This document shows, one piece after another, positions 1-64,000 of a DNA stretch of 64,000 bases (positions are counted from its first letter, which is position 1; each line of letters starts with the position of its first letter). The stretch covers positions 558,001-622,000 of the forward strand of contig NZ_VTFU01000001.1 of assembly GCF_009192735.1 (NCBI RefSeq), read 5' to 3'. The translations under genes were made by a program, and so were the position numbers. The stretch is from Arthrobacter gandavensis. GTDB lineage: Bacteria > Actinomycetota > Actinomycetes > Actinomycetales > Micrococcaceae. The notes beneath the pieces are model-generated. The model made no database searches, was not told the origin of the DNA, and saw only the letters and a program-made list of their open reading frames with translations.

Positions 1-375
1 GCCAAGCGGGAGGAGCGGGGTGTCCGTCCACGGCTGCCCAGTGTCTCGCTCGAGGTTGCCATGGACATCATCGTCCAGCAGTGGTCCCGGCTGACCGACA
101 TCGAGGAAGCCGAACGCCTTCCGCAGACCGGAGAACCGGAAATGGGCCTGGTCTGGCCCATGTACAAGTGGGCCAAGGGCAAGCACCTCCAACTGGCGCT
201 CAACGGCACGGAGCTGGCCGCCGGTGATTTTGTGAGGTGGGCCAAGCAGGTGATCGACCTGCTGGACCAGCTCGCCAAGGTCAACGATTTGCCCCAGGGG
301 CTGCGCCGGCGCTGCATTGACGCCATCGGCCTGATCCGCCGTGGCGTCGTCGCGTACTCCGCGGTCAGCGAGTAG
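1..375 (+). CDS. DEAD/DEAH RNA helicase C-terminal (DSHCT) fragment, 5' cut by window edge
   Basis: The frame is open from base 1, so this is the last 124 residues of a larger protein. The visible part matches the DSHCT domain that ends Ski2/Dob1/HelY-type RNA helicases: the stretches EPEMGLVWPMYKWAKG and GLRRRCIDAIGLIRRGVVAYSAV are typical of its C-terminal helical bundle. The helicase core (Walker motifs) lies outside the window. The protein should act on structured RNA in the cytoplasm. The stop is TAG at 373-375, and 75 bp separate it from the next gene on the same strand. The family assignment rests on the C-terminal domain only. Confidence 0.8.
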   Translation, partial: AKREERGVRPRLPSVSLEVAMDIIVQQWSRLTDIEEAERLPQTGEPEMGLVWPMYKWAKGKHLQLALNGTELAAGDFVRWAKQVIDLLDQLAKVNDLPQGLRRRCIDAIGLIRRGVVAYSAVSE

Positions 376-450
376 CCGGTCCTTCCCGGCTGCTGCCGTC
401 AGGCCGCAGCTTCACAACCACACAGCACAACAGAAAAAACAGGTGAGTCC

Positions 451-2094
451 TTGAACACGCAGCATCCTCCCGCCACACCGGCGCTGACCCTTTACCGCAA
501 CGGGTCCGTTTACAGCGCCGCCGATCCATTTGCCACGGCGATGCTGGTGGAGGGGGACACCGTGGCCTGGGTGGGATCCGAACACGCCGCGGAATCCCTG
601 CAGGATGCGCGGATGACGGTGGTCGACCTCCAGGGCGCCCTCATCACGCCCGGGTTCGTGGATGCGCACGCCCACGTGACCGAGACCGGGGCAGCACTGT
701 CCTCACTGGACCTCACCGGCGCCGCTTCGCTGGATGAGCTGCTCGACTTGGTGGCCAAGGCTGCCGCGGGCACGCAGGGACTGATCGCCGGTTACGGGTG
801 GGACGAGTCGGCGTGGCCCGAACGCAGGGTTCCCACGGCTGCCGAACTCGACGCCGCGTCAGGCCACCGTCCGGTGTACCTCGCCCGAACCGACGTGCAC
901 TGCGCCGTGGTGTCCGGAACCTTGGCCGCCGAGCTGAAGCTGGCGGAGCATGATGGCTGGGACAACGGCTTCGTGGTGCGGGCGGCCCATGCGCTTGCGC
1001 GCACGGCGTCACGGTCGATGGACCTGGCGCAGCGCTCCCGCTACCAGCAGGCTGCCCTGAAGCACGCTGCAAGCCGGGGCATCATTGCCGTGACCGAAAT
1101 GGCGGCGCCGCATCTGTCCACGGTCGCCGACCTGAGGCAGTTGATGGGCCTTGAAGGTTCCCTCGGTGAGGATCCGCTGCCGCAGATCCTGCCGTACTGG
1201 GGCCAGCTGGTGCAGTCGGAGTCGGAACTGGCCGAGGTCACCGCACCCTTTGAGGGGCGCCTGATCGGTTTGGCGGGTGACCTGAACATGGACGGTTCCC
1301 TTGGAGCCCGCACCGCTGCCCTGCGGTCGCCCTACGCGGACGCGCCGGAATCGCGCGGCACCCTGTACCTGTCAGCCGAGCAGGCCGGCCGCCACTTGGC
1401 GCTGGCTACCCGTGCCGGACTCCAGGGCGGATTCCACGTTATTGGCGACGCCGGGCTGGACACCGTCCTGGCCGGGCTGCGCGCCGCCGCCGATGAGGTG
1501 GGAGAGGAACGCATCCGCGCTTCGCATCACCGCATGGAACACCTGGAGCTGGCCGACGACGACGCCATCGCCGAACTGGTGCGTTTCGGCGCCGTCGCCA
1601 GCATGCAGCCGGGTTTCGACGCCGCATGGGGCGGCAGCGGCGGCCTGTACGAGCAGCGGCTGGGGGAGAGGAGCGCCTCCATGAACCGGTTCGCATCCCT
1701 GCTCTCGGCCGGAGTAATGGTCGCCGTGGGGTCAGACTCGCCGGTTATGCCGATGAGCCCCTGGGCGGCAATCCGCGCCGCGGTGTCGCATTCGAATCCC
1801 GCCGAACGCATTTCCGCCCGGGCGGCCTTTATCGGCCACACCCGCGCCGGATGGCGCGCGGCGGGGGCGGGGAACTTCATGCTCGGGCAGCTTGCGCCCG
1901 GGGCACCCGCGTCCTATGCCGTCTGGGAAGTCGAAGAGCTGATGGTGCAGACGCCTGAGGCCAAGGGGGCTGCATGGAGTACCGATCCCCGGGCCGGAAC
2001 CCCGCTTCTTCCGGCACTGGACACGGCCCATGAACCCCACTGCCTGTTGACTGTCCACGACGGCACCGAACTCTACCGGGCGGTAGGTTTCTGA
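451..2094 (+). CDS. Amidohydrolase family 3, YtcJ-like metal-dependent hydrolase
   Basis: This 547-residue protein starts at TTG with AGGTGAG a few bases upstream. It has the composite layout of the YtcJ/NfdA branch: a small beta domain, then a metal-binding TIM barrel. The metal motif DAHAH (His73, His75) is visible, followed by GFHVIGDAG, a later MEHLEL histidine and GSDSPV (the metal-binding Asp). Length is normal for the family, usually 520-560. Members hydrolyse amides or formamides, but substrate cannot be read from sequence. It is a single-gene unit between the helicase tail and a regulatory gap. No signal peptide is seen, so it is probably cytoplasmic. Confidence 0.85.
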   Translation: MNTQHPPATPALTLYRNGSVYSAADPFATAMLVEGDTVAWVGSEHAAESLQDARMTVVDLQGALITPGFVDAHAHVTETGAALSSLDLTGAASLDELLDLVAKAAAGTQGLIAGYGWDESAWPERRVPTAAELDAASGHRPVYLARTDVHCAVVSGTLAAELKLAEHDGWDNGFVVRAAHALARTASRSMDLAQRSRYQQAALKHAASRGIIAVTEMAAPHLSTVADLRQLMGLEGSLGEDPLPQILPYWGQLVQSESELAEVTAPFEGRLIGLAGDLNMDGSLGARTAALRSPYADAPESRGTLYLSAEQAGRHLALATRAGLQGGFHVIGDAGLDTVLAGLRAAADEVGEERIRASHHRMEHLELADDDAIAELVRFGAVASMQPGFDAAWGGSGGLYEQRLGERSASMNRFASLLSAGVMVAVGSDSPVMPMSPWAAIRAAVSHSNPAERISARAAFIGHTRAGWRAAGAGNFMLGQLAPGAPASYAVWEVEELMVQTPEAKGAAWSTDPRAGTPLLPALDTAHEPHCLLTVHDGTELYRAVGF

Positions 2095-2172
2095 GCCGGA
2101 CCGGGCGAAATTACCCCGGCGCGTCGCCCGCCTGACCTGCTAATACGAGTTCCGTGCCTAGTCAGGGGCTTG

Positions 2173-2200
2173 TTGACACATCGGCGACAGCACGTAGGCT
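2173..2200 (+). promoter_or_regulatory. Strong sigma70-type promoter upstream of candidate RNA / ppm1 leader
   Basis: TTGACA at 2173-2178 and TAGGCT at 2195-2200 are separated by 16 bp. It is among the best matches to the housekeeping consensus in this window. It lies 80 bp after the amidohydrolase stop and about 415 bp before the ppm1 start, so the transcript would begin near 2207 with a long non-coding stretch. Confidence 0.6.
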
Positions 2201-2206
2201 AGGGGA

Positions 2207-2505
2207 ATCGCAGGCCGGACTTCGGGGAACCGAATCCGCTGCGCCGGAATAATCAGCACACCGCACAGCTGTGTGAGCGCGTACCCGGTGGAGTGTGCCA
2301 GGTATCAGCCAGGTATCGACCGGGGCGCAGTGCGCACCAGGGCAGGCTTGACCGTCAGTAGAAAACAGTCCCGGCACAGCCGGGTCTGGCCCGAAGGCGG
2401 AAGGGCCTGCCCTTGTGTGTGCCGGTCCTCATCCGGTCCCGCTCTTGTCTGCTCCGGGCGCCAGGAGAGCTGGACGCCGGGAATGGTGTGACCGGCACGG
2501 CACGC
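2207..2505 (+). ncRNA. Candidate structured RNA (small RNA or very long ppm1 leader)
   Basis: No convincing ORF fills this stretch, yet it is rich in self-complementarity directly downstream of a strong promoter. Seen: a 5' hairpin (CGGA, C, TTCGG, loop GGAA, CCGAA, TCCG at 2216-2238); two tandem 11-mers beginning GCCAGGTATC at 2297 and 2308; a long rod in which GACCGG 2318-2323 pairs CCGGTC 2422-2427 and AGGGCAGGC 2339-2347 pairs GCCTGCCCT 2405-2413; and an inner hairpin CCCGGC/GCCGGG at 2370-2384. A bubbled rod of about 300 nt recalls 6S or mycobacterial Ms1 RNA, but no RNase P, tmRNA or SRP signature was recognised. The identity is inference. Confidence 0.4.
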
Positions 2506-2509
2506 AAGT

Positions 2510-2541
2510 TTGACGCCGGCGCTGAACGCCTCCCATATACT
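2510..2541 (+). promoter_or_regulatory. Possible second promoter close to ppm1, with an inverted repeat at its -10
   Basis: TTGACG at 2510-2515 and TATACT at 2536-2541 could form a promoter, though the 20-bp spacing is long. The -10 sits inside an inverted repeat TCCCA-TATAC-TGGGA (2531-2545). Downstream, the leader can form two hairpins: GGGGT-GCGA-ACCCC (2555-2568, a GNRA tetraloop) and GGCTGCG/CGCAGCC (2572-2591). Confidence 0.35.
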
Positions 2542-2614
2542 GGGAAGTCTTGCCGGGGTGCGAACCCCACAGGCTGCGTTTACGCGCAGCCCATCCCCTA
2601 TGAAAGGCGAATGC

Positions 2615-3343
2615 GTGCGCGTCCTGACCATCATCCCGACCTACAACGAGATCGAGTCCCTCCCCAAGACGCTTCAGCGGCTGCGGGCGGCGGTGCCCGA
2701 CTCGGATGTTCTGATCGCGGACGATAACAGCCCGGACGGCACCGGAGCGTACGCCGACGAGATCGCCGCCGCCGACCCTCAGGTCCATGTGCTGCACCGC
2801 AAGGGCAAGGAAGGCCTGGGCGCAGCTTACATTGCCGGTTTCCGCTGGGGCCTGGAGCGGGACTACGACGTCTTGGTGGAGATGGACGCTGACGGTTCCC
2901 ACAAACCCGAGCAGCTGCCCCTGCTGCTGGAAGCTGCCGAAGCCGGTGCGGATCTGGTCATCGGTTCCCGCTGGGTTTCCGGCGGTTCCGTGGTCAACTG
3001 GCCGCTGCACCGCAAAATCCTGTCCCGGGGCGGCAGCTTGTACTCCCGCCTCATGTTGGGGATCGGCGTCCGCGACATCACCGCCGGTTACCGCGCCTTC
3101 CAGCGCACCACCCTCGAGCGGCTGGACCTCAACGCGGTGGAGTCCGTCGGGTACGGATTCCAGGTGGACATGACCTTCCGGGTGGCCCGTCTCGGACTCA
3201 CCATCAAGGAAGTCCCCATCACTTTCGTTGAACGCGAATTCGGCGCATCCAAAATGAGCGGCAACATTGTTTTCGAAGCGATGGCCAATGTCACCAAGTG
3301 GGGTCTGGGCGCCCGCTGGAACAAGCTGACGCGGCGCGGCTAG
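2615..3343 (+). CDS. ppm1: Polyprenol monophosphomannose synthase
   Basis: This GT2-family glycosyltransferase transfers mannose from GDP-mannose to polyprenyl phosphate at the cytoplasmic membrane face, supplying lipid-linked mannose for protein mannosylation and glycolipids. The N-terminus VLTIIPTYNEIESLP, the DDNSPDGTG nucleotide-binding segment and VEMDADGSH (DxD-like) are typical. At 242 residues it is the single-domain form, without the Lnt fusion seen in some mycobacteria. GTG at 2615 is chosen because AAAGG ends 7 bp before it; ATG at 2600 has no such site. It is convergent with rbpA, as in many actinobacteria. Confidence 0.85.
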   Translation: MRVLTIIPTYNEIESLPKTLQRLRAAVPDSDVLIADDNSPDGTGAYADEIAAADPQVHVLHRKGKEGLGAAYIAGFRWGLERDYDVLVEMDADGSHKPEQLPLLLEAAEAGADLVIGSRWVSGGSVVNWPLHRKILSRGGSLYSRLMLGIGVRDITAGYRAFQRTTLERLDLNAVESVGYGFQVDMTFRVARLGLTIKEVPITFVEREFGASKMSGNIVFEAMANVTKWGLGARWNKLTRRG

Positions 3344-3380
3344 AGCACCTCCGGCCCCGCTCCACGAGACCCGCCGGATA

Positions 3381-3428
3381 TGACAAAGGGAGGGCGGCTG
3401 CCAATTGGCAGCCGCCCTCCCTTTGTCA
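3381..3428. terminator. Bidirectional terminator, 48-bp perfect palindrome
   Basis: Two 24-base arms, starting TGACAAAGGGAGGGCGG and meeting at AATT, form a perfect palindrome between the convergent ppm1 and rbpA genes. A-rich and T-rich ends (AAA/TTT next to the GC stem) allow it to stop transcription in both directions. Confidence 0.85.
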
Positions 3429-3498
3429 TTGCATCAACTTCCGTCATTGCATCAACTTCGGCGGCAGCCCGCGTGGCGGGGCCCCCGAACCGTGGACG

Positions 3499-3852
3499 CT
3501 ACTTGGATGCTGAAGCGCGCTCTCCGCGGCGTTCACGCAGGATCGTGAGGCGGTCCTGGAGGATCTGCTCGAGCTCTTCAATGCTGCGCCGCTCCAGCAG
3601 CATGTCCCAGTGCGTACGGACCGGCTTGTCATTGCTGGTGTCGGGCTTCTCGCCATCCACCAGGAGGGCTTCCTTGCCGGTCTTGGAAACCCATACCGGA
3701 GGAACGTCGGCCTCGGCGGCGAACGTCACAAATACCCGTTCGCCATCCTCGCAGCGGTACTCCACCCGCTGGCGGGGAGCCGGCTCAACACCGGATTCGG
3801 TCTCCATGCTCTGCGCGCCGAGGCGCATACCCCGCAGGCTGCGATCGCTCAT
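3499..3852 (-). CDS. rbpA: RNA polymerase-binding protein RbpA
   Basis: RbpA binds the sigma factor and RNA polymerase and stabilises open complexes at actinobacterial promoters. The 117-residue product contains the hallmark THWDMLLERRSIEELEQIL sigma-interaction helix, a central beta-rich core domain with a YRCEDGE segment, and the N-terminal DRSLRGMRLGA basic tail. ATG at 3852 is preferred because AGGGAG lies 5-7 bp upstream and it gives the standard MSDRSLRG start. It is monocistronic and convergent with ppm1. The 290-bp upstream gap has a TATAAT hexamer and one copy of the TTATGTCAAC motif. Confidence 0.93.
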   Translation of the reverse strand: MSDRSLRGMRLGAQSMETESGVEPAPRQRVEYRCEDGERVFVTFAAEADVPPVWVSKTGKEALLVDGEKPDTSNDKPVRTHWDMLLERRSIEELEQILQDRLTILRERRGERASASK

Positions 3853-4097
3853 CTTTTCTCCCTCTTCAGTCCGAAGGATCCCCGAGGGACCCATCTTGTA
3901 GTGCTGTTGGTGCCGTTCCGCCCCGGCACGCTCACGTTTATGCTGCCGAACGGCCGGACGCAGCGTCTGCGTCCAAGCCGCGGTCCCGCCGGTGGCCCGC
4001 TTATGTCAACGCCGATTCCGCGCCAAATGTTCCGGCACGGGGTCCGCGACCGGTTTCAGCGGGCGGGCCCGGGGGGACAGACCCCGGCAAACAACCC

Positions 4098-4103
4098 ATT
4101 ATA
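4098..4103 (-). promoter_or_regulatory. Candidate -10 for rbpA
   Basis: On the minus strand, 4103 to 4098 reads a perfect TATAAT. No clear -35 is seen at 17-18 bp. If used, the rbpA leader would be about 240 nt and would include the TTATGTCAAC motif at 4001-4010 (plus-strand reading). Confidence 0.35.
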
Positions 4104-4140
4104 CCGGGCATGAGCGTCCCGCGGTGACCACGGCCCCCCC

Positions 4141-5184
4141 TTAGAGCTGGGAGTCGGGGGAGTCCGCCAGGGTGGGAGACGCGGGCGCGGCTGCCGGTGC
4201 GGGCGGTGTTACCCGTCCCGGTGCCGATCCGTTTCCTGCGGGAGCCGATCCGTTGCCCGCCGGTGCGTGGGGCGTGGACCCGTTGGTGGCCGGCATGTCG
4301 GGAACGAAGTTACCCAGTGCGCTGCCGACTCCCTTGAGGGCTTCGCCCAGCTCGCTGGGGATGATCCACATCTTGTTCGAAGTGCCCTCGGCCAGTTTCG
4401 GCAGGGTCTGCAGGTACTGGTAGGCCAGGAGCTTCTGGTCCGGGTTGCCCTTGTGAATGGCCTCGAAGACCTTGGCGATGGCCTGGGATTCGCCGTCGGC
4501 GCGAAGGATATCCGCCTTGGCGTCACCTTCAGCCGCGAGGATGGCTGCCTGCCGGCGGCCTTCGGCGTTCAGGATCTGGGCCTGCTTGGTACCTTCGGCC
4601 GTCAGGATGGTGGCGCGGCGTTCACGCTCGGCACGCATCTGCTTTTCCATGGAGTCCTGGATCGACAGGGGCGGCTCAATGGCCTTGAGCTCAACGCGGG
4701 AGACACGGATGCCCCAGCGGCCGGTGGCCTCGTCGAGGACACCGCGCAGCTGGCCGTTGATGCGGTCGCGTGACGTCAGTGCTTCCTCGAGGTTCAGGCC
4801 ACCCACCACGTTACGCAGGGTTGTGGTGGTGAGCTGCTCCACCGCGTGAATGTAGTTGGCAATTTCGTACGTGGCGGCGCGGGGGTCGGTGACCTGGAAG
4901 TAGACGACCGTGTCGATCGACACCACCAGGCTGTCTTCGGTAATCACCTGCTGCGGAGGGAAGGAAACCACCTGTTCGCGGAGGTCCAGCAGCGGCAGCA
5001 GCCGGTCCACGAAAGGAATCAGGATGGTCAAACCCGGGTTAAGCGTCCGCTGGTACTTTCCCAGCCGTTCGACCACGCCCGCGCGGGCCTGTGGAATGAT
5101 CTTGACCGATTTCACCAGGATGACCAGGACAAAAATAATCAGGACAGCCAGAATGATGATGAGGCCGGTTGCTCCGGAACTCAT
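4141..5184 (-). CDS. SPFH/Band 7 membrane protein (stomatin/QmcA-like)
   Basis: This 347-residue protein has one N-terminal membrane segment (about residues 7-27, very rich in Ile/Leu/Val), then a Band 7/SPFH domain (KIIPQARAGVVERLGKY onward) and an Ala/Glu-rich coiled coil (residues about 185-240, repeated AEG units such as LTAEGTKQAQILNAEGRRQ). The tail is Pro/Ala/Gly/Asn repeats (PAGNGSAPAGNGSAPG). Such proteins form large ring-like scaffolds in membrane microdomains. It starts at ATG after AAGGGGGACT. The NfeD-like gene is directly upstream on the same strand, a widely conserved SPFH-NfeD partnership. A specific function is not deducible. Confidence 0.88.
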   Translation of the reverse strand: MSSGATGLIIILAVLIIFVLVILVKSVKIIPQARAGVVERLGKYQRTLNPGLTILIPFVDRLLPLLDLREQVVSFPPQQVITEDSLVVSIDTVVYFQVTDPRAATYEIANYIHAVEQLTTTTLRNVVGGLNLEEALTSRDRINGQLRGVLDEATGRWGIRVSRVELKAIEPPLSIQDSMEKQMRAERERRATILTAEGTKQAQILNAEGRRQAAILAAEGDAKADILRADGESQAIAKVFEAIHKGNPDQKLLAYQYLQTLPKLAEGTSNKMWIIPSELGEALKGVGSALGNFVPDMPATNGSTPHAPAGNGSAPAGNGSAPGRVTPPAPAAAPASPTLADSPDSQL

Positions 5185-5288
5185 AGTCCCCCTTCAGGTT
5201 TTGGCGGCCCCGTCCGGGCGTCGCCGTGGTTTTGGTGCCGGCGGCGGCTCTGCCTCCGGATGGCGGGCGCCGTTTCCGGCGCCGTGCC

Positions 5289-5816
5289 TCAGTGCTGTTC
5301 GCTGCCCCGCTCATCGCTCAGCCCGTCGGACTGGCCGGGCTCCGCGGAGTGCGCGCCGGCCGGAGCCGGTACGACGACGGCGGTGGCGCCTTCGATGCGC
5401 GTCACCAGGACCGGCGCACCGGCGGTGAGACTGGATCCGTCCGGCGTCCGCGCCGTCCAGATGTCACCACCGATCTTCACGGTGCCCGCAGTTCCGGAGA
5501 CGGCCTCCAACGTCAGCGCCGGGGAACCGATCAGACGCTCAATGTTGGAGCGCTGGTCCCGTGGGCCGCGCTCCAAATGCTTGAGCGCCACCGGGCGGAC
5601 AAGAACGATCATCAGCAGCGCCACAATACAGAAAACGACCACCTGCAAAAACAGGGGCGCCCCAAAGATGGCAGCCAGCATGGCGCCCAGGGCACCAACG
5701 GACAGCATGGCGAAGAAAAGATCCAGCGTCAGCGTTTCGATGGCAGCAAGTCCCAGAAAGAGAACGAGCCAGACGGCCCATCCGTAGTCCAGCAGCCATT
5801 GGTATACGTCCTGCAT
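5289..5816 (-). CDS. NfeD-like membrane protein
   Basis: A 175-residue protein with three to four predicted membrane helices in residues 8-75 (WAVWLVLFLGLAAIETLTLDLFF and following), then a soluble beta-barrel NfeD C-terminal (OB-like) domain around residues 85-150 (LIGSPALTLEAVSGTAGTV, then GATAVVVP). It ends in a polar, disordered tail. It precedes the SPFH gene by 104 bp on the same strand and probably forms an operon with it. NfeD proteins bind and organise SPFH assemblies. GAAGGGAACC precedes the ATG. Confidence 0.85.
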   Translation of the reverse strand: MQDVYQWLLDYGWAVWLVLFLGLAAIETLTLDLFFAMLSVGALGAMLAAIFGAPLFLQVVVFCIVALLMIVLVRPVALKHLERGPRDQRSNIERLIGSPALTLEAVSGTAGTVKIGGDIWTARTPDGSSLTAGAPVLVTRIEGATAVVVPAPAGAHSAEPGQSDGLSDERGSEQH

Positions 5817-5985
5817 ATGGTTCCCTTCGGCTCCGCCGCCGGTGACGGCGGTCGGTTGTGCGGGCGGTGTAGCCTATTCTGCCGCAAGTGCAGCGGGTTT
5901 GTCCCGGTAACACCGTTGCTGTCTATAACGTTTGGGTGCCGCTTTCCGTGTCCGGCGTCATACTCCGTTTCCGGCACCCCGGACG

Positions 5986-6831
5986 TCAGGCGGCGTGGAA
6001 GAGCTGCAGCGAGAAAGCGGCCGTGACCGGGACGGTGCCGGTGATCGGGGCAAGCTTCCGGCTCAGGGCGTCACGGTCCAGGTGCCGGGCCGAGGGCCCC
6101 ATGAGGGCAACGTTGCGGATATCGGTGCCGGAGAGCTGCATGGGGTATTGGCAGTGCAAGGTTTGGCCCGGCCGGAAACGGTCCGCCAGGGCGGCCGTAA
6201 CCCGCGATTCCTTCTCGTCTCCGATGTCCAGCATCCCCGCCAATGCGCGGACCTCCTGCAGGTGCCCGGGCTGCGGAGTAACGACCGCGAGGACCCCGCT
6301 GCCGGAGAGCACGCGGCGGAATTCAGCGGCGTTGCGGGGGGCAAAAACATTCAGCACCGCGTCCACGGACGCGTCAGCCAGCGGCAGCGGCCGCCAGACA
6401 TCCCACACCAGGCTGGTGGCGGCCGGAAGCGCGCGGGCGGCTCGCCGCAGCGCAAACTTCGAAATGTCCAGGGCCACCACGGCGGCATCAGGCAGCGCCG
6501 CGGAGGTTTCCCGCAGGTAGTAGCCGGTGCCGGCACCGGCGTCGAGCACCGTCCGGGCCGCGGGAGCGGCTTCGGCAACCAGCCGTGCCAACTCCCGGGC
6601 CATGGGGAGGTAATGGCCCGCTCCGAGGAAATCGACGCGCGCCTGCACCATCTCCGCCGTGTCGGCGGAAAACTTGGTGCCTGCTCCGGTCAGCAGGTTG
6701 AAGTATCCCTGGCGCGCAGCGTCAAAGCGGTGGCCCCTGCCGCAGGCGAGAAAAGGCGTTTCGGCTGCGTGTGCTGCCAGTGGATCCCGGCATACGGGGC
6801 ACAGCAAAGCAGGCAGGGGAGCGGGGGACAT
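5986..6831 (-). CDS. 23S rRNA guanine-N1 methyltransferase, RlmA family
   Basis: The 281-residue product starts with a zinc-binding module (LLCPVCRDPL, then FLACGRGHRFD) followed by QGYFNLL, a layout specific to RlmA(I)/RlmA(II) enzymes that methylate G745 or G748 of 23S rRNA; the RlmA(II) branch includes tylosin-resistance TlrB. The SAM-binding motif is VLDAGAGTGYYL (about residue 100), with a later VALDISKFALRRAARA. Which guanine is modified cannot be told. The start codon lies 6 bp after TAAGAT (minus strand 6843-6838), with no SD at a useful distance, so the mRNA may be leaderless. Divergent from the S9 peptidase. Confidence 0.83.
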   Translation of the reverse strand: MSPAPLPALLCPVCRDPLAAHAAETPFLACGRGHRFDAARQGYFNLLTGAGTKFSADTAEMVQARVDFLGAGHYLPMARELARLVAEAAPAARTVLDAGAGTGYYLRETSAALPDAAVVALDISKFALRRAARALPAATSLVWDVWRPLPLADASVDAVLNVFAPRNAAEFRRVLSGSGVLAVVTPQPGHLQEVRALAGMLDIGDEKESRVTAALADRFRPGQTLHCQYPMQLSGTDIRNVALMGPSARHLDRDALSRKLAPITGTVPVTAAFSLQLFHAA

Positions 6832-6893
6832 CTTTCCATCTTAGGTGTGCCGCAGCCGGGACCGGGAATCCCGGCAGTAGTAGGCTCGGCCGG

Positions 6894-8957
6894 GTGAAAC
6901 CAAGTGATCTGAATCTCCTGCAATCGGTATCTGCTCCTACTATCCATCCCGACGGCTCCCGCGCCGTGCTGTCCGTGACCCGTCCGGATTTCGCCGCGGA
7001 CGCCTACGTGGGCCAGCTGTGGTCCGTGCCGCTGGACGGCAGCGGCTCACCGCGGCGCATGACCCGCGGTTTTGCCGACACCCAGCCGCGCTTCTCACCC
7101 GACGGCGCCCTGCTGGGGTTCCTGCGCACCCCGCAGGGCGGCAAGCCCCAGCTGCATGTGGTTTCCGCCGGCGGCGGAGAACCTGTCCAGCTCACGGACT
7201 CGAAAATGGGCGTCAGCTGGTTCAGCTTTTCCCCCGACTCAGCACGTGTGGTGTTCTCCTCCCGCGTGCCGCAGCACGGCCGGTACGGGACGGTCGACGG
7301 CGTCGGACCCGGGGCCGAGGATCCGCGGCTGATCAGCACCTTCAAGTACCGGGCCAACGGTGCGGGCTACACAGCGGACAAGCGGTCCCAGGTCTTCCTG
7401 CTGGACCTCCCTGACCTCGACGCCGAACCCTGGATCGCTCCGGTGGGGCGGGCCAAGGAGGAAGCCGGAGCGGCTGCCGAAACAACCGAAGCTGCGCAGG
7501 CGGCCGACGGCGACGCCAGCGGACGGTTCCCGGCGGCGCGTCAGCTCACCGACGCCGACGCCGACGCCTCGGCTCCGGTATTCTCCGCCGACGGCCAGCA
7601 CATCCTGTTTACTGCCGCGCTCCATCATGGAGCCGATGAAGATCTCGTCTCCGACGTCTACGTCGTTGATCTGGCCGGAGCAGAGCCCCGGCGGCTGACG
7701 AACACCGGGGACGCGTCACTGCTGGGGGCATCGCATCCGACCCCCAGCAGCGACGGCGAGTGGCTGTACTTCCTGGGCCAGAACCTTTCCGGCTCCGGCA
7801 CCGACTTCGTGGCCCGCAACACGTCCCTTTACGTCCTTCCGGCTGATTTGAACGGTCCGGTCCGGAGGCTGACTGATCCGGAGGACATCGACCTCGCCGA
7901 GGGCGGCATAGTGGCCGCGGGGGAGTCCGCGGTCCTGGTCTTCAACCGGGCCCGCGGCTCGGTTGAACTGCTGCGGGTCGACGCCGGCGGCAGCAGGGAA
8001 ACGCTGGTTGACGGTGCACGCGTGGTGCACGGCGCAGCGGCGGCGGCCGGCGCCGTCGTCGTCAGCTATTCAGACGGCGGGACCATAGGCGACGCGGCCG
8101 TGGTGGAAGCAGGCGGACTGCGGCAGCTGACGGACTTCTCGGCGCTGCTGCGCGCGGAAACCCGGGTTGCCGAGGCGGTCGAGGAAACGCATGCCTCGCG
8201 CGACGGGTATCCCGTCCACGGCTGGGTTTTCCTGCCCGAAGGCCCGGGTCCGCATCCGGTGCTGCTGAACATCCACGGCGGACCGTTTGCGCAGTTCGAC
8301 TGCGGCTACTTTGACGAGGCGCAGGCTTACGCCGCTGCCGGATACGCGGTGGTGCAGTGCAATCCGCGCGGCTCCGCCGGATATGGGCAGGACCATGGCC
8401 GGATTATCAAGGAGGCTATGGGAACCAAGGACCTGGTCGATGTCCTGGCCTTCCTGGAAGGGGTCCTGAAGTCGCATCCGGACCTCGACGCGGGACGGCT
8501 GGGTGTCATGGGCGGCTCCTACGGCGGTTACCTCACCGCATGGACGACGGCGAACGACCACCGGTTCACGGCGGCCATCGTGGAGCGAGGCTTCCTGGAC
8601 CCGCTGTCCTTTGTGGGCTCGGCGGATATCGGCTGGTTCTTCAGCGAGGGATACACCGGCGCAGATCCGGAGAACGTCCTGGCGCAGAGCCCCATGGCGC
8701 ATGTTGGCGATGTGCGGACCCCCACGCTGGTCATCCATTCCGAGGAGGACCTGCGCTGTCCCGTTGAGCAGGCGCAGCGCTACTACACCGCCCTCAAGCA
8801 GAACGGGATTTCAACGCAGATGCTGCTGTTCCCGGGCGAGAACCATGAGCTGTCCCGCGCCGGGACGCCGTGGCACCGGCGGCAGCGCTTCGAGCACATC
8901 CTGCGCTGGTGGGCGCACTGGCTGCCGACGCCGGCCAACCAGATCAGCCAGGCCTAG
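6894..8957 (+). CDS. S9 family prolyl oligopeptidase / acylaminoacyl peptidase
   Basis: This 687-residue serine peptidase has an N-terminal beta-propeller (residues about 1-410, WD40-like blades such as DTQPRFSPDGALLGFLR) and a C-terminal alpha/beta-hydrolase domain. The catalytic triad is visible: Ser542 in GGSYGGY, Asp619 in HSEEDLRCP and His651 in PGENHELS. The family cleaves short peptides in the cytoplasm. GTG 6894 is chosen because TAGGCT (6881-6886) ends 7 bp upstream and no ribosome site is present, suggesting a leaderless message. A 41-codon upstream extension would overlap the divergent rlmA-type gene. Its stop overlaps the deformylase stop by 4 bp. Confidence 0.9.
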   Translation: MKPSDLNLLQSVSAPTIHPDGSRAVLSVTRPDFAADAYVGQLWSVPLDGSGSPRRMTRGFADTQPRFSPDGALLGFLRTPQGGKPQLHVVSAGGGEPVQLTDSKMGVSWFSFSPDSARVVFSSRVPQHGRYGTVDGVGPGAEDPRLISTFKYRANGAGYTADKRSQVFLLDLPDLDAEPWIAPVGRAKEEAGAAAETTEAAQAADGDASGRFPAARQLTDADADASAPVFSADGQHILFTAALHHGADEDLVSDVYVVDLAGAEPRRLTNTGDASLLGASHPTPSSDGEWLYFLGQNLSGSGTDFVARNTSLYVLPADLNGPVRRLTDPEDIDLAEGGIVAAGESAVLVFNRARGSVELLRVDAGGSRETLVDGARVVHGAAAAAGAVVVSYSDGGTIGDAAVVEAGGLRQLTDFSALLRAETRVAEAVEETHASRDGYPVHGWVFLPEGPGPHPVLLNIHGGPFAQFDCGYFDEAQAYAAAGYAVVQCNPRGSAGYGQDHGRIIKEAMGTKDLVDVLAFLEGVLKSHPDLDAGRLGVMGGSYGGYLTAWTTANDHRFTAAIVERGFLDPLSFVGSADIGWFFSEGYTGADPENVLAQSPMAHVGDVRTPTLVIHSEEDLRCPVEQAQRYYTALKQNGISTQMLLFPGENHELSRAGTPWHRRQRFEHILRWWAHWLPTPANQISQA

Positions 8958-9580
8958 AAACCGAGCGCCTGCCGGGCCTCGCCTATGGACGGCGAGGCCC
9001 AGCGGCGGAGGTATTCGGCGTTGCTGCACAGGGACCGGGTCAGCACCTTGTCCACATAGACAGTGCCGTGAAGATGGTCGGTTTCATGCTGCACGATCCG
9101 TGCCTGCCACCCCTCGAACGTCCGTTCCACGGGGGCGCCGGCGACGTCAGTGTAGGCCAGCGAAACGGCGCGGTAGCGGGGGACAACCCCCTGGTATCCG
9201 TTGAAGGAGAGGCATCCTTCATAAAACTCCGCCATCTCCGGGCCAAGCGGCGTGTACTCGGGGTTCAGCACCGCTGCGAACGGCAGGGGGTGGCGCTGCC
9301 TGACATCACTGATCTCCGGGTCGGCGTCAAAATGGTCCTCCATGACGGCAAGCTGCAGGGGCACGCCCAGCTGCGGTGCTGCCAGTCCCACTCCCGGCGC
9401 CGCATGCATCACCCGGCGCATAAGCGCGATGAAGGCACTCAGCTCGCCGGAATTCAGCTGTCCGTCATAGGGGAGTGACCGCTGGCGAAGGGCAGGGTGA
9501 CCCAGCTGGACAATGGGAGGCATTTCCGCTTCCAGGAGCGGCAGGACCAGGTCACGGATGAGGTGGGAATCTGTGGGCAC
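8954..9580 (-). CDS. def: Peptide deformylase
   Basis: Removes the N-formyl group from new proteins using a bound metal ion. All three family motifs are visible: GVGLAAPQLG, EGCLS (metal-binding Cys) and QHETDHLHG (HExxH). The length, 208 residues, is normal for actinobacterial enzymes, which carry N- and C-terminal extensions. GTG at 9580 follows TAGGAT (minus 9592-9587) by exactly 6 bp, again a leaderless layout. It is convergent with the S9 peptidase; the two stops share bases 8954-8957. Whether it is the only deformylase in the genome is unknown. Confidence 0.93.
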   Translation of the reverse strand: MPTDSHLIRDLVLPLLEAEMPPIVQLGHPALRQRSLPYDGQLNSGELSAFIALMRRVMHAAPGVGLAAPQLGVPLQLAVMEDHFDADPEISDVRQRHPLPFAAVLNPEYTPLGPEMAEFYEGCLSFNGYQGVVPRYRAVSLAYTDVAGAPVERTFEGWQARIVQHETDHLHGTVYVDKVLTRSLCSNAEYLRRWASPSIGEARQALGF

Positions 9581-9644
9581 CGCCCCATCCTAATTCCCCT
9601 CGCCCGTTTTCACGCAGGCAGCGGGGAGGTACGCTCGGGCCACC

Positions 9645-10178
9645 ATGACAGAGCAACAGCCTTACGAAGTGCTCGGTGATTTTCCCGGATTCGAACTGCG
9701 GCTGTATCCCGCGCATCTGACCGCGCAGGTGACCGTCCATTCGGTGCTGTCCGCGGCCGGGAGCACTGCGTTCCGTTACTTGTTCGGGTACATCAGCGGG
9801 CAGAACACCGCTGGGCACGACACTCCGGGACCGGACGCTCAGATTCCCATGACGGCGCCGGTGCTCCTGCAGCCGGACTCCCTGGCCGAGACCTACACCG
9901 TGGCCTTCGTGCTGCCGGCCTCCATGTCCATCGACACCGCGCCAACCCCTGATGACCCGGCCGTGTCCCTGATGGTCATGCCTGCAGCACGTGGCGCCGC
10001 CGTCTCGTTTAGCGGCCGCTGGACGGACCGCAACTATCTGGATCATGCCCGGGCGCTGGAGGAAGCGGTGGCGGCTGCCGGCTTCACCCCGCAGGGGTAC
10101 CCGAGGTTTGCGCTGTTCGATCCGCCGTACAAGCCGTGGTTCCTGCGCCGCAATGAGGTGGTCCAGCCGTTGCTGTGA
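9645..10178 (+). CDS. SOUL-type heme-binding protein
   Basis: A 177-residue protein matching the SOUL/HBP family: the opening PYEVLGDFPGFELRLYPAHLTAQV, then AFRYLFGYISGQN, the IPMTAPVLLQ signature (about residue 70) and the end RNEVVQPL are characteristic. Related proteins bind heme or tetrapyrroles in a distorted beta-barrel; the bacterial role is poorly defined. There is no signal peptide. A TACGCT hexamer (9630-9635) sits 9 bp before the ATG with no good SD, so a very short leader is likely. It is monocistronic, followed by a terminator shared with the converging DUF4193 gene. Confidence 0.85.
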   Translation: MTEQQPYEVLGDFPGFELRLYPAHLTAQVTVHSVLSAAGSTAFRYLFGYISGQNTAGHDTPGPDAQIPMTAPVLLQPDSLAETYTVAFVLPASMSIDTAPTPDDPAVSLMVMPAARGAAVSFSGRWTDRNYLDHARALEEAVAAAGFTPQGYPRFALFDPPYKPWFLRRNEVVQPLL

Positions 10179-10201
10179 GCGGGACCGGGCGCGGGATGGG
10201 C

Positions 10202-10245
10202 AAAAAAATACCGGCCTGGATGCCACGGATCAGCCGTGACATCCA
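10202..10245 (-). terminator. Rho-independent terminator of the DUF4193 gene
   Basis: The hairpin TGGATG-C-CACGG-ATCAG-CCGTG-A-CATCCA occupies 10217-10245. Reading on the minus strand, it is followed by a run of seven T (10208-10202). It lies between the convergent SOUL and DUF4193 genes. Confidence 0.8.
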
Positions 10246-10268
10246 AACCGGGAGGCGTGGAGGTGCGC

Positions 10269-10574
10269 TTAGCCTTCGCAGTCCACGCAGTACTTGTCGC
10301 CGTTCTTTTCCTTGGCGATCTGCGAGCGGTGCCGCACGAGGAAGCAGGACATGCAGGTGAACTCGTCAGCCTGTGCCGGGACAACCTTGATCAACAGTTC
10401 TTCACCGGACAGGTCAGCACCGGGAAGCTCGAAGCCGTCGATGGCATCCGTTTCGTCAGCGACGTCCCGAACAGCCGTCATCGCACCGCCGCGCTGCTGG
10501 GCTTTTAGGCCTTCAAGGGAGTCGCTGGGGCGGTCTTCTTCCTTGACGCGCGGAGCATCATAATCAGTAGCCAT
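10269..10574 (-). CDS. DUF4193 family protein (dUTPase-adjacent actinobacterial zinc-ribbon-like protein)
   Basis: A 101-residue acidic protein whose N-terminus (MATDYDAPR, then DSLEGLKAQQ) and C-terminal pair CMSC and CVDC, 20-odd residues apart, fit the actinobacterial DUF4193 family. The four cysteines suggest a zinc ribbon. The biochemical role is unknown; conservation across Actinobacteria suggests a core function. A promoter CACCAA/CATATA (minus TTGGTG-17 bp-TATATG) lies at 10646-10618. It is monocistronic with its own terminator. Confidence 0.85.
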   Translation of the reverse strand: MATDYDAPRVKEEDRPSDSLEGLKAQQRGGAMTAVRDVADETDAIDGFELPGADLSGEELLIKVVPAQADEFTCMSCFLVRHRSQIAKEKNGDKYCVDCEG

Positions 10575-10617
10575 GTGAAGTGCTTATCTCCTGAATTTTG
10601 GGGGGTTGAGCGTAGAT

Positions 10618-10646
10618 CATATAAGCAACGGAGCCAATTTCACCAA
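10618..10646 (-). promoter_or_regulatory. Promoter of the DUF4193 gene
   Basis: On the minus strand TTGGTG (10646-10641) and TATATG (10623-10618) are spaced by 17 bp. The start codon follows about 45 bp downstream, leaving room for an SD (AGGAGA). Confidence 0.5.
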
Positions 10647-10791
10647 CTGAACGCGTGATGGCGAATCATAGGGCCTGTTTGGCTCCTGCGGAAGTGATCA
10701 GCGTCCTATTCTTTTTACCTGTTTGGGCCGTGCGCCAGCCCGGACCGGGGTTCGGGGGAGCCCCCGGAGCACCGGGATGAGGTTATGTCAT

Positions 10792-11197
10792 GTCAGCTCA
10801 TTCGTCGCCGCAGCTGCGGCTGCGCGTTATGACAAGAGCTTCGCAGACGCCCTTCAGGGCCGGCGTTCCGTTGCAGGTGTTATGTCAACCAATGGGTGGG
10901 TGCGGAAATTCCCGAAGTGCCTGAGCCGGTGCCCGGGGGACGTTATGTCAACTGGTTCACGCTGCACGCCAGAAGAGGTGGGCGCCCTCCGTGGCGTGAC
11001 CTGTATCGGCAATAATTGGCTCCTGGAGCTGAGCTGAGCAAAACTCGATGGTGCAAGAGCGGCCGGCGGGCAGCCTCCGGAAGCCGGTGGGGAAGTAAAT
11101 GCAGGGGATTGGCACGGTATTTGCCACACAGCAGGAACCAGTTTGCAGCCCCTTCCCAAGGCAGTGTTCGTAACGCCGATAATCTACATTATGTCAA
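10792..11197 (+). repeat. Dispersed direct repeats, consensus GTTATGTCAAC
   Basis: Copies: GTTATGTCATG 10792-10802, GTTATGACAAG 10826-10836, GTTATGTCAAC 10879-10889, GTTATGTCAAC 10942-10952, ATTATGTCAAG 11188-11198. All have one orientation. Another TTATGTCAAC is upstream of rbpA at 4001-4010. Multiple short repeats at element ends are known for IS21-family elements, and regulator arrays can look the same; neither is proven. Confidence 0.6.
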
Positions 11198-11247
11198 GTA
11201 GCCTAGAGGAGGAGCTCCCCCATGGCACCCGGCCCCGGTTTCGGCTG

Positions 11248-12351
11248 TCAGGTGCGGCGCATGTGGTCCCGCAGGCCGGGAATGGCGAATTCGAGCAGCC
11301 CCCGTCCCGCAGGCTGCACCAAGCCGGCGTCGATCAGGCGGGCGCGGTAGTTGCCGATGGTGTTCTTTTGGTTCCCGAGCCGCTGGCCAATATCGGCGGT
11401 TGAGGACGGGCCGTCGTCTTCGGCCATGGCGCGGAGAAAATCCAGGTCCTTGAGCGAAGCGGTGGACAGGGCTGCGCCTATGACCACCCGGGTATTCCTC
11501 CGGTGGGCCGCAGCCAGGGCAATCTCCACGGACTGGGCTGTCAGCGGTGCATCGGTGGCCTCCGCCAGCTGCCACAGATGGTAGCCAATCAACTGGATCA
11601 GGAACGGATAACCTCCCGTCGATTCGGCGGCGGTCCGCACCAGCTCCGGTTTCAGCTCGTGGGCCAGTCCGGTGAAGGTCTCACGGTAGGAGGCCTCCAC
11701 CTCGTCGACCGCCGCAGCATGCAGGTCAATCCTGTCGGCCCGGCGAAGGAAAGTTGCCACCCCCTCATTGAGCAGGTCGGAGACAGCCGCGGGAAGACCG
11801 GCAAACACCAGGGCGATCGGCAGGCCATCGCGGATGAAGTGCTGCACGGATGCTGCCAGCTGGGCAAGCTCGTCCCGGTCGGCGCCGTGGATCTCGTCCA
11901 GGGTGATGGCCAGGCCGGTCCCCTGCGCATCGAGAAGCTGCAGCAGCTGTTCGCCCACCTGGCGCCAGCCGGTCTGCTGCTCGGGCGGAAGCTCGGTGGT
12001 CAGGGAGAAACCCGCCGCGCTGATTCCGGTGATCCTCCTCCCGGGAGGACCCCCGCCCAGCTCCTCGGCGTAGCCGCGCATGGACTCGCCGATGCGGCCC
12101 AGGAAGCCGCGCGTCGCTGTTTCCGAAACGACGGCCCATCCCTGGCCGCGCGCCGCGTCTTCGGCTTCTCCCAGCATGACTGTCTTGCCGATCCCCCTGG
12201 CTCCGGTGAAGATGGTCAGGAGCCCCGGCGCTCCTGACCGGATGCGCAGCCCGTAAGCGAACTCGTCCAGGAGGCCGGCCCGGCCAATGAGCTGAGGCGG
12301 TTCCGCTCCCGCGGTGGGCCGGAAGGGATTCCGCGCCGGATCTGCTGACAT
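11248..12351 (-). CDS. Orphan AAA ATPase with C-terminal winged helix (ORC1/MalT-like ATPase class)
   Basis: 367 residues. Walker A is GARGIGKT (50-57), Walker B is LAITLDEIH (Asp152, Glu153), and FAGLP (about 184-188) fits sensor 1. The C-terminal 80 residues (STADIGQRLGNQKNTIGNYRARLIDAGLVQ) look like a winged-helix DNA-binding domain, as in archaeal-type and Cdc6/ORC-like STAND ATPases. Such proteins couple ATP state to DNA or effector binding; no partner gene adjoins. The promoter region carries three GTGTAC sites. The downstream gap looks like a rearrangement scar, so acquisition or loss of neighbours is plausible. The role is unknown; a switch or defence-type ATPase is possible. Confidence 0.75.
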   Translation of the reverse strand: MSADPARNPFRPTAGAEPPQLIGRAGLLDEFAYGLRIRSGAPGLLTIFTGARGIGKTVMLGEAEDAARGQGWAVVSETATRGFLGRIGESMRGYAEELGGGPPGRRITGISAAGFSLTTELPPEQQTGWRQVGEQLLQLLDAQGTGLAITLDEIHGADRDELAQLAASVQHFIRDGLPIALVFAGLPAAVSDLLNEGVATFLRRADRIDLHAAAVDEVEASYRETFTGLAHELKPELVRTAAESTGGYPFLIQLIGYHLWQLAEATDAPLTAQSVEIALAAAHRRNTRVVIGAALSTASLKDLDFLRAMAEDDGPSSTADIGQRLGNQKNTIGNYRARLIDAGLVQPAGRGLLEFAIPGLRDHMRRT

Positions 12352-12370
12352 TTCGTCCTCCTGTGAACTC

Positions 12371-12407
12371 GTGTGTACACAGTGTACTTGGGTGAACCCG
12401 GTGTACC
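12371..12407. promoter_or_regulatory. Triple GTGTAC sites upstream of the AAA ATPase gene
   Basis: GTGTACAC (12373-12380, self-complementary), GTGTAC (12382-12387) and GTGTAC (12401-12406) lie 22-56 bp upstream of the ATPase start. They are candidate operator half-sites. On the minus strand TACACT within them could serve as a -10. Confidence 0.4.
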
Positions 12408-12524
12408 CGACTGAATTTCTCCCCCAGCTTCACCGCCGCCTCTCCCCCGCAGCGATCATCCTGCCTGCCCATCGCAGCTGGCAGGTATTCCCTGCTGCGT
12501 GCTGAAGAAAAAGTTTTCCGCCGG

Positions 12525-12551
12525 TGTCGATATCCCGGCGCGCCGATCGAC
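12525..12551 (+). promoter_or_regulatory. ECF42-type promoter (TGTCGA / CGAC)
   Basis: TGTCGA at 12525-12530 and CGAC at 12548-12551 are 17 bp apart, 54 bp before the YCII start. This fits the published target consensus of ECF42 sigma factors (TGTCGA at -35, CG[A/T]C at -10), and the downstream operon encodes exactly such a sigma factor. Autoregulation is the natural inference. Confidence 0.65.
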
Positions 12552-12604
12552 GGGATAGTAGAAGACGCACAGCGCGTCCTCACTTTCCGCCAAAGGAGCA
12601 GGCC

Positions 12605-13048
12605 ATGCAGTACATGTTCATCATGCGTTCCACCGACGAGGCCAAGGAGGCCTATAAGGACATGCCCATGGAAGAGGTCATCAACCAAATGGGCGCCTAT
12701 AACGAGTCAATGATCAACGCCGGCGTCCTGCTGGCCGGCGAAGGGCTGGCTGATGTAACCCAGGACAATGCTTTCGTGGTCGACTTCACTGAAGACCCGC
12801 CGCTGGTCACCGACGGCCCCTACGGCGAGACCCACGAGCTGTTCAACGGTTTCTGGATCATCCAGGCCGCTTCGAAGGAGGAAGCCGCGGAGTGGGCCAT
12901 GCGCTGTCCGCTCGGTCCGGGGTCCAAGCTGGAGGTGCGGCGCGTGACGGACGCCGGCGATTTCGCGGACTTTGCCGACAACGAGTTCATCCGCAAGGAG
13001 GAAGGCTGGCGGGAGACCGAAGCCAAGCTGCGTTCCGAAAACGCCTAG
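12605..13048 (+). CDS. YCII/DGPF-domain protein
   Basis: A 147-residue YCII-related (DGPF) protein; the motif appears here as TDGPYGETHELFNGFWII, followed by the usual SKEEAAEWAMRCPLGPGSKLEVR. The starting MQYMFIM is typical. The catalytic role of these small dimeric alpha-beta proteins is unproven. AAAGGAG lies 6 bp before the ATG. It is the first gene of a two-gene unit with the ECF sigma factor, whose start is 11 bp after its stop. DGPF genes are the standard genomic partners of ECF42 sigma factors. Confidence 0.88.
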   Translation: MQYMFIMRSTDEAKEAYKDMPMEEVINQMGAYNESMINAGVLLAGEGLADVTQDNAFVVDFTEDPPLVTDGPYGETHELFNGFWIIQAASKEEAAEWAMRCPLGPGSKLEVRRVTDAGDFADFADNEFIRKEEGWRETEAKLRSENA

Positions 13049-13059
13049 GAAGCCGGGCT

Positions 13060-14313
13060 GTGGCTCAACCTGCCGCCACACCGTCTCCGGAGGCGGTCAG
13101 CCGCCGGCTGGAGGCGGTGTGGCGGATCGAAGGGCCCCGCATAGTGGCCGCCCTGGGCCGGGTCACCGGAAACATCGGGTTCGCCGAAGACGTTGCGCAG
13201 GAAGCCATTGCCGACGCCCTGGTGCAGTGGCCCCGGTCAGGTGTACCGCGCAATCCGGCAGCTTGGCTGACCACCGTAGCCAAACGCAGGGCCATCGATT
13301 CATGGCGCCGGGCCGAGCGGCTTGACGACCGGTACCAGGTGCTGGCCTCCGGCATGCCGGAGGAAGACGGCGTGGAATGGAACCCGGTTCCGGATGACGT
13401 GCTTCGGCTGATCTTCATTGCCTGTCATCCTGTGCTGCCGCGCCAGTCCCAGGTGATCCTGACCCTGCGGATAGTGGGCGGACTGAACACTGAGGAAATA
13501 GCCAGGCTCTTTGTGCTTCCCACCGGCACCGTTCAGCAACGCATCGTGCGGGCGAAGAAAACCCTGGCTGCAGCCAAGGTCCCCTTCGAAGTGCCTGAGC
13601 CCGGCGGCTGGGGTCCGCGGCTGGGCGGTGTGCTCGGGGTCGTCTACCTGATGTTTACCGAAGGATACGCGGCCACCGCCGGGGAAGCCTGGATGAGGCC
13701 GGACCTGGCGGGCGAAGCCCTGCGGATCGGGCGGGTCCTGGCTGGCTTGGTGCCCCGGGAACCGGAAGCACACGCGCTGGTGGCGCTCATGGAGTTCTCC
13801 GCCTCACGCTTTGCGGCGCGCACCGGACCCGACGGCGGCGCGGTCCTGCTCGCTGACCAGGACCGAAGGCGGTGGGACCGGGCACAGATCGAACGCGGCC
13901 GGGCGGCGCTGGCCCGCTCCGACGCGCTCGGGCGGGGCCGGGGCAGCTACGCGCTCCAGGCAGCCATTGCACAGTGCCATGCTGATGCCGCCGATGTTGC
14001 CTCCACCGATTGGCAGCACATTGTGCTGCTCTATGAAGCCCTGGGAAGCATGACGCCCAGCCCCGTGGTGGAGCTCAACCGGGCCGCCGCGGTTGCCATG
14101 GCCACCGGCCCGGCCACGGCCCTGGCCCTTGTCGACCGGCTGGCGCAGCAGGGGGAACTGCGCAGATCACATTTGCTGCCAAGTGTCCGTGCGGAACTCC
14201 TGCTGCGCCTTGGCCGGCGCGAAGAGGCGCGGTCCGAGTTCACAGCCGCGGCCGGGCTCGCCGGCAATGACCGGGAACGCGAGGTCTTGCAGCGCCGTGC
14301 CGCCCGAACCTGA
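13060..14313 (+). CDS. ECF42-group RNA polymerase sigma factor with large C-terminal domain
   Basis: A 417-residue protein. Sigma region 2 occupies the first 100 residues (EDVAQEAIADALVQWP, NPAAWLTTVAKRRAIDSWRR); region 4 is at about 130-190 (LPRQSQVILTLRIVGGLNTEEIARLF, PTGTVQQRIVRAKKTL). The remaining 220 residues form the helical TPR-like extension that defines group ECF42. There is no anti-sigma gene, as usual for this group; the extension is thought to control activity. GTG 13060 is chosen because AGGAAG lies 7-8 bp upstream; the longer frame would overlap the YCII gene. An ECF42-type promoter precedes the operon. Confidence 0.88.
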   Translation: MAQPAATPSPEAVSRRLEAVWRIEGPRIVAALGRVTGNIGFAEDVAQEAIADALVQWPRSGVPRNPAAWLTTVAKRRAIDSWRRAERLDDRYQVLASGMPEEDGVEWNPVPDDVLRLIFIACHPVLPRQSQVILTLRIVGGLNTEEIARLFVLPTGTVQQRIVRAKKTLAAAKVPFEVPEPGGWGPRLGGVLGVVYLMFTEGYAATAGEAWMRPDLAGEALRIGRVLAGLVPREPEAHALVALMEFSASRFAARTGPDGGAVLLADQDRRRWDRAQIERGRAALARSDALGRGRGSYALQAAIAQCHADAADVASTDWQHIVLLYEALGSMTPSPVVELNRAAAVAMATGPATALALVDRLAQQGELRRSHLLPSVRAELLLRLGRREEARSEFTAAAGLAGNDREREVLQRRAART

Positions 14314-14327
14314 GCCGGGCACGGCGC

Positions 14328-15467
14328 CTAGCGCATGCTCTTGACTTCCTCCTCAACAGAGTGGGAAAGCTCGACGGCGGGAGGGCGCGGGCTGGTGCTG
14401 CGGATCGCCACCGATGTGCCCGAGTCCGCCGAGGTGAGCACCGCTTCCATGACCTCGAGCACGTGGAAACCCAGTTCCCCGCTCGCCCGCGGCAAGTGTC
14501 CGGCCGGTGTGCGGGCCAGGTCCTGCAGGCCTATTCCGCGGGCAGCATCCGGGTAGCCGGCGGATACCGGCAGCACCTCCCAGCCGTCGCCGCCGAGCGT
14601 GCGGAGCCGGACGTCGCCGTCGAACCGGTTGGGATCCGGAACCGCAAGGGAGCCGATCTCGCCGTGGACCTCAATGTTCGCCGAGTGGGTGGCAACCGCA
14701 TCGAAGCTCATGACCAGCGTCGACAGCGCGCCTGACTCGTGGGTCAGCACGCCGGTGACATGGGTGGGCGTGCTGACCGGGATTACCTCGCCGGCGCGTG
14801 CTCCCGAACCGATGATCCGGGTGCTGCGCGTGCTGCTGGCGGCACCAATGACTGAGGTGACCGGTCCCAGCAGGGTCACCAGCGCTGAGACGTAGTACGG
14901 CCCCATGTCCAGCAGCGGTCCGCCGCCGGGCACATAGTAGAAATCCGGGTTCGGGTGCCACCGTTCATGTCCCGGCGTGACCATGGTGGCCGTGGCGGAC
15001 ACCGGCGCCCCGATGAGGCCGTCGTCAATGGCCTTGCGGGCCGTCTGGATGCCGGTGCCCAGCACGGTGTCCGGTGCTGAGCCGAGGATCAGCCCGGCGG
15101 CTTCCGCGGCCTGCAGCATCCTCTCCCCCTCCGCGGTGCTCGCCGCCAGCGGCTTTTCGCCGTAGACGTGCTTGCCCGCGGCGATGGCCCGCAGGGCAAT
15201 GTCCGCGTGGGCGGCGGGAATGGTCAGGTTCAGGACCAAATCGACGCCGTCGTCTGCCAGGAGCTCGTCCACGGTGAGCGCACGGACGCCCGGATGGGCG
15301 GCCGCCACCTCGCGGGCCCGGTCCATATCCAGGTCAGCGACGGCGGTGAGGGTCACCGCGTCCAGCACCGGGAAGGTTTCAAGGTAGGCGGCGCTGATGT
15401 TTCCGCAGCCGACCATGCCAATGCGCAGTGTTTCGTCTGATGATCCGGTGCTTAGCGGCTGGCCCAC
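14328..15467 (-). CDS. Gfo/Idh/MocA-family NAD(P)-dependent oxidoreductase (last gene of sugar operon)
   Basis: 379 residues with an N-terminal Rossmann fold (RIGMVGCGNISAAYLETF, dinucleotide GxGxxx), the family motif GEKPLA (about residue 100) and a C-terminal alpha/beta domain with GPLLDMGPYYVSALV. These enzymes oxidise or reduce sugar or sugar-alcohol hydroxyls with NAD(P). GTG 15467 is chosen: AAAGGGG stands 6 bp upstream, and it overlaps the ThuA-like gene by 16 bp, implying translational coupling. It is the last gene of a seven-gene minus-strand operon that already has a second Gfo/Idh gene, so two successive redox steps, or forward and reverse steps, are likely. Confidence 0.87.
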   Translation of the reverse strand: MGQPLSTGSSDETLRIGMVGCGNISAAYLETFPVLDAVTLTAVADLDMDRAREVAAAHPGVRALTVDELLADDGVDLVLNLTIPAAHADIALRAIAAGKHVYGEKPLAASTAEGERMLQAAEAAGLILGSAPDTVLGTGIQTARKAIDDGLIGAPVSATATMVTPGHERWHPNPDFYYVPGGGPLLDMGPYYVSALVTLLGPVTSVIGAASSTRSTRIIGSGARAGEVIPVSTPTHVTGVLTHESGALSTLVMSFDAVATHSANIEVHGEIGSLAVPDPNRFDGDVRLRTLGGDGWEVLPVSAGYPDAARGIGLQDLARTPAGHLPRASGELGFHVLEVMEAVLTSADSGTSVAIRSTSPRPPAVELSHSVEEEVKSMR

Positions 15468-16150
15468 AGCATGCCCCTTTCGATGATGGCGGTTACATTC
15501 GGGTCCTGCAGGACGTCCACGGAGTGCCCGGGGGTGGCAACGAAGATCCGCCCCTTGCCCCAGGACCGGGTCCAGACGGCCGGGCAGGTAACGGGGCGGT
15601 TCCAGGCGTCCCATTCCCGCGCCGGCAGTGTGGTGGTGGCCAGCACGTCGATGTAGTCGTCCGCAAGCACCCAGTACTGCTCGGTGCGCAGGTCAAAGTC
15701 GGAGATCCCGGCGGTTATGGGGTGGTCGGCGGCGGCCGGCAGCATATTCACGGTGTAGTCGATGAAGTTATCCGATGCGTCGCCAATCCGTTCGTCCGGA
15801 TGCTTGCCCGGATGGCAGGCAAACTGTCCGCCGATGAGGTGCAGGTAATCCGAGTTGTTGCGGTAGGAGTCAGCAATGCCGCCGTGCCAGCCGGCCATTC
15901 CGGTTCCGGCTTCAATGGCGGCCCGCAGCCCCTCGAACTCCTCCCGCTCAATGGTGTTCATGGTGTTGCACTGGACAATCAGGTCAACGCCGGCCATGTA
16001 CTCCGCGTCGGCGTAAATCTTGGGCGACTCCTCGATCCGTACTTCGAAACCGTTCTGCCGCAGGTGCGGGAGGAAGAGGTTGGTGGCTTCAACGGGCTGG
16101 TGTCCGTCCCAGCCGCCCCGGACAACGAGGGCCTGGCGTGTGGTGCTCAT
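15452..16150 (-). CDS. ThuA-like domain protein (trehalose-utilisation family)
   Basis: A 232-residue glutamine-amidotransferase-fold protein of the ThuA family: ALVVRGGWDGHQPVEAT at the N-terminus, GMAGWHGGIADSYRN in the middle, then GKGRIFVATPGHS. ThuA in Sinorhizobium works with a Gfo/Idh dehydrogenase (ThuB) in oxidising disaccharides to 3-keto forms; the exact chemistry of ThuA is unsettled. Here it lies between a TIM-barrel isomerase and a Gfo/Idh enzyme, supporting a keto-sugar route. The protein lacks a signal peptide. Confidence 0.83.
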   Translation of the reverse strand: MSTTRQALVVRGGWDGHQPVEATNLFLPHLRQNGFEVRIEESPKIYADAEYMAGVDLIVQCNTMNTIEREEFEGLRAAIEAGTGMAGWHGGIADSYRNNSDYLHLIGGQFACHPGKHPDERIGDASDNFIDYTVNMLPAAADHPITAGISDFDLRTEQYWVLADDYIDVLATTTLPAREWDAWNRPVTCPAVWTRSWGKGRIFVATPGHSVDVLQDPNVTAIIERGMLWASR

Positions 16151-16162
16151 TCGGTGGTTCCT

Positions 16163-17167
16163 TTACTTGGTTGCAAAAGCTGAGTCGAAGGCGGCGTCCG
16201 GCGGGGTGATCTGCGCCAGGGACCGCACCAGTGCCAGGGCTCCCGGACCGCCGACCAGCCGGTCCATGCCGGCGTCCTCCCATTCCACGCTGGTGGGACC
16301 GTCGTAGCCGATGGCGTTGAGCATGCGGAAGATGCGTTCCCAGGGGACATCGCCATGCCCGGCGGTGACAAAGTCCCAGCCGCGGCGCGGGTCGCCCCAG
16401 GGCAGATGGGATCCCAGGCGGCCGTTGCGGCCGTCCAGCTGCTTGACGGATTCCTTTACATGGACGTGATAAATCCGGTCCTGGAAGTCGTACAGGAAGG
16501 CGGCGGGATCGAGGTCCTGCCAGATGAAGTGCGACGGGTCGAAGTTCAGGCCGAAACCTTCGCGGTGGCCAATCGCTTCCAGGGTGCGTTTCGCCGTCCA
16601 GTAGTCGTAGGCGATTTCGGAGGGATGGACCTCGAGGGCGAAGCGGACGCCCACTTCGTCAAAAACATCGATGATGGGGTTCCACCGGTCCGCAAAATCC
16701 TGGTAACCGCGCTCGATCATTCCGTCGGGCACCGGCGGGAACATGGCCACTGTCTTCCAGATGGATGAACCGGTGAAGCCGGTGACCGTGCTGACGCCCA
16801 GCCGGGCAGCCGCCCGGGCGGTCATCTTCAGCTCCTCGGCTGCACGGGTGCGCACGCCCTCGGGATCGCCGTCGCCCCAGACACGCGCGGAAACAATCCC
16901 CTGGTGCCGCTCATCGATGGGGTCATCGCAGACGGCCTGGCCGTTGAGGTGGTTGGAAATCGCGTACACCGAGAGGTTGTTGCGCTTGAGGATATCCAGC
17001 CGGCCCTGCAAATAATCGTCGTCTTCCACCGCCCGCCACACATCCAGGTGATCACCCCAGCAGGCGATCTCGAGGCCGTCGTAGCCCCACTCGCCGGCGA
17101 GGCGGGCCACTTCCTCGAACGGAAGGTCGGCCCACTGGCCGGTGAACAACGTAATTGGGCGGGTCAT
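16163..17167 (-). CDS. Sugar phosphate isomerase/epimerase-like TIM-barrel protein (AP endonuclease 2 family)
   Basis: 334 residues with an Xylose isomerase-like TIM barrel: [16 protein letters not shown] near the start, [17 protein letters not shown] (metal-binding Glu/His), [14 protein letters not shown] (Asp/His), YHVHVKES (His) and [11 protein letters not shown] near the end supply a divalent metal site. Members isomerise, epimerise or eliminate keto-sugars, and some act on 3-keto-glycosides made by Gfo/Idh enzymes. The start overlaps the stop of the upstream Gfo/Idh gene by 4 bp (ATGA). Substrate is not deducible. Confidence 0.85.
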
Positions 17168-18408
17168 CGGATCTCCTCTGCTGCGGATGGAACGGTCGTA
17201 CGGGCTGGATCCGGCTCACTGATCACCGGTGTCCAGCGGCTTTCGGCTGCTGCGCTGTCCTCGACGGCTCCGAGCACGCGCTGGACCTGCAGGGCGTCGG
17301 CGAACGACGGCGTGGGCTGGCTTCCCGCCGCCAGCGCCGTGACCAGGTCCACGACCTGGTGCGTAAATCCGTGCTCGTAGCCCAGCCCGTGGCCGGTTGG
17401 CCACCAGTTGCCAACGTATGGGTGCTCGGGTTCGGTCACCATGATGCGGTGGAAACCCTGTTCGCCGCTGCGGTCGGTGGCGTCGTAGAACTGCAGGAAG
17501 TTCATGTCCTCGAAGTCGAAGGCGATGGAGCCCAGCGTGCCGTTCACTTCCAGGCGCATCGCGTTCTTGCGCCCCAGCGCGGCGCGGGTGGCTTCAAAGA
17601 CGCCGATCGGGCCGCCGTCGAAGCGTGCGGTGAAGATGGCGGCGTCGTCCACGGTCACGTCGCCCATTTCCTGGTCCTCACCGGTGGCCCCGTGGCCGCC
17701 GAGGCCCACGAAGTCACCGCCGACCGGGCGGCGGCGGGTGAATGTCTCCATCAGGGCGGAGACGCCGGTGAGCTGCTGCCCGGTGACGAACTGGGCCGCA
17801 TCGATGATGTGGGCGCCGATGTCGCCCAGCGCGCCGGACCCGGACAGGCTGCGGTCCAGCCGCCACGTCAGGGGCGCGTTTTCATCGGACAGCCAGTCCT
17901 GCAGGTACTGGGCGCGGACCTGGCGGATCTTCCCGAGCCTGCCGTCGTCGACCATCCGCTTGGCCAGTGCCAGCGCCGGCGTGCGGCGGTAGGAGTAGCC
18001 GCACATGGCGAACACTCCGCTGCGCGCCGCTTCCTGGGCCACCGCAGTCATTTCCTCGGCTTCGGCCACGGTGTTGGCCAGGGGCTTTTCGCACAGCACA
18101 TGTTTGCCGGCCCGCAGGGCAGCGACGGCTATTTCGGCATGGGTGTTTCCCGGCGAGCAGATGTCGATGAGATCAATGTCGTCGCGTTCAATCAGGTTGC
18201 GCCAATCCGTTTCCGTGGACGCCCAGCCCATTTTCCGGGCTGCGTCCTCCACCGCCCCGGGATTGCGGCCGGCTACGGCCGTCAGCTCGGGGGTCAGCGG
18301 AAGGTCGAAAAACCTGTGGGCGCTTCGCCACGCATGTGAATGCGCGGCGCCCATAAAGGCATAGCCGACCATCCCGATCCGAAGCGGGGTGGGTTCTGCC
18401 TGATGCAT
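17164..18408 (-). CDS. Gfo/Idh/MocA-family oxidoreductase (first of two in operon)
   Basis: 414 residues. The Rossmann motif is [16 protein letters not shown], close to the inositol/glucoside dehydrogenase branch with a bulky residue in place of the usual third glycine region. [35 protein letters not shown] is the standard second signature (catalytic Lys of EKP), and [19 protein letters not shown] follows. ATG 18408 is preferred over 18426 because AAAGGA lies upstream of it at about 9 bp. It is the fourth gene of the transport operon and directly precedes the TIM-barrel gene. Confidence 0.87.
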
Positions 18409-18441
18409 TATTGGTATTCCTTTCATTGGTGCAGCCTAGTG

Positions 18442-19335
18442 CTACTTGCTGAATCCGGCGGTGAGGCCGCTGAGCAGCTGCCGGCGGCCGACGATGTACA
18501 GCACCAGGATGGGCAGCGTGGTCAGGACCACGGAGGCCAGGACCGCCGGGATGTTGACGCTGTACTGGCCCTGGAAGGTCCACAGCGCCAGCGGAAGGAC
18601 GCGCAGGTCCGGACTCTGCGTGAGGATCAGCGGCAGCAGGAAGCCGTTCCAGACGCCCAGTGCGTTGTAGATGCCCACCGTTACGATGGCGGGCTTCGTC
18701 AGCGGCAGCGCGAGCCGCCACATGGTCTGCCATTCGCTGCAGCCGTCCAGCCGCATGGACTCGAACAGTTCGTTTGGCACGTCGCGGATAAAGTTCGAGA
18801 GGATAAGGACGGTCAGCGGAATGGCGAAGGCAATGGAGGGCAGGACCAGCGCCAAGAGGCTGTCATAGAGGTTCAGCCGGATGATCATCAGGTAAATGGG
18901 AATGATGGTGGCCTGCAGGGGAATGGCCAGCCCGAGCAGGAACAATCCGTTGCTGAACCTCAGGAACCGGCTGTTGCCGCGCACAATGGCGAAGGACGCC
19001 ATGAATGACACGGCCACCGCCGGGATGACGGTACCAATGGTGATGATGGCGCTGTTCATGAAGTACTTGGCGAAGTCCGCTTCCAGCACCATCCGGTAGT
19101 TCTCCAGGGTTGGAGACGCCGGCACGGCCAGCGGATTCTGGGAGAAGTACCCGGCCGATGTTTTCAGGCTGGTGATCACCACGTAGTACACCGGGATGAT
19201 AATGATGGCCAGCCAGATCCAGCCGGCCGCTCCCCCGGCGTAGTTCAGCTTTCGCCAGTGCACGCCGCGCCGTGACGCGGGCTTTGCGGCGGAGGGGTCG
19301 GAAGAATCCGCCCGTTTGGTTGCTGTTGCAGTCAT
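18442..19335 (-). CDS. Carbohydrate ABC transporter permease, MalG type
   Basis: A 297-residue CUT1-type inner-membrane permease. A cytoplasmic N-tail rich in Ser/Lys is followed by six predicted helices (first at WIWLAIIIIPVYYVVITSL). The EAA loop that docks the ATPase reads ELFESMRLDGCSEWQTMWRLALPL (about 195-218). It pairs with the MalF-type gene one base upstream. No ATPase gene is in the operon, so a shared MsiK-like subunit must serve it. The C-terminus GLTAGFSK is typical of MalG homologues. Confidence 0.9.
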   Translation of the reverse strand: MTATATKRADSSDPSAAKPASRRGVHWRKLNYAGGAAGWIWLAIIIIPVYYVVITSLKTSAGYFSQNPLAVPASPTLENYRMVLEADFAKYFMNSAIITIGTVIPAVAVSFMASFAIVRGNSRFLRFSNGLFLLGLAIPLQATIIPIYLMIIRLNLYDSLLALVLPSIAFAIPLTVLILSNFIRDVPNELFESMRLDGCSEWQTMWRLALPLTKPAIVTVGIYNALGVWNGFLLPLILTQSPDLRVLPLALWTFQGQYSVNIPAVLASVVLTTLPILVLYIVGRRQLLSGLTAGFSK

Positions 19336-19336
19336 G

Positions 19337-20296
19337 TCACATGCCTTCCAGTTGGCTGCCGCTGGAGCCCTTGCCGCCCAGGCGCTGCAGGGCCAGCGCC
19401 AGGGCCAGGCCGATGAGCACCAGGATCACGGCGAGGACGCTCGCCGGGCCCATGAGGTTGGCCCGGAATCCCGTGAGGTACATGTCCAGGGCCAGGATGC
19501 GGGTGGAGTTTCCCGGTCCGCCCGCTGTCAGCACGAAGATGAGGTCGAAGTAGGTCAGGGACCCCACCACCATCAGCGTGGAGGACGTGATGATGGTGTA
19601 CTTCAGCTGCGGAAGGGTGATGTGGAAAAACTGCTTGATCTTGCCGGCGCCGTCGATTTCCGCGGCCTCGTACAGCGACTTCGGGATTTGCCGCACCCCG
19701 CCTTGGTAGATCAGCGTGTGGAAGGGAACAAACTGCCACGCGATCACGAAGATGACCACCAGCAGCACCAGCTGCGGGTGTCCCAGCCAGTCCTGCGCCA
19801 GGACGGGAAGATTCAGGCCCTCGGCCAGACCGAAGTTGGGGTCCAGCAGCGCCTTGAAGGCAATGGCGATGGCCGCCGAGGACAGCAGCAGCGGCAGGAA
19901 GTACAGGACGGCAAGGAGCGCCCGGTACTTTTGGCTTCCGGCGGTGAAGACACCCAGCAGAAGGCTCAGCGGCGTCTGGACCAGCCAGGAGACAATCATG
20001 ATGAAAAAGGTCAGCCGCAGGGCGTTGTGCATCACAGGATCCCCCAGGACTGAAAGCCAGTTCCCAATGCCGGCCAGGGATATGGCCCCGATGCCGTCCC
20101 AGTTCGCGAAGCTGAGCACAAAGACGCCCACCAGCGGAACAACGGCGAAGACCACAAAGAAGAACAGTGCGGGCAGGACCAGCCACCACAGGGTGCCGGT
20201 TTTGCCGCGGCTGGAGCCCGAGCCCTGGCCCTTCCCCTGTGCCTTGGAGCCGCCGGCCTCGGCGGGGAGCGCGGCCGGCGGAACGGCAGCGATCAT
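19337..20296 (-). CDS. Carbohydrate ABC transporter permease, MalF type
   Basis: 319 residues with six membrane helices (first at LWWLVLPALFFFVVFAVVPLV) and the EAA loop SLYEAAEIDGAGKIKQFFHITLPQL. It forms the heterodimeric channel with the MalG-type protein encoded next. The first 35 residues are Pro/Gly/Lys-rich and cytoplasmic. Its start overlaps the end of the binding-protein gene by 4 bp, so expression is coupled. Confidence 0.9.
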   Translation of the reverse strand: MIAAVPPAALPAEAGGSKAQGKGQGSGSSRGKTGTLWWLVLPALFFFVVFAVVPLVGVFVLSFANWDGIGAISLAGIGNWLSVLGDPVMHNALRLTFFIMIVSWLVQTPLSLLLGVFTAGSQKYRALLAVLYFLPLLLSSAAIAIAFKALLDPNFGLAEGLNLPVLAQDWLGHPQLVLLVVIFVIAWQFVPFHTLIYQGGVRQIPKSLYEAAEIDGAGKIKQFFHITLPQLKYTIITSSTLMVVGSLTYFDLIFVLTAGGPGNSTRILALDMYLTGFRANLMGPASVLAVILVLIGLALALALQRLGGKGSSGSQLEGM

Positions 20297-21618
20297 TTGC
20301 CCAGGGTCGCATTCATGTTGGATGCGAACTGCTCGGGGGTGATGGCCAGCAGGAACAGCTGGTCAATGTTGCTCAGCAGCGCTTCCGCCGCGGTGGGGCT
20401 CAGCGCCTGGTCCCAGGACTGCTGGAAACTCGGTGCATCCTTCGCCAGCCCGTACTGGAAACTCAGGAATTCCTTGTCCGCGGACTTTTCGAGTTTGTCT
20501 TCAATGCCGGTGACGATCGGCACCGAGCCGGTCTCGATGTACGCGTCAACCTCCGCGTCGGTCAGCAGTCCGTCCTTGAAGAACTTCTTGGCCGCTTCCT
20601 TTTCGGAGTCGGAGGCCTTCGAGGAAATGGACTGGTAGCCGGCGGGATTGCCCACGGTGTTTGCCGGATCGCCCTTGCCGCCGTCGACAGTGGGGAAATT
20701 GATCCAGCCGAGCTTGCCGTCCTCGACAAAGCCGGCGCCGTCGTTCTTCATGCCGCCGTAGGTCCAGCCGCCGTGCAGCATCATGGCGGCCTTTCCGGTG
20801 TACAGCAGCGCCTGGTCCGCATTGCTGTCAGCGGTAATGGAGGTGAAGCCCTTGATGAAGCCGTCTGCCTTCACCAGGTCCTGGATCATGGTGTTGGCCT
20901 GCAATGCGGCCGGCTGCGACCAGGAATCGGGCTCCCCGTTGTAGATGGAGGTGAAGAGCTCGGGGCCTCCGACCCGGTCGTACAGGTATTCGAGCCACAT
21001 CATCGAGGTCCAGCGGGACTGCCCGCCCAGGGACAGCGGTGCGACGCCCATGTCATTAAATGTTTTGGTCAGGGCCATCAGGTCCTCCCACGTGGCGGGC
21101 GGTTCCGCTCCGGCCTTATCGAAGAGTTCCTTGTTGTAGTAGAAGATGATCGGTGTCACGGTTTGGGTGGGAATGGCGTAGATCTTGCCGTCCACGGTGG
21201 CCGCGCCAAATGTGGATTCCAGCAAACGGTCTTTGACATCCGGGTTTTCATCGAACCAGGATGTCAGGTCCTCAACCTGGCCGGCCTCGGCATAGGTGCG
21301 CAGGGTTCCGCCGCCCCAGCCGTAAATGATGGACGGTGCCTGGCCGGCGCCGATGGCCGTTTTGATCTTCGTCTTGTAGGCGTCGTTCTGGAAGAAGGTC
21401 GGCTTGATCTGCATGTCCGGGTTGGCCTCGTTGAAGGCGTCGATGGTGTCCTGTCGGATACCCTCGTCCGGCTGTCCGCTCAGCGCCCAAATGCTCGCTC
21501 CCCCGGCCGAGGTGTCACCCGGGCCCGATGAGCCGCAAGCGGTCAGGGTGTAGGCGGCGACGGGCGCCAGCACCGCCAGCGAGAGGAACGACCGACGGGA
21601 AGTAAACTTCGTTTCCAT
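20293..21618 (-). CDS. Sugar ABC transporter substrate-binding lipoprotein (first gene of operon)
   Basis: 441 residues; a lipobox LTAC places Cys28 as the lipidated residue. The mature part is a family-1 solute-binding protein (IRQDTIDAFNEANPDMQI, IIYGWGGGTLRTYAEAGQVEDLTSW, GKAAMMLHGGW). It captures an oligosaccharide or glycoside outside the membrane for the two permeases that follow. The gene opens the seven-gene operon ending at 14328. The promoter at 21758-21730 carries a 14-bp palindrome between -35 and -10. The divergent LacI gene at 21880 is a likely regulator. Confidence 0.9.
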   Translation of the reverse strand: METKFTSRRSFLSLAVLAPVAAYTLTACGSSGPGDTSAGGASIWALSGQPDEGIRQDTIDAFNEANPDMQIKPTFFQNDAYKTKIKTAIGAGQAPSIIYGWGGGTLRTYAEAGQVEDLTSWFDENPDVKDRLLESTFGAATVDGKIYAIPTQTVTPIIFYYNKELFDKAGAEPPATWEDLMALTKTFNDMGVAPLSLGGQSRWTSMMWLEYLYDRVGGPELFTSIYNGEPDSWSQPAALQANTMIQDLVKADGFIKGFTSITADSNADQALLYTGKAAMMLHGGWTYGGMKNDGAGFVEDGKLGWINFPTVDGGKGDPANTVGNPAGYQSISSKASDSEKEAAKKFFKDGLLTDAEVDAYIETGSVPIVTGIEDKLEKSADKEFLSFQYGLAKDAPSFQQSWDQALSPTAAEALLSNIDQLFLLAITPEQFASNMNATLGK

Positions 21619-21690
21619 TTCTTATCTCCATTGAAAAGAGCCGCAATGCTGCGGCAGCGGTTTTCGCTCGCCCACCCGGGAGCAGGGAAA

Positions 21691-21710
21691 ATTTCGAAAG
21701 ATTTCGAAAT
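21691..21710. promoter_or_regulatory. Tandem ATTTCGAAA sites in the operon leader
   Basis: ATTTCGAAAG (21691-21700) and ATTTCGAAAT (21701-21710) are contiguous 10-bp repeats, each holding the palindrome TTTCGAAA. They fall about 13-33 bases after the predicted transcription start of the minus-strand operon, so they could act as a second operator, one helical turn apart. Confidence 0.5.
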
Positions 21711-21729
21711 AAGTTCAGTGCTGACATGA

Positions 21730-21758
21730 AAAGTACTGTGATGCGCATCACTCGTCAA
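21730..21758 (-). promoter_or_regulatory. Promoter of the 7-gene sugar operon with operator in its spacer
   Basis: Minus-strand TTGACG (21758-21753), 17-bp spacer, TACTTT (21735-21730). The spacer contains the perfect palindrome GTGATGCGCATCAC (21738-21751), an ideal repressor position. Confidence 0.65.
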
Positions 21759-21837
21759 GAGCAAGCTTCAGGGAATTAATGCCCTCTTGACCCCAGCCCT
21801 GCGTATCCCGCAGACTTCAGGGGCCGAAAGTTTTTCG

Positions 21838-21849
21838 CAAAGCGTTTTC
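21838..21849. promoter_or_regulatory. LacI-type operator upstream of lacI-family gene
   Basis: CAAAGCGTTTTC has the AA-GCG-TTT core of LacI-family operators and lies about 30 bp before the LacI start codon, consistent with autoregulation. Confidence 0.4.
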
Positions 21850-21879
21850 TCTACCGAAAGCGCCAAAAAGGGAGCCGCA

Positions 21880-22920
21880 GTGAACCGGGGACGAACCGAT
21901 AAAACGACGCTGGCCAGCGTTGCCGAACTTGCCGGCGTCTCAGTGCCGACGGTTTCCAAAGTCATTAACGGGCGCGACGACGTTGCCGAGGGCACCCGCG
22001 GACGCGTTCAGCTTGCCCTGGCCCGGCTCGGTTATGAATCCCCAGTTCAGCGGCGGCTCCGCACCAGTGCCCCGGCCATGGTGGATCTCGTGTTTGACGG
22101 CCTCAACACCTCGTATTCGCTCGCCATCCTCATGGGCATCACCAACGGTGCCTCGGCGGAAAACGTCGAGGTGGTGCTCAGCACGGTCACCCCGGGGAAA
22201 CTCAAGAGCACCAATCACCTGGAGTGGTCCTCCCGGTTGGCCGATTCGGGACGGCGTGGACTCATTCTCGTCACGTCCGAGGTGACCACCGAACAGCTTG
22301 AGGCTTTTGAGCGGCGGAACATCCCCGTGGTGGTCATTGATCCGCTGAACCCGCCGCCGTCGGGCTTTGTCAGCATCGGCGCCACCAACTGGGCCGGAGG
22401 CAAGGCCGCGGTGGAGCACCTGATTGAACTGGGCCACCGGCGGATCGGCTTTATTGGCGGACCCGACGCCGCCGAGTGCAGCATGGCCCGGCTCCACGGC
22501 TACCTGGCGGCGCTGCGCGCGCATGGGATCGATGTGCGCGATGACTACATCCTCAGTGGAAATTTCAACCTTCCGTCGGGGGTCCGGGGCGCGTCCAAGC
22601 TGCTGTCGCTCGACGAGCCGCCCACGGCCATCTTTGCGGGCAGCGACCTCACGGCGCTCGGCGTGCTGGATGAAGCACGCCGCCGCGACCTGCGGGTTCC
22701 CGAAGACCTGAGCCTGGTGGGCTTCGATGGAACCGACCTGGCCGAGCAGTCCGTTCCCCGGCTGACATCGGTGAGCCAGCCCCTGCAGGAAATGGGGCGC
22801 TCGGCCCTGCGCAGCGTCCTGCGCCTGGCGAACGGCGAGGAGCTGGAATCCCTCCATGTCGAATTCGCCACCACGCTGGTGGTGCGTGACTCGACCGCTC
22901 CCCCGGCTTCGGCGGCATAG
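21880..22920 (+). CDS. LacI-family transcriptional repressor
   Basis: 346 residues: an N-terminal LacI helix-turn-helix (TTLASVAELAGVSVPTVSKVINGRDDV) and hinge, then a periplasmic-binding-like effector domain (GHRRIGFIGGPDAAECSMARLHGYLAALRAHG, TAIFAGSDLTALGVLDEARRRDLRVPEDLSLVGFDGTDLA). GTG 21880 is used because GGGAG precedes it by 5 bp. It stands between the two divergent sugar ABC operons and probably controls the downstream arabino-oligosaccharide genes through GTTAGCGCTAAC at 22971; it may also act on the minus-strand operon. The effector sugar is unknown. Confidence 0.9.
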   Translation: MNRGRTDKTTLASVAELAGVSVPTVSKVINGRDDVAEGTRGRVQLALARLGYESPVQRRLRTSAPAMVDLVFDGLNTSYSLAILMGITNGASAENVEVVLSTVTPGKLKSTNHLEWSSRLADSGRRGLILVTSEVTTEQLEAFERRNIPVVVIDPLNPPPSGFVSIGATNWAGGKAAVEHLIELGHRRIGFIGGPDAAECSMARLHGYLAALRAHGIDVRDDYILSGNFNLPSGVRGASKLLSLDEPPTAIFAGSDLTALGVLDEARRRDLRVPEDLSLVGFDGTDLAEQSVPRLTSVSQPLQEMGRSALRSVLRLANGEELESLHVEFATTLVVRDSTAPPASAA

Positions 22921-22970
22921 CCAGCAACTCCGGGTGTTGAATCACAGCGCCGGCTGGGTTGTAACAAAGC

Positions 22971-23019
22971 GTTAGCGCTAACAACTTTCCTTGCCCCGGC
23001 GAAGGGCGGGGTCTAGGCT
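22971..23019 (+). promoter_or_regulatory. Promoter and LacI operator of the arabinoside ABC operon
   Basis: GTTAGCGCTAAC (22971-22982) is a perfect LacI-family palindrome. It stands 8 bp upstream of TTGCCC (22991-22996), which is 17 bp from TAGGCT (23014-23019). Transcription would start near 23026, about 60 bp before the binding-protein start. Confidence 0.65.
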
Positions 23020-23088
23020 CGGGCCACCGGAGCGCTCCTCTCGGGGTGGTCCGGATAACTGCATCCGACGTGCACAAAGGAGTGACGC

Positions 23089-24423
23089 GTGAAAAGACCA
23101 CAGTTAGGCGCCGGGCCGGCGTTGAACCGCCGGCAGCTATTAATGGGAACCGGTGCTCTGATGGGAGGCGCGCTGACGGCGGCATCGCTGTCCGGCTGCG
23201 GGGCTCCCTCAGCCAGCGCGGCGCAGACCCTGCGTTTCTGGCATCTTCTCTCCGGCGGCGACGGCATCAAAATGCAGGGCATGATCGATGCGGCAAATGA
23301 CCTGAACACCGGATTCACGGTGGCGCCCACGGTCCTGGCCTGGGGGGCTCCCTATTACACCAAGCTTGCCATGGCCTCAGCCGGCGGCCGTCCGCCGGAA
23401 CTGGCCATCATGCACGCCAGCCGGGTGGTCGGATACGCACCCGGAGGCCTGCTCGACGAGTGGGACCTGGACCTGCTGGCGGAAAACGGCGTCACTGAGA
23501 AGGATTTCGCCCCGCGTATTTGGGAAAACAGCCAGATTGACGGCAAGCTCTTCAGCATCGCGCTGGACTCGCATCCGTTCATCATGATGTACAACACCGA
23601 AATTGCCGCCGAGGCCGGAGTGCTCGGCCAGGACGAACTCCTGGTTCCCATCAATTCGCCCGAGCAGTTCCGTGAGGTCGCCATGGAAATGCAGAAGGTC
23701 ACGGGCCGCCACGGCCTGTCCTACGGGTTCCTGGGCGACGGCGCCCAGATGTGGCGGCTCTTCTACACGTTCTACCGGCAGCACGGCGCCGAGATGATCC
23801 TGAACCAGGGAGAAACCGCCGTCGTTGACCGCGACGTCGCCATCTCCTGCCTGGAATTCATCCGCTCGCTGCTGGATGACACGATCACCACCAGCAGCGG
23901 GGACATCAACACCGCCATTGCCGAGTTCGCCGGCGGCGCGTCCGGGATGCTGTTCAGCGGGGTGTGGGAACTGCCAACCATGAAGACGGCGAACATTCCC
24001 CTGGGTGCGGCGCCCATACCGACGCTGTTCGGCACTCCGGCCGCCTACGCCGACTCCCACGCGTTCGTGCTGCCCCACCAGGTGAACCTGGACGAGGACC
24101 TGCGGCGGAACTCCTACAAGTTTGTGGCCGATGTGCTGAAGGGCTCCTTCGCCTGGGCGGAGGCAGGACATATTCCGTCCTATCAACCCATCGTCGGCTC
24201 GGCCGAGTACGGCGCGCTGTCGCCGCAGGCCAACTACGCCGCTGCCGCGGACATCATCAACTACGATCCCCGGGCCTACTTCTCCGGCTCCGGCTCAGAT
24301 TTCCAGACCTATTTCGCGAACAGCATCCAGAACGTCTTTCTTGGCCGGGACCAGCCGCAAACCGGCTGGGACTCCTTCGTCGACCGGCTCAACATCCTCC
24401 TGGCCAAACCCAACCCCGTATAG
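23089..24423 (+). CDS. ABC transporter substrate-binding lipoprotein (arabino-oligosaccharide type)
   Basis: 444 residues. The signal peptide has twin arginines (NRRQLLMGTGALMGG) and a lipobox LSGC with Cys37, so Tat export followed by lipidation is plausible. The mature protein is a family-1 binding protein (TLRFWHLLSGGDGIKMQGMI, ELAIMHASRVVGYAPGGLLDEWD). GTG 23089 follows AAAGGAG. It opens an operon with two permeases and a GH51 arabinofuranosidase, so the ligand is probably an arabinose-containing oligosaccharide; that is context, not proof. Confidence 0.88.
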   Translation: MKRPQLGAGPALNRRQLLMGTGALMGGALTAASLSGCGAPSASAAQTLRFWHLLSGGDGIKMQGMIDAANDLNTGFTVAPTVLAWGAPYYTKLAMASAGGRPPELAIMHASRVVGYAPGGLLDEWDLDLLAENGVTEKDFAPRIWENSQIDGKLFSIALDSHPFIMMYNTEIAAEAGVLGQDELLVPINSPEQFREVAMEMQKVTGRHGLSYGFLGDGAQMWRLFYTFYRQHGAEMILNQGETAVVDRDVAISCLEFIRSLLDDTITTSSGDINTAIAEFAGGASGMLFSGVWELPTMKTANIPLGAAPIPTLFGTPAAYADSHAFVLPHQVNLDEDLRRNSYKFVADVLKGSFAWAEAGHIPSYQPIVGSAEYGALSPQANYAAAADIINYDPRAYFSGSGSDFQTYFANSIQNVFLGRDQPQTGWDSFVDRLNILLAKPNPV

Positions 24424-24472
24424 ATCCTGACCGGCACAACGTATTTCGGTGAAAGCGACAAAGGAGTCCTTC

Positions 24473-25414
24473 ATGAGTACCGCAACTGCTTCACGGGGCG
24501 GAGGAAGCACCACGCAGCAACCCGCTGCCCCGCCCAATTCCCGGCGAAAGTCCCGCCGGGACAATCTGCACGGCTGGGGATTCAGCGCCCCCTTCCTGGC
24601 CTTTTTCCTTCTGTTCCTGGTCTGGCCCATTGTCTACGGCTTCTACATGAGCCTGACCGGAAAGTCCCTGACCGGCGCCAACAGCGAGCTGCTCGGCTTC
24701 GCCAACTACGCCGAGGCCTTCCAGGACCCCGACCTGTGGCATTCGCTGGGCAACACCCTGTACTTCACTGTCATCAGCACCATTCCGCTGGTGATAGTTG
24801 CCCTGGCCATGGCCGCCCTGGTGAACATGGGCCTGCCGGCGCAGTGGCTGTGGCGGCTGGCGTTCTTCTCCCCCTATCTGCTGGCTTCCACCGTGGTGTC
24901 CCTGTTCTTCACCTGGATGTACAACCCGCAGCTGGGCCTCATCAACGACGTCCTGGCCAAAGTGGGCATCCCTCCGGTCGCCTGGCTCAATGATCCCAAG
25001 GTCGCCATGTGGGCCATCGTCATCGCGACAGTCTGGTGGACCGTGGGCTTCAATTTCCTGCTGTACCTGGCGGCCATGCAGAACATCCCGCAGCAGCACT
25101 ACGAGGCCGCGTCGCTGGACGGCGCCGGAGGATGGCGCCAATTCTTTTCCATTACCCTCCCCCAGCTTGGACCGATCACCGTCCTGATTGTCATCCTGCA
25201 GATCCTCGCATCGCTGAAGATTTTCGATCAGGTCTACCAGATGACCGGAGGCGGCCCGGCCGGCACCACCCGGACCATCGTGCAGTACATCTTCGAATCA
25301 GGCTTTACCGGGTACCGGCTCGGATACTCCGCCGCTATTTCCTACGTGTTCTTCGCCCTGATCATCGTGGTCTCGTGCGGGCAGTTCTTCATCAACCGCC
25401 GAAGGAGCTTCTGA
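24473..25414 (+). CDS. Carbohydrate ABC transporter permease, MalF type (AraP-like)
   Basis: 313 residues. Six membrane helices (first at FSAPFLAFFLLFLVWPIVYGFYMSL) and the EAA loop HYEAASLDGAGGWRQFFSITLPQL. ATG 24473 is chosen over 24449 because AAAGGAG stands 6 bp before it. The N-tail carries Ser/Thr/Gly and RRKSRR-like basic residues. It lies 49 bp after the binding-protein gene and 1 bp before the second permease. Confidence 0.9.
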   Translation: MSTATASRGGGSTTQQPAAPPNSRRKSRRDNLHGWGFSAPFLAFFLLFLVWPIVYGFYMSLTGKSLTGANSELLGFANYAEAFQDPDLWHSLGNTLYFTVISTIPLVIVALAMAALVNMGLPAQWLWRLAFFSPYLLASTVVSLFFTWMYNPQLGLINDVLAKVGIPPVAWLNDPKVAMWAIVIATVWWTVGFNFLLYLAAMQNIPQQHYEAASLDGAGGWRQFFSITLPQLGPITVLIVILQILASLKIFDQVYQMTGGGPAGTTRTIVQYIFESGFTGYRLGYSAAISYVFFALIIVVSCGQFFINRRRSF

Positions 25415-25415
25415 C

Positions 25416-26312
25416 ATGGCAGCACCGGCACTCATCCGCCCTCCCGCAGCCCCGGTTCCACCGGCTCCCCGCCAGAACCGCAAACGCACGGCAACTCCGG
25501 CGCGCATAGCCGGAACCGTGGTGGTCTCAGTACTGGCCGTTGTGTGGCTGGTTCCCTATGCGTGGGCAGCGGTCACGGCGTTCAAGCCCGAGACGGAAGC
25601 GGCGGCCACCCCGATCAGCTGGGTCCCGCAGTCCGGGTTCACCCTGGATGCCTTCACCAAGGTGCTCCGCGACGGAAACATCCCGCTGTGGACCTGGAAC
25701 TCCCTGATCACCTCGGCGGCCATCACAGTCATCACCCTGGTGATTTCAGCGCTGTGCGCCTATGCCCTGTCCCGGATCGACTTCAAGGGCAAGCGGATCC
25801 TGATGGCGGTCATCATTGCCTCCATCGTCATTCCCCCTCCGGTCCTGATCATCCCGCTGTTTTACCAGATGCTGTCCATGCACCTGATTGACACCTACTG
25901 GGCCATCATCCTCCCGCAGGTGATTGCCCCGGCCATGGTTTTTGTCCTCAAGAAGTTCTTCGACCAGATCCCCCGGGAACTGGAAGAAGCCGCCATCATG
26001 GACGGCGCCGGCCGGATGCGGGTCTTCCTGCAGATTGTGCTCCCGCTCTCCCGCCCGATCCTTGCGGCCGTGGCGATCTTCGTGTTCATCGGCGCCTGGA
26101 ACAACTTCCTGTGGCCGTTCATCGCCACCAACGATGCATCGCTGCTGACCCTTCCCGTGGGCCTGCAAACCATCAAGAGCGCCTACGGCATCCAGTACGC
26201 CCAGAACATGGCATCGGCCCTGCTGGCGGCCCTGCCGCTGATCATCGTTTTCCTTTTCTTCCAGCGGCAGATCATCAAGGGCATTTCCACCACCGGCTTG
26301 GCCGGCACCTGA
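25416..26312 (+). CDS. Carbohydrate ABC transporter permease, MalG type (AraQ-like)
   Basis: 298 residues with six helices (first around VVVSVLAVVWLVPYAWAAVTAF) and the EAA loop ELEEAAIMDGAGRMRVFLQIVLPL. It is the channel partner of the preceding permease. The Pro/Ala-rich first 25 residues are cytoplasmic. No ATPase gene follows; instead the operon continues, after a 119-bp repeat-containing gap, into the arabinofuranosidase. Confidence 0.9.
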   Translation: MAAPALIRPPAAPVPPAPRQNRKRTATPARIAGTVVVSVLAVVWLVPYAWAAVTAFKPETEAAATPISWVPQSGFTLDAFTKVLRDGNIPLWTWNSLITSAAITVITLVISALCAYALSRIDFKGKRILMAVIIASIVIPPPVLIIPLFYQMLSMHLIDTYWAIILPQVIAPAMVFVLKKFFDQIPRELEEAAIMDGAGRMRVFLQIVLPLSRPILAAVAIFVFIGAWNNFLWPFIATNDASLLTLPVGLQTIKSAYGIQYAQNMASALLAALPLIIVFLFFQRQIIKGISTTGLAGT

Positions 26313-26317
26313 TTCCG

Positions 26318-26415
26318 TCCACCGCCTGATTCCGTCCACCCTCTGAACCGCACCATCCCTTCAAACCGCACCATCCCTTCAAACCGCACCACCGTCTCAG
26401 ACCGCACCACCATTT
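26318..26415 (+). repeat. Short degenerate tandem repeats before the arabinofuranosidase gene
   Basis: Two units of ATTCCGTCCACC are followed by four units built on ACCGCACCA, spaced 18-19 bp (AACCGCACCATCCCTTCA twice, nearly identical). They fill most of the gap between the permease stop and the GH51 start codon and do not encode a protein. Confidence 0.7.
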
Positions 26416-26431
26416 CAAGGAGTAAAAACAT

Positions 26432-27970
26432 ATGTCCCGCGCCAGGATCAGCATTGACCGCAACTTCACCATTGGAGCGGTTCCCCGCCGCCTGTTTGGC
26501 TCCTTCGTGGAGCACATGGGCCGCTGCGTCTACACCGGAATCTACGAACCGGGCCACCCGGACGCCGACGAGCAGGGCTACCGGCAGGATGTCCTGGGCC
26601 TGGTCCGTGAACTGGGAGCCACCGTTGTCCGCTACCCCGGCGGCAACTTTGTCTCCGGCTATAACTGGGAGGACGGCGTCGGGCCGGTGGAACAGCGCCC
26701 CACCCGGCTCGACGGCGCGTGGCACACCGTGGAGACCAACGCCTTTGGCCTGCACGAATTTGTGGACTGGTCCCGCAAGGCCGGCGTCGAAATCATGGAA
26801 GCCATCAATCTGGGAACGCGCGGCGTTGATGCGGCACGGGAACTGGTCGAATACGCCAACCACCCCGGGGGCACCTACCTCTCCGACCTCAGGGCCAGGA
26901 ACGGGCATAAGGACCCGTTCAACATCAAGCTCTGGTGCCTGGGCAACGAGCTGGACGGACCATGGCAGACCGGGCACAAGACGGCTGACGAGTACGGCCG
27001 CCTCGCCCAGGAAGCCGCCCGGGCCATGCGTTACGTGGATCCGGACCTGGAACTTGTCGCCTGCGGCAGCTCCGGATCGGGGATGCCCACCTTCGGCGCC
27101 TGGGAGCAGACCGTGCTGGGTCACGCGTATGACGAGGTGGATTACGTATCGCTGCATGCCTACTACCAGGAGGAAGACGGCGACGCCGGGAGCTTCCTGG
27201 CCAGCGCCGTCGACATGGACTATTTCATCGAGTCGGTCGTGGCCACCGCAGACGCTGTCCGGGCCCGCGGGAAGCACAAGAAGTTCATCAATCTGTCCTT
27301 CGATGAGTGGAACGTCTGGTACCAGCGGGGGCTCGACACCGACGACCAGCCGGCCGCGGTGGCGCGCGCGGGCTGGCGCGAGCACCCCCGTGTCATCGAG
27401 GATAAGTACAACGTGACCGACGCCGTCGTCGTCGGAACCCTGCTGAATTCGCTGCTGCGCCACGGTGACCGGGTGACTATCGCCAACCAGGCGCAGCTGG
27501 TGAACGTGATCGCCCCGATCATGGCCGAGGAGAACGGTCCGGCCTGGCGGCAGACCATCTTCCATCCCTTTGCCCGGATGGCTGCTCTGGCCAAGGGGCA
27601 GATTATGCGGACAGCCGTGGATTCGGACAAATATGCCACCAGCCGCTTTGGCGATGCCGACCTCGTGGACGCCAGCGTCACGTGGGACGAGGAAAGCGGC
27701 AAGATGGCGCTCTTCCTGGCCAACCGCGGACTGGAGGATGCGGCGGACGTTGAAGTCTCGCTCGGCGGATTCGACGCCGGGCAAATCATCCGCGCCGAGG
27801 TCCTGCAGGTGCCCGAGGGCAAAGACCGGTTTGCCATCAACTCACAGGCCGACGGCGAGCAGGTGGGACTCACTCCCCTGTCCGGAGTAAAGGCGGTGGG
27901 CAGCGAGCTGCGGCTGACTCTTCCCGCACTGTCCTGGGCCGTAGTGGAACTTGAGGTCAGCAAGGGCTAG
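26432..27970 (+). CDS. abfA: Intracellular alpha-L-arabinofuranosidase, GH51
   Basis: 512 residues, the usual size for GH51. The acid/base is Glu173 in CLGNELDGPW and the nucleophile is Glu292 in FDEWNVWY; the substrate-site segment VVRYPGGNFVSGYNWEDGVGP (part) is also visible. The enzyme removes arabinofuranosyl units from arabino-oligosaccharides or arabinoxylan fragments with retention. No signal peptide, so it works on imported sugars, matching the upstream ABC system. CAAGGAG precedes the ATG by about 9 bp. A strong terminator follows. Confidence 0.92.
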   Translation: MSRARISIDRNFTIGAVPRRLFGSFVEHMGRCVYTGIYEPGHPDADEQGYRQDVLGLVRELGATVVRYPGGNFVSGYNWEDGVGPVEQRPTRLDGAWHTVETNAFGLHEFVDWSRKAGVEIMEAINLGTRGVDAARELVEYANHPGGTYLSDLRARNGHKDPFNIKLWCLGNELDGPWQTGHKTADEYGRLAQEAARAMRYVDPDLELVACGSSGSGMPTFGAWEQTVLGHAYDEVDYVSLHAYYQEEDGDAGSFLASAVDMDYFIESVVATADAVRARGKHKKFINLSFDEWNVWYQRGLDTDDQPAAVARAGWREHPRVIEDKYNVTDAVVVGTLLNSLLRHGDRVTIANQAQLVNVIAPIMAEENGPAWRQTIFHPFARMAALAKGQIMRTAVDSDKYATSRFGDADLVDASVTWDEESGKMALFLANRGLEDAADVEVSLGGFDAGQIIRAEVLQVPEGKDRFAINSQADGEQVGLTPLSGVKAVGSELRLTLPALSWAVVELEVSKG

Positions 27971-28058
27971 GCGGCATCGGGCGGCGTGGGCACCGGCGAG
28001 CGCCGCACGGTCCGGTGCCCACGCTGCGCCGTGGTTACACTCCACTATTGCCCGGGGC

Positions 28059-28106
28059 ACTAAGAAACCTGCGTTCGAACACAGCTTCGAACGCAGGTTT
28101 CTTAGT
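28059..28106. terminator. Bidirectional terminator with 21-bp perfect arms
   Basis: Arms ACTAAGAAACCTGCGTTCGA (plus one base) at 28059-28079 and their exact complement at 28086-28106 enclose a 6-base loop. It separates the convergent GH51 and binding-protein genes and has AGAAA/TTTCT near the base on each side. Confidence 0.85.
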
Positions 28107-28109
28107 CCC

Positions 28110-29402
28110 CTAGTTCCCCGAGAGGTTGGTGTTCACCTCGGCAATAAAGGCCTTGGCGGCTTCCTGCGCGGAAACCCGGCCGAACAGTACCTCGAACAGC
28201 TGACGGTCCAGGATCTTCAGCGTGTCGGAGGACCCGGGCGGAAGCGGAGCGGGAGGCGTGATGTCCATGGCGGCGAGACGGTCCAGATACTCGGCCTCCT
28301 GCTGTTTCCCTTCATCCAGGAGCGGGAGCACCTGTGCGCGCACTTCCAGATTGGCCTGCATCCCGCGGTCCAGCTTGATCACCTTGGCTGCCTCCTCGTC
28401 GTTGACCAGGAAGTTCAACAGGCGCGCGGCCTCCTCGGGATGGCTGGATCCGGAGCTGATGGCGTATTCCATCGAGGAGCGCAGCCATGTTCCCGGCTCC
28501 TCGGCTTCACCCGGAAGCTTCATCATCATCAGTCCGTTGCCGGAATAGGCATTCATCTGGTTGCTCCAGGAGATCTTCATACCCTGGCGCCCGACGCCCA
28601 TGAGCGTCTGCTCCGGTGATCCCGAGTTGATGTCCTCCACGGCAACGGAGGCCTCGGGAGCGCCGCCGTTTTCCATGAGCTCAACGTTCATCTCAAACCA
28701 GTCCACGAGCGTGTCCTCACTCATCGCCACTGAGGACCCGTCCTTCGCATACAGTTCCTCCCCATGCTGGCGTGCCCATACCGCAAGGAATGAATCGTTG
28801 GTCATGGGTGTGGTGCCGTACGTGCCGGGAGGCGTCTTTGCTGACACCTCAGCGGCAATATCGCTGTAGTCCTCCCACGTCCATGTCTCGTCGTCGGGCA
28901 GGTCCACCCCTGCCGCTTCGAACACCACGGGATCCACCACCATGCTCATGGCGTTGACTCCGGCAGTCACCGTGTACTGGGTCCCGTCAATCTGGCCGAG
29001 CTCGACAGTTCCCTCGGCAAAGTCCGAGGTGTCAATGATGCCGGAGACCTCGGACAGATCCAGGAGCGCGCCCCTGCTCGCATATTCGGAAGGATATGAG
29101 CCGCTCATGGCGAAAAGGTCAGGCGCATCCCCTCCCGCGGTCTGCGTGGCCATCTTGTCCCAATAACCGCCGAAGTCGGAGAAATCGGCGGAAACCTTGA
29201 TGTCCGGGTTCTTTGCTTCGAAGGCCTCGATGACCTGCATGGTTTCCTGGGCACGGGTGTCGTTGCCCCACCAGGCAAACCGGATGGTTACCGGGCCGTC
29301 GTCCCCTTCGCCGCTGGTATCTGAGTTTCCGCAGCCGCTGGCCAGGAGTGCGGTGACAGCCGCAGCTCCGACCAGGCGCCAAAACCTTGGATGGTGAGTC
29401 AT
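28110..29402 (-). CDS. Orphan sugar ABC transporter substrate-binding lipoprotein
   Basis: 430 residues with a lipobox LASGC (Cys24). The mature chain is a family-1 binding protein: RFAWWGNDTRAQETMQVIEAFEAKNPDIKVSADFS (part), YWDKMATQTAGGDAPDLFAM, WTWEDYSDIA. No permease gene adjoins; it is downstream of a GH43 and a six-hairpin glycosidase-like gene on the same strand. It may use permeases encoded elsewhere or those of the two ABC systems nearby. Its 3' end is marked by the shared terminator 3 bp away. Confidence 0.88.
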   Translation of the reverse strand: MTHHPRFWRLVGAAAVTALLASGCGNSDTSGEGDDGPVTIRFAWWGNDTRAQETMQVIEAFEAKNPDIKVSADFSDFGGYWDKMATQTAGGDAPDLFAMSGSYPSEYASRGALLDLSEVSGIIDTSDFAEGTVELGQIDGTQYTVTAGVNAMSMVVDPVVFEAAGVDLPDDETWTWEDYSDIAAEVSAKTPPGTYGTTPMTNDSFLAVWARQHGEELYAKDGSSVAMSEDTLVDWFEMNVELMENGGAPEASVAVEDINSGSPEQTLMGVGRQGMKISWSNQMNAYSGNGLMMMKLPGEAEEPGTWLRSSMEYAISSGSSHPEEAARLLNFLVNDEEAAKVIKLDRGMQANLEVRAQVLPLLDEGKQQEAEYLDRLAAMDITPPAPLPPGSSDTLKILDRQLFEVLFGRVSAQEAAKAFIAEVNTNLSGN

Positions 29403-29457
29403 GGAATTCCCCGTTCAATGAGGTGGAGTGATTAGTGAGGTTCAGTGCCGCGAAAGG

Positions 29458-31632
29458 TTATGGCGCCGGTATCAGCCCCTCCCATTGAACCGTCCATGAA
29501 GCGGGGAAACCCGGGGCATGGCGGGAGGGACCGCCCTCCCATCCCGCTGCCATGAGCGCAACGGCTGCGAGCAGGCCGCCGTTGCCGGGGAGGTAGACCG
29601 GCAGCGTGGATGTCTGGCGATTGTGGCCGTTGGCGAGATGGGTGTTCTTCCCAACCGGCATCAGCAGGGCACCCACTGCGGTTTCAGGTTCATTCAGGCG
29701 GGCGGCCGTCATCGCGGCAACGGGATAGTCCCAACCCCAGGTGCTCTTCCAGTCCCAGTCACCGAGCACGTCATGCAGGGTGGCCCGCATGGTTTCCCGG
29801 TCAATAAGCTCTGTTGACGGCAGGAACCCCAGGGCGCACAGCATGGAGGGATGGTCTTCCCGCACGGTGAACGGTGGGACGTGCATGGCGGCATACACTC
29901 CGTCCCTGACCATCGGGGCCGCCATCCCGGCGGCAACCTCTTCCCACAGCGGATCAGGATCTTCACCCAGCCGGCGGATCCATTGACCTGCGGCCCTGAG
30001 CGCCCACTGCCAGTATGCGAGCTCAAAGGTGGGGTTGCTGATCTCTGCACGCTGCGGCGCGTAACTCTCCTGGGCCGGAATCAGGGGCGGGCCGAGGTGA
30101 TAGCCGCCGTCGGCGGGCAGGGCAAAGCCTGCCATGAAATCCGCTGTGTCGCGGACAATTTCGGCATACGTTTCCAGCAGCTCCCGTGACGGCTCCGCCC
30201 GGTAAAGAAGTTCCGCCAGATAAATGGGATGGGGCTGCTGCCACACCAGGAAGGGGCCAATGGTGCTCGGACTCTCCCGGCCGTCCGGGGCCACCTGCTT
30301 GGGCCACCGGGCGCCCGGGAAGCCCTGGCTTTGGGCCGTGGCCACTGCGGAGCCGTGAATGTCCCGGTACCAGCCCACGCTGCGCTCCAGCAGCTCCGGA
30401 CGGTTCCACAGGGCGAAGTGGGCACTGTGCCACCAGTGCATTTCCAGGTGGAAACGGCCGCGCCAGGAATTGCACACCAGTCCGGTTTCCTGGGGCGGGG
30501 TCGTGCCGGAGCAGTTCACCTTCGTGAGGTACTGGGACAGCACGATCCTGCGTTCGAGTTCCACCGCCCGCGGATCCGGGGTATCCGCGAGCTGGACTGC
30601 CGCTCCGGTCATCCAGAAGCGTTCCCAGCCCTTCGCCGATGCGGCCATGGTGGCTGCCGCACCGGCGGGTTCCACCTTCACGGGTGCGGCATCCGGTGCG
30701 GCATCGGGTGCGGCCTCTGTGCCGCCGCCCCCTGCGGCTGGAACCTCCACGGGCTGGAACAGGAAGGAGATTTCCAACCTCTCGCCCGGACAGCTGATGC
30801 GCAGCTCATGGTCCCCGGTGACTTCCAGTGATGCTTGCGCACTGCTAATCCGCACCCGGTACTCCGCGGCATCGAGGGTTCGCTTCACGATCCACCCACC
30901 CTCCGTAATCTCAACAACGGTCCGGTGGGCTGCCGGCTGTTCCCAGTCGGCGGCGTTGTGCCAGACCCCTGATCCGTAGGGAAAGGCGACGGTGAGGCCC
31001 AGGCCGCGGGTGAGCAGGGGCGAGCTGACCGTCAGGGACAGCTCATCCCGGTCCGGATGACACGCGGTCTCCACAGTGACCGGCTCATCGGCGAGCGCAA
31101 AGCTGCTGGTCACTACTCCCGTCCACAGATCCAGGCACTGGTCAGCGTTGCTGATCCCGGCTGCCTGCGGAGGCATCGGGCCGGTGCCCTCATTCATGGA
31201 CAGCGAGATTCGGCCCAGGTCGAGCCGGTGGGGATTGGAGCGGAGCCAGGCCTCCGCTCCGGTCAGCGCCTCACTGAGTTCATCCTGCTTACCTCCGTTG
31301 AGGTCCACATACCGCACCGGGCCGCGCGGGGAGTCGTACTCGACCAGGGAATCCCGAAGATCAGGGGTATCTCCGGCAGGCGGACTGGAATGCCATCCCC
31401 AGGAGGACTGAGTCCCCAGCAGGGTTCCGGCATCCTTGTCGCCGCACTCTCCCACCGGGTAATCATCGGGAAAGGTCTGTGTCCCGGTGAGGTCCATGGT
31501 GAACGCAAAATCTCCGTTGCCCACCGACACCGGGCTGGCGGGATCCAGGCGGTCCTGCCGGACATTGTGGCGGCGCACCAGCTGCTGGCGGTTTATGGGC
31601 TGGGCGGGCGCCGGCGACGTGTCTTTGCTCAT
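29458..31632 (-). CDS. Six-hairpin glycosidase-like protein (GH95/GH65-like clan), substrate unknown
   Basis: 724 residues. The N-terminus is a beta-sandwich-like region (SVGNGDFAFTMDLTGTQTF); the C-terminal half looks like an (alpha/alpha)6 toroid: LVCNSWRGRFHLEMHWWHSAHFALW, FLVWQQPHPIYLAELLYR and DWDWKSTWGWDYPVAAMTAARL. Such folds occur in GH65, GH95 and relatives. Acidic residues at HLEMHWWH and DWDWKSTWGWD are catalytic candidates. An Ala/Pro-rich insert with repeated PDAA lies near residue 310. There is no signal peptide. It overlaps the upstream GH43 gene by 4 bp. Exact family is uncertain; it may be an unclassified glycosidase. Confidence 0.65.
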   Translation of the reverse strand: MSKDTSPAPAQPINRQQLVRRHNVRQDRLDPASPVSVGNGDFAFTMDLTGTQTFPDDYPVGECGDKDAGTLLGTQSSWGWHSSPPAGDTPDLRDSLVEYDSPRGPVRYVDLNGGKQDELSEALTGAEAWLRSNPHRLDLGRISLSMNEGTGPMPPQAAGISNADQCLDLWTGVVTSSFALADEPVTVETACHPDRDELSLTVSSPLLTRGLGLTVAFPYGSGVWHNAADWEQPAAHRTVVEITEGGWIVKRTLDAAEYRVRISSAQASLEVTGDHELRISCPGERLEISFLFQPVEVPAAGGGGTEAAPDAAPDAAPVKVEPAGAAATMAASAKGWERFWMTGAAVQLADTPDPRAVELERRIVLSQYLTKVNCSGTTPPQETGLVCNSWRGRFHLEMHWWHSAHFALWNRPELLERSVGWYRDIHGSAVATAQSQGFPGARWPKQVAPDGRESPSTIGPFLVWQQPHPIYLAELLYRAEPSRELLETYAEIVRDTADFMAGFALPADGGYHLGPPLIPAQESYAPQRAEISNPTFELAYWQWALRAAGQWIRRLGEDPDPLWEEVAAGMAAPMVRDGVYAAMHVPPFTVREDHPSMLCALGFLPSTELIDRETMRATLHDVLGDWDWKSTWGWDYPVAAMTAARLNEPETAVGALLMPVGKNTHLANGHNRQTSTLPVYLPGNGGLLAAVALMAAGWEGGPSRHAPGFPASWTVQWEGLIPAP

Positions 31633-32516
31633 GAGAACTGCCCGCCTGCCAGCGGCTGCAGAACGGCGCGCTCATCAGGCGTCCGGTTTGGATGGTGGAG
31701 GGTCAGGACCGGGTTCCCGTCGAACGTCTCGAAAATCATGCCGTGCCCGCCGTCCGCAGGCCACACCGGATCCGGTTCCTGCACCCATGGCCCTTCCACA
31801 CGCCCCGACTCCGAGCGGGCCACTCCCATCGCATAACCGCTGCCGCCCATGGCGGACCAGAGCATCAGCAGTTCCCCGGTTGCTGTCCGGCGCAGGAAGG
31901 GGCCATCCGTCACGTAGACCGGGAACTTCAATGGTTCGCTGCGCTTCAGCGGAGTGCTCCACGGCGCTGCGGAGGAGCTGAACAGGAAAACCGGCGGCCC
32001 GGTGACGGCCCGGAGGTCCGGCGCAAGCCGCTGGGCATACACGGCGCCGTCATGCACCTGCACCCATTCGTGGCAGTAGATCAGCCAGGCTGCGCCGTCC
32101 GTGTCCACATGGAAGGTGCCGTCCAGGCACTGCCAGTTCGCCGGCGTTACCGGGCCCGGGGACCAGCGCACGTAGGGTCCTTCGGGGCGATCCGCTGCCA
32201 GCACGTAGGTCCCGCGCATGGCACCGGGCGCCTTGAAGGTTGCAAACATGAAGTAGCGCCCCTGGTGGGCATGGACCTCCGGCGCCCAGAACTCGGTGTA
32301 GCCCTCAAAGGACTCGTCCGGGCGGAAGGCCGGCAGCGGACCCTCCCATTGTTCGAGGTCAACGCTGCGGTAACAGTCAAAGCCGGTGCCGGGTCCGGAC
32401 CAGATATCCGCGTCGGTGCTGCCGAACAGGTAGTAGGCGCCCTCCGACGCCACAGGCAGGACAAAGGGGTCCCGGATCTGGATGTCACTGAGCGTGCTGG
32501 TACTGCCGGTTGCCAT
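31629..32516 (-). CDS. GH43-like glycoside hydrolase (five-bladed propeller)
   Basis: 295 residues of a GH43/GH62-type five-bladed propeller. IRDPFVLP (candidate base Asp) stands near the N-terminus, TEFWAPEVHAHQGRYFMFAT and LDGTFHVDTDGAAWLIYCHEW follow, with YVTDGPFLRR and GGHGMIFETFDG later. Typical substrates are arabinosyl or xylosyl linkages. No export signal, so it acts on imported sugars. It opens a three-gene minus-strand unit with the six-hairpin enzyme and a binding protein. A LacI-type site lies 22-33 bp upstream of its start. Confidence 0.82.
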   Translation of the reverse strand: MATGSTSTLSDIQIRDPFVLPVASEGAYYLFGSTDADIWSGPGTGFDCYRSVDLEQWEGPLPAFRPDESFEGYTEFWAPEVHAHQGRYFMFATFKAPGAMRGTYVLAADRPEGPYVRWSPGPVTPANWQCLDGTFHVDTDGAAWLIYCHEWVQVHDGAVYAQRLAPDLRAVTGPPVFLFSSSAAPWSTPLKRSEPLKFPVYVTDGPFLRRTATGELLMLWSAMGGSGYAMGVARSESGRVEGPWVQEPDPVWPADGGHGMIFETFDGNPVLTLHHPNRTPDERAVLQPLAGGQFS

Positions 32517-32537
32517 GGTTCTTCCTGTCAGCTGAGT

Positions 32538-32549
32538 GAAACCGTTTTC
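32538..32549. promoter_or_regulatory. LacI-type operator before the GH43 operon
   Basis: GAAACCGTTTTC, with a further GAAACG just beyond, has the CG-centred, A/T-flanked pattern of LacI-family operators and lies within the probable promoter of the minus-strand glycosidase unit. Confidence 0.45.
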
Positions 32550-32616
32550 TGAAACGTATCAATGACGTAGGTCACATTCAAGGGGCTGGAGAGGCGGCGC
32601 CTGCGGTGCGGGCAGC

Positions 32617-32642
32617 GGTTATAGAACACTTGTTCTATAACC
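32617..32642. promoter_or_regulatory. 26-bp inverted repeat between GH43 and dehydrogenase genes
   Basis: Arms GGTTATAGAACA and TGTTCTATAACC flank CT, a perfect 12-bp dyad typical of dimeric regulators (GntR-like spacing). It lies 90 bp before the plus-strand zinc dehydrogenase and 100 bp before the minus-strand GH43 gene. No regulator gene is adjacent. Confidence 0.6.
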
Positions 32643-32732
32643 CCATGATTCCGCCGCGCCACCCTTGACTCCCGGAAGATCGGACAGGCAATGTGGAGAA
32701 TTCATCAGCATGCTTGCTAAAAGGGTAAATCG

Positions 32733-33881
32733 ATGCGGTCAATGGTCTACCGCGGGCCCTACAAGGTTCGCGTCGAAGAAAAAGACATTCCTCGGATTGA
32801 ACATCCGAATGACGCCATAGTGCGGGTGACAGCGGCGGCCATCTGCGGCTCTGACCTGCACCTCTATCACGGCATGATGCCGGACACGCGGGTGGGCACC
32901 ACCTTCGGCCACGAATTTGTCGGCGTGGTGCACGAGGTTGGGTCCTCAGTGCGGAACCTGAGCGTGGGTGACCGGGTGATGGTTCCCTTCAACATCTACT
33001 GCGGGTCCTGCTGGTTCTGTTCCCGCGGGCTGTACTCCAACTGCCACAACGTCAATCCGAATGCCACCGCCGTGGGCGGCATCTACGGGTACTCCCACAC
33101 CTGCGGCGGTTACGACGGCGGGCAGGCCGAATTTGTGCGGGTGCCCTTTGCCGACGTCGGCCCCTCCATCATTCCGGACTGGATGGATGAAGAGGACGCA
33201 GTCCTGCTCACCGATGCCCTCGCCACCGGATACTTCGGCGCGCAGCTCGGCGATATCCGCGAGGGCGACACCGTCATCGTCTTTGGAGCTGGCCCGGTGG
33301 GGCTCTATGCCGCCAAATCCTCCTGGCTGATGGGGGCCGGGAGGGTCATCGTGGTGGACCATTTGGAGTACCGGCTGGAGAAAGCCCGGTCTTTTGCGCA
33401 CGCGGAGACCTGGAACTTCGCCGAGTACAAGGACATCGTGGTGGAGATGAAAAAAACCACCGACTACCTCGGGGCGGACGTTGCCATCGACGCGGCCGGA
33501 GCGGAGGCGGACGGAAGCTTCATCCAAAACGTCACGGCCTCCCAGCTGAAACTCCAGGGCGGATCGCCCGTCGCGCTGAACTGGGCCATTGATTCGGTCC
33601 GAAAAGCGGGAACCGTGTCCGTCGTGGGTGCGTACGGTCCCATTTTCAGCGCCGTGAAATTCGGCGATGCCCTCAACAAGGGACTGACGCTCCAGATGAA
33701 CCAGTGCCCGGTCAAGCGGCAGTGGCCCCGGCTCTTTGAACACATCCGCAACGGCTACCTCAAGCCCAGCGACATCGTGACGCACCGCATCCCCCTGGAG
33801 CACATCGCCGAGGGCTACCACATGTTCTCGGCCAAGCTCGATGACTGCATCAAGCCCCTGATCATCCCCGAAGCTTCCTGA
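32733..33881 (+). CDS. Zinc-dependent alcohol dehydrogenase, glutathione-independent formaldehyde dehydrogenase-like
   Basis: 382 residues of the medium-chain dehydrogenase family. The catalytic zinc site includes Cys38 (CGSDLHLYHG) and His60-Glu61 (FGHEFVG); the structural zinc loop is YCGSCWFCSRGLYSNC. The NAD site is FGAGPVGLYAAKSS. The long GGYDGGQAEFVRVPFAD and a length near 380 resemble the FdhA-like branch that acts on formaldehyde or short alcohols. AAAGGG lies about 9 bp before the ATG. The following unknown gene is 36 bp away, probably in the same transcript. Confidence 0.87.
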   Translation: MRSMVYRGPYKVRVEEKDIPRIEHPNDAIVRVTAAAICGSDLHLYHGMMPDTRVGTTFGHEFVGVVHEVGSSVRNLSVGDRVMVPFNIYCGSCWFCSRGLYSNCHNVNPNATAVGGIYGYSHTCGGYDGGQAEFVRVPFADVGPSIIPDWMDEEDAVLLTDALATGYFGAQLGDIREGDTVIVFGAGPVGLYAAKSSWLMGAGRVIVVDHLEYRLEKARSFAHAETWNFAEYKDIVVEMKKTTDYLGADVAIDAAGAEADGSFIQNVTASQLKLQGGSPVALNWAIDSVRKAGTVSVVGAYGPIFSAVKFGDALNKGLTLQMNQCPVKRQWPRLFEHIRNGYLKPSDIVTHRIPLEHIAEGYHMFSAKLDDCIKPLIIPEAS

Positions 33882-33917
33882 AAGCTCTTTCGGCATCCTT
33901 CCTGAAAGCGAGGAACC

Positions 33918-34505
33918 GTGGCACAAACACCCAGCACTCCCTATGTGGCGGGAGCACCAAAGCGCAAATTCACCAATGAGGAGCTGCGGGCACGCATTCC
34001 CGGGTGGGGCGCGGACCTGGACCCCGCGGACCGGCCGTCCGTCCCGAAGATGCAGGCGAATCCGACGACGGGCGCACACTGGGACTTCCCGGAACGCCAG
34101 CAGGAAAAGCAGCCGCGCGAGCATTCCATCGAGCACCAGTTCGTGACCCCGGTTTTCGGCACCTCGGCACCACTCAGGGGCATGTCGGGTGCGCTGCGCC
34201 GCTATGCCTACACCTTCAGCGAAGCCCGGGCGGCGCACTGGCTCATCCTGATTGCCGCGGACCGGGTCGATGCCGGCGGAAGCCACCTGCGCTCCTTCCT
34301 GACCGCCCACCCCGACAATCCCGTCACCGAAACCGGGGTCCTCAGCGAGTTCACCCGGCACGGCCTGTCCTCTCGGCTGGGCAAAAACCGGGCCGACCTC
34401 AAGGAACAGGCGTTGGCGCCGGTGTTTGCGGCGGGCCCGTGGATCCTGGCCGGAGGCGCGGCCTTCGCCGTCGCCAGGAGGCTGGTGCGGGCGGCCCGAA
34501 CCTAG
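33918..34505 (+). CDS. Hypothetical protein linked to the zinc dehydrogenase
   Basis: 195 residues, not recognised. The N-terminal half is polar and probably extended (KRKFTNEELRARIPGWGADLDPADRPSVPK). The middle (LRGMSGALRRYAYTFSEARAAHWLILIAADRVDAGG, part) is helical, and the C-terminus has a single hydrophobic segment PWILAGGAAFAVARRLV flanked by Arg, a possible membrane anchor. GTG start with GAGGAACC before it. The first residues resemble neither a signal peptide nor an enzyme motif. Proximity suggests a function tied to the dehydrogenase or to membrane homeostasis. Confidence 0.7.
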   Translation: MAQTPSTPYVAGAPKRKFTNEELRARIPGWGADLDPADRPSVPKMQANPTTGAHWDFPERQQEKQPREHSIEHQFVTPVFGTSAPLRGMSGALRRYAYTFSEARAAHWLILIAADRVDAGGSHLRSFLTAHPDNPVTETGVLSEFTRHGLSSRLGKNRADLKEQALAPVFAAGPWILAGGAAFAVARRLVRAART

Positions 34506-34534
34506 TTCTGCCCGCCGGGGCGTTTTGCTGCCGG

Positions 34535-35086
34535 CTATGCGGCGGACCCCAGGTCCCGAAGCAGCTCGGCGCGAACCCGTGCGGGATCGGCGCCCAGGCC
34601 CCTGAGCGTGATCGCCGCCGTGCCGTTATTCCCCGCCAACAAGCCCAGCAGGAGATGCTCGGGGCCGATGGACTTGGCCCCCAGGGCCAGGGTCTCGCGC
34701 AGTGACTGCGTGAGGGCGTCCTTGGCCGAGGAGGTAAAGGGGATGTGGCCTCCGCGGCGGCCCTTGAACAGGCCCGGGCCGCGCCGCGGCTGGTCCAGCG
34801 CTCCGGAGCCGAAGCTTGCCTCGGCGCGCTCCCGGATCGCGCCGAGGTCGATCCCGATCGCTTCCAGCGCCTGTGCGTCCGCTCCGCCGAGTCCCTGCGC
34901 ATGCCGGGCCACCGCCGCGGGGTCGATCCCGAGGCGGTGGAGCACACGCACCGCTGGGTTGTCACCGCTGGCCAGGACTCCGAGCAGGAGATGGTCGGCC
35001 GTAATTTCACTGTCCCCCAGGGTACGGGCCTGCTCCTGCGCCTCAACGACCACAGCACGGGCAGTTCCGGAAAAGTGTTCGAACAT
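34535..35086 (-). CDS. Clp amino-terminal (Clp-N) repeat protein, ClpC N-domain-like adaptor
   Basis: 183 residues made only of two Clp-N repeats: MFEHFSGTARAVVVEAQEQARTLGDSEITADHLLLGVLASGDN and, later, FTSSAKDALTQSLRETLALGAKSIGPEHLLLGLLAG. No ATPase domain follows, so it is not ClpC itself; it might bind substrates, phospho-arginine-like tags or ClpC. ATG 35086 is chosen because it is the Clp-N start and AAGGGAGA lies upstream, inside the end of the HTH gene. The stop of that gene is 1 bp before this start, indicating coupling. Confidence 0.83.
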   Translation of the reverse strand: MFEHFSGTARAVVVEAQEQARTLGDSEITADHLLLGVLASGDNPAVRVLHRLGIDPAAVARHAQGLGGADAQALEAIGIDLGAIRERAEASFGSGALDQPRRGPGLFKGRRGGHIPFTSSAKDALTQSLRETLALGAKSIGPEHLLLGLLAGNNGTAAITLRGLGADPARVRAELLRDLGSAA

Positions 35087-35087
35087 T

Positions 35088-35324
35088 TCAGTCTCCCTTG
35101 TCCTCGAAGGCGGTGATCCGCCCCGCATGCTTTTTGTGCACTGCCTGCTTTGACACGCCGACCGCTGCGGCAATTTCGGCCCAGGACCACCCGAGCTGCC
35201 GTGCGTTCCGCACCTGCAGAAACTCCAGCCGCTCCACCAGCCGCCGCAGCGCAGCCACGGCCCGCAGGCCGACGGCCGGATCGCTGCTCGCACCGTCGCC
35301 AATGAGGTTTTCTTCAGTATCCAT
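35088..35324 (-). CDS. Small helix-turn-helix protein, partner of Clp-N protein
   Basis: 78 residues. An alpha-helical N-part (LRAVAALRRLVERLEFLQVRNARQ) leads into a helix-turn-helix LGWSWAEIAAAVGVSKQAVHKKHAGR. This HTH plus Clp-N pair recurs in actinobacteria. The start ATG is exactly 6 bp after TATGCT (35336-35331, minus strand), which is 18 bp from TTGACG (35360-35355), so the message should be leaderless. The dyad GTTGACG-N10-CGTCAAC spans the -35 and is a natural autoregulatory site. Confidence 0.75.
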   Translation of the reverse strand: MDTEENLIGDGASSDPAVGLRAVAALRRLVERLEFLQVRNARQLGWSWAEIAAAVGVSKQAVHKKHAGRITAFEDKGD

Positions 35325-35330
35325 GGCGTC

Positions 35331-35361
35331 AGCATAGGTTGACGATTCCGTGAACGTCAAC
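35331..35361 (-). promoter_or_regulatory. Leaderless promoter with GTTGACG-N10-CGTCAAC dyad
   Basis: Minus-strand TTGACG (35360-35355) and TATGCT (35336-35331) spaced 18 bp; the inverted repeat GTTGACG (35338-35344) and CGTCAAC (35355-35361) covers the -35 and the spacer. The start codon at 35324 coincides with the expected transcription start. Confidence 0.7.
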
Positions 35362-35414
35362 ACTTGTTGCCACTCTTCCTCGAGGCCGCTCCGGGCGCCT
35401 GCCAGAATGGTGAG

Positions 35415-36149
35415 ATGGCACGTTCCCACAGTTTTGACGATCCGCGGCTGGTCCGCGCAGTCCGGCGCCGCCCGGACGCAGACGTTCCGGAGGCCGGCTG
35501 GCCTGTTTCGGTTCCGGCCGTGGCAGCGGTCCTGGAGTCGGGGTTGGAGCTGCCGGCCGGCGTGACCTTTTTGGTCGGCGAGAACGGCAGCGGCAAATCC
35601 ACTCTGGTGGAGGCGGTCGCGGCAGCGTACGGCCTGGGGCCGGAGGGCGGAACAGTGCACTCCGCCCACACCACCCATCAAACGGAATCGCCGCTCAGCA
35701 GCTGGATCAGCCTCGTCCGTGCGGCCGGCGCGCCGAGGTGGGGTTTCTTCCTCCGGGCGGAAACGATGCACGGGTACTACACCTTCCAGGACCAACTCGG
35801 CTGCGGACAGGACTTCCACGCCATGAGCCATGGAGAATCCTTCCTTGCCCTCGCGGAAACGTACCTCAACACGCAGGGGTTCTACTGCCTGGACGAGCCG
35901 GAAGCCGCACTGTCCTTCAGCTCCACCCTGGCCCTGATCGGGGTGCTCAGCGACCTGGCCGCCAATGGATCGCAGGTCCTGTGTGCCACCCACTCCCCTG
36001 TGCTGGCCTCGCTTCCCGGAGCGACCATCTATGAAACGGGCGAGCACGGAATAGCACGCCGCGAGTGGGAGGACCTGGACCTGGTCAGGAACTGGAGGTC
36101 CTACCTGAACGAGCCCCGCCGCTACCTGCGCCATGTGCTCGCGCCATGA
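35415..36149 (+). CDS. Single-domain ABC/SMC-type predicted ATPase
   Basis: 244 residues. Walker A GENGSGKST, a signature-like MSHGESFLALAE, Walker B FYCLDEPEAAL and the H-loop CATHSP are all present, but the lid between them is short. This is the COG3910-type soluble ATPase, without membrane or substrate domains. It probably works on DNA or as a dimeric switch; its partner is unknown. ATG 35415 is 6 bp after CAGAAT and has no clear SD. Its stop overlaps the EamA start (ATGA). Confidence 0.82.
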   Translation: MARSHSFDDPRLVRAVRRRPDADVPEAGWPVSVPAVAAVLESGLELPAGVTFLVGENGSGKSTLVEAVAAAYGLGPEGGTVHSAHTTHQTESPLSSWISLVRAAGAPRWGFFLRAETMHGYYTFQDQLGCGQDFHAMSHGESFLALAETYLNTQGFYCLDEPEAALSFSSTLALIGVLSDLAANGSQVLCATHSPVLASLPGATIYETGEHGIARREWEDLDLVRNWRSYLNEPRRYLRHVLAP

Positions 36150-37150
36150 CGCCTGAAGCCAATCACCGGACGGGAAGTCCCGCCGGAACTTCCGGAACCT
36201 CCGGCACCTCAGCTGCCCCCGGTTTCCCGGCCGGAGCCAGGGGTGCGGCCGCCGGAGCCCTGTTTGTTGCCCTGGCGTCCGTGCTCTGGGGCACCACCGG
36301 CACCGCCGCCACCCTTGCTCCGGACGTGGGCCCGCTCGCGATTGGCGCCGCATCCATGGGGATCGGCGGGCTGCTCCAGGCGCTCACGGCGCTGCCGCAG
36401 CTCCGTGCCGCCCGCCGCCCGCTGCTCCGTCACCGGTCCGCGGTGCTGCTCGGCGGCGCGGCCGTGGCTGCATATCCACTGGCGTTCTATTCCTCCATGC
36501 ACCTGGCCGGGGTGACCGTGGGGACGGTGGTCAGCATCGGCTCGGCTCCGCTGGCATCGGCAGTCATTGAACTTACTGCTGACGGCCGGCGGTTCAGCCA
36601 ACGCTGGGTTGCGGGCGCCGGTACGGCAATCGCCGGGACGGTCCTGCTGTGCGCCGCGGAAGCAGCCGGGGCGGGCGGCGACGGCGCACGCGACCCGGGC
36701 GCCGTCGTCGCCGGAGTCCTGCTGGGGATCGCGGCGGGAACGACTTATGCGCTCTACTCCTGGACGGCGCACCGGCTGATGAACCGGGGCATCCCGGCAC
36801 GCGCCGCGATGGGAGCGACGTTCGGCCTGGGCGGACTGCTGCTGATGCCGGTCCTCGCGGTGACCGGAGCACCATTGGCCGCTTCCTGGCCGAACGCGGC
36901 CGTGGGACTGTACATGGCGCTGGTTCCGATGTTTGCCGGCTACATCCTGTTCGGCAAAGGGCTGGCGCGGATCCTGCCCAGCACGGCCACCACCATTTCC
37001 CTGCTGGAGCCGGTGGTGGCCGCGGCGCTCGCCGTCCTCGTCGTCGGCGAGCGCCTGCTTCCGGCGGGCTGGGCCGGCGCGGGTCTTGTCCTGTGCGGGC
37101 TGCTGATTCTGACGCTGCGGGTCCCGGGTATGAGGAGCATCCGGGCTTAG
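36146..37150 (+). CDS. EamA/DMT-family transporter
   Basis: 334 residues with a Pro/Gly/Ala-rich N-tail and ten predicted membrane helices in two EamA halves (first half LFVALASVLWGTTGTAATL, second half GVLLGIAAGTTYALYSWTAHRL, ending FGKGLARILPSTATTISLLEPVVAAALAVLVVGERL). DMT carriers export or import amino acids, drugs or metabolites; substrate is not readable. ATG 36146 overlaps the ATPase stop by 4 bp, implying one transcript. Confidence 0.87.
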   Translation: MTPEANHRTGSPAGTSGTSGTSAAPGFPAGARGAAAGALFVALASVLWGTTGTAATLAPDVGPLAIGAASMGIGGLLQALTALPQLRAARRPLLRHRSAVLLGGAAVAAYPLAFYSSMHLAGVTVGTVVSIGSAPLASAVIELTADGRRFSQRWVAGAGTAIAGTVLLCAAEAAGAGGDGARDPGAVVAGVLLGIAAGTTYALYSWTAHRLMNRGIPARAAMGATFGLGGLLLMPVLAVTGAPLAASWPNAAVGLYMALVPMFAGYILFGKGLARILPSTATTISLLEPVVAAALAVLVVGERLLPAGWAGAGLVLCGLLILTLRVPGMRSIRA

Positions 37151-37159
37151 GCTGTCTGG

Positions 37160-38182
37160 ATGCCCCAGAACTCCTCCTCCTTCCCTGCCGCACACCCGTT
37201 GGCGGCGGCCGCGGCCAGTCCCGGTGCCCCCGACTACCGGAGCACGGCCCGGCGCCGCACCTGGGCTGAGCTGCCGGCGGCGCTGCAGCAACGGGCGGCC
37301 GCTCACCTCGGCGGTGCCGTCACCGCCGTCCGGCCGGCCGGCGGCGGCTTTACCCCGGGTTTCGCTGCCGTCCTGGAAGCCGGCGAGGGGCGTCGAATTT
37401 TCGCCAAGGCGGCGCCGGAGTCGGATGGCTTCATCTATCCCTCCTACCTGCGCGAAGCACTGGTGCTGCCGTTCATGCCCGAGGACATGCCGCTTCCCCC
37501 TCTGCGCGCGACGGAACAGCTGGTGGTGGACGGAACCGCCTGGCAGTTGCTGATCTACCAGGCCGTGGACGGAGTGATGCCGGGCCATCCCTGGACGGAA
37601 GAGGACCTGGGCGCCATCGAACGTTCCTGTGCCGCTGCAGTCCGGGGCTTAAAGGACTTCCCGCGGAACCTGGCCGGTGATCCGCTGGCCGCGGACCTGG
37701 CGGATGTGCCCCCGCAGTTTGCGGCTGTTGCCGACGGCGGCCCGCCACCCTGGTTCCTGCCCGGCATGACTGCCCGGCAAGCCGAACGGTTCTCCGCACT
37801 GCTCGAACTCTGCCCGGAGGCACTGGCCGGAGACGCCGTTCTTCACGGCGACCTGCGGCCGGACAACATCCTCATGAGCTCCGGGCGGGCACTGATCTGT
37901 GACTGGAACTTCCTGGGGACCGGGCCGGACTGGACCGACTGGGTGTCGGTGCTGCCGTATGCGCGGGCCGGCGGACTCGACGCCGACGCCTGGCTGCGGC
38001 GGTCCGAACTGACCCGCGGGATTCCGGCCCGGCACATCAACGCCTTCCTGGCCGCACTCCTCAACTACATGATCCACTGGGGCAGCCAGCCCGATGTTCC
38101 CACCAGTCCGCTGCTTCGCGTGCACGGACGGTTCACTGCCCGGATCGTGTACGACTGGTGCGTCCAAAGGAACGCCGTCTAG
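37160..38182 (+). CDS. Aminoglycoside phosphotransferase (APH) family kinase-like protein
   Basis: 340 residues. The catalytic loop is VLHGDLRPDNIL (Asp in HGD) and the metal-binding motif is LICDWNFLG (Asp). An N-lobe with FAKAAPESDGF holds the probable ATP Lys. The family phosphorylates small hydroxylated molecules or cofactors; only a minority are true resistance enzymes, so resistance should not be assumed. ATG is 6 bp after TAGGCT (37148-37153) and 9 bp after the EamA stop; the message could be read through or be leaderless. Confidence 0.82.
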   Translation: MPQNSSSFPAAHPLAAAAASPGAPDYRSTARRRTWAELPAALQQRAAAHLGGAVTAVRPAGGGFTPGFAAVLEAGEGRRIFAKAAPESDGFIYPSYLREALVLPFMPEDMPLPPLRATEQLVVDGTAWQLLIYQAVDGVMPGHPWTEEDLGAIERSCAAAVRGLKDFPRNLAGDPLAADLADVPPQFAAVADGGPPPWFLPGMTARQAERFSALLELCPEALAGDAVLHGDLRPDNILMSSGRALICDWNFLGTGPDWTDWVSVLPYARAGGLDADAWLRRSELTRGIPARHINAFLAALLNYMIHWGSQPDVPTSPLLRVHGRFTARIVYDWCVQRNAV

Positions 38183-38274
38183 CCGCAGGCCGCGCTTCGC
38201 CTCCCCCGCTTCCGGGAAAGACTCACTCCCGTCCCGCCTTTGACTTTGGCCCCGCCTTACCGTGGGATAACAAC

Positions 38275-39354
38275 ATGACGAAGAACTACCGCATTGCCCT
38301 GATTCCCGGAGACGGCATCGGCCACGAAGTCCTGCCGCCGGCCCGCGCCGTCCTTGACGCCGTCGCACCGCGCCACGGGATCACCCTGACGTACGACGAG
38401 TTCGATTGGTCCTGCCGCCGCTACCTGGAGAAGGGCGCCATGATGCCCGAGGATGGCCTGGACTCCATCCGGGGACACGATTCCATTCTGCTGGGCGCCG
38501 TGGGCTGGCCCGGAGTTCCGGACCACGTCAGCCTGTGGGGCCTGCTGATTCCCATCCGGCGCGAGTTCCGGCAGTACGTCAACGTGCGCCCAATCAAGGT
38601 CCTGCAGGGGGTTCCCAGCCCGCTGCGTGCCGAACTGACCGATCCCGGCGTCGACTTTGTTGTTGTCCGCGAGAATAACGAGGGCGAGTACTCGGAGATC
38701 GGCGGGCGGCTCAACCGCGGCCTGCCATCCGAAATGGCCATCCAGGAGTCGGTGTTCACCCGGCAGGGCGTCACCCGGATCTTGGACTACGCCTTTGACC
38801 TCGCCGGACAGCGCCGCGGCGTCCTGACCTCGGCCACCAAGTCCAACGGCATCATTCACACCATGCCTTTCTGGGACGAGCTGGTGGGCGAACGCGCCGC
38901 CGACTACCCCGGAGTGAAGTGGAACTCGGAACACATCGATGCGCTCGCCGCCAAGGTGGTCTTGAATCCCTCCCGCTTCGACGTCATTGTGGGATCGAAC
39001 CTCTTTGGCGACATCCTCAGCGATCTGGCCGCTGCGATTGCCGGCAGCATTGGCATCGCACCCTCGGCCAACCTAAACCCGGAACGGGAGTACCCCTCCA
39101 TGTTTGAGCCGGTGCACGGCTCCGCACCGGACATCTTCGGCAAGGGCGTGGCCAATCCGCTGGGCGCGATCTGGTCCGCGTCCATGATGCTGGACCATCT
39201 GGGCCACCCGGAGGCTGGAGCCGAGGTGCTGGAGGCCGTGTTCGGTGTGCTGGCAGACTCCCCCGTCCGGACCCGGGACCTTGGGGGCACCGCGGGAACC
39301 GAAGAGTTTACCCGCGAGATCCTCGCCCGGATCGGATCCGGCGGCGCCGCCTAA
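38275..39354 (+). CDS. Tartrate/D-malate dehydrogenase, isopropylmalate dehydrogenase family
   Basis: 359 residues of the beta-decarboxylating dehydrogenase family: [22 protein letters not shown] (part), [18 protein letters not shown] (substrate loop), [27 protein letters not shown] (part) and [18 protein letters not shown]. The [24 protein letters not shown] segment is typical of the tartrate dehydrogenase / D-malate enzymes (TtuC/DmlA), not LeuB. It uses NAD and Mn2+. The adjacent lysR remnant and DASS carboxylate carrier agree with C4-dicarboxylate use. The ATG at 38275 gives the canonical start; no strong SD is visible. Confidence 0.85.
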
Positions 39355-39640
39355 AGCGCCTGCTCACCGTGGGGGGCGGCAGGACTGCGTGACCGATTCC
39401 CGCCAGGACCAGCGGCAGATGGACGTCCGGTGGGCCACCTCCGCCGTGATTCCAGCTCGGCCCCGCCGGCTTCACTGAGCACCACGGGGCGGCCGACCCG
39501 GTGGAACAACGGAACCCCCAGTTCCCGTTCCAGGCTCTTTATGGTTTGGGAAAGCGGCCGCTGGGCGATCAGCAGCCGTTCCGCCGCTCCGGTGAAGCCC
39601 TGGTAGTCAACCACGGCGAGGAAGTATTGGTCTTTCCCAT
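39351..39640 (-). pseudogene. Decayed LysR-type regulator gene (internal deletion)
   Basis: The reading from about 39629 to 39476 (minus) gives a LysR helix-turn-helix: [39 protein letters not shown], then VLSEAG. After that the similarity stops. In the +1 frame, about 39427 to 39357 reads [17 protein letters not shown], which matches the end of the LysR effector domain. So roughly 150-200 codons in the middle are missing and the frame is broken. The usual N-terminal residues before QYFLAVV are also unrecognisable. It lies between the tartrate-type dehydrogenase and the divergent carboxylate carrier, which it presumably once regulated. Confidence 0.7.
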
Positions 39641-39721
39641 GGGTGAGTAGACAACAGGTTCTGGACGGGCCACAAGGGACTGCTGCATAGTGAACGCATT
39701 CAACGAGGAAGGACCAGGATT

Positions 39722-41346
39722 GTGTATACACAGCAGCCGGCTCCAACCGAAGACCCGGGGTCCCCGCATCGCACCGATGTCCGTGCCGCTCTCCTGGGAG
39801 GGACCACCTTCCGCAGCCTGAGCGAGCAGACCCTTTCTCCGCGGGAGGAGAGGTTTGAACGCACCCGGCAAACGATTGGCCTGTTCCTGGCCCCCGTCGT
39901 TGCCGTCGTGTTTGCCCTGCTCCCCCTGAACTTGGATCCCCAGCAGCATATGCTGGCCGCCATCTTGCTGGGAGTGATAGTCCTTTGGATCTGTGAACCG
40001 GTCCCCATCCCCATTGGCGGACTCATTGGCGTAGCCGCCATCGTGATTCTGGGCGTGGCCCCTGCGAGCGCGGTCCTGGCACCCTTCGGATCCACCACCA
40101 TCTTCACCTTCATTGGTGCCTTCATCCTCGCCCAGGCCATGTTGAAGCACGGCATTGCGCAGCGGCTCGCCTTCGCGGTGCTGTCGATGCCCGGAGTGGG
40201 GAAGTCCACCTACCGGGTGGTGATCGCTTTCGGCGTCATCACCTGCCTGCTTTCCGCGTTCGTGTCCAACACCGCCACGGTGGCCATGCTGATGCCCACC
40301 GCGCTGGGCGTACTGGTGGTCATCGCCCAGCTGATGCAGGACCGTGGAGTGGTCAAGGCTGATTTTGATCCGCTGCGGATGCGGATTGGTGCTGCCCTGC
40401 TGCTGATGCTGGCCTACGGAGCCAGTGTGGGCGGCCTGCTCACTCCCGTTGGGTCACCGCCCAACCTGATTGGCCGCGGGTTGATTGAAGAAGCGACCGG
40501 CGTGCGGATTTCCTTTGCCCAGTGGATGGCGATTGCCGCACCCATTTGCCTTGCCATGTTCGTTGTCCTGGCGGTGATTATGCTGCTGCTGAACAAGCCG
40601 GAGATCCGGCGCATTGAAGGCGTTGAAGAGTACGTGCGGGAGCAGCGCCGGGCGCAGGGCAAGATGTCCCGGGCCGAAATCAACACCCTGGTCGCTTTCG
40701 GAGTGACGGTGACGCTGTGGCTTGCCCCCGCTGTTGCCAGCCTGATCGGAGGCACCGAATCCGAAGCCTACATCTTCCTCGATGACCGCCTTGACGAGGG
40801 GATCGTCGCGGTGCTGGGCGCCGCCCTGCTCTTCATCCTTCCGGTCAGCTGGAAGCAGCGGCAGGCCACCTTGACGTGGTCCGACGCCGCGAAGATCGAC
40901 TGGGGCACCATCCTGCTCTTCGGAACCGGCATTATCTTCGGTGCCCTGCTGGCGGAAACCGGACTCGCGGAAACCATCGGCAAGGGTGCTTCGGAAAACC
41001 TGAACATCACCAACATCGTGGCGATCACGGCCTTCTCAGCGATCCTTGCCATCCTGATTTCGGAAACCACGTCCAACACGGCATCGGCTGCGGTGATTGT
41101 CCCGATCGTGATTCCCCTGTGCCAGGCCATTGGCGTTGATCCGTTTGTTCCGGCGCTGGCGGCAACGTTTGCCGCGTCCTTTGGCTTTATGCTTCCCGTG
41201 TCCACTCCGCAGAATGCGATTGTCTACGGAACCGGTGCCGTCCCCATCACCCGGATGATCCGCACCGGCCTGTTCTTCGACATTCTCGGCGCCGTCCTGA
41301 TCATCACCATCGTGCCGGTCATGATCGCCGTGGTGGGGATCGGCGG

Positions 41347-41350
<4 letters not shown>
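39722..41350 (+). CDS. DASS/SLC13-family dicarboxylate:sodium symporter
   Basis: 542 residues with 11-13 predicted membrane helices. The two substrate and sodium clamshell motifs are [11 protein letters not shown] (about 190) and [14 protein letters not shown] (about 445), each preceded by a hairpin; [13 protein letters not shown] is a further family motif. It imports succinate, malate, tartrate or similar acids. The 45-residue N-tail is hydrophilic. GTG 39722 has GAGGAAGGA 9 bp upstream. A perfect 12-bp palindrome TGTGTATACACA (39721-39732) covers the start. The stop overlaps a convergent kinase gene by 4 bp. Confidence 0.88.
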
Positions 41351-42981
<1,631 letters not shown>

Positions 42982-43018
42982 CGCAGGGATTCCGTAAAGG
43001 CAAAGGCCCGCGACGCAA

Positions 43019-43053
43019 AAGATCCCCGGCCGGGGACCCGGCACGGGGATCTT
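43019..43053. terminator. Hairpin terminator between convergent hydrolase and acyltransferase
   Basis: AAGATCCCC (43019-43027) pairs with GGGGATCTT (43045-43053), with a GC-rich inner stem. Reading on the minus strand, the base ends in TCTTTT. Confidence 0.65.
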
Positions 43054-43066
43054 GGGACAGCGGGTG

Positions 43067-43876
43067 CTAGCCGGTGATCTTGTACTTTTCGCGGTCCTTT
43101 TCGTCCAGGACCAGTTGTTCCTCCACCGTCATGGCGCCGCCGCCGCGGCTCACCGGCATCCACCAGGCACCCGGTTCAGGGGTCTCCTGATAGGTGTCAA
43201 TGCAGTAATCCATGCCCGCCTGCAGCGTTTCCTGCAGCCGTCCCGTCTCTTCGGCGACCGACGCGCCGGGGGCAACGCGGATCATTGGGCTGACGTGGAT
43301 GCGGACCGGGGTCTTCCAGACCGACTTTAGGCTCAGGCCGTGGCCGCCGCGGGTGAGCATGCGGTGCCCGCCCCAGACGGAGACCGGGATAATCGGCACG
43401 CCGGCTTCCGCGGCCATGCGGACGGCGCCGGTCTTGAGCTTGCGGACACTGAAGCTGCGGCTCACGCCGGCCTCGGGCAGCACGGCAAGGTATTCACCGC
43501 GGCGCAGTGCCTCCACTGACTCGGCATACGCGGCCGCGCCGTCGGAGCGGTCCACGATGATGTGTTCGCACATCTCGCAGACAGCCTTGACGAAGGGTTT
43601 GCGGGCGGCTTTCTTGGTTACCAGGAACCGCATGTGTGCCTTCAGCTTCCGCCAGACGAGGTACTCGGCAAACACGAAGTCCAAATAACCGAAGTGGGTG
43701 ATCGCCACGACGGCGCCCTTGCCGGGGACTACTTTGCGGTCCATGCCGGAGATCTCCTCATCAGCGGGAAGATTCTCCAGGCCGGTGGGAAGAACGGGAA
43801 CGCGGAACAGCTTGATTGACAGTGCCCCGGTCAGGACGATGCTGCGGTAGACGTACTTGTTGGGGGAAAACTTCAA
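43067..43876 (-). CDS. 1-acyl-sn-glycerol-3-phosphate acyltransferase (PlsC-like)
   Basis: 269 residues. The acyltransferase block I is ITHFGYLDFVFAEY (an HxxxxD variant, HFGYLD), block II is near IIVDRSDGAAAYAESVEALRRG, and block III is LPEAGVSRSFSVRKLKTGAVRMA (E and G). It acylates lysophosphatidate at the membrane. Start choice: AGGAG directly abuts ATG 43882, while TTG 43876 is 6 bp from it, so TTG is the better-placed start; the difference is two residues. Convergent with the hydrolase, divergent from the next hydrolase gene. Confidence 0.82.
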   Translation of the reverse strand: MKFSPNKYVYRSIVLTGALSIKLFRVPVLPTGLENLPADEEISGMDRKVVPGKGAVVAITHFGYLDFVFAEYLVWRKLKAHMRFLVTKKAARKPFVKAVCEMCEHIIVDRSDGAAAYAESVEALRRGEYLAVLPEAGVSRSFSVRKLKTGAVRMAAEAGVPIIPVSVWGGHRMLTRGGHGLSLKSVWKTPVRIHVSPMIRVAPGASVAEETGRLQETLQAGMDYCIDTYQETPEPGAWWMPVSRGGGAMTVEEQLVLDEKDREKYKITG

Positions 43877-44016
43877 CGTCATCTCCTGGTTTTGTATCCG
43901 GCGGATCTTGATTCTACCGGGTATTCCTGCGCTCCGTGGAACCGGGTGAGCGCCTTGGCAGGCCTTTTCCGGCCCCGCTCTGGCCACGGAAGCGTGGCAC
44001 GCGGTTAGGTGGGGAT

Positions 44017-44979
44017 ATGGCATGGAGAATCCCGGCCCGGGCCCGCATCGGCAGTGGTCCCTCGCCAGCCGCGCCGGCAGCACCGGCAGGACCCGGATCA
44101 GCTGATGAGGCGGAAGCCCTGGATGCTGCCTTGGGCGAGACAGACTGGTTCAGGCACCCCGAGGGTTCCCGCCCCGGGTGGTTCCTGGCCCCCAGCGGAT
44201 CCCTCGCCCTGCGCACGATGGGCGAGGAAACTGATCCGCCCGTGGTGCTGGTCCCGGGCGTGATGGGTTCCAAGGAGGACTTCTCGCTCATGATGCCCGT
44301 CCTGGCGGCCGCCGGATATTACGTCCTCAGCTACGACATGGCCGGACAGTACGAGTCTGCGGCTGCCGGGCCCGAGCAGCTGGATCCTCCGCAGAGCCAT
44401 TACACGTACGAACTGTTCGTCAATGACCTGGTGGCCATCCTGGAGTCCCTCGGCGGTGCCGCACACGTGCTCGGCTACTCCTTTGCCGGCATCGTTTCCC
44501 AGATTGCCTTTGCCGAACGCCCCGAGCTGTTCCGCTCGCTGTGCCTGCTCAGCTGTCCCCCGGTTCCCGGCCAGACCTTCCGGACAGTGAGCCGGGTGGG
44601 CAGGTTCAGTCCCCTGGTCAACGACAAAATGCATGCGGGCCTCATTGTGTGGGGCATTCGCCGCAATTTTGTGCACACTCCGGAGTCCCGCATGAAGTTC
44701 ATCCGCCACCGCTTCGAGTACACCCGGAAGCAGTCCCTGCAGGACATCATGGCGCTGATGAAGCATTCCCCGGACCTGCGGAGCCTGCTCCGGGACGCTC
44801 CGCAGCCCAAACTCGTGGCGGTGGGCCGCGCCGATGTCTGGTCGCTGCGCCTGCACCAGGCCTTTGCGGATTCGATCCGCGCCCGGTTTGCGGTCTATGG
44901 GACCGGCCACGCACCCTGCGAGGACGCGCCCCATCAACTCAGCCGGGACCTCTTGGCGCTGTATGCGGCGGCGGAGTGA
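44017..44979 (+). CDS. Alpha/beta hydrolase
   Basis: 320 residues. An Arg/Ala/Pro/Gly-rich N-terminus precedes an alpha/beta hydrolase domain starting at VVLVPGVMGSKEDF. The nucleophile elbow is LGYSFAGIVSQ (Ser), the acid probably lies in VAVGRADVWS (Asp), and the terminal His is in YGTGHAPCED. The YDMAGQYESA strand is typical. Ester or lipid substrate unknown. No signal peptide is convincing. Its 3' end overlaps the convergent glycosyltransferase gene by 41 bp. Confidence 0.8.
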   Translation: MAWRIPARARIGSGPSPAAPAAPAGPGSADEAEALDAALGETDWFRHPEGSRPGWFLAPSGSLALRTMGEETDPPVVLVPGVMGSKEDFSLMMPVLAAAGYYVLSYDMAGQYESAAAGPEQLDPPQSHYTYELFVNDLVAILESLGGAAHVLGYSFAGIVSQIAFAERPELFRSLCLLSCPPVPGQTFRTVSRVGRFSPLVNDKMHAGLIVWGIRRNFVHTPESRMKFIRHRFEYTRKQSLQDIMALMKHSPDLRSLLRDAPQPKLVAVGRADVWSLRLHQAFADSIRARFAVYGTGHAPCEDAPHQLSRDLLALYAAAE

Positions 44980-45718
44980 GCCCGCGCCCGGCGCGCAGCC
45001 GCCGACGTTCGCGGAGCCGCCGCAGCGGCGGCTCAGCGCGGAAGTCGACGTCGAACGTTTGATAAGCCCGCTTCACCCGGCTGCCCAGTCCCCGCCAGCT
45101 GTAGAACGGGCGGGCGGACACACCCACCCTCAGGCTCGGATCGTAGATCACTGACATCTCCGGGCGGATCTGGTAGCTCAGCTCAAGATCATCGTGCAGT
45201 TCGGGCCGGTTCCGGTGCACCCTGCCGCGCAGGGCCGCCCACATGGCCGCCGGCATGGCGAAGTTGGACCCGAACAGCGGCGGGTGGCCGAGCAAAAGCC
45301 CGACCACCCGAACGTAGCCACCGATGTAGATGTTGCGGGCCACCCAGCAAATGATGCGGTTGGCGCCATAAAAATCTCCCGGGCCGGTGACCGCCGTCAG
45401 CGGCCCCGTCGACGCCAGCAGCTCCTCCACGCGCTCAAGCCAATCCGGCGGTGGAACCGAATCCGCGTCCAGACGGCCCAGGATGTCCCCGGTGGCGGCG
45501 TCGAGCCCGGCTGCGGTTGCGCCGGTAATGCCCGGCACCTCCAGATACAGGTAGCGCACGCCGGCGGCTGAACAGACGTCAGCCGTGTTGTCGGTGCTGG
45601 CGTTGTCCACCACCACTATTTCGTCCGGCGCCCTGGACTGGCGGCCCAGGGCGGCCAGGCAGGCAGCCAGCATCTGTGCATCGTTCCGGGACGGGATAAC
45701 CACCGAGATTGTTGCCAT
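44939..45718 (-). CDS. Family 2 glycosyltransferase
   Basis: 259 residues. SVVIPSRNDAQMLAACLAALGRQ and IVVVDNASTDNTADV form the nucleotide-sugar site, and ILGRLDADSVPPPDWL supplies the DxD metal motif. A later LHDDLELSYQ gives the ED-like catalytic position. A hydrophobic middle (IICWVARNIYIGGYVRVVGLLLG) suggests membrane association. It could add sugars to cell-surface polymers or lipids. ATG 45718 follows TACAGT by 9 bp without a clear SD. The long Arg-rich C-terminus (RRLRERRRLRAGRG) lies in the overlap with the hydrolase gene. Confidence 0.85.
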   Translation of the reverse strand: MATISVVIPSRNDAQMLAACLAALGRQSRAPDEIVVVDNASTDNTADVCSAAGVRYLYLEVPGITGATAAGLDAATGDILGRLDADSVPPPDWLERVEELLASTGPLTAVTGPGDFYGANRIICWVARNIYIGGYVRVVGLLLGHPPLFGSNFAMPAAMWAALRGRVHRNRPELHDDLELSYQIRPEMSVIYDPSLRVGVSARPFYSWRGLGSRVKRAYQTFDVDFRAEPPLRRLRERRRLRAGRGLTPPPHTAPRGPG

Positions 45719-45808
45719 GGTGTCATGACTGTAGCGGCGACGGCCGGGCGCAACCATGCTCGCGGGCTGGAACTGGGTCCGGCACCCGGTGATTAGTCCT
45801 GCGGGCGC

Positions 45809-47182
45809 TTAGTCCTGGGCACGTGCCGCATCGGGCCGCTGATAGACATCGGGGACGCCGTCGCCGTCGTCGTCCACGTTTTCCTCCTCCTCGACCGCAC
45901 GGTAGTGGCGGTTGCGCCGAGTGAGGATCAGCGCGGCCAGCAGTGCGGCCACGATCGACGCGGTCAGGATTCCCACCTTCGCGTGATCATTGGGCAGCGT
46001 GCCGTGTCCGAAGCTCAGGTCGGCGACCAGCAGCGAAACGGTGAAGCCGATCCCTGCCAGCACTGCGACGCCGAGGAGGTCGATCCATTTGAACGAGGCG
46101 TCCAGGGTGGCGCGGGTGACCTTGGTCAGCAGCCAGGTGGTCCCGAGGATGCCGAGGGGCTTGCCCAGCACCAGGCCCGCAATGATGCCGAGGGAAATGG
46201 GGTCGGTCAGCGAGGAGACAAAGCCGTCCCAGCCGCCGACGGCAACCCCGGCCGAGAAGAAGGCGAACACGGGAACGGCAAAACCGGCGGACAGGGGGCG
46301 GAAGCGGTGCTCGAAGATTTCCGACAGGCCGGGACCGGCCTCGGGTCCGCCGCTGGCCTGGCTGCGGATGACCGGAACGGCAAAGCCCAGCAGGACGCCG
46401 GCAACGGTGGCGTGGATCCCGGAGGCGTGCACCAGGGCCCAGACGACGACGCCGATCGGCAGCAGGATAAACCATGCGGCGGAGGCCTTGAGGCCGAAGA
46501 AGCGGCGGTATTTCTGCGCGAGGAAGGTGTAGAGCGCCAGTCCGGCCAGCGCCAGCAGCAGCGGGGTGATCTCAAGGTCTTCGGTGTAGAACACGGCAAT
46601 GATGGTGATGGCCAGCAGGTCATCCACCACGGCCAGGGTCAACAGGAAGATCCGCAGGGCGGACGGCAGATGCGAACCGATGATCGCGAGGACGGCCACG
46701 GCAAAGGCAATATCGGTGGCCGTGGGAATGGCCCACCCGTCGAGGGTTTCCGGACTGCTCAGGTTAATGACGGCGTAGATCGCTGCCGGAACCACCACGC
46801 CGCCCACCGCGGCGGCAACCGGAACAATGGCCTTGCTGAGATTGCGGAGGTCCCCGGCGACGAACTCGCGCTTGAGTTCCAGGCCCACAAGGAAGAAGAA
46901 GACGGCGAGCAGGCCGTCAGCGGCCCAGGCGCCCAGGCTGAGCTCCAGGTGCCATGGCTCGTAGCCGATTTCGAAGTCGCGCAGGGCGAAGTAACTGTCG
47001 GAAAGCGGTGAGTTTGCCCAGACCAGGGCGATAACCGCCGCTGCGACCAGCAGCATGCCGCCGACGGTTTCCTTGCGCAGGATTTCGCCGATGCGGAGTT
47101 TTTCGCTGTAACTTCCGCGGCTGAAAAGGCGCGGGCGGTTCGATGGGCTGGAAGCGGGTTCCGGGGACTTGCTGGATGGCAC
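45809..47182 (-). CDS. nhaA: Na+/H+ antiporter NhaA
   Basis: 457 residues with the NhaA core: [55 protein letters not shown] (the DD pair that binds the ion), [21 protein letters not shown] and GKPLGI. It expels sodium in exchange for protons and supports salt and alkaline tolerance. The C-terminus is unusual: an acidic [13 protein letters not shown] of about 25 residues, a calcium-binding-like repeat. AGGAG precedes the start by about 13 bp. It is monocistronic. Confidence 0.93.
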
Positions 47183-47252
47183 GAATGACTCCTGAAAAAG
47201 CGGTCGACAATGTTATTGCCGACCAGACTTCCCGGCGCACCTTCGTTCCACC

Positions 47253-47948
47253 TTACGGGAAATCCGGGCTCCGCTCGAACTGTATGCCGTTGCCGGCCGA
47301 CACATTCCGCGGATTTCCGTGCTCCGAAGCCCGGCCGCCGGCCAGCAGCAGGCAGTGCTCCGCAGCGCGTGCCCGGACCAGATCATGAGTGGCCTGGACC
47401 ACCGTCACGCCCCGCGCCGCTTCGGCCCGCAGCGCTTCGGTGATGAGCTCCCGGGCGTACTGGTCCAGGCCGGCGTCCGGCTCGTCCAGCAGGAGGATCC
47501 GCGCTTCCTGTGCCAGCCCCTGGGCCACCAGTGCCCGCTGGCGCTGGCCTCCGGAGAGCTCCCCCAGCGGGTGGGCAGCTAGGGAGCGGATGTCCATTCT
47601 GTCCATCGCCCGCTCCACCGCCCGCCGGTCGCTGCGGGACAGCGGTCGAACCAGTCCTGCCCTTCCCCAGCGGCCCATGGACACTGCACCCCGCACTGTG
47701 ACGGGAAAGGCGGCAGCGGCAGCCGATTGCTGCACCACCAGGGCCGGCCTGTCCGGCAAATGCGCCCGTACCCGGCCGGCGTGCGGCTTCTCGATTCCCG
47801 CCAGCAGGGACAGCAGCGTTGACTTCCCCGACCCGTTGTTTCCCACCAAAGCAGTTAACCCGGAGCGGTGGATGGTGAGGGAGAGGTCCCGGAACACCGG
47901 GCGGCCCGGATAGCCGAAAGCCACTGAATCTAGGGTGTACGCCTGCAT
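47253..47948 (-). CDS. aztA: Zinc ABC transporter ATP-binding protein (AztA-like)
   Basis: 231 residues. Walker A GNNGSGKSTLL, signature LSGGQRQR, Walker B ILLLDEPDAGLD and the H-loop THD are all visible. It powers the divergent AztB permease. GGAGG lies before the ATG at 47948. It sits 70 bp from aztB, with a Fur/Zur-like box in between, so both genes should respond to zinc status. The assignment to Azt rather than general Znu rests on the neighbouring AztD-like genes. Confidence 0.83.
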   Translation of the reverse strand: MQAYTLDSVAFGYPGRPVFRDLSLTIHRSGLTALVGNNGSGKSTLLSLLAGIEKPHAGRVRAHLPDRPALVVQQSAAAAAFPVTVRGAVSMGRWGRAGLVRPLSRSDRRAVERAMDRMDIRSLAAHPLGELSGGQRQRALVAQGLAQEARILLLDEPDAGLDQYARELITEALRAEAARGVTVVQATHDLVRARAAEHCLLLAGGRASEHGNPRNVSAGNGIQFERSPDFP

Positions 47949-47981
47949 TTTCCGCCTCCACGAAGGTCTTGCGTGCTTATT

Positions 47982-48000
47982 GCAACTGATTCTCATTATC
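47982..48000. promoter_or_regulatory. Fur/Zur-like metalloregulator box
   Basis: The minus strand reads GATAATGAGAATCAGTTGC, matching 15 of 19 positions of the Fur-family box. It lies between divergent aztA and aztB. Its place at a zinc-transport locus points to Zur rather than iron Fur. Confidence 0.6.
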
Positions 48001-48018
48001 TATTGTAGGGTTTCATCC

Positions 48019-48906
48019 GTGATGACTTGGTTGCTTGAACCGTTCGCGGTCCTTTTTGTCCAACGTGCCCTGCTTGCCGGTGTGCTGGCCGCCGCACTGT
48101 GCGCAGTCGCCGGCACGTGGATAGTTCTCCGCGGCATGGCGTTCCTCGGTGATGCGATGTCGCACGGGATGCTTCCCGGCGTCGCCGTCGCGGCACTCCT
48201 GGGCATCAATCCCCTGATTGGTGCTGCCGTCAGCGCCGCAGCCATGGCCGGAGGCATCAGTGCCGCGGGCCGCAGCCGCCGGTTGTCCCAGGACACGGCG
48301 ATCGGCCTGCTGTTTGCCGGCATGCTGGCGCTGGGGGTCATTATCATTTCCCGGTCCGGCTCCTTTGCCGTAGACCTGACCGGCATCCTCTTCGGCGACA
48401 TCCTGGCGGTGCGCCCGCAGGACCTGGCCGTCCTCGCAGCCGCGCTGCTGGTGACCTGCGTCCTGGCCGGGCTCTTCCACCGTGCGTTCACCGCGGCGGC
48501 CTTCGACGTGCGGAAAGCCGCGACCCTGGGGCTGCGTCCGAAACTTGCGCACGGGGTCCTCATGGCCATGATGATCACCGCCATCTCGGCATCCTTCCAA
48601 GTCGTCGGAACCCTGCTGGTCTTCGGCCTGCTGATTGCCCCTGCCGCGGCCTCCCGGCTGTGGACCAGCACGGTGCCGGCAATGATGCTCGGTGCCGCCG
48701 CCATTGGTTCGTTCTGCGTGGCTGCCGGACTTCTCATCTCCTGGCATGCCTCCACAGCCGCCGGCGCAACCATCACCGCCGTCGCCGTCCTGGTCTTTTT
48801 CCTCTCCTCGGCATCACAGCCGCTGCTCGAGCGGCTGCGCCGCCGGTCCCGGCGGCGCACCGTCCCGGCCCATCCCCTGAACCCCTCCCCCAACACAAGG
48901 AGCTAG
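48019..48906 (+). CDS. aztB: Zinc ABC transporter permease (AztB-like)
   Basis: 295 residues of the ABC-3 metal permease family with eight to nine predicted helices: VQRALLAGVLAAALCAVAGTWIVLRGMAFLGDAMSHGML at the start (the GDAMSHG motif is diagnostic), then QDTAIGLLFAGMLALGVIIIS and SFQVVGTLLVFGLLIAPAAASRL. TAGGGT (48006-48011) ends 7 bp before GTG 48019, so a leaderless start there, or at ATG 48022, is likely. It begins the aztB-aztD1-aztC-aztD2 operon, regulated by the adjoining Fur/Zur box. Confidence 0.85.
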   Translation: MMTWLLEPFAVLFVQRALLAGVLAAALCAVAGTWIVLRGMAFLGDAMSHGMLPGVAVAALLGINPLIGAAVSAAAMAGGISAAGRSRRLSQDTAIGLLFAGMLALGVIIISRSGSFAVDLTGILFGDILAVRPQDLAVLAAALLVTCVLAGLFHRAFTAAAFDVRKAATLGLRPKLAHGVLMAMMITAISASFQVVGTLLVFGLLIAPAAASRLWTSTVPAMMLGAAAIGSFCVAAGLLISWHASTAAGATITAVAVLVFFLSSASQPLLERLRRRSRRRTVPAHPLNPSPNTRS

Positions 48907-48911
48907 AACCG

Positions 48912-50207
48912 ATGTCCCCTTCCCTCACCCCCATTCCCCGGGCCGCCGCGAGTCACCGGACCGTCAGGATGATGTGCACCGTCTCCGCCGCAGCCCTGCT
49001 GCTCACGGCCTGCGGCACCGGTCCGGAAGCCGGTGCTTCGCCGGCGGAATCAGCCGCTGCCGAGGCGGCTTCCGGCGGGCCCGGTGGAACGGAACCCCAC
49101 GGTTACGTTCCCGGAGCCGAAGAAGCCGCCGAACCACAGGCACGGCTCACAGCTGTGGCTCCCGGCGGCGAGGTCACCGTCACCGATCCGGTCAGCGGAA
49201 CCGTAACCGCCGTCGGCACGTTTCCCGGCACGGCCTCTGCCGCCGGAAGCGACCGGTTCGTTTTCCTCGGCAACCCCCAGCAGGATGCCGTGGTCATCGT
49301 GGATTCCGGAGGTTGGACCGTGCCCCACGGAGACCACAAGCACTACTACTCGGCTCCTCCCGCCGTTGTTGGAACCATCACCGGAGAGAACCCCGGCGCC
49401 GTTGTCACCAACGGCGGATCCACCGCCGTCTTTTTTGGCGACGGCACCGTGACGGCCGTGGATCACGCGGATTTGGCGGAGGGAACAATTGCCCCCACCA
49501 GCTTCACGGTCGGCGCCCACCGCGGTGCAGCTGTTCCGTTCGAGGGAAGCTATTTGGTCTCCCGCTCCGATCCGGGAGCGGAACTTGCATCCGGCGTCGG
49601 ACTGTATGGTGCCGACGGCAAAGAGCTGCCCCTGCCCGGAGCCGACTGTGCGGAACCCGAAGGCCACGCCGTGACCCGCACGGGTGTGGTGTTCGGATGC
49701 GCGGACGGCGCCCTGCTGGTGACATCCGACGCCGGCCGGATCACGGCCGCGCATCTCCCCTACCCCGCCGCCGGAGTTCCGGCGGACGCCGGACGGGCAC
49801 ACTCCTTTGACGCCCGCCCCGGCTCCACCGAGGTGGCAGCCGTGGCCGGGACGGCCGGCGCCTGGCATCTGGACACGGCCACCGGAACCTGGCGGCTGCT
49901 CGCCACTGATGAACCGCTCGCTGCCGCCGCGGCCGCTGGAGACGGCGCACGCGTCCTGGCGCTGGGGAACAGCGGATCCATGCTGTCCCTCCTGGTTGCC
50001 GACGGCGCGCTTGAAGCCAGCACGGCACCGCTGACCGGCCCGTCCGCCGACACCCCGGCACCGGCGCTGGAGATCAATCCCGAACGCGCTTACGTCCTCA
50101 ATGAGGCAGGCGCCGTCCTGGAGATCGACTATGCGGACGGGTTGCGCACGGCACGGGAACTCGACACGGATGTGTCCGCCCGGCTGCTCGTGGAGACCGG
50201 ACGATGA
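48912..50207 (+). CDS. AztD-like zinc metallochaperone lipoprotein (copy 1)
   Basis: 431 residues. A lipobox LTAC gives Cys34. The mature chain is a beta-propeller-like protein of the AztD family. It has a His/Asp cluster HGDHKHYYSAPP (about 138-149) that could bind zinc, and many short blades (DRFVFLGNPQQDAVVIVDSGG; VTAVDHADLAEGTIAPTSF). AztD proteins in other bacteria load zinc onto the AztC binding protein. AAGGAG lies about 9 bp before the ATG. Its stop overlaps the next start by 4 bp (ATGA). A second, diverged copy lies two genes downstream. Confidence 0.8.
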   Translation: MSPSLTPIPRAAASHRTVRMMCTVSAAALLLTACGTGPEAGASPAESAAAEAASGGPGGTEPHGYVPGAEEAAEPQARLTAVAPGGEVTVTDPVSGTVTAVGTFPGTASAAGSDRFVFLGNPQQDAVVIVDSGGWTVPHGDHKHYYSAPPAVVGTITGENPGAVVTNGGSTAVFFGDGTVTAVDHADLAEGTIAPTSFTVGAHRGAAVPFEGSYLVSRSDPGAELASGVGLYGADGKELPLPGADCAEPEGHAVTRTGVVFGCADGALLVTSDAGRITAAHLPYPAAGVPADAGRAHSFDARPGSTEVAAVAGTAGAWHLDTATGTWRLLATDEPLAAAAAAGDGARVLALGNSGSMLSLLVADGALEASTAPLTGPSADTPAPALEINPERAYVLNEAGAVLEIDYADGLRTARELDTDVSARLLVETGR

Positions 50208-51154
50208 GGCTTCCACACAGTTCAGCACGCCTGTGCGCCGCCGCCCTTGCCCTGGCTGCCGGAACAGTGCTCAGCGGATGTGCAGCGCTGTCCGGAACCG
50301 GGGAGCCGCGGGCCACCGTCGTTGTCAGCACCAACATCCTTGGTGACGTGGTGGAGAACGTGGTCGGGGACGATGCCGACGTCGTCGTGCTCATGGAAGC
50401 CGGCAGTGATCCCCACTCCTTTGGTGTCTCAGCCCGGCAGGCCGCGGAACTGGAGTCGGCGGAGCTGATTATCACCAACGGACTCGGGCTCGAAGAGGGA
50501 GTGCTGCGGCATGTTGACGCCGCGGCAGACCAGGGCGTTCCGGTGCTTGAGGTGGCCGCGTCCCTGGATCCGCTGCCGTTCACGGCCGCCGGAACGGCAG
50601 CGGGAACTCCTGATCCGCATTTCTGGACCGATCCGCAGCGGGTGGGAGGCGCCGTGGACCTGATCGCCGCGGCCGTGACCGAAAACGTGCCCGCGGCGGA
50701 CGCAGCGGCGGTGCGCGGCCGGGCCGATGCGTACCGGAGCCAGATTGAGGAACTGGACGCGTGGATGGAGGGCGAATTCGCTGCCATTCCCGCTGAGCGG
50801 CGCAGTCTCGTCACCAACCACCACGTTTTTGGCTACCTTGCGTCCCGCTTCGGCTTCACTGTGACCGGAGCCATCATTCCCGGGGGCAGCACGCTTGCAT
50901 CCCCCAGCTCCGCCGACTTGGAAGATCTGGCCGGCACGATCCGCACGGCTGCGGTTCCGGCCATCTTTACCGATTCCTCCCAGCCGGACCGCCTGGCCGG
51001 GGTCCTCGCCGAAGAAGCCGGATTGGATGTAGCCGTCGTCGGGCTGTTCACCGAGTCGCTGGGCGTCGAGGGATCCGGAGCCGAGACCTACGAGCAGATG
51101 ATGCGCACCAACACCGAACGCATCGTTGCTGCCCTGACCCGCGGCCTGCCCTGA
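50204..51154 (+). CDS. aztC: Zinc ABC transporter substrate-binding lipoprotein (AztC/ZnuA-like)
   Basis: 316 residues of the cluster-9 metal-binding family with lipobox LSGC (Cys26). Likely zinc ligands are His71 (SDPHSF), His139 (PDPHFW), His206 (TNHHVFGYL) and Asp in DSSQPDR. The His-rich loop of ZnuA between the first two sites is absent, as in AztC. It captures zinc outside the membrane, perhaps receiving it from the AztD-like proteins on either side. The start overlaps the previous stop (ATGA). Confidence 0.88.
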   Translation: MRLPHSSARLCAAALALAAGTVLSGCAALSGTGEPRATVVVSTNILGDVVENVVGDDADVVVLMEAGSDPHSFGVSARQAAELESAELIITNGLGLEEGVLRHVDAAADQGVPVLEVAASLDPLPFTAAGTAAGTPDPHFWTDPQRVGGAVDLIAAAVTENVPAADAAAVRGRADAYRSQIEELDAWMEGEFAAIPAERRSLVTNHHVFGYLASRFGFTVTGAIIPGGSTLASPSSADLEDLAGTIRTAAVPAIFTDSSQPDRLAGVLAEEAGLDVAVVGLFTESLGVEGSGAETYEQMMRTNTERIVAALTRGLP

Positions 51155-51216
51155 CGTCCGCGGATTCCCATCAGATTTCCATCGAAAGCACCATCCCCAA
51201 CCGAAAGAAGGACCCC

Positions 51217-52512
51217 ATGTCCCTGCCAGCCTTTTCCATCCCCCGCACTGTCCCCCGCGCCCTGCCCAAACTGGCTGCACTCTCCGTCGCGGCGCTCCTG
51301 CTGGCCGGCTGCGGCACCGGCCAGAATCCTTCCGCACAACCGGCGTCCGGCCAGCCGTCCGGCCAGCCGTCGTCGTCGGCCGCTGAAGAGTCCCCCCACG
51401 CCAAACCCCGCCTCGTCACCACCTACGACGGCGGCGTCCAGGTACTGGACGGTGAAACCCTGCAGGTCCTGGCCGACTTCGAAATGACGGGATTCAACCG
51501 GATCAATCCCGCCGGCGACGGCCGGCACGTCATCATCTCCACCGCCAATGCCTTCAAGGTCCTGGACACCGGAGCATGGACCGACAGCGACGGAAAGCAC
51601 CGGGTTGCAGAACCCGCACTGACCGGTCTTGAGTTCGCAGCCAACAAGCCCGGACACGTGGTGCACCACGCGGGACGCACCGTCCTGTTCAGCGACGGGA
51701 CGGGAGTGGTGGAGTCGTTCGACACTGCCGACCTCACCGCTTCGAAGGACGGGGAAAAGCCGGAAACCGACATCCATACGGCGGCGGAAGCCCATCACGG
51801 CGTGGCGGTGGAACTGTCCACGGGCGAGCTGGTGCTGACCCTCGGTTATGACGGGGAACGCCCCGGCATAACCGTCCTCGACGCGGACCGCGAGGAGATC
51901 CTCCGCAACGAGGACTGCCCCGGTGTGCACGGTGAAGCCACGGCAGCGGACGAAGCGGTCGTCATTGGCTGCGAGACCGGCGTGCTGGTCTATTCCGACG
52001 GTGTCATTACCAAAATCGACAGCCCGGATTCGTACGGGCGAATCGGAAACCAGGCCGGCTCCGAAGAGTCGGCTGTGACGCTTGGCGACTACAAGTCCGA
52101 CCCGGACGCCGAGCTGGAACGTCCGGAACGGATTTCCCTGATCAACACCGCCACCAAGCAGCTGCAGCTGGTGGATCTGGGCACCAGCTACAGCTTCCGT
52201 TCGCTGGCCCGCGGACCTCATGGCGAAGCGCTGGTCCTGGGAACCGACGGCGCGCTGCACACCATCGACCCGGACAGCGGGGCCATCACCGCGAGTACTC
52301 CGGTCCTCAGCCCCTGGGAAGAGCCGCTGGAGTGGCAGCAGCCCCGTCCCACACTGACCGTCGTGGACCACACCGCGTACATCACGGATCCGTCCGCAAA
52401 CACGGTCACCGCCGTGGACATCGAGTCCGGCACCGTCACCGCCACCGGGGAGCTGGAACACACCCCCAATGAGCTGACCGGAGTTCCCGGGGAGCTTCAT
52501 ACGCACGGCTAG
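51217..52512 (+). CDS. aztD: AztD-like zinc metallochaperone lipoprotein (copy 2)
   Basis: 431 residues with lipobox LAGC (Cys32) and a low-complexity linker PSGQPSGQPSSSAAEE. The mature part is the AztD fold: HAKPRLVTTYDGGVQVLDGETLQVLADFEMTGFNRINPAGDGRHVIIS (part), SDGKHRVAEP, and a C-terminal ELHTHG. Its middle NKPGHVVHHAGRTVLFSDGTG parallels the first copy, but overall identity is low, so the duplication is old or one copy was acquired separately. GAAAGAAGG precedes the ATG. Confidence 0.85.
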   Translation: MSLPAFSIPRTVPRALPKLAALSVAALLLAGCGTGQNPSAQPASGQPSGQPSSSAAEESPHAKPRLVTTYDGGVQVLDGETLQVLADFEMTGFNRINPAGDGRHVIISTANAFKVLDTGAWTDSDGKHRVAEPALTGLEFAANKPGHVVHHAGRTVLFSDGTGVVESFDTADLTASKDGEKPETDIHTAAEAHHGVAVELSTGELVLTLGYDGERPGITVLDADREEILRNEDCPGVHGEATAADEAVVIGCETGVLVYSDGVITKIDSPDSYGRIGNQAGSEESAVTLGDYKSDPDAELERPERISLINTATKQLQLVDLGTSYSFRSLARGPHGEALVLGTDGALHTIDPDSGAITASTPVLSPWEEPLEWQQPRPTLTVVDHTAYITDPSANTVTAVDIESGTVTATGELEHTPNELTGVPGELHTHG

Positions 52513-52535
52513 CCTGCCGGCACGGGCCGGTGCGG

Positions 52536-53558
52536 TCAGTCCTTCTTCCGGGCCCTGCTGGGTTGGACGCGCATCGGCTCGCCGGGCATCTTGGGATAGT
52601 CCGGCGGGAAGGGCATCTCGCCGAGCCCGTTGTCCAGGTCCCGCTGCCACCACTGCAGCAGCACCTCGATGCTCCCCGGATTGGAGCCCATGTCCGCCCA
52701 GGGATCCCCCGATGTCCGCAGCCGCTCGGGAACCGTGAGGATGGTGAAGTCCCGCGGATCAGCTCCTTCGAGTTCGTCCCACGTCAGCGGTGCGGACACC
52801 GGCGCGTGCGGCAGTGCCCGCGGACTGTAGGCACCGGCGATGGTGCGGTCGCGGTTCGCCTGGTTGAAGTCCACGAAAATGTTCTGTCCGCGTTCCTCCT
52901 TCCACCATGCCGTGGTGACCCGGTCCGGCATCCGGCGCTCCAGTTCACGGGCGGCTGCAATAACGGCATGGCGGACATCGAGGAACTCATGGTCCGGGGT
53001 GATGGGGGCGTAAACGTGCAGTCCCCGGTTTCCCGAGGTTTTGATGAACGCCTCGAGGCCGGCCTCGGCCAGAACGCTGCGGAGCTCGACGGCGGCGGGC
53101 ACGGCGTCGTCGAAATCAGTGCCCGGCTGGGGGTCCAGGTCAATGCGCAGCTGATCCGGGTTGTCCGTGTTCTCAGCGCGGGACGGCCATGGATGGAAGA
53201 CCACCGTGTTCATCTGGACGGCCCACACTGCGGCCGCCGGTTCATCGAGGATCAGCTGGGGATGGGCGCGTGCACTGGGGTAGGTAACGGTGACGGCCCG
53301 GATGAAGCCGGGTGTGCCCTTGGGCGGATTCTTGGAGAAGAACTGTTCACCGTCAATCCCGTCCGGAAACCGCTGGAGCGACACGGGCCGGTCACCGTTG
53401 GCGGCGATGAAGGCGCTTCCGACTTCCACCACGTAGCGGGCGAGATCAAGCTTCGTCAGTCCCAGCTCGGGCCACAGGACCCGGTCGGGGCTGGAAATCC
53501 GCATTTCGCGGTCGCCGTGGGGACCCGGGACAGTAATGGTGGTTGCTTTGCCGGCCAT
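52536..53558 (-). CDS. Stand-alone LigD polymerase-domain protein (NHEJ-type primase-polymerase)
   Basis: 340 residues of the archaeo-eukaryotic primase fold: LRIDLDPQPG (Asp140, Asp142, catalytic), SGNRGLHVYAP and ERLRTSGDP. In many bacteria this domain is fused with the ligase and nuclease of LigD; here it is separate. It fills gaps and adds ribonucleotides during end joining. Leaderless geometry: TAGGTT (53570-53565, minus) ends 6 bp before the ATG. Neighbours do not include Ku or a ligase within the window. It is convergent with the second aztD gene. Confidence 0.85.
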   Translation of the reverse strand: MAGKATTITVPGPHGDREMRISSPDRVLWPELGLTKLDLARYVVEVGSAFIAANGDRPVSLQRFPDGIDGEQFFSKNPPKGTPGFIRAVTVTYPSARAHPQLILDEPAAAVWAVQMNTVVFHPWPSRAENTDNPDQLRIDLDPQPGTDFDDAVPAAVELRSVLAEAGLEAFIKTSGNRGLHVYAPITPDHEFLDVRHAVIAAARELERRMPDRVTTAWWKEERGQNIFVDFNQANRDRTIAGAYSPRALPHAPVSAPLTWDELEGADPRDFTILTVPERLRTSGDPWADMGSNPGSIEVLLQWWQRDLDNGLGEMPFPPDYPKMPGEPMRVQPSRARKKD

Positions 53559-53607
53559 GGCGATAACCTACCCCGGTTTTGCCGGAGGGTCACGGACAGG
53601 CGCAGGA

Positions 53608-54822
53608 TCAGGCGGGAGACCCCGGCTCCAGTGCGTCCTCACCGCGGCGGTAGTTCTTGTGTCCGTGCACAAAGTGGTAAAGCACAGTGGTCGCCAGGAT
53701 GCACCCGGCCAGCAGCCAGTACATGCCGTGGAACCCGGTCAGCGGCACCAGGGCGCCCAGTGCCAGCGGTCCCAGGCCAACCCCCGCGTCCATCATGATG
53801 AAGAAGGTGGAGGTGGCCAGGCCAATGCGGTGGGGCGGGGCCATGGTGACGGCCACGGCCTGGGCGGTGGGAACCAGTGCCCCGAAGCCGATGCCCACAA
53901 ACACGCCGGCCGCCGCCATCACGAAACCGTTGGGCGCCCAGGCCAGCAGTGCCAGGCCGACGGCGAAGCTGACCAGGGTGGGATAAATGACGGCGTTGTC
54001 CCCGTAGATGTCGTGCAGCCGGCCCATGAACAGCCGGGACGCGAGCACGACGGCGGCGTAGACCAAGAAAAAGGTGCTCGCGGCGGTGACCAGGTTTTCC
54101 GACTGGGCGTAGGAGTTGATGAAGGTCAGCACGCCCGCGTAGGAAGCACCGGCAACAAACATGATGGACGCGATGGCCAGCGCCGCCGGATCGATGATGT
54201 CGGTGAACCGCAGGTGCCACTTGCGCGCCTGTTCCGCCGCCGTCGGCGTGCGCTCGGGGAGCTTCAGCATCAGTGCCACGGCCAGTGCCAGAGCGGCGCA
54301 CGCGGCGCTGGCCAGGAAGAGGAAGTCGTAGGTCATGCTGTCCACGATCAGGACGGCGAGGAAGGGCCCGACGGCGGTGGCCAGCGTGGTGGAGATGCCG
54401 AAGTAGCCTGTGCCCTCACCGCGGCGGCGAGCCGGAATGAGGCCCATGACCGATGCGGAGATCGAGGTGCTCGCAGCTCCGAAAGCCGCGCCGTGGATCA
54501 GCCGGATGGCCAGCAGTGCGCCGAGGCTGTCAGCAAAGGGGTACAGCAGGGCCGCGGCCGTGAAGACCGCGAGTCCGCCGAGGAGCAGTTTCCGCCGCCC
54601 AATGAAGTCCAGGAACTTGCCGCTGAAAATGCGGGCGACCAGCGCGCCGATGACGAAGGATCCGGAGGCGAATCCGGAGGCGCCGTCCGAGGCGGCGAAC
54701 CGCTCCACGGCATACAGCGCCATGGTGGTCATGAGCAGATAGAACACCATCGAAAGGAAGAAGTTGGTGATAATTGCGAGGACAAACCCCGTGGTCCATA
54801 GTTTCTGACCGCCGCGCGTCAC
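53608..54822 (-). CDS. Major facilitator superfamily transporter
   Basis: 404 residues with twelve predicted helices. The family motif between helices 2 and 3 is GKFLDFIGRRKLLLGG, and there is a large loop after helix 6 (LPERTPTAAEQARKWHLRF). The fold resembles small-drug or sugar exporters of the YfcJ/AraJ type. GTG 54822 has AGGAG 7 bp upstream. It is monocistronic and divergent from the GH13 gene. Substrate cannot be inferred. Confidence 0.88.
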   Translation of the reverse strand: MTRGGQKLWTTGFVLAIITNFFLSMVFYLLMTTMALYAVERFAASDGASGFASGSFVIGALVARIFSGKFLDFIGRRKLLLGGLAVFTAAALLYPFADSLGALLAIRLIHGAAFGAASTSISASVMGLIPARRRGEGTGYFGISTTLATAVGPFLAVLIVDSMTYDFLFLASAACAALALAVALMLKLPERTPTAAEQARKWHLRFTDIIDPAALAIASIMFVAGASYAGVLTFINSYAQSENLVTAASTFFLVYAAVVLASRLFMGRLHDIYGDNAVIYPTLVSFAVGLALLAWAPNGFVMAAAGVFVGIGFGALVPTAQAVAVTMAPPHRIGLATSTFFIMMDAGVGLGPLALGALVPLTGFHGMYWLLAGCILATTVLYHFVHGHKNYRRGEDALEPGSPA

Positions 54823-55138
54823 CAGATGCTCCTATTAATCTTGTCCGGAACTTCTCGTGTGGTCCGGAGATACTGTGCCCGGAGAATGATCATGTCCAGA
54901 ACTTGTGTCGGCTCGGTCCGCACACTCCACGGACCAGCGGAACCACGTTACGCCTGTCGGGTTGTTGAACAAAAATTCACCGCCGGTCCGGGGCAGGAAT
55001 TTCCAGCTCACAACGGGCCCGAAGCTGCGTTCCCTGTCTGTGGCGGAGAGCCGAACATAAGCTGGATCCACCCGGTTCGCTCCCGGGCGCCGTCCCGCGC
55101 CGCCTGTATCAGCGGGCCTGCGAAAGGACTGCTGCTCC
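54823..55138. other. 316-bp divergent intergenic region
   Basis: It lies between the MFS and GH13 starts. Three related sites near 54842, 54860 and 54894 (TGTCCGGAAC, GGTCCGGAGA, TGTCCAGAAC) could be regulator half-sites for the MFS gene. A TTGAAC-like stretch at 54965 and a weak 112-codon minus-strand frame were seen; neither is convincing as a gene. Confidence 0.5.
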
Positions 55139-56902
55139 ATGAGAAATCCGTACCAGCCGGCGTGGTGGACCAACGCCGTCGTCTACCAGATTTACACCAG
55201 GAGCTTCGCCGACACTTCCGGTGATGGGGTCGGCGACCTGACCGGCATCATCAACCATCTGGACTACCTCAGCGAGCTCGGAGTGGACGTCCTCTGGCTC
55301 TCCCCCATTCACCAGTCTCCACAGCACGACAACGGATACGACATCAGCAACTACCGCCGGATCGATGCCCTCTACGGGACCGAGGAGGAGTTCGACCGGC
55401 TTCTGACCGAGGTGCATGGACGCGGCATGAAGCTCATCATGGACCTGGTGGTGAACCACACCTCCGATGAGCACTCGGCATTTCTCGTCTCGTCTTCCTC
55501 TCGCACCAACGTGTCCAGGGACTCCTACTTCTGGCGGGATCCCCGGCGCGGCTTCTCCCCTGACGAACCGGGCGCTGAACCCAATAACTGGGGCTCGATT
55601 TTTGGGGGCAGCGCCTGGACCTATGACCCGGTGACGGAGCAGTACTACCTGCATCTCTTCAGCCCGCACCAGCCGGACCTGAACTGGGAGAGCACGCGTG
55701 TGCGCCGGCGCGTGTACGACATGATGAACTGGTGGCTGGACCGCGGCATTGACGGGTTCCGCATGGACGCCATCAACTTCATTTCCAAACGTCCCTCCCT
55801 GCCGGACAGCCCGGTGTCCGCTGGCGGCATGTATGCGGACGGCTCCCCCTATTTTGTGTCCGGCCCCCGGGTCCACGAGTTCATCCAGGAAATGATGCGC
55901 GCCGTGTTCAGCTACCGGGACGGAGAATACTTGGTGGTGGGAGAGACCGACGGCGTGACGGTTGACGAGGCGGTGCTCTTCACCGACCCGCTGCGCGGGG
56001 AACTGGACATGGTCTTCCATTTCGAACACATGCGGCTGGACCAGGGCGCCGGCGGAAAATGGAACCATCTGCCGATGAAGCTGCAGGACCTGAAAAGTAT
56101 CTGGAACCGGTGGCAGCGAGCGCTGGCCGACCGCGGCTGGAACAGCCTGTATCTGGGCAATCACGACCAGCCGCGCTCGGTCTCACGCTTCGGTAATGAC
56201 ACCCGGTACCGCTACGAGTCGGCCACGCTGTGGGCCACCCTCCTGCACCTGCAGCGCGGCACGCCCTTTATCTACCAGGGCGAGGAAATTGGCATGACCA
56301 ATGCGAGCTTTACCTCGCTGGACCAGTACCGGGATGTTGAGTCGCTGGCGTTATATGAATTCGCCCTCAGCCGCGGGATTGCGCCGGAGCGCGTGCTGGC
56401 CACCCTGAACCGGGTGAGCCGGGACAACGCCCGCACTCCCATGCAGTGGAATGACGGCCCCAATGCGGGCTTTACCACCGGGACACCTTGGATTGACGTC
56501 AATGCCAACTATCCCGGCCTCAATGTGGAAGCGGACCGGGCCGCGGAACGGTCAGTGTTCCGCTACTACCAGCGCCTGATCGCGCTGCGGCATGCGTCCC
56601 CGGTGGTGGCCTTGGGCGACTTTGAACTGGTGGATCCCGGCGACCCGTCTTTGTTCGCGTTCCGCCGCCGCCTGGGCGGGGAGGAACTGAGCGTGCTGTG
56701 CAACGTGTCCGATGAGCCGTTGGAGGTCTCGGCGTACCTGCGTCCCAATCAGCTGGTGCTGGGCAATTACTCCGAACCCGGGGACCCCGGATTGCTGCGG
56801 CCCTGGGAAGCACGGGTCCACCGGTTGTCCGGGCCAACGCCGCTGTCCGGGCCAACGCCGCCGTCGGGGCCAATGCCGTCGCCCGGCGGAGACCCGGACT
56901 GA
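55139..56902 (+). CDS. GH13 alpha-glucosidase (oligo-1,6-glucosidase/trehalulose-hydrolase-like)
   Basis: 587 residues of the alpha-amylase superfamily. Nucleophile Asp210 is in GIDGFRMDAINF, acid/base Glu269 in VVGETDG, and the transition-state Asp343 in LGNHDQPR. VVNHTSDEH gives the conserved region I, and the opening WWTNAVVYQIYTRSF is typical of the GH13 subfamily acting on short alpha-1,4 or alpha-1,6 glucosides or sucrose isomers. No signal peptide, so cytoplasmic. The C-terminus ends in Pro-rich near-repeats (SGPTPLSGPTPPSGP). GAAAGGA lies about 13 bp before the ATG. Confidence 0.9.
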   Translation: MRNPYQPAWWTNAVVYQIYTRSFADTSGDGVGDLTGIINHLDYLSELGVDVLWLSPIHQSPQHDNGYDISNYRRIDALYGTEEEFDRLLTEVHGRGMKLIMDLVVNHTSDEHSAFLVSSSSRTNVSRDSYFWRDPRRGFSPDEPGAEPNNWGSIFGGSAWTYDPVTEQYYLHLFSPHQPDLNWESTRVRRRVYDMMNWWLDRGIDGFRMDAINFISKRPSLPDSPVSAGGMYADGSPYFVSGPRVHEFIQEMMRAVFSYRDGEYLVVGETDGVTVDEAVLFTDPLRGELDMVFHFEHMRLDQGAGGKWNHLPMKLQDLKSIWNRWQRALADRGWNSLYLGNHDQPRSVSRFGNDTRYRYESATLWATLLHLQRGTPFIYQGEEIGMTNASFTSLDQYRDVESLALYEFALSRGIAPERVLATLNRVSRDNARTPMQWNDGPNAGFTTGTPWIDVNANYPGLNVEADRAAERSVFRYYQRLIALRHASPVVALGDFELVDPGDPSLFAFRRRLGGEELSVLCNVSDEPLEVSAYLRPNQLVLGNYSEPGDPGLLRPWEARVHRLSGPTPLSGPTPPSGPMPSPGGDPD

Positions 56903-56939
56903 CGCCTGCCCGTGTTGCGGCTCATGCCGGCCGGTAACG

Positions 56940-57581
56940 CTAGCGGCGGATAATGCGGCGCTTGCGGGCCTCGCTGACGGCTGCCGTCCGGTTGTCCACG
57001 CCGAGTTTCTCGTAGATGTGCACCAAGTGGGTCTTGACGGTGGCTTCGGAAATATACAGCGCACGGGCCATCGCGCGGTTGGCCATTCCATCAGCCAGCA
57101 GTTCCAGCAATTCCAGTTCCCGCGGGCTGAGGGCCGTTTCCGGATTCCGCAGCTGCCCGAGCAGGCGTCCGGCGACCTGCGGAGCCAGCGCTGTCCGGCC
57201 CTCGGCGGCAGCGGTGACGGCGCTGCGGATGTCTTCGGGAGCCGCATCTTTGAGCATGTAGCCCGCGGCGCCGGCATCGACGGCCGCAAGGATATCGGCG
57301 TCGCTGTCGTAGGTGGTCAGGATCAGCACCGGCGGGCCCTGAGCGGCGCGGATTTGCCGGGTGGCGGTGACCCCGTCCATGCCCGGGGCCATCTGCAGGT
57401 CCATGAGCACCACGTCCACCGGGGTTCCCAGCGTCTGCAGCCGGGCAAGTTCAGCGATGGCGGCGGCTCCGTCGGCGGCTTCCGCAGCCACTTCCACGCC
57501 CTCAAAGTCGCTGAGCATGGCGCGCAGTCCCGCCCGGACCACGGGATGATCGTCCACCAGGAGAATGCGGGTGGCACTCAT
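56940..57581 (-). CDS. NarL-family two-component response regulator
   Basis: 213 residues: a receiver domain with Asp61 (VVLMDLQMAPGMDGV, phosphorylation site) and a C-terminal LuxR-type HTH (SPRELELLELLADGMANRAMARALYISEATVKTHLVHIYEKLGV, part). It is activated by the kinase encoded just upstream, whose frame overlaps by 4 bp. Together they probably control the divergent ABC exporter, as in many antibiotic- or cell-envelope-sensing systems. Confidence 0.92.
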   Translation of the reverse strand: MSATRILLVDDHPVVRAGLRAMLSDFEGVEVAAEAADGAAAIAELARLQTLGTPVDVVLMDLQMAPGMDGVTATRQIRAAQGPPVLILTTYDSDADILAAVDAGAAGYMLKDAAPEDIRSAVTAAAEGRTALAPQVAGRLLGQLRNPETALSPRELELLELLADGMANRAMARALYISEATVKTHLVHIYEKLGVDNRTAAVSEARKRRIIRR

Positions 57582-59017
57582 GATGTGCTCTCCGTTCCCG
57601 GTGCTCCGGGCTTTGGCGCCCCGTCTTCCATGGCCCCGGTTTCCAGCGGCAGCCGCAGGGCGACCACCGTCCCCTCGCCGGGCGCTGACTCGATACTCAG
57701 GCTTCCATGGAGGTCGGTGACCCGCTCGCGCAGCGACAGCAGTCCAAAGCCGGAACCGTCACTCCGGGGTCCGGCGGGGAGATCCGCGGGCTCAAAGCCC
57801 GCGCCGTCGTCGAACACGTCCAGGGCCACCGAATCCGGGGAGTACTCCAGGGTTACGACAGCTGACGACGCGCCGGCATGGGACTCGACGTTGGCGAGCA
57901 GCGACTGCGCGGCGCGCAGCAGAGTGGCTTCATAGGCAGCGTGCAGAGGGACGGGAGTGCCGTCGACACGGAAAACGCACTCGAGCCGCTTCCCTCCGGC
58001 GGCCGAGCGCCGGGACGTATCCGAGCACAGCGCGGCCAGCCGGGCATCCAGGGAACCCCGCTCCAGCGGTGCAGCGGCCATGCCGCGGACAAACCTGCGG
58101 GCTTCCGCCAGATTTTCCGCGGCCGTGCCCTGCACCAGGGTAATGCGCTCCCGTGCCAGCGCCGTGTCGCCCCCGTCCAGGGCGGTGCCCGCGGCGCGGG
58201 CCAGGAGCACGATGCTCGACAGTCCCTGGGCCAGGGTGTCGTGGATTTCCCGGGCGAGCCGTTCGCGCTCGGCCAGCACACCGGCGTCGTGCTGTGAGGC
58301 AGCCAGCTCACTGCGGGTGCGGTGCAGTTCAGCGAGCGCCCGGCGCTGGTTCACGCTCTCCCGGTGCAGGGCAGAGTAGGCGCTGCCCATGATCACGGCG
58401 AACAGCGCGCCGATGGCCGGGCCCAGGAGCGCAGGGGCCGTCGGCTGGCCTGAGTGGACGAACTGGGCGGCGATGACGGCCACCGTGGTCATGGCAACGG
58501 CGGCGAGCGCCGGTACGGTGCGCAGCAGGTGCAGATCCAGGAAAAACAGGGGGAAGGCCACCCAGGAGAACTCGGGGCTGATGATCAGCAGGCACAGCCA
58601 CAGCGCGGTAACGATACCCAGCCAGGCCGGCCCGTACCGCTTGGGGTCAGGACCACTTCCCGTGGTGGCGAACCGCTTTTCGGTGACTGTCCCGGCCAGA
58701 TAGACGCCGGCAAGCAGCACGACCAGGACGTACGCACAGATCTGTGCGGGCAGGGCGGGCGGTGACAGGGTCATTTGGACCGCGGCCACCAGCAGCAGTC
58801 CGGCAAATGCAGCATGCAGGGCGGTGCGCAGCGCACGCAGCACCAGGTCCCCCGGTGATCCGGGTGATCCGGGGACAGCCGGTGCCGAAGCATCGGTGCC
58901 TTCAGCCCGAAGAGCCCCGCCGCCAGGAAGGGTGCGGTCAGGGATGGTGCGGTCAGGGATGGTGCGCCCGGGTTCCGTGCCGTCGGTTATGGGGCGGTCT
59001 TGGGCACGGGCATTCAT
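57578..59017 (-). CDS. Sensor histidine kinase (HisKA_3, NarX/DesK type)
   Basis: 479 residues. The N-tail is disordered, with the repeat IPDRTIPDRTLPG. A block of five to six helices (about 62-215) spans the membrane with no large outside domain. The phosphoacceptor is His259 in LAREIHDTLAQGLSS, and an ATPase domain with DDGAGFEP and GFGLLSLRERV follows. TACGCT ends 6 bp before ATG 59017, suggesting a leaderless message. It is divergent from the exporter, and overlaps the regulator gene. Confidence 0.9.
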   Translation of the reverse strand: MNARAQDRPITDGTEPGRTIPDRTIPDRTLPGGGALRAEGTDASAPAVPGSPGSPGDLVLRALRTALHAAFAGLLLVAAVQMTLSPPALPAQICAYVLVVLLAGVYLAGTVTEKRFATTGSGPDPKRYGPAWLGIVTALWLCLLIISPEFSWVAFPLFFLDLHLLRTVPALAAVAMTTVAVIAAQFVHSGQPTAPALLGPAIGALFAVIMGSAYSALHRESVNQRRALAELHRTRSELAASQHDAGVLAERERLAREIHDTLAQGLSSIVLLARAAGTALDGGDTALARERITLVQGTAAENLAEARRFVRGMAAAPLERGSLDARLAALCSDTSRRSAAGGKRLECVFRVDGTPVPLHAAYEATLLRAAQSLLANVESHAGASSAVVTLEYSPDSVALDVFDDGAGFEPADLPAGPRSDGSGFGLLSLRERVTDLHGSLSIESAPGEGTVVALRLPLETGAMEDGAPKPGAPGTESTS

Positions 59018-59193
59018 GCCTCAAGCGTAGGCGGCCCCCGTCCGCGGCACATCAACCAAACGGTGGACCCGGCGCTCACCCCCATGGCCGGGGCCAATCA
59101 ACCTTGCTTGCGATGGTTATCCCCCGAATTCGCGGAAGGCTGGGAAACGTGGACATAACCGGCCGGAAGCCGGCCGTGATGAAAGGACATTCC

Positions 59194-60282
59194 GTGTATC
59201 TCGCACTTCGTGACATTCGCTTCGCCAAGGGCCGGTTCGCCCTGATGGGCAGCGTTGTTGCGCTGATCTCGCTCCTGCTGGTGCTGCTCTCCGGGCTCAC
59301 CGCGGGACTGGGCAACCAAAACACGGCCGCCGTAGCGGCTCTGGCCGACGACGGCGTCAACACGGTTGCCTTTGGGGCTCCCGGCGGCGGGGAAGCCAAG
59401 GCTTCCTACACCGAATCGGTGGTGACGGAACAGCAGCTGCGGCTGTGGCGGTCCGCGGACGGGGTTGCCGCCGCACAACCGCTGGGAATCACCCAAACCC
59501 GAGCCGTGGCGGGGTCCACCGCCAACGTGGCCGTTTTCGGCGTCGAGCCTGGGTCTTCCCTTGCCCCGGAAACAGTGGAGGAAGCCGGGGTCATCCTGGG
59601 CGACTCCACGGCCGAGGACCTCGGCGTTTCCGTCGGCGGCACTGTGGCACTGGGAGGGCGCGAGCTGACGGTCACTGCCGTTTCAGATGACTCCTGGTAC
59701 AGCCACACTCCGGTGGCCTGGACATCCTTGGATGTGTGGCAGCAGGTGGCGCACATCAATGACGCAGGGCCGGCGGAAGCCCCCGTGGCCACCGTCATTG
59801 TCGCTGACGCCTCCGAAGCAGCCGCCGCCCAGGCTGATGCCGCCGCCGGCACTGTATCGACCGATGTCCGGGGCTCCTATCAGGCCCTGGGATCCTACTC
59901 CTCCGAAAACGGTTCGCTGCTGATGATGCAGGTGTTCCTCTACGGCATTTCCGCGCTGGTCATCGTGGCGTTCCTCACCGTCTGGACCGTGCAGCGCACC
60001 CGCGACATCGCCGTACTCAAGGCGCTTGGCGGTTCCTCCGCCTACCTGCTCCGCGATGCCTTGGCGCAGGCGGCAATCGTCCTGACCAGCGGAGCCGTTG
60101 CCGGCGGTCTGGCGGGACTGGGCCTGGGTGCCGTTGCGGCAACAGTGGCACCGTTTTCGCTCAGCGTCACCACAACAGTGCTTCCCGTTGCCGGCATCGT
60201 CCTGCTGGGGCTTGCCGGCGCCGCGCTCGCCGTCCGCAGCGTCACCAAGGTGGATCCACTGACCGCGCTGGGCGGGAACTAG
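59194..60282 (+). CDS. FtsX-like (MacB-type) ABC exporter permease
   Basis: 362 residues: N-terminal helix (MGSVVALISLLLVLLSGLTAGLG), a large extracytoplasmic domain (residues about 45-240), and three C-terminal helices (LYGISALVIVAFLTVWTVQRTRDIAVLKALGGSSAYLL, part). The RTRDIAVLKALGGS coupling region is diagnostic. GTG 59194 is chosen because AAAGGA is 6 bp upstream; an ATG 15 bp earlier overlaps that site. It forms an operon with the ATPase gene. Probable role: export or sensing of peptides or lipids, under the divergent two-component system. Confidence 0.85.
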   Translation: MYLALRDIRFAKGRFALMGSVVALISLLLVLLSGLTAGLGNQNTAAVAALADDGVNTVAFGAPGGGEAKASYTESVVTEQQLRLWRSADGVAAAQPLGITQTRAVAGSTANVAVFGVEPGSSLAPETVEEAGVILGDSTAEDLGVSVGGTVALGGRELTVTAVSDDSWYSHTPVAWTSLDVWQQVAHINDAGPAEAPVATVIVADASEAAAAQADAAAGTVSTDVRGSYQALGSYSSENGSLLMMQVFLYGISALVIVAFLTVWTVQRTRDIAVLKALGGSSAYLLRDALAQAAIVLTSGAVAGGLAGLGLGAVAATVAPFSLSVTTTVLPVAGIVLLGLAGAALAVRSVTKVDPLTALGGN

Positions 60283-60338
60283 GGCACGGCGCCCGGCCCG
60301 TTCCACGAATCCGTAAATTTTCCTGAAAGGACTCCCCC

Positions 60339-61115
60339 ATGCATTCCACTCCCCAGTCCGCCGGCGCTGCCGCTTCCGCTTCTTCGGACGCCGTACCGGA
60401 AGCCCCAGGCCGGGTTCCCGCACTGGACCTTGCCGGAGTAACCCTCGAATACCCCGACGGCGAGGGAACTTTGAAGGCGCTGGACGACGTCAGCCTTCAG
60501 GTGCCGGCCGGAGAAGTCCTGGCCCTGGTGGGCCCGTCCGGTTCCGGAAAGTCCTCGCTGCTGGCCGTGGCAGCGACCCTCATCCGGCAAACCGCGGGAA
60601 AGGTGGTGGTGGCCGGGACGGACACCGCATCGCTCGACGACGCCGGGCGCACCACCCTGCGCCGGGGCAAGGTTGGGCTGATCTTTCAGCAGCCCAACCT
60701 GCTGCCGTCCCTAACCTCCGTGGAACAGCTGGTCATCACGGACCAGCTGCGCGGCATCCGGTCACCGTCATCGGAACGGAGGGCCCTGGATCTGCTGGAT
60801 TTGGTGGGTTTGGCGGCTGCAGCGGGGAAGCGTCCCCACCAGCTGTCCGGAGGGCAGCGGCAGCGCGTGAACATCGCCCGTGCCCTCATGGGCAGCCCCG
60901 CGCTGATGCTGGTGGATGAGCCCACGGCCGCCCTGGACCACGAACGGTCTGAGAACATCGTGAAGCTGCTGGTGGCGCTGACGAGGGAGTTCCGCTTCGG
61001 AACGGTCCTGGTCACCCACGACACCGAGTTCGTGCCGCTGGCGGACGCCGCGGCCGCGATGCGGGACGGACGGCTCACCCTTGTTCAGTCGGCGCGGGGT
61101 CCGTTCGCCGCATAG
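60339..61115 (+). CDS. ABC exporter ATP-binding protein (LolD/MacB-type)
   Basis: 258 residues. Walker A GPSGSGKSS, Q-loop FQQPNLLPSL, signature LSGGQRQRVNIARAL, Walker B LMLVDEPTAALD and H-loop THD are intact. It pairs with the preceding FtsX-like permease. The first 30 residues are Ala/Ser-rich. GAAAGGA lies about 9 bp before the ATG. The 3' end overlaps the convergent 180-residue gene by 31 bp. Confidence 0.9.
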   Translation: MHSTPQSAGAAASASSDAVPEAPGRVPALDLAGVTLEYPDGEGTLKALDDVSLQVPAGEVLALVGPSGSGKSSLLAVAATLIRQTAGKVVVAGTDTASLDDAGRTTLRRGKVGLIFQQPNLLPSLTSVEQLVITDQLRGIRSPSSERRALDLLDLVGLAAAAGKRPHQLSGGQRQRVNIARALMGSPALMLVDEPTAALDHERSENIVKLLVALTREFRFGTVLVTHDTEFVPLADAAAAMRDGRLTLVQSARGPFAA

Positions 61116-61627
61116 TGGTTCCACGAGGCCAGGGGCGCGGAAATCACGACGAACCGATCATCAAACGAGTCGGCGCGGTAATCGTCACCCAGGTTGTGAT
61201 CCCGTGCCACAGCGAATGCGCGGCGGTAATCAGCGGTCGGAGCGATCACGAAGCGGCGGTCCGGGCCATGGCGGACGACGGACCAGCGGGTGTCCGGTGC
61301 AGCGCCGGCGGCGGCGTCATAGTCGTAGTAGTCAACAGCCATCCCGAAGCGGCCGTCCCATTCCCTGTCCGCCAGCGTGACTTCCGGCAGCACCTCAGCA
61401 GGCCGTGCCATCCGCCAGTCCCGGACAGTGAGGTCGGTGTCACCGACAGTCAGCGCAACGTTGGCGCGGATGCGGCGGTTCAAGGGCATCACTTCGGCGA
61501 GCCTGCGCGGAGCGAGGTTGTGCGGTTCGGTCAGCAGCAGGCCGGCATCAGTGGCCAGTGCGAAAATCTGCGATCCGTCGGCCGCCGCGCGGGGCTCGAT
61601 CCGGCGCAGAGTGGTGGTTATTTCCAA
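61085..61627 (-). CDS. Hypothetical protein, 180 residues
   Basis: Not recognised. It is Arg/Asp/Ala-rich with many Tyr: DGRFGMAVDYYDYDAAAGAAPD and WSVVRHGPDRRFVIAPTADYRRAFAVARDHN. No signal peptide, no membrane segment, no cysteines, no obvious motif. It starts at TTG with AAGGAG and AAAGGAA upstream. The frame shows the codon bias of the neighbouring genes and overlaps the ABC ATPase end by 31 bp. A GTATTCC direct repeat (61727, 61740) lies upstream. Confidence 0.6.
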   Translation of the reverse strand: MEITTTLRRIEPRAAADGSQIFALATDAGLLLTEPHNLAPRRLAEVMPLNRRIRANVALTVGDTDLTVRDWRMARPAEVLPEVTLADREWDGRFGMAVDYYDYDAAAGAAPDTRWSVVRHGPDRRFVIAPTADYRRAFAVARDHNLGDDYRADSFDDRFVVISAPLASWNHYAANGPRAD

Positions 61628-61935
61628 GGCTCCTTCCTTTCAGCTGCTCGGGCCCTCCCACTCCAGTGGAGGGGCAGGCCGGTGGCCGGGAGCGGTCAGC
61701 ACGATGATGCCGAATTTCCCTAAAACGTATTCCTTACCAGTATTCCGTCTTCGTCCACGCTGCGCAGTGAGCCAGCGCACCCCCCCCAGGAATCACCCGT
61801 TCTCACCGGACCAAGCCTCCCAAAGCGGGTCCTGTTAGCGCTCACAGGTAAGCTCTAGAATCGCAGCGCACCTTATGACGCAGACCGGGCGTGTTCCAGG
61901 ACTAGCTGGACCCCGCCACCGACAGGAGCCGGACC
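61628..61935. other. 308-bp divergent intergenic region
   Basis: It lies between the unknown 180-residue gene and aldose 1-epimerase. It holds direct GTATTCC repeats (61727-61733 and 61740-61746), a small hairpin near 61653-61674, and the operator and promoter of the epimerase gene at 61833-61861. No ORF is supported. Confidence 0.6.
61833..61861 (+). promoter_or_regulatory. LacI operator and promoter of aldose 1-epimerase
   Basis: TGTTAGCGCTCACA (61833-61846) is a near-perfect LacI-type palindrome of the same class as GTTAGCGCTAAC at 22971. It overlaps the -35 position; TAGAAT (61856-61861) fits a -10. Confidence 0.6.
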
Positions 61936-62850
61936 ATGAACCATCCCCTGACCAACCCCAACGGGCAGATCATCGCGCTGGAGGCGGGGCAGTACCGCGC
62001 CGGAATTGCGACGGTCGGAGCTGGAATCCAAAGCCTGCAGTTTGGTGGACGGGACCTGGTCCTGCCGTTTGACGCAGACGTGGTGCCCCATGCCTATGCG
62101 GGTAAAACGCTGGCTCCGTGGCCTAACCGCATTGGCTCCGGAACCTACGTTTTCCAGGGCCGGGAGTACTCCGTGCCGGTAAACGAGGCCTCCACCGGGA
62201 CGGCGCTCCACGGCCTGGTGGTCTGGGCCGATTGGCAGGTTGCCTCCCGGACGGACAGTTCAGTGGTCCTGGAACACACACTCCATGGCCAGCCCGGCTA
62301 CCCGCACCAGCTGATGCTGCGGGCCGGGTTCACACTGAACGCCGATGCCGGCCTGACCGTGGAGATAAGCGCCGTCAATTCCGGGCGCAGTGCGGCTCCC
62401 TACGGGGTCTCTTCGCATCCGTACCTCACCGTTGGACAGGTACCCGTGGACCGTTGCGAAGTGGGCTTCACCGCTTCCCGCGTCCTCATGACCGACGAGC
62501 GCCTGCTGCCGGTGGAATTGAAGGAGACCGCCGGCACCGAATTTGATTTTGCCCAGCCCCGGCTGCTGGGGTCCATGAGCCTGGACCACGCCTTCACCGG
62601 CCTGCCCGACGACGGGTGGCAGGTCACCCTCCGCAACCCCGCAACCGGGGAATCGAGTGTCCTGTCCGCTCCCGCGGGTGAGGGTGCATCGCGCTGGCTG
62701 CAGGTTTACTCCGGGGAGGAGCTGGGGCGTCTGGGCATGGCCGTGGAGCCCATGACCTGTCCGCCGGACGCCTTCAACACCGGCACCGACCTCCTGGTGC
62801 TGGAGCCGGGCGACGAGCACCGGTTCTCTTACTCCATCACCGCCGGATAG
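61936..62850 (+). CDS. Aldose 1-epimerase family protein
   Basis: 304 residues of the galactose mutarotase-like fold. LAPWPNRIGSGTYVFQGREYSVP (part), STGTALHGLVVWADW (active-site His), GVSSHPYLTVG (His) and AVEPMTCPPDAFNTG (the Glu that acts as base) are visible. It interconverts alpha and beta anomers of hexoses, or hexose phosphates. GACAGGAGCC lies about 10 bp before the ATG. A hairpin separates it from the downstream LacI gene, and its promoter carries a LacI operator, so this pair likely forms a sugar-responsive unit. Confidence 0.88.
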   Translation: MNHPLTNPNGQIIALEAGQYRAGIATVGAGIQSLQFGGRDLVLPFDADVVPHAYAGKTLAPWPNRIGSGTYVFQGREYSVPVNEASTGTALHGLVVWADWQVASRTDSSVVLEHTLHGQPGYPHQLMLRAGFTLNADAGLTVEISAVNSGRSAAPYGVSSHPYLTVGQVPVDRCEVGFTASRVLMTDERLLPVELKETAGTEFDFAQPRLLGSMSLDHAFTGLPDDGWQVTLRNPATGESSVLSAPAGEGASRWLQVYSGEELGRLGMAVEPMTCPPDAFNTGTDLLVLEPGDEHRFSYSITAG

Positions 62851-62879
62851 CCTGCCGCTGCCCTCGCAGCAGCGGCAGG
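62851..62879 (+). terminator. GC-rich hairpin after aldose 1-epimerase
   Basis: CCTGCCGCTGC and GCAGCGGCAGG, 11-bp perfect arms around a 7-base loop, follow the stop immediately. There is no T-run, so termination may be partial. Confidence 0.5.
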
Positions 62880-62896
62880 TATTGCACACATCGACA

Positions 62897-62907
62897 GAAA
62901 GCGTTTC
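62897..62907. promoter_or_regulatory. LacI-type operator touching the lacI-family start
   Basis: GAAAGCGTTTC, a CG-centred dyad, ends one base before the ATG of the LacI gene and overlaps its ribosome site, fitting autoregulation. Confidence 0.5.
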
Positions 62908-63975
62908 ATGCCACCGTTACAGCGCAGGCTATCCGGCGCGCCACCGACCATGGAGGACGTGGCCCGGGTCGCCGGGGTCTCCCACCAGACCGTGTCGCGG
63001 GTCCTCAACGACCACCCCAACGTCAGCCCCCAGACGAAGGAGAAGGTTTCCGCGGCCATCGGTGCGCTCGGATACCGCCGCAATGCTGCGGCCCGGTCTC
63101 TGGTGACCCGCTCGTCCAAGGTCATCGGCGTCATCATCACCGAGCTGGAGCAGTATGGCCCCGCAAGCACGCTGCTGGGCCTGCAGGAGGCTGCCTTTCG
63201 AAACGGCTATTTTGTCAGTGTTGCCGGCCTTCGGGAACTCACCCCCTCCGCCGTCCTGGAATCGGTGAACCATCTGCTCAACCAGGCGCCGGACGGAATC
63301 GTGGTGGTGGCGCCCGTCCAGGCCGGCGTTGACCTTTTCCGTGACCTGGAACTGAAGATTCCCCTGGACATTGTTGCCGGCGGTCTCGCTCCGGAGGGCA
63401 GCCAGGAACAGGCGGCACGGATGGCCGTGGGACATCTCGCGGACCTGGGCCACCGCAGCATTGCCCACTTGGCCGGACCCGAACAATGGATGGATGCCCA
63501 GCGAAGGGCATCGGGCTGGCGGACGGAGCTCCAGGCGCGCGGACTGCCGGCTGCCCCACCGATGACCGGCGACTGGGGTGCCGAGTCCGGCTACCGCAAC
63601 GGGCTGGCGTTCGACGCCGCCGCCCACAGCGCCGTGTTTGTGGCCAACGACCAGATGGCCCTGGGGTTCATGCGAGCGCTGCATGAGCGGGGCATCAGTG
63701 TTCCGGGCGATGTCAGCGTGGTCGGCTTTGACGATCAGCCCGAAGCCGCCTATTTCCTGCCTCCGTTGACCACGGTCCGCCAGGACTTCCGGGGCATGGG
63801 CCGGTACTGCATCGACCAGCTGCTGCTGGAAATCACCGGCGGCGGTTCGGGCCCCATGCCGGAGCCGGATGCCGTGCCGTCTGGCCAGGGAGCCATGCCC
63901 GGGGGCCGGGCCCCGGAGAATGCACCTGAGTCCGGACTTATCGTGCGCAGCAGCACCGCTCCCCCGCGAAACTAA
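62908..63975 (+). CDS. LacI-family transcriptional regulator
   Basis: 355 residues. HTH: TMEDVARVAGVSHQTVSRVLNDHPNVSPQT; hinge about 50-60; effector domain with GHRSIAHLAGPEQWMDAQRRASGW (part), VFVANDQMALGFMRALHERGISVPGDVSVVGFDD and DFRGMGRYCIDQLLLEI. Between that and the last strand lies a Gly/Pro/Ala-rich insertion (about 310-340) not usual in LacI. Its targets are likely the epimerase operator upstream and its own start region. AGAAAG serves as a weak SD. An in-frame ATG at 62950 is an alternative. Confidence 0.88.
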   Translation: MPPLQRRLSGAPPTMEDVARVAGVSHQTVSRVLNDHPNVSPQTKEKVSAAIGALGYRRNAAARSLVTRSSKVIGVIITELEQYGPASTLLGLQEAAFRNGYFVSVAGLRELTPSAVLESVNHLLNQAPDGIVVVAPVQAGVDLFRDLELKIPLDIVAGGLAPEGSQEQAARMAVGHLADLGHRSIAHLAGPEQWMDAQRRASGWRTELQARGLPAAPPMTGDWGAESGYRNGLAFDAAAHSAVFVANDQMALGFMRALHERGISVPGDVSVVGFDDQPEAAYFLPPLTTVRQDFRGMGRYCIDQLLLEITGGGSGPMPEPDAVPSGQGAMPGGRAPENAPESGLIVRSSTAPPRN

Positions 63976-64000
63976 CCCGCTCCGCACCTCGTTCCGGAGT

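Follow-up and report, generated by a model that had tools for sequence, protein, structure and literature searches.

Between an amidohydrolase gene and ppm1, Arthrobacter gandavensis probably carries a stand-alone gene for a structured RNA, one whose family is not in Rfam 15, is wide in the Actinomycetota and is predicted to act in trans. As read from the sequences compared, this gene is a cassette in which an inverted repeat lies upstream of a primary-sigma-type promoter and of an RNA shaped as a rod, the asymmetric internal loop of which hardly varies, and the predicted fold is kept by extensive compensatory change. The putative RNA is usually single-copy and lies usually, but not necessarily, by lnt/ppm1; in two genomes the RNA and its promoter are inverted together. 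A preliminary description of the same DNA had proposed a promoter-driven structured RNA at this place, and the proposal is now strongly supported, compensatory changes included. Positions given below are those of the window, by which we mean the whole stretch of DNA that was analysed, 64,000 nucleotides in length, and the features to which the text refers are the following.

451 to 2094, + strand: amidohydrolase gene (Amidohydro_3), the upstream neighbour of the RNA gene; open reading frame with a match to Pfam PF07969 (E 9.1e-67)
2133 to 2164, no strand: imperfect inverted repeat, operator-like and conserved, upstream of the promoter; TGACCTGC (2133-2140) and CCTAGTCA (2157-2164)
2173 to 2178, + strand: -35 element TTGACA of the RNA gene; read from the sequence, and in 28/28 intergenic regions of the genus
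2195 to 2200, + strand: -10 element TAGGCT, TAGTCT in some relatives; read from the sequence and from the intergenic regions of the genus
2207 to 2430, + strand: predicted RNA of about 215-224 nt, both ends being inferred; fold z -4.8, promoter position, and conservation that drops behind the rod
2210 to 2242, + strand: 5' hairpin with a GNRA loop (GGAA); folding and alignment
2298 to 2319, + strand: tandem CCAGGTATCAG / CCAGGTATCGA with the GCCAGG motif of the 5' domain; sequence and class-wide GCCAGG enrichment
2331 to 2421, + strand: rod; basal helix 2331-2349 with 2403-2421, second helix 2352-2356 with 2396-2400
2357 to 2365, + strand: conserved internal loop, 5' side, AGTAGAAAA; the loop AGA and the later AAC are identical in 34/34 rows of alignment A7
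2366 to 2388, + strand: CAG...CTG helix and variable apical hairpin; alignments A1 and A7
2389 to 2395, + strand: conserved internal loop, 3' side, GCCCGAA; alignment A7
2536 to 2541, + strand: -10-like element TATACT of ppm1 (unmapped), distinct from the RNA promoter; ATATACT in 28/28 intergenic regions of the genus
2615 to 3343, + strand: ppm1 (glycosyltransferase family 2), the downstream neighbour; Pfam PF00535 (E 3.4e-32)
3499 to 3894, - strand: rbpA, RNA polymerase-binding protein, in the conserved neighbourhood; Pfam PF13397 (E 4e-42)

Promoter and Upstream Inverted Repeat

The promoter had been read as TTGACA-16-TAGGCT, and TTGACA, the 16-nt spacer and TAGGCT or TAGTCT are found in 28/28 of the intergenic regions examined in the genus, in an alignment from which the duplicates L001, L030 and L031 were left out and genome G013 is absent; this conservation favours the element as a promoter. 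A strict consensus promoter scan of the window listed no promoter here, since TAGGCT has too few consensus letters. A simple promoter pattern matches only 3/9 of the upstream regions of the families f36 and f31 (L165, L291 and L294).

Upstream of the promoter, TGACCTGC and CCTAGT[CG]A are present in 28/28 intergenic regions of the genus, and this conserved inverted repeat suggests the site of a transcription factor, which would set the level of the RNA. In family f31 the repeat ahead of the RNA promoter is closer to a palindrome, TGACCTGC...GCAGGTCA, and several rows of family f6 have TGACCTGC...CAGGTCA upstream of the RNA. As an observation in its own right, TGACCTGC...GCAGGTCA or variants of it precede the RNA promoter in Arthrobacter, f6 and f31 and in part of Streptomyces (L168, L319 and L323, as well as L070 and its relatives).

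Fold, Rod and Internal Loop

Positions 2207-2430 fold with a z-score of -4.8, none of 200 shuffles being as stable, and the longer stretch 2207-2510 gives -4.5, again with none of its 100 shuffles as stable. Most of the structural elements named beforehand were recovered. The 5' GNRA-like hairpin has the loop GGAA, and GNRA is kept in 8/8 rows of alignment A2, that of the window included (by eye); the tandem 11-mers (2298-2308 and 2309-2319) are present and contain GCCAGG; and the long bubbled rod with its inner hairpin is real and, according to the genus alignment and the fold, is the conserved core. Both hairpins described in the ppm1 leader (2548-2592) can form, the second being kept with changed letters across the genus, as judged by eye. 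The further hairpin at 2454-2485 can also form, but it is not conserved, as the two closest relatives of the window are the only other rows to have this stretch, and the letters differ. For the stretch of about 415 bp described as having no ORF, the ORF list holds mechanical ORFs on both strands.

The asymmetric internal loop of the rod, AGUAGAAAA / GCCCGAA, is identical in 28/28 rows of the genus, and among the 34 diverse loci of alignment A7 (described below), 9 of the 27 columns shown around the loop are identical in 34/34 rows. Beside the lower helix of the rod, AGUA faces GAA in an arrangement which we take to resemble the bulged-G (loop-E) module. In the 5' domain, GCCAGG is found in the 330 nt preceding the core at 121 of the 166 loci that were usable out of 171, compared with 31.6 expected and a maximum of 46 in 100 simulated sets; the motif could serve as a second contact. 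Behind the rod no terminator of general occurrence was seen. In some Micrococcaceae loci (L052, L054, L055, L062 and L063) a run of T, resembling an intrinsic terminator, follows right behind the rod, a trait that is not general.

Compensatory Change and Strand

Compensatory base changes among relatives, which the preliminary description had itself chosen as its test, are present in three alignments. The genus rod alignment (A1) consists of 26 distinct rows and was made by plain MAFFT, not fitted to a model; 97.4% of its cells are paired, 56 cells show double changes vs 19.9 after shuffling, covariation is 0.301 vs 0.152, and in none of 500 shuffles are the observed pairing, double-change cells or covariation reached. 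Counted by pairs, the signal in A1 is weak, since 7 pairs with double changes stand against 5.8 shuffled and 104/500 shuffles reach 7. In the two wider alignments, the statistics of which lean towards the structure model because both were fitted to it, double changes are seen in 22/25 pairs vs 11.0 shuffled (A4: 27 rows from 31 loci, with L013, L024, L059, L066 and all antisense matches left out; 0/500 shuffles reach 22) and in 23/25 pairs vs 19.3 shuffled (A7: 34 loci chosen for diversity, without the L060 antisense row; 3/500 shuffles reach 23, which is weak as a bare count), while A7 also has 94.1% of its cells paired and a covariation of 0.717, vs 0.207 when shuffled and at most 0.136 with slid partners. 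G-U cells outnumber A-C cells, by 66 vs 13 in A7 and 50 vs 1 in A1, which indicates that the RNA corresponds to the promoter strand.

Distribution in Actinomycetota

Within the genus, blastn found the RNA in 28/29 genomes and a covariance model found it in the 29th, at a syntenic place and with an E-value of 0.0013, so that all 29 sampled genomes carry it. At wider ranks, covariance models whose E-values were taken per genome and are roughly calibrated gave matches in 102/245 family genomes and 15/297 order genomes when built from the genus (R1), in 67/297 order genomes and 19/394 class genomes when built from 27 sequences (R2), and in 141/296 class genomes when built from 34 sequences (R3), 138 of them with one match and 3 with two. 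Applied to a sample of the phylum, R3 matched 19/198 genomes, 7 of which lie outside the class; the motif pattern was located in 6 of these 7, and the match in genome G906 (L345) lacks this confirmation. When 38 genomes that had no earlier match were searched more sensitively, five gave one at E ≤ 0.1, all showing the motif and all by lnt, ppm1 or the amidohydrolase gene, and 33 of the 38 still had no match; since this search added five genomes, the genome counts are lower bounds.

A pattern scan of named genomes gave at least 119 stretches, a count that includes many related Streptomyces, and all 80 titles listed are Actinomycetota by name, among them Streptomyces, Kribbella, Nonomuraea, Micromonospora, Nocardiopsis and Arthrobacter; contig_28 of Arthrobacter sp. 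Edens01 is among the matches listed that carry the RNA. The pattern also matches eight viral stretches, and a phage origin was considered and rejected: tblastn found none of the query genes there, and the flanks are unpaired by eye.

Genomic Context: Leader or Separate Gene

The same-strand downstream gene is lnt, or ppm1 if there was no lnt match, in 110 of the 119 pattern loci listed (2 of these more than 800 nt away); of the other nine, seven have less than 1 kb of DNA and two have nothing found. Among the class regions the lnt/ppm1 alignment starts, which are not mapped gene starts, lie within 750 nt downstream in 44/52. The upstream gene varies, being the amidohydrolase gene, a kamE-like gene or others. 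A constant same-strand neighbour of this sort is how a cis leader would look, and a leader was the explanation favoured at first; it was dropped as a general one on account of inversions, insertions and other loci.

In family f36 the RNA is inverted relative to the amidohydrolase gene and lnt in 4/5 regions, and the inverted loci L165 and L291 keep TTGACA-19-TACGGT in the inverted sense; a further f36 genome from the sensitive search (G582) has the RNA inverted too. In family f31 an opposite-strand TauE-like gene (by Pfam for one region) lies directly downstream in 3/3 regions, with lnt beyond it in two, the third region ending before any lnt match. The remaining exception among the 8 of 52 class regions has its lnt alignment start 1.1 kb away. 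Outside the class, no match to lnt, ppm1 or the amidohydrolase was found in the six regions with a located motif, and in the four of these whose surroundings were examined the neighbours are opposite-strand GGDEF and DHDPS genes (L347), an opposite-strand cupredoxin gene (L348), an opposite-strand ABC-transporter gene (L346) and a same-strand amino-oxidase-like gene (L344). A leader would always lie upstream of lnt/ppm1, on the same strand and in the same transcription unit, an arrangement that f36, f31 and the outside-class loci do not have. Whether inverted or displaced, the RNA keeps its fold, and it is thus not an obligate leader.

A separate promoter-like element stands before ppm1, namely TATACT in 28/28 Arthrobacter regions and TATGGT in the majority of the nine rows listed for Streptomyces, with none apparent in L175 and L184. 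In genus g6 only about 40 nt separate the RNA from ppm1 and no promoter is apparent between the two; a leader role is possible in single lineages such as this one. In the Arthrobacter window rbpA is convergent to ppm1, and in a Streptosporangiaceae MAG (L197) the RNA is a neighbour of rbpA, a search for lnt and ppm1 giving no match there. Between ppm1 and rbpA of the window, 3380-3427 is a long near-perfect inverted repeat, TGACAAAGGGAGGGCGGCTGCC AATT GGCAGCCGCCCTCCCTTTGTCA, which is probably a two-way terminator; right behind it, at 3423-3458, there is a short tandem repeat around TGTCATTGCATCAACTTC / CGTCATTGCATCAACTTC.

Comparison with Known RNA Families

Rfam 15 has no match at gathering score in the whole window, and six further loci searched at E ≤ 1 gave two matches, both below the cut-off and off the RNA. 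The best weak match in the window was to c-di-GMP-II-GAG (RF03169), with 23.6 bits against a cut-off of 40 (E 0.039, 2416-2506); a c-di-GMP riboswitch was rejected, the match being below the cut-off and in a stretch that is not conserved in the genus, and it reads as chance.

The RNA had also been called 6S/Ms1-like, and of this the general shape stands, while Rfam gives no match and the presumed Ms1 locus of a Streptomyces-like genome lies elsewhere and scores at background. The likeness to 6S RNA (ssrS) is that of a rod with a bubble and an apical stem, and cmscan found no match to 6S (RF00013) at E ≤ 10 in the window region or at E ≤ 1 in the six other loci. The 6S bubble is larger and far less conserved in sequence, whereas the loop of the new RNA is small and almost invariant. 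6S RNA binds the sigma-70 holoenzyme and templates pRNA, and Ms1 binds the RNA polymerase core.

According to PMC9130861, Actinobacteria lack 6S RNA. Ms1 (MTS2823, scr3559), as described in PMC4191392 and PMC9130861, resembles the new RNA in its length of about 230-300 nt, its primary-sigma-type promoter and its rod, in which the bubble and flanking helices are most conserved; that the central bubble of the rod is the most conserved part is also found for the new RNA in A1 and A7. The two differ in locus, Ms1 lying by a HAD-IB hydrolase gene and the new RNA mostly by lnt/ppm1. In the genome of the window a single HAD-IB match passes the cut-off; it is on another contig with about 100 bp free on each side, which by eye leaves no room for Ms1 beside it. 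In the Streptomyces-like genome G546 the new RNA is at C1:1,706,848 and the presumed Ms1 locus (L105) near C1:4,845,000; with filters off, R3 reaches at best 12 bits on L105, which is background, vs 46.8 and 56.4 bits for true members, the identity of this intergenic region as Ms1 resting on synteny by eye, with no match of the published Ms1 primer there. Orthology with Ms1 was rejected on the locus, the lack of room at the HAD-IB gene and the background score at the presumed Ms1.

CoRP of Corynebacterium, as described in PMC11077062, is an RNA polymerase-bound RNA of an actinobacterium where Ms1 was not found, and it is set apart by that description as an RNA of 516 nt between tRNA genes with close homologues only in Corynebacterium. 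Our literature search found no paper naming the new RNA; supplementary tables, which lay outside that search, may list a Streptomyces copy as an unnamed transcript.

Alternative Explanations

It is rather unlikely that the RNA binds RNA polymerase, with a 6S/Ms1 function in an unrelated sequence and, by analogy, as a functional counterpart of the 6S RNA that PMC9130861 reports as missing from Actinobacteria. The rod with its conserved bubble, the length of about 220 nt, the promoter of its own, the mostly single copy, the absence (by eye) of room for Ms1 by the HAD-IB gene and the nearness of rbpA would suit this function, but the loop is smaller and far more conserved in sequence than the bubble of 6S. 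Streptomyces carries the RNA, and yet RIP-seq of S. coelicolor, as reported in section 26 of PMC11077062, places scr3559 and scr0792 on RNA polymerase and finds HrdB with no strongly bound RNA, the new RNA not being among the polymerase-bound RNAs named there. A riboswitch-like leader of an lnt-ppm1 operon, in which the loop would bind a ligand or protein and control read-through or translation, is unlikely: the same-strand lnt/ppm1 neighbour behind a varying upstream gene and the short distance to ppm1 in g6 speak for it, and the inversion in f36, the opposite-strand gene in f31, the loci outside the class and the second promoter-like element before ppm1 speak against it. The preliminary description had left a leader of ppm1 as an equal option, which as a general explanation is not supported.

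A base-pairing small RNA, the conserved loop strands of which would pair with mRNAs, appears quite improbable. Loop letters that are almost invariant on both strands would be expected of it, but helices close the loop at either end and its strands are conserved together, so that a tertiary structure suits better than a free seed. A Ro-associated Y RNA is extremely improbable. It was suggested by a resemblance of letters only, the 3' loop strand GGUCCGAAGG being presumably similar to human Y1 RNA, and there is no Rfam Y RNA match; TROVE (Ro) matches were found in 9/44 RNA-bearing genomes vs 1/36 genomes without an RNA match, leaving none in 35/44 RNA-bearing genomes, that of the window included, and this distribution largely refutes a Y RNA or YrlA.

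Proposed Function and Significance

The explanation we prefer is that of a stand-alone trans-acting RNA, which would be transcribed on its own and end soon behind the rod. The rod would hold out its loop for a protein or RNA partner to dock on, by analogy broadly as 6S, Ms1 or Y RNAs do, while the variable apical hairpin and the 5' domain would adapt the RNA in each lineage and a transcription factor at the inverted repeat would set its level. Only tentatively do we go further and regard it as an ancient, essentially single-copy trans-acting RNA of an uncatalogued family, older than the split of the classes, which may dock a core cellular partner via its loop-E-like loop; it would have a housekeeping rank like that of 6S, SRP RNA and tmRNA, but within a single phylum, some lineages of which would have lost it later. 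Judged from comparison of sequences, it would be new as an RNA family; single transcripts of it may already be listed, and its function could be of a known kind.

For experimenters there is a defined locus with a promoter and a loop, and cis models can be told from trans models at the inverted and displaced loci. Such a nearly unvarying loop, in an RNA that is mostly single-copy and kept across classes, would point to a conserved RNA-protein or RNA-RNA contact, of which we found none named in print, in a phylum that includes the main antibiotic producers.
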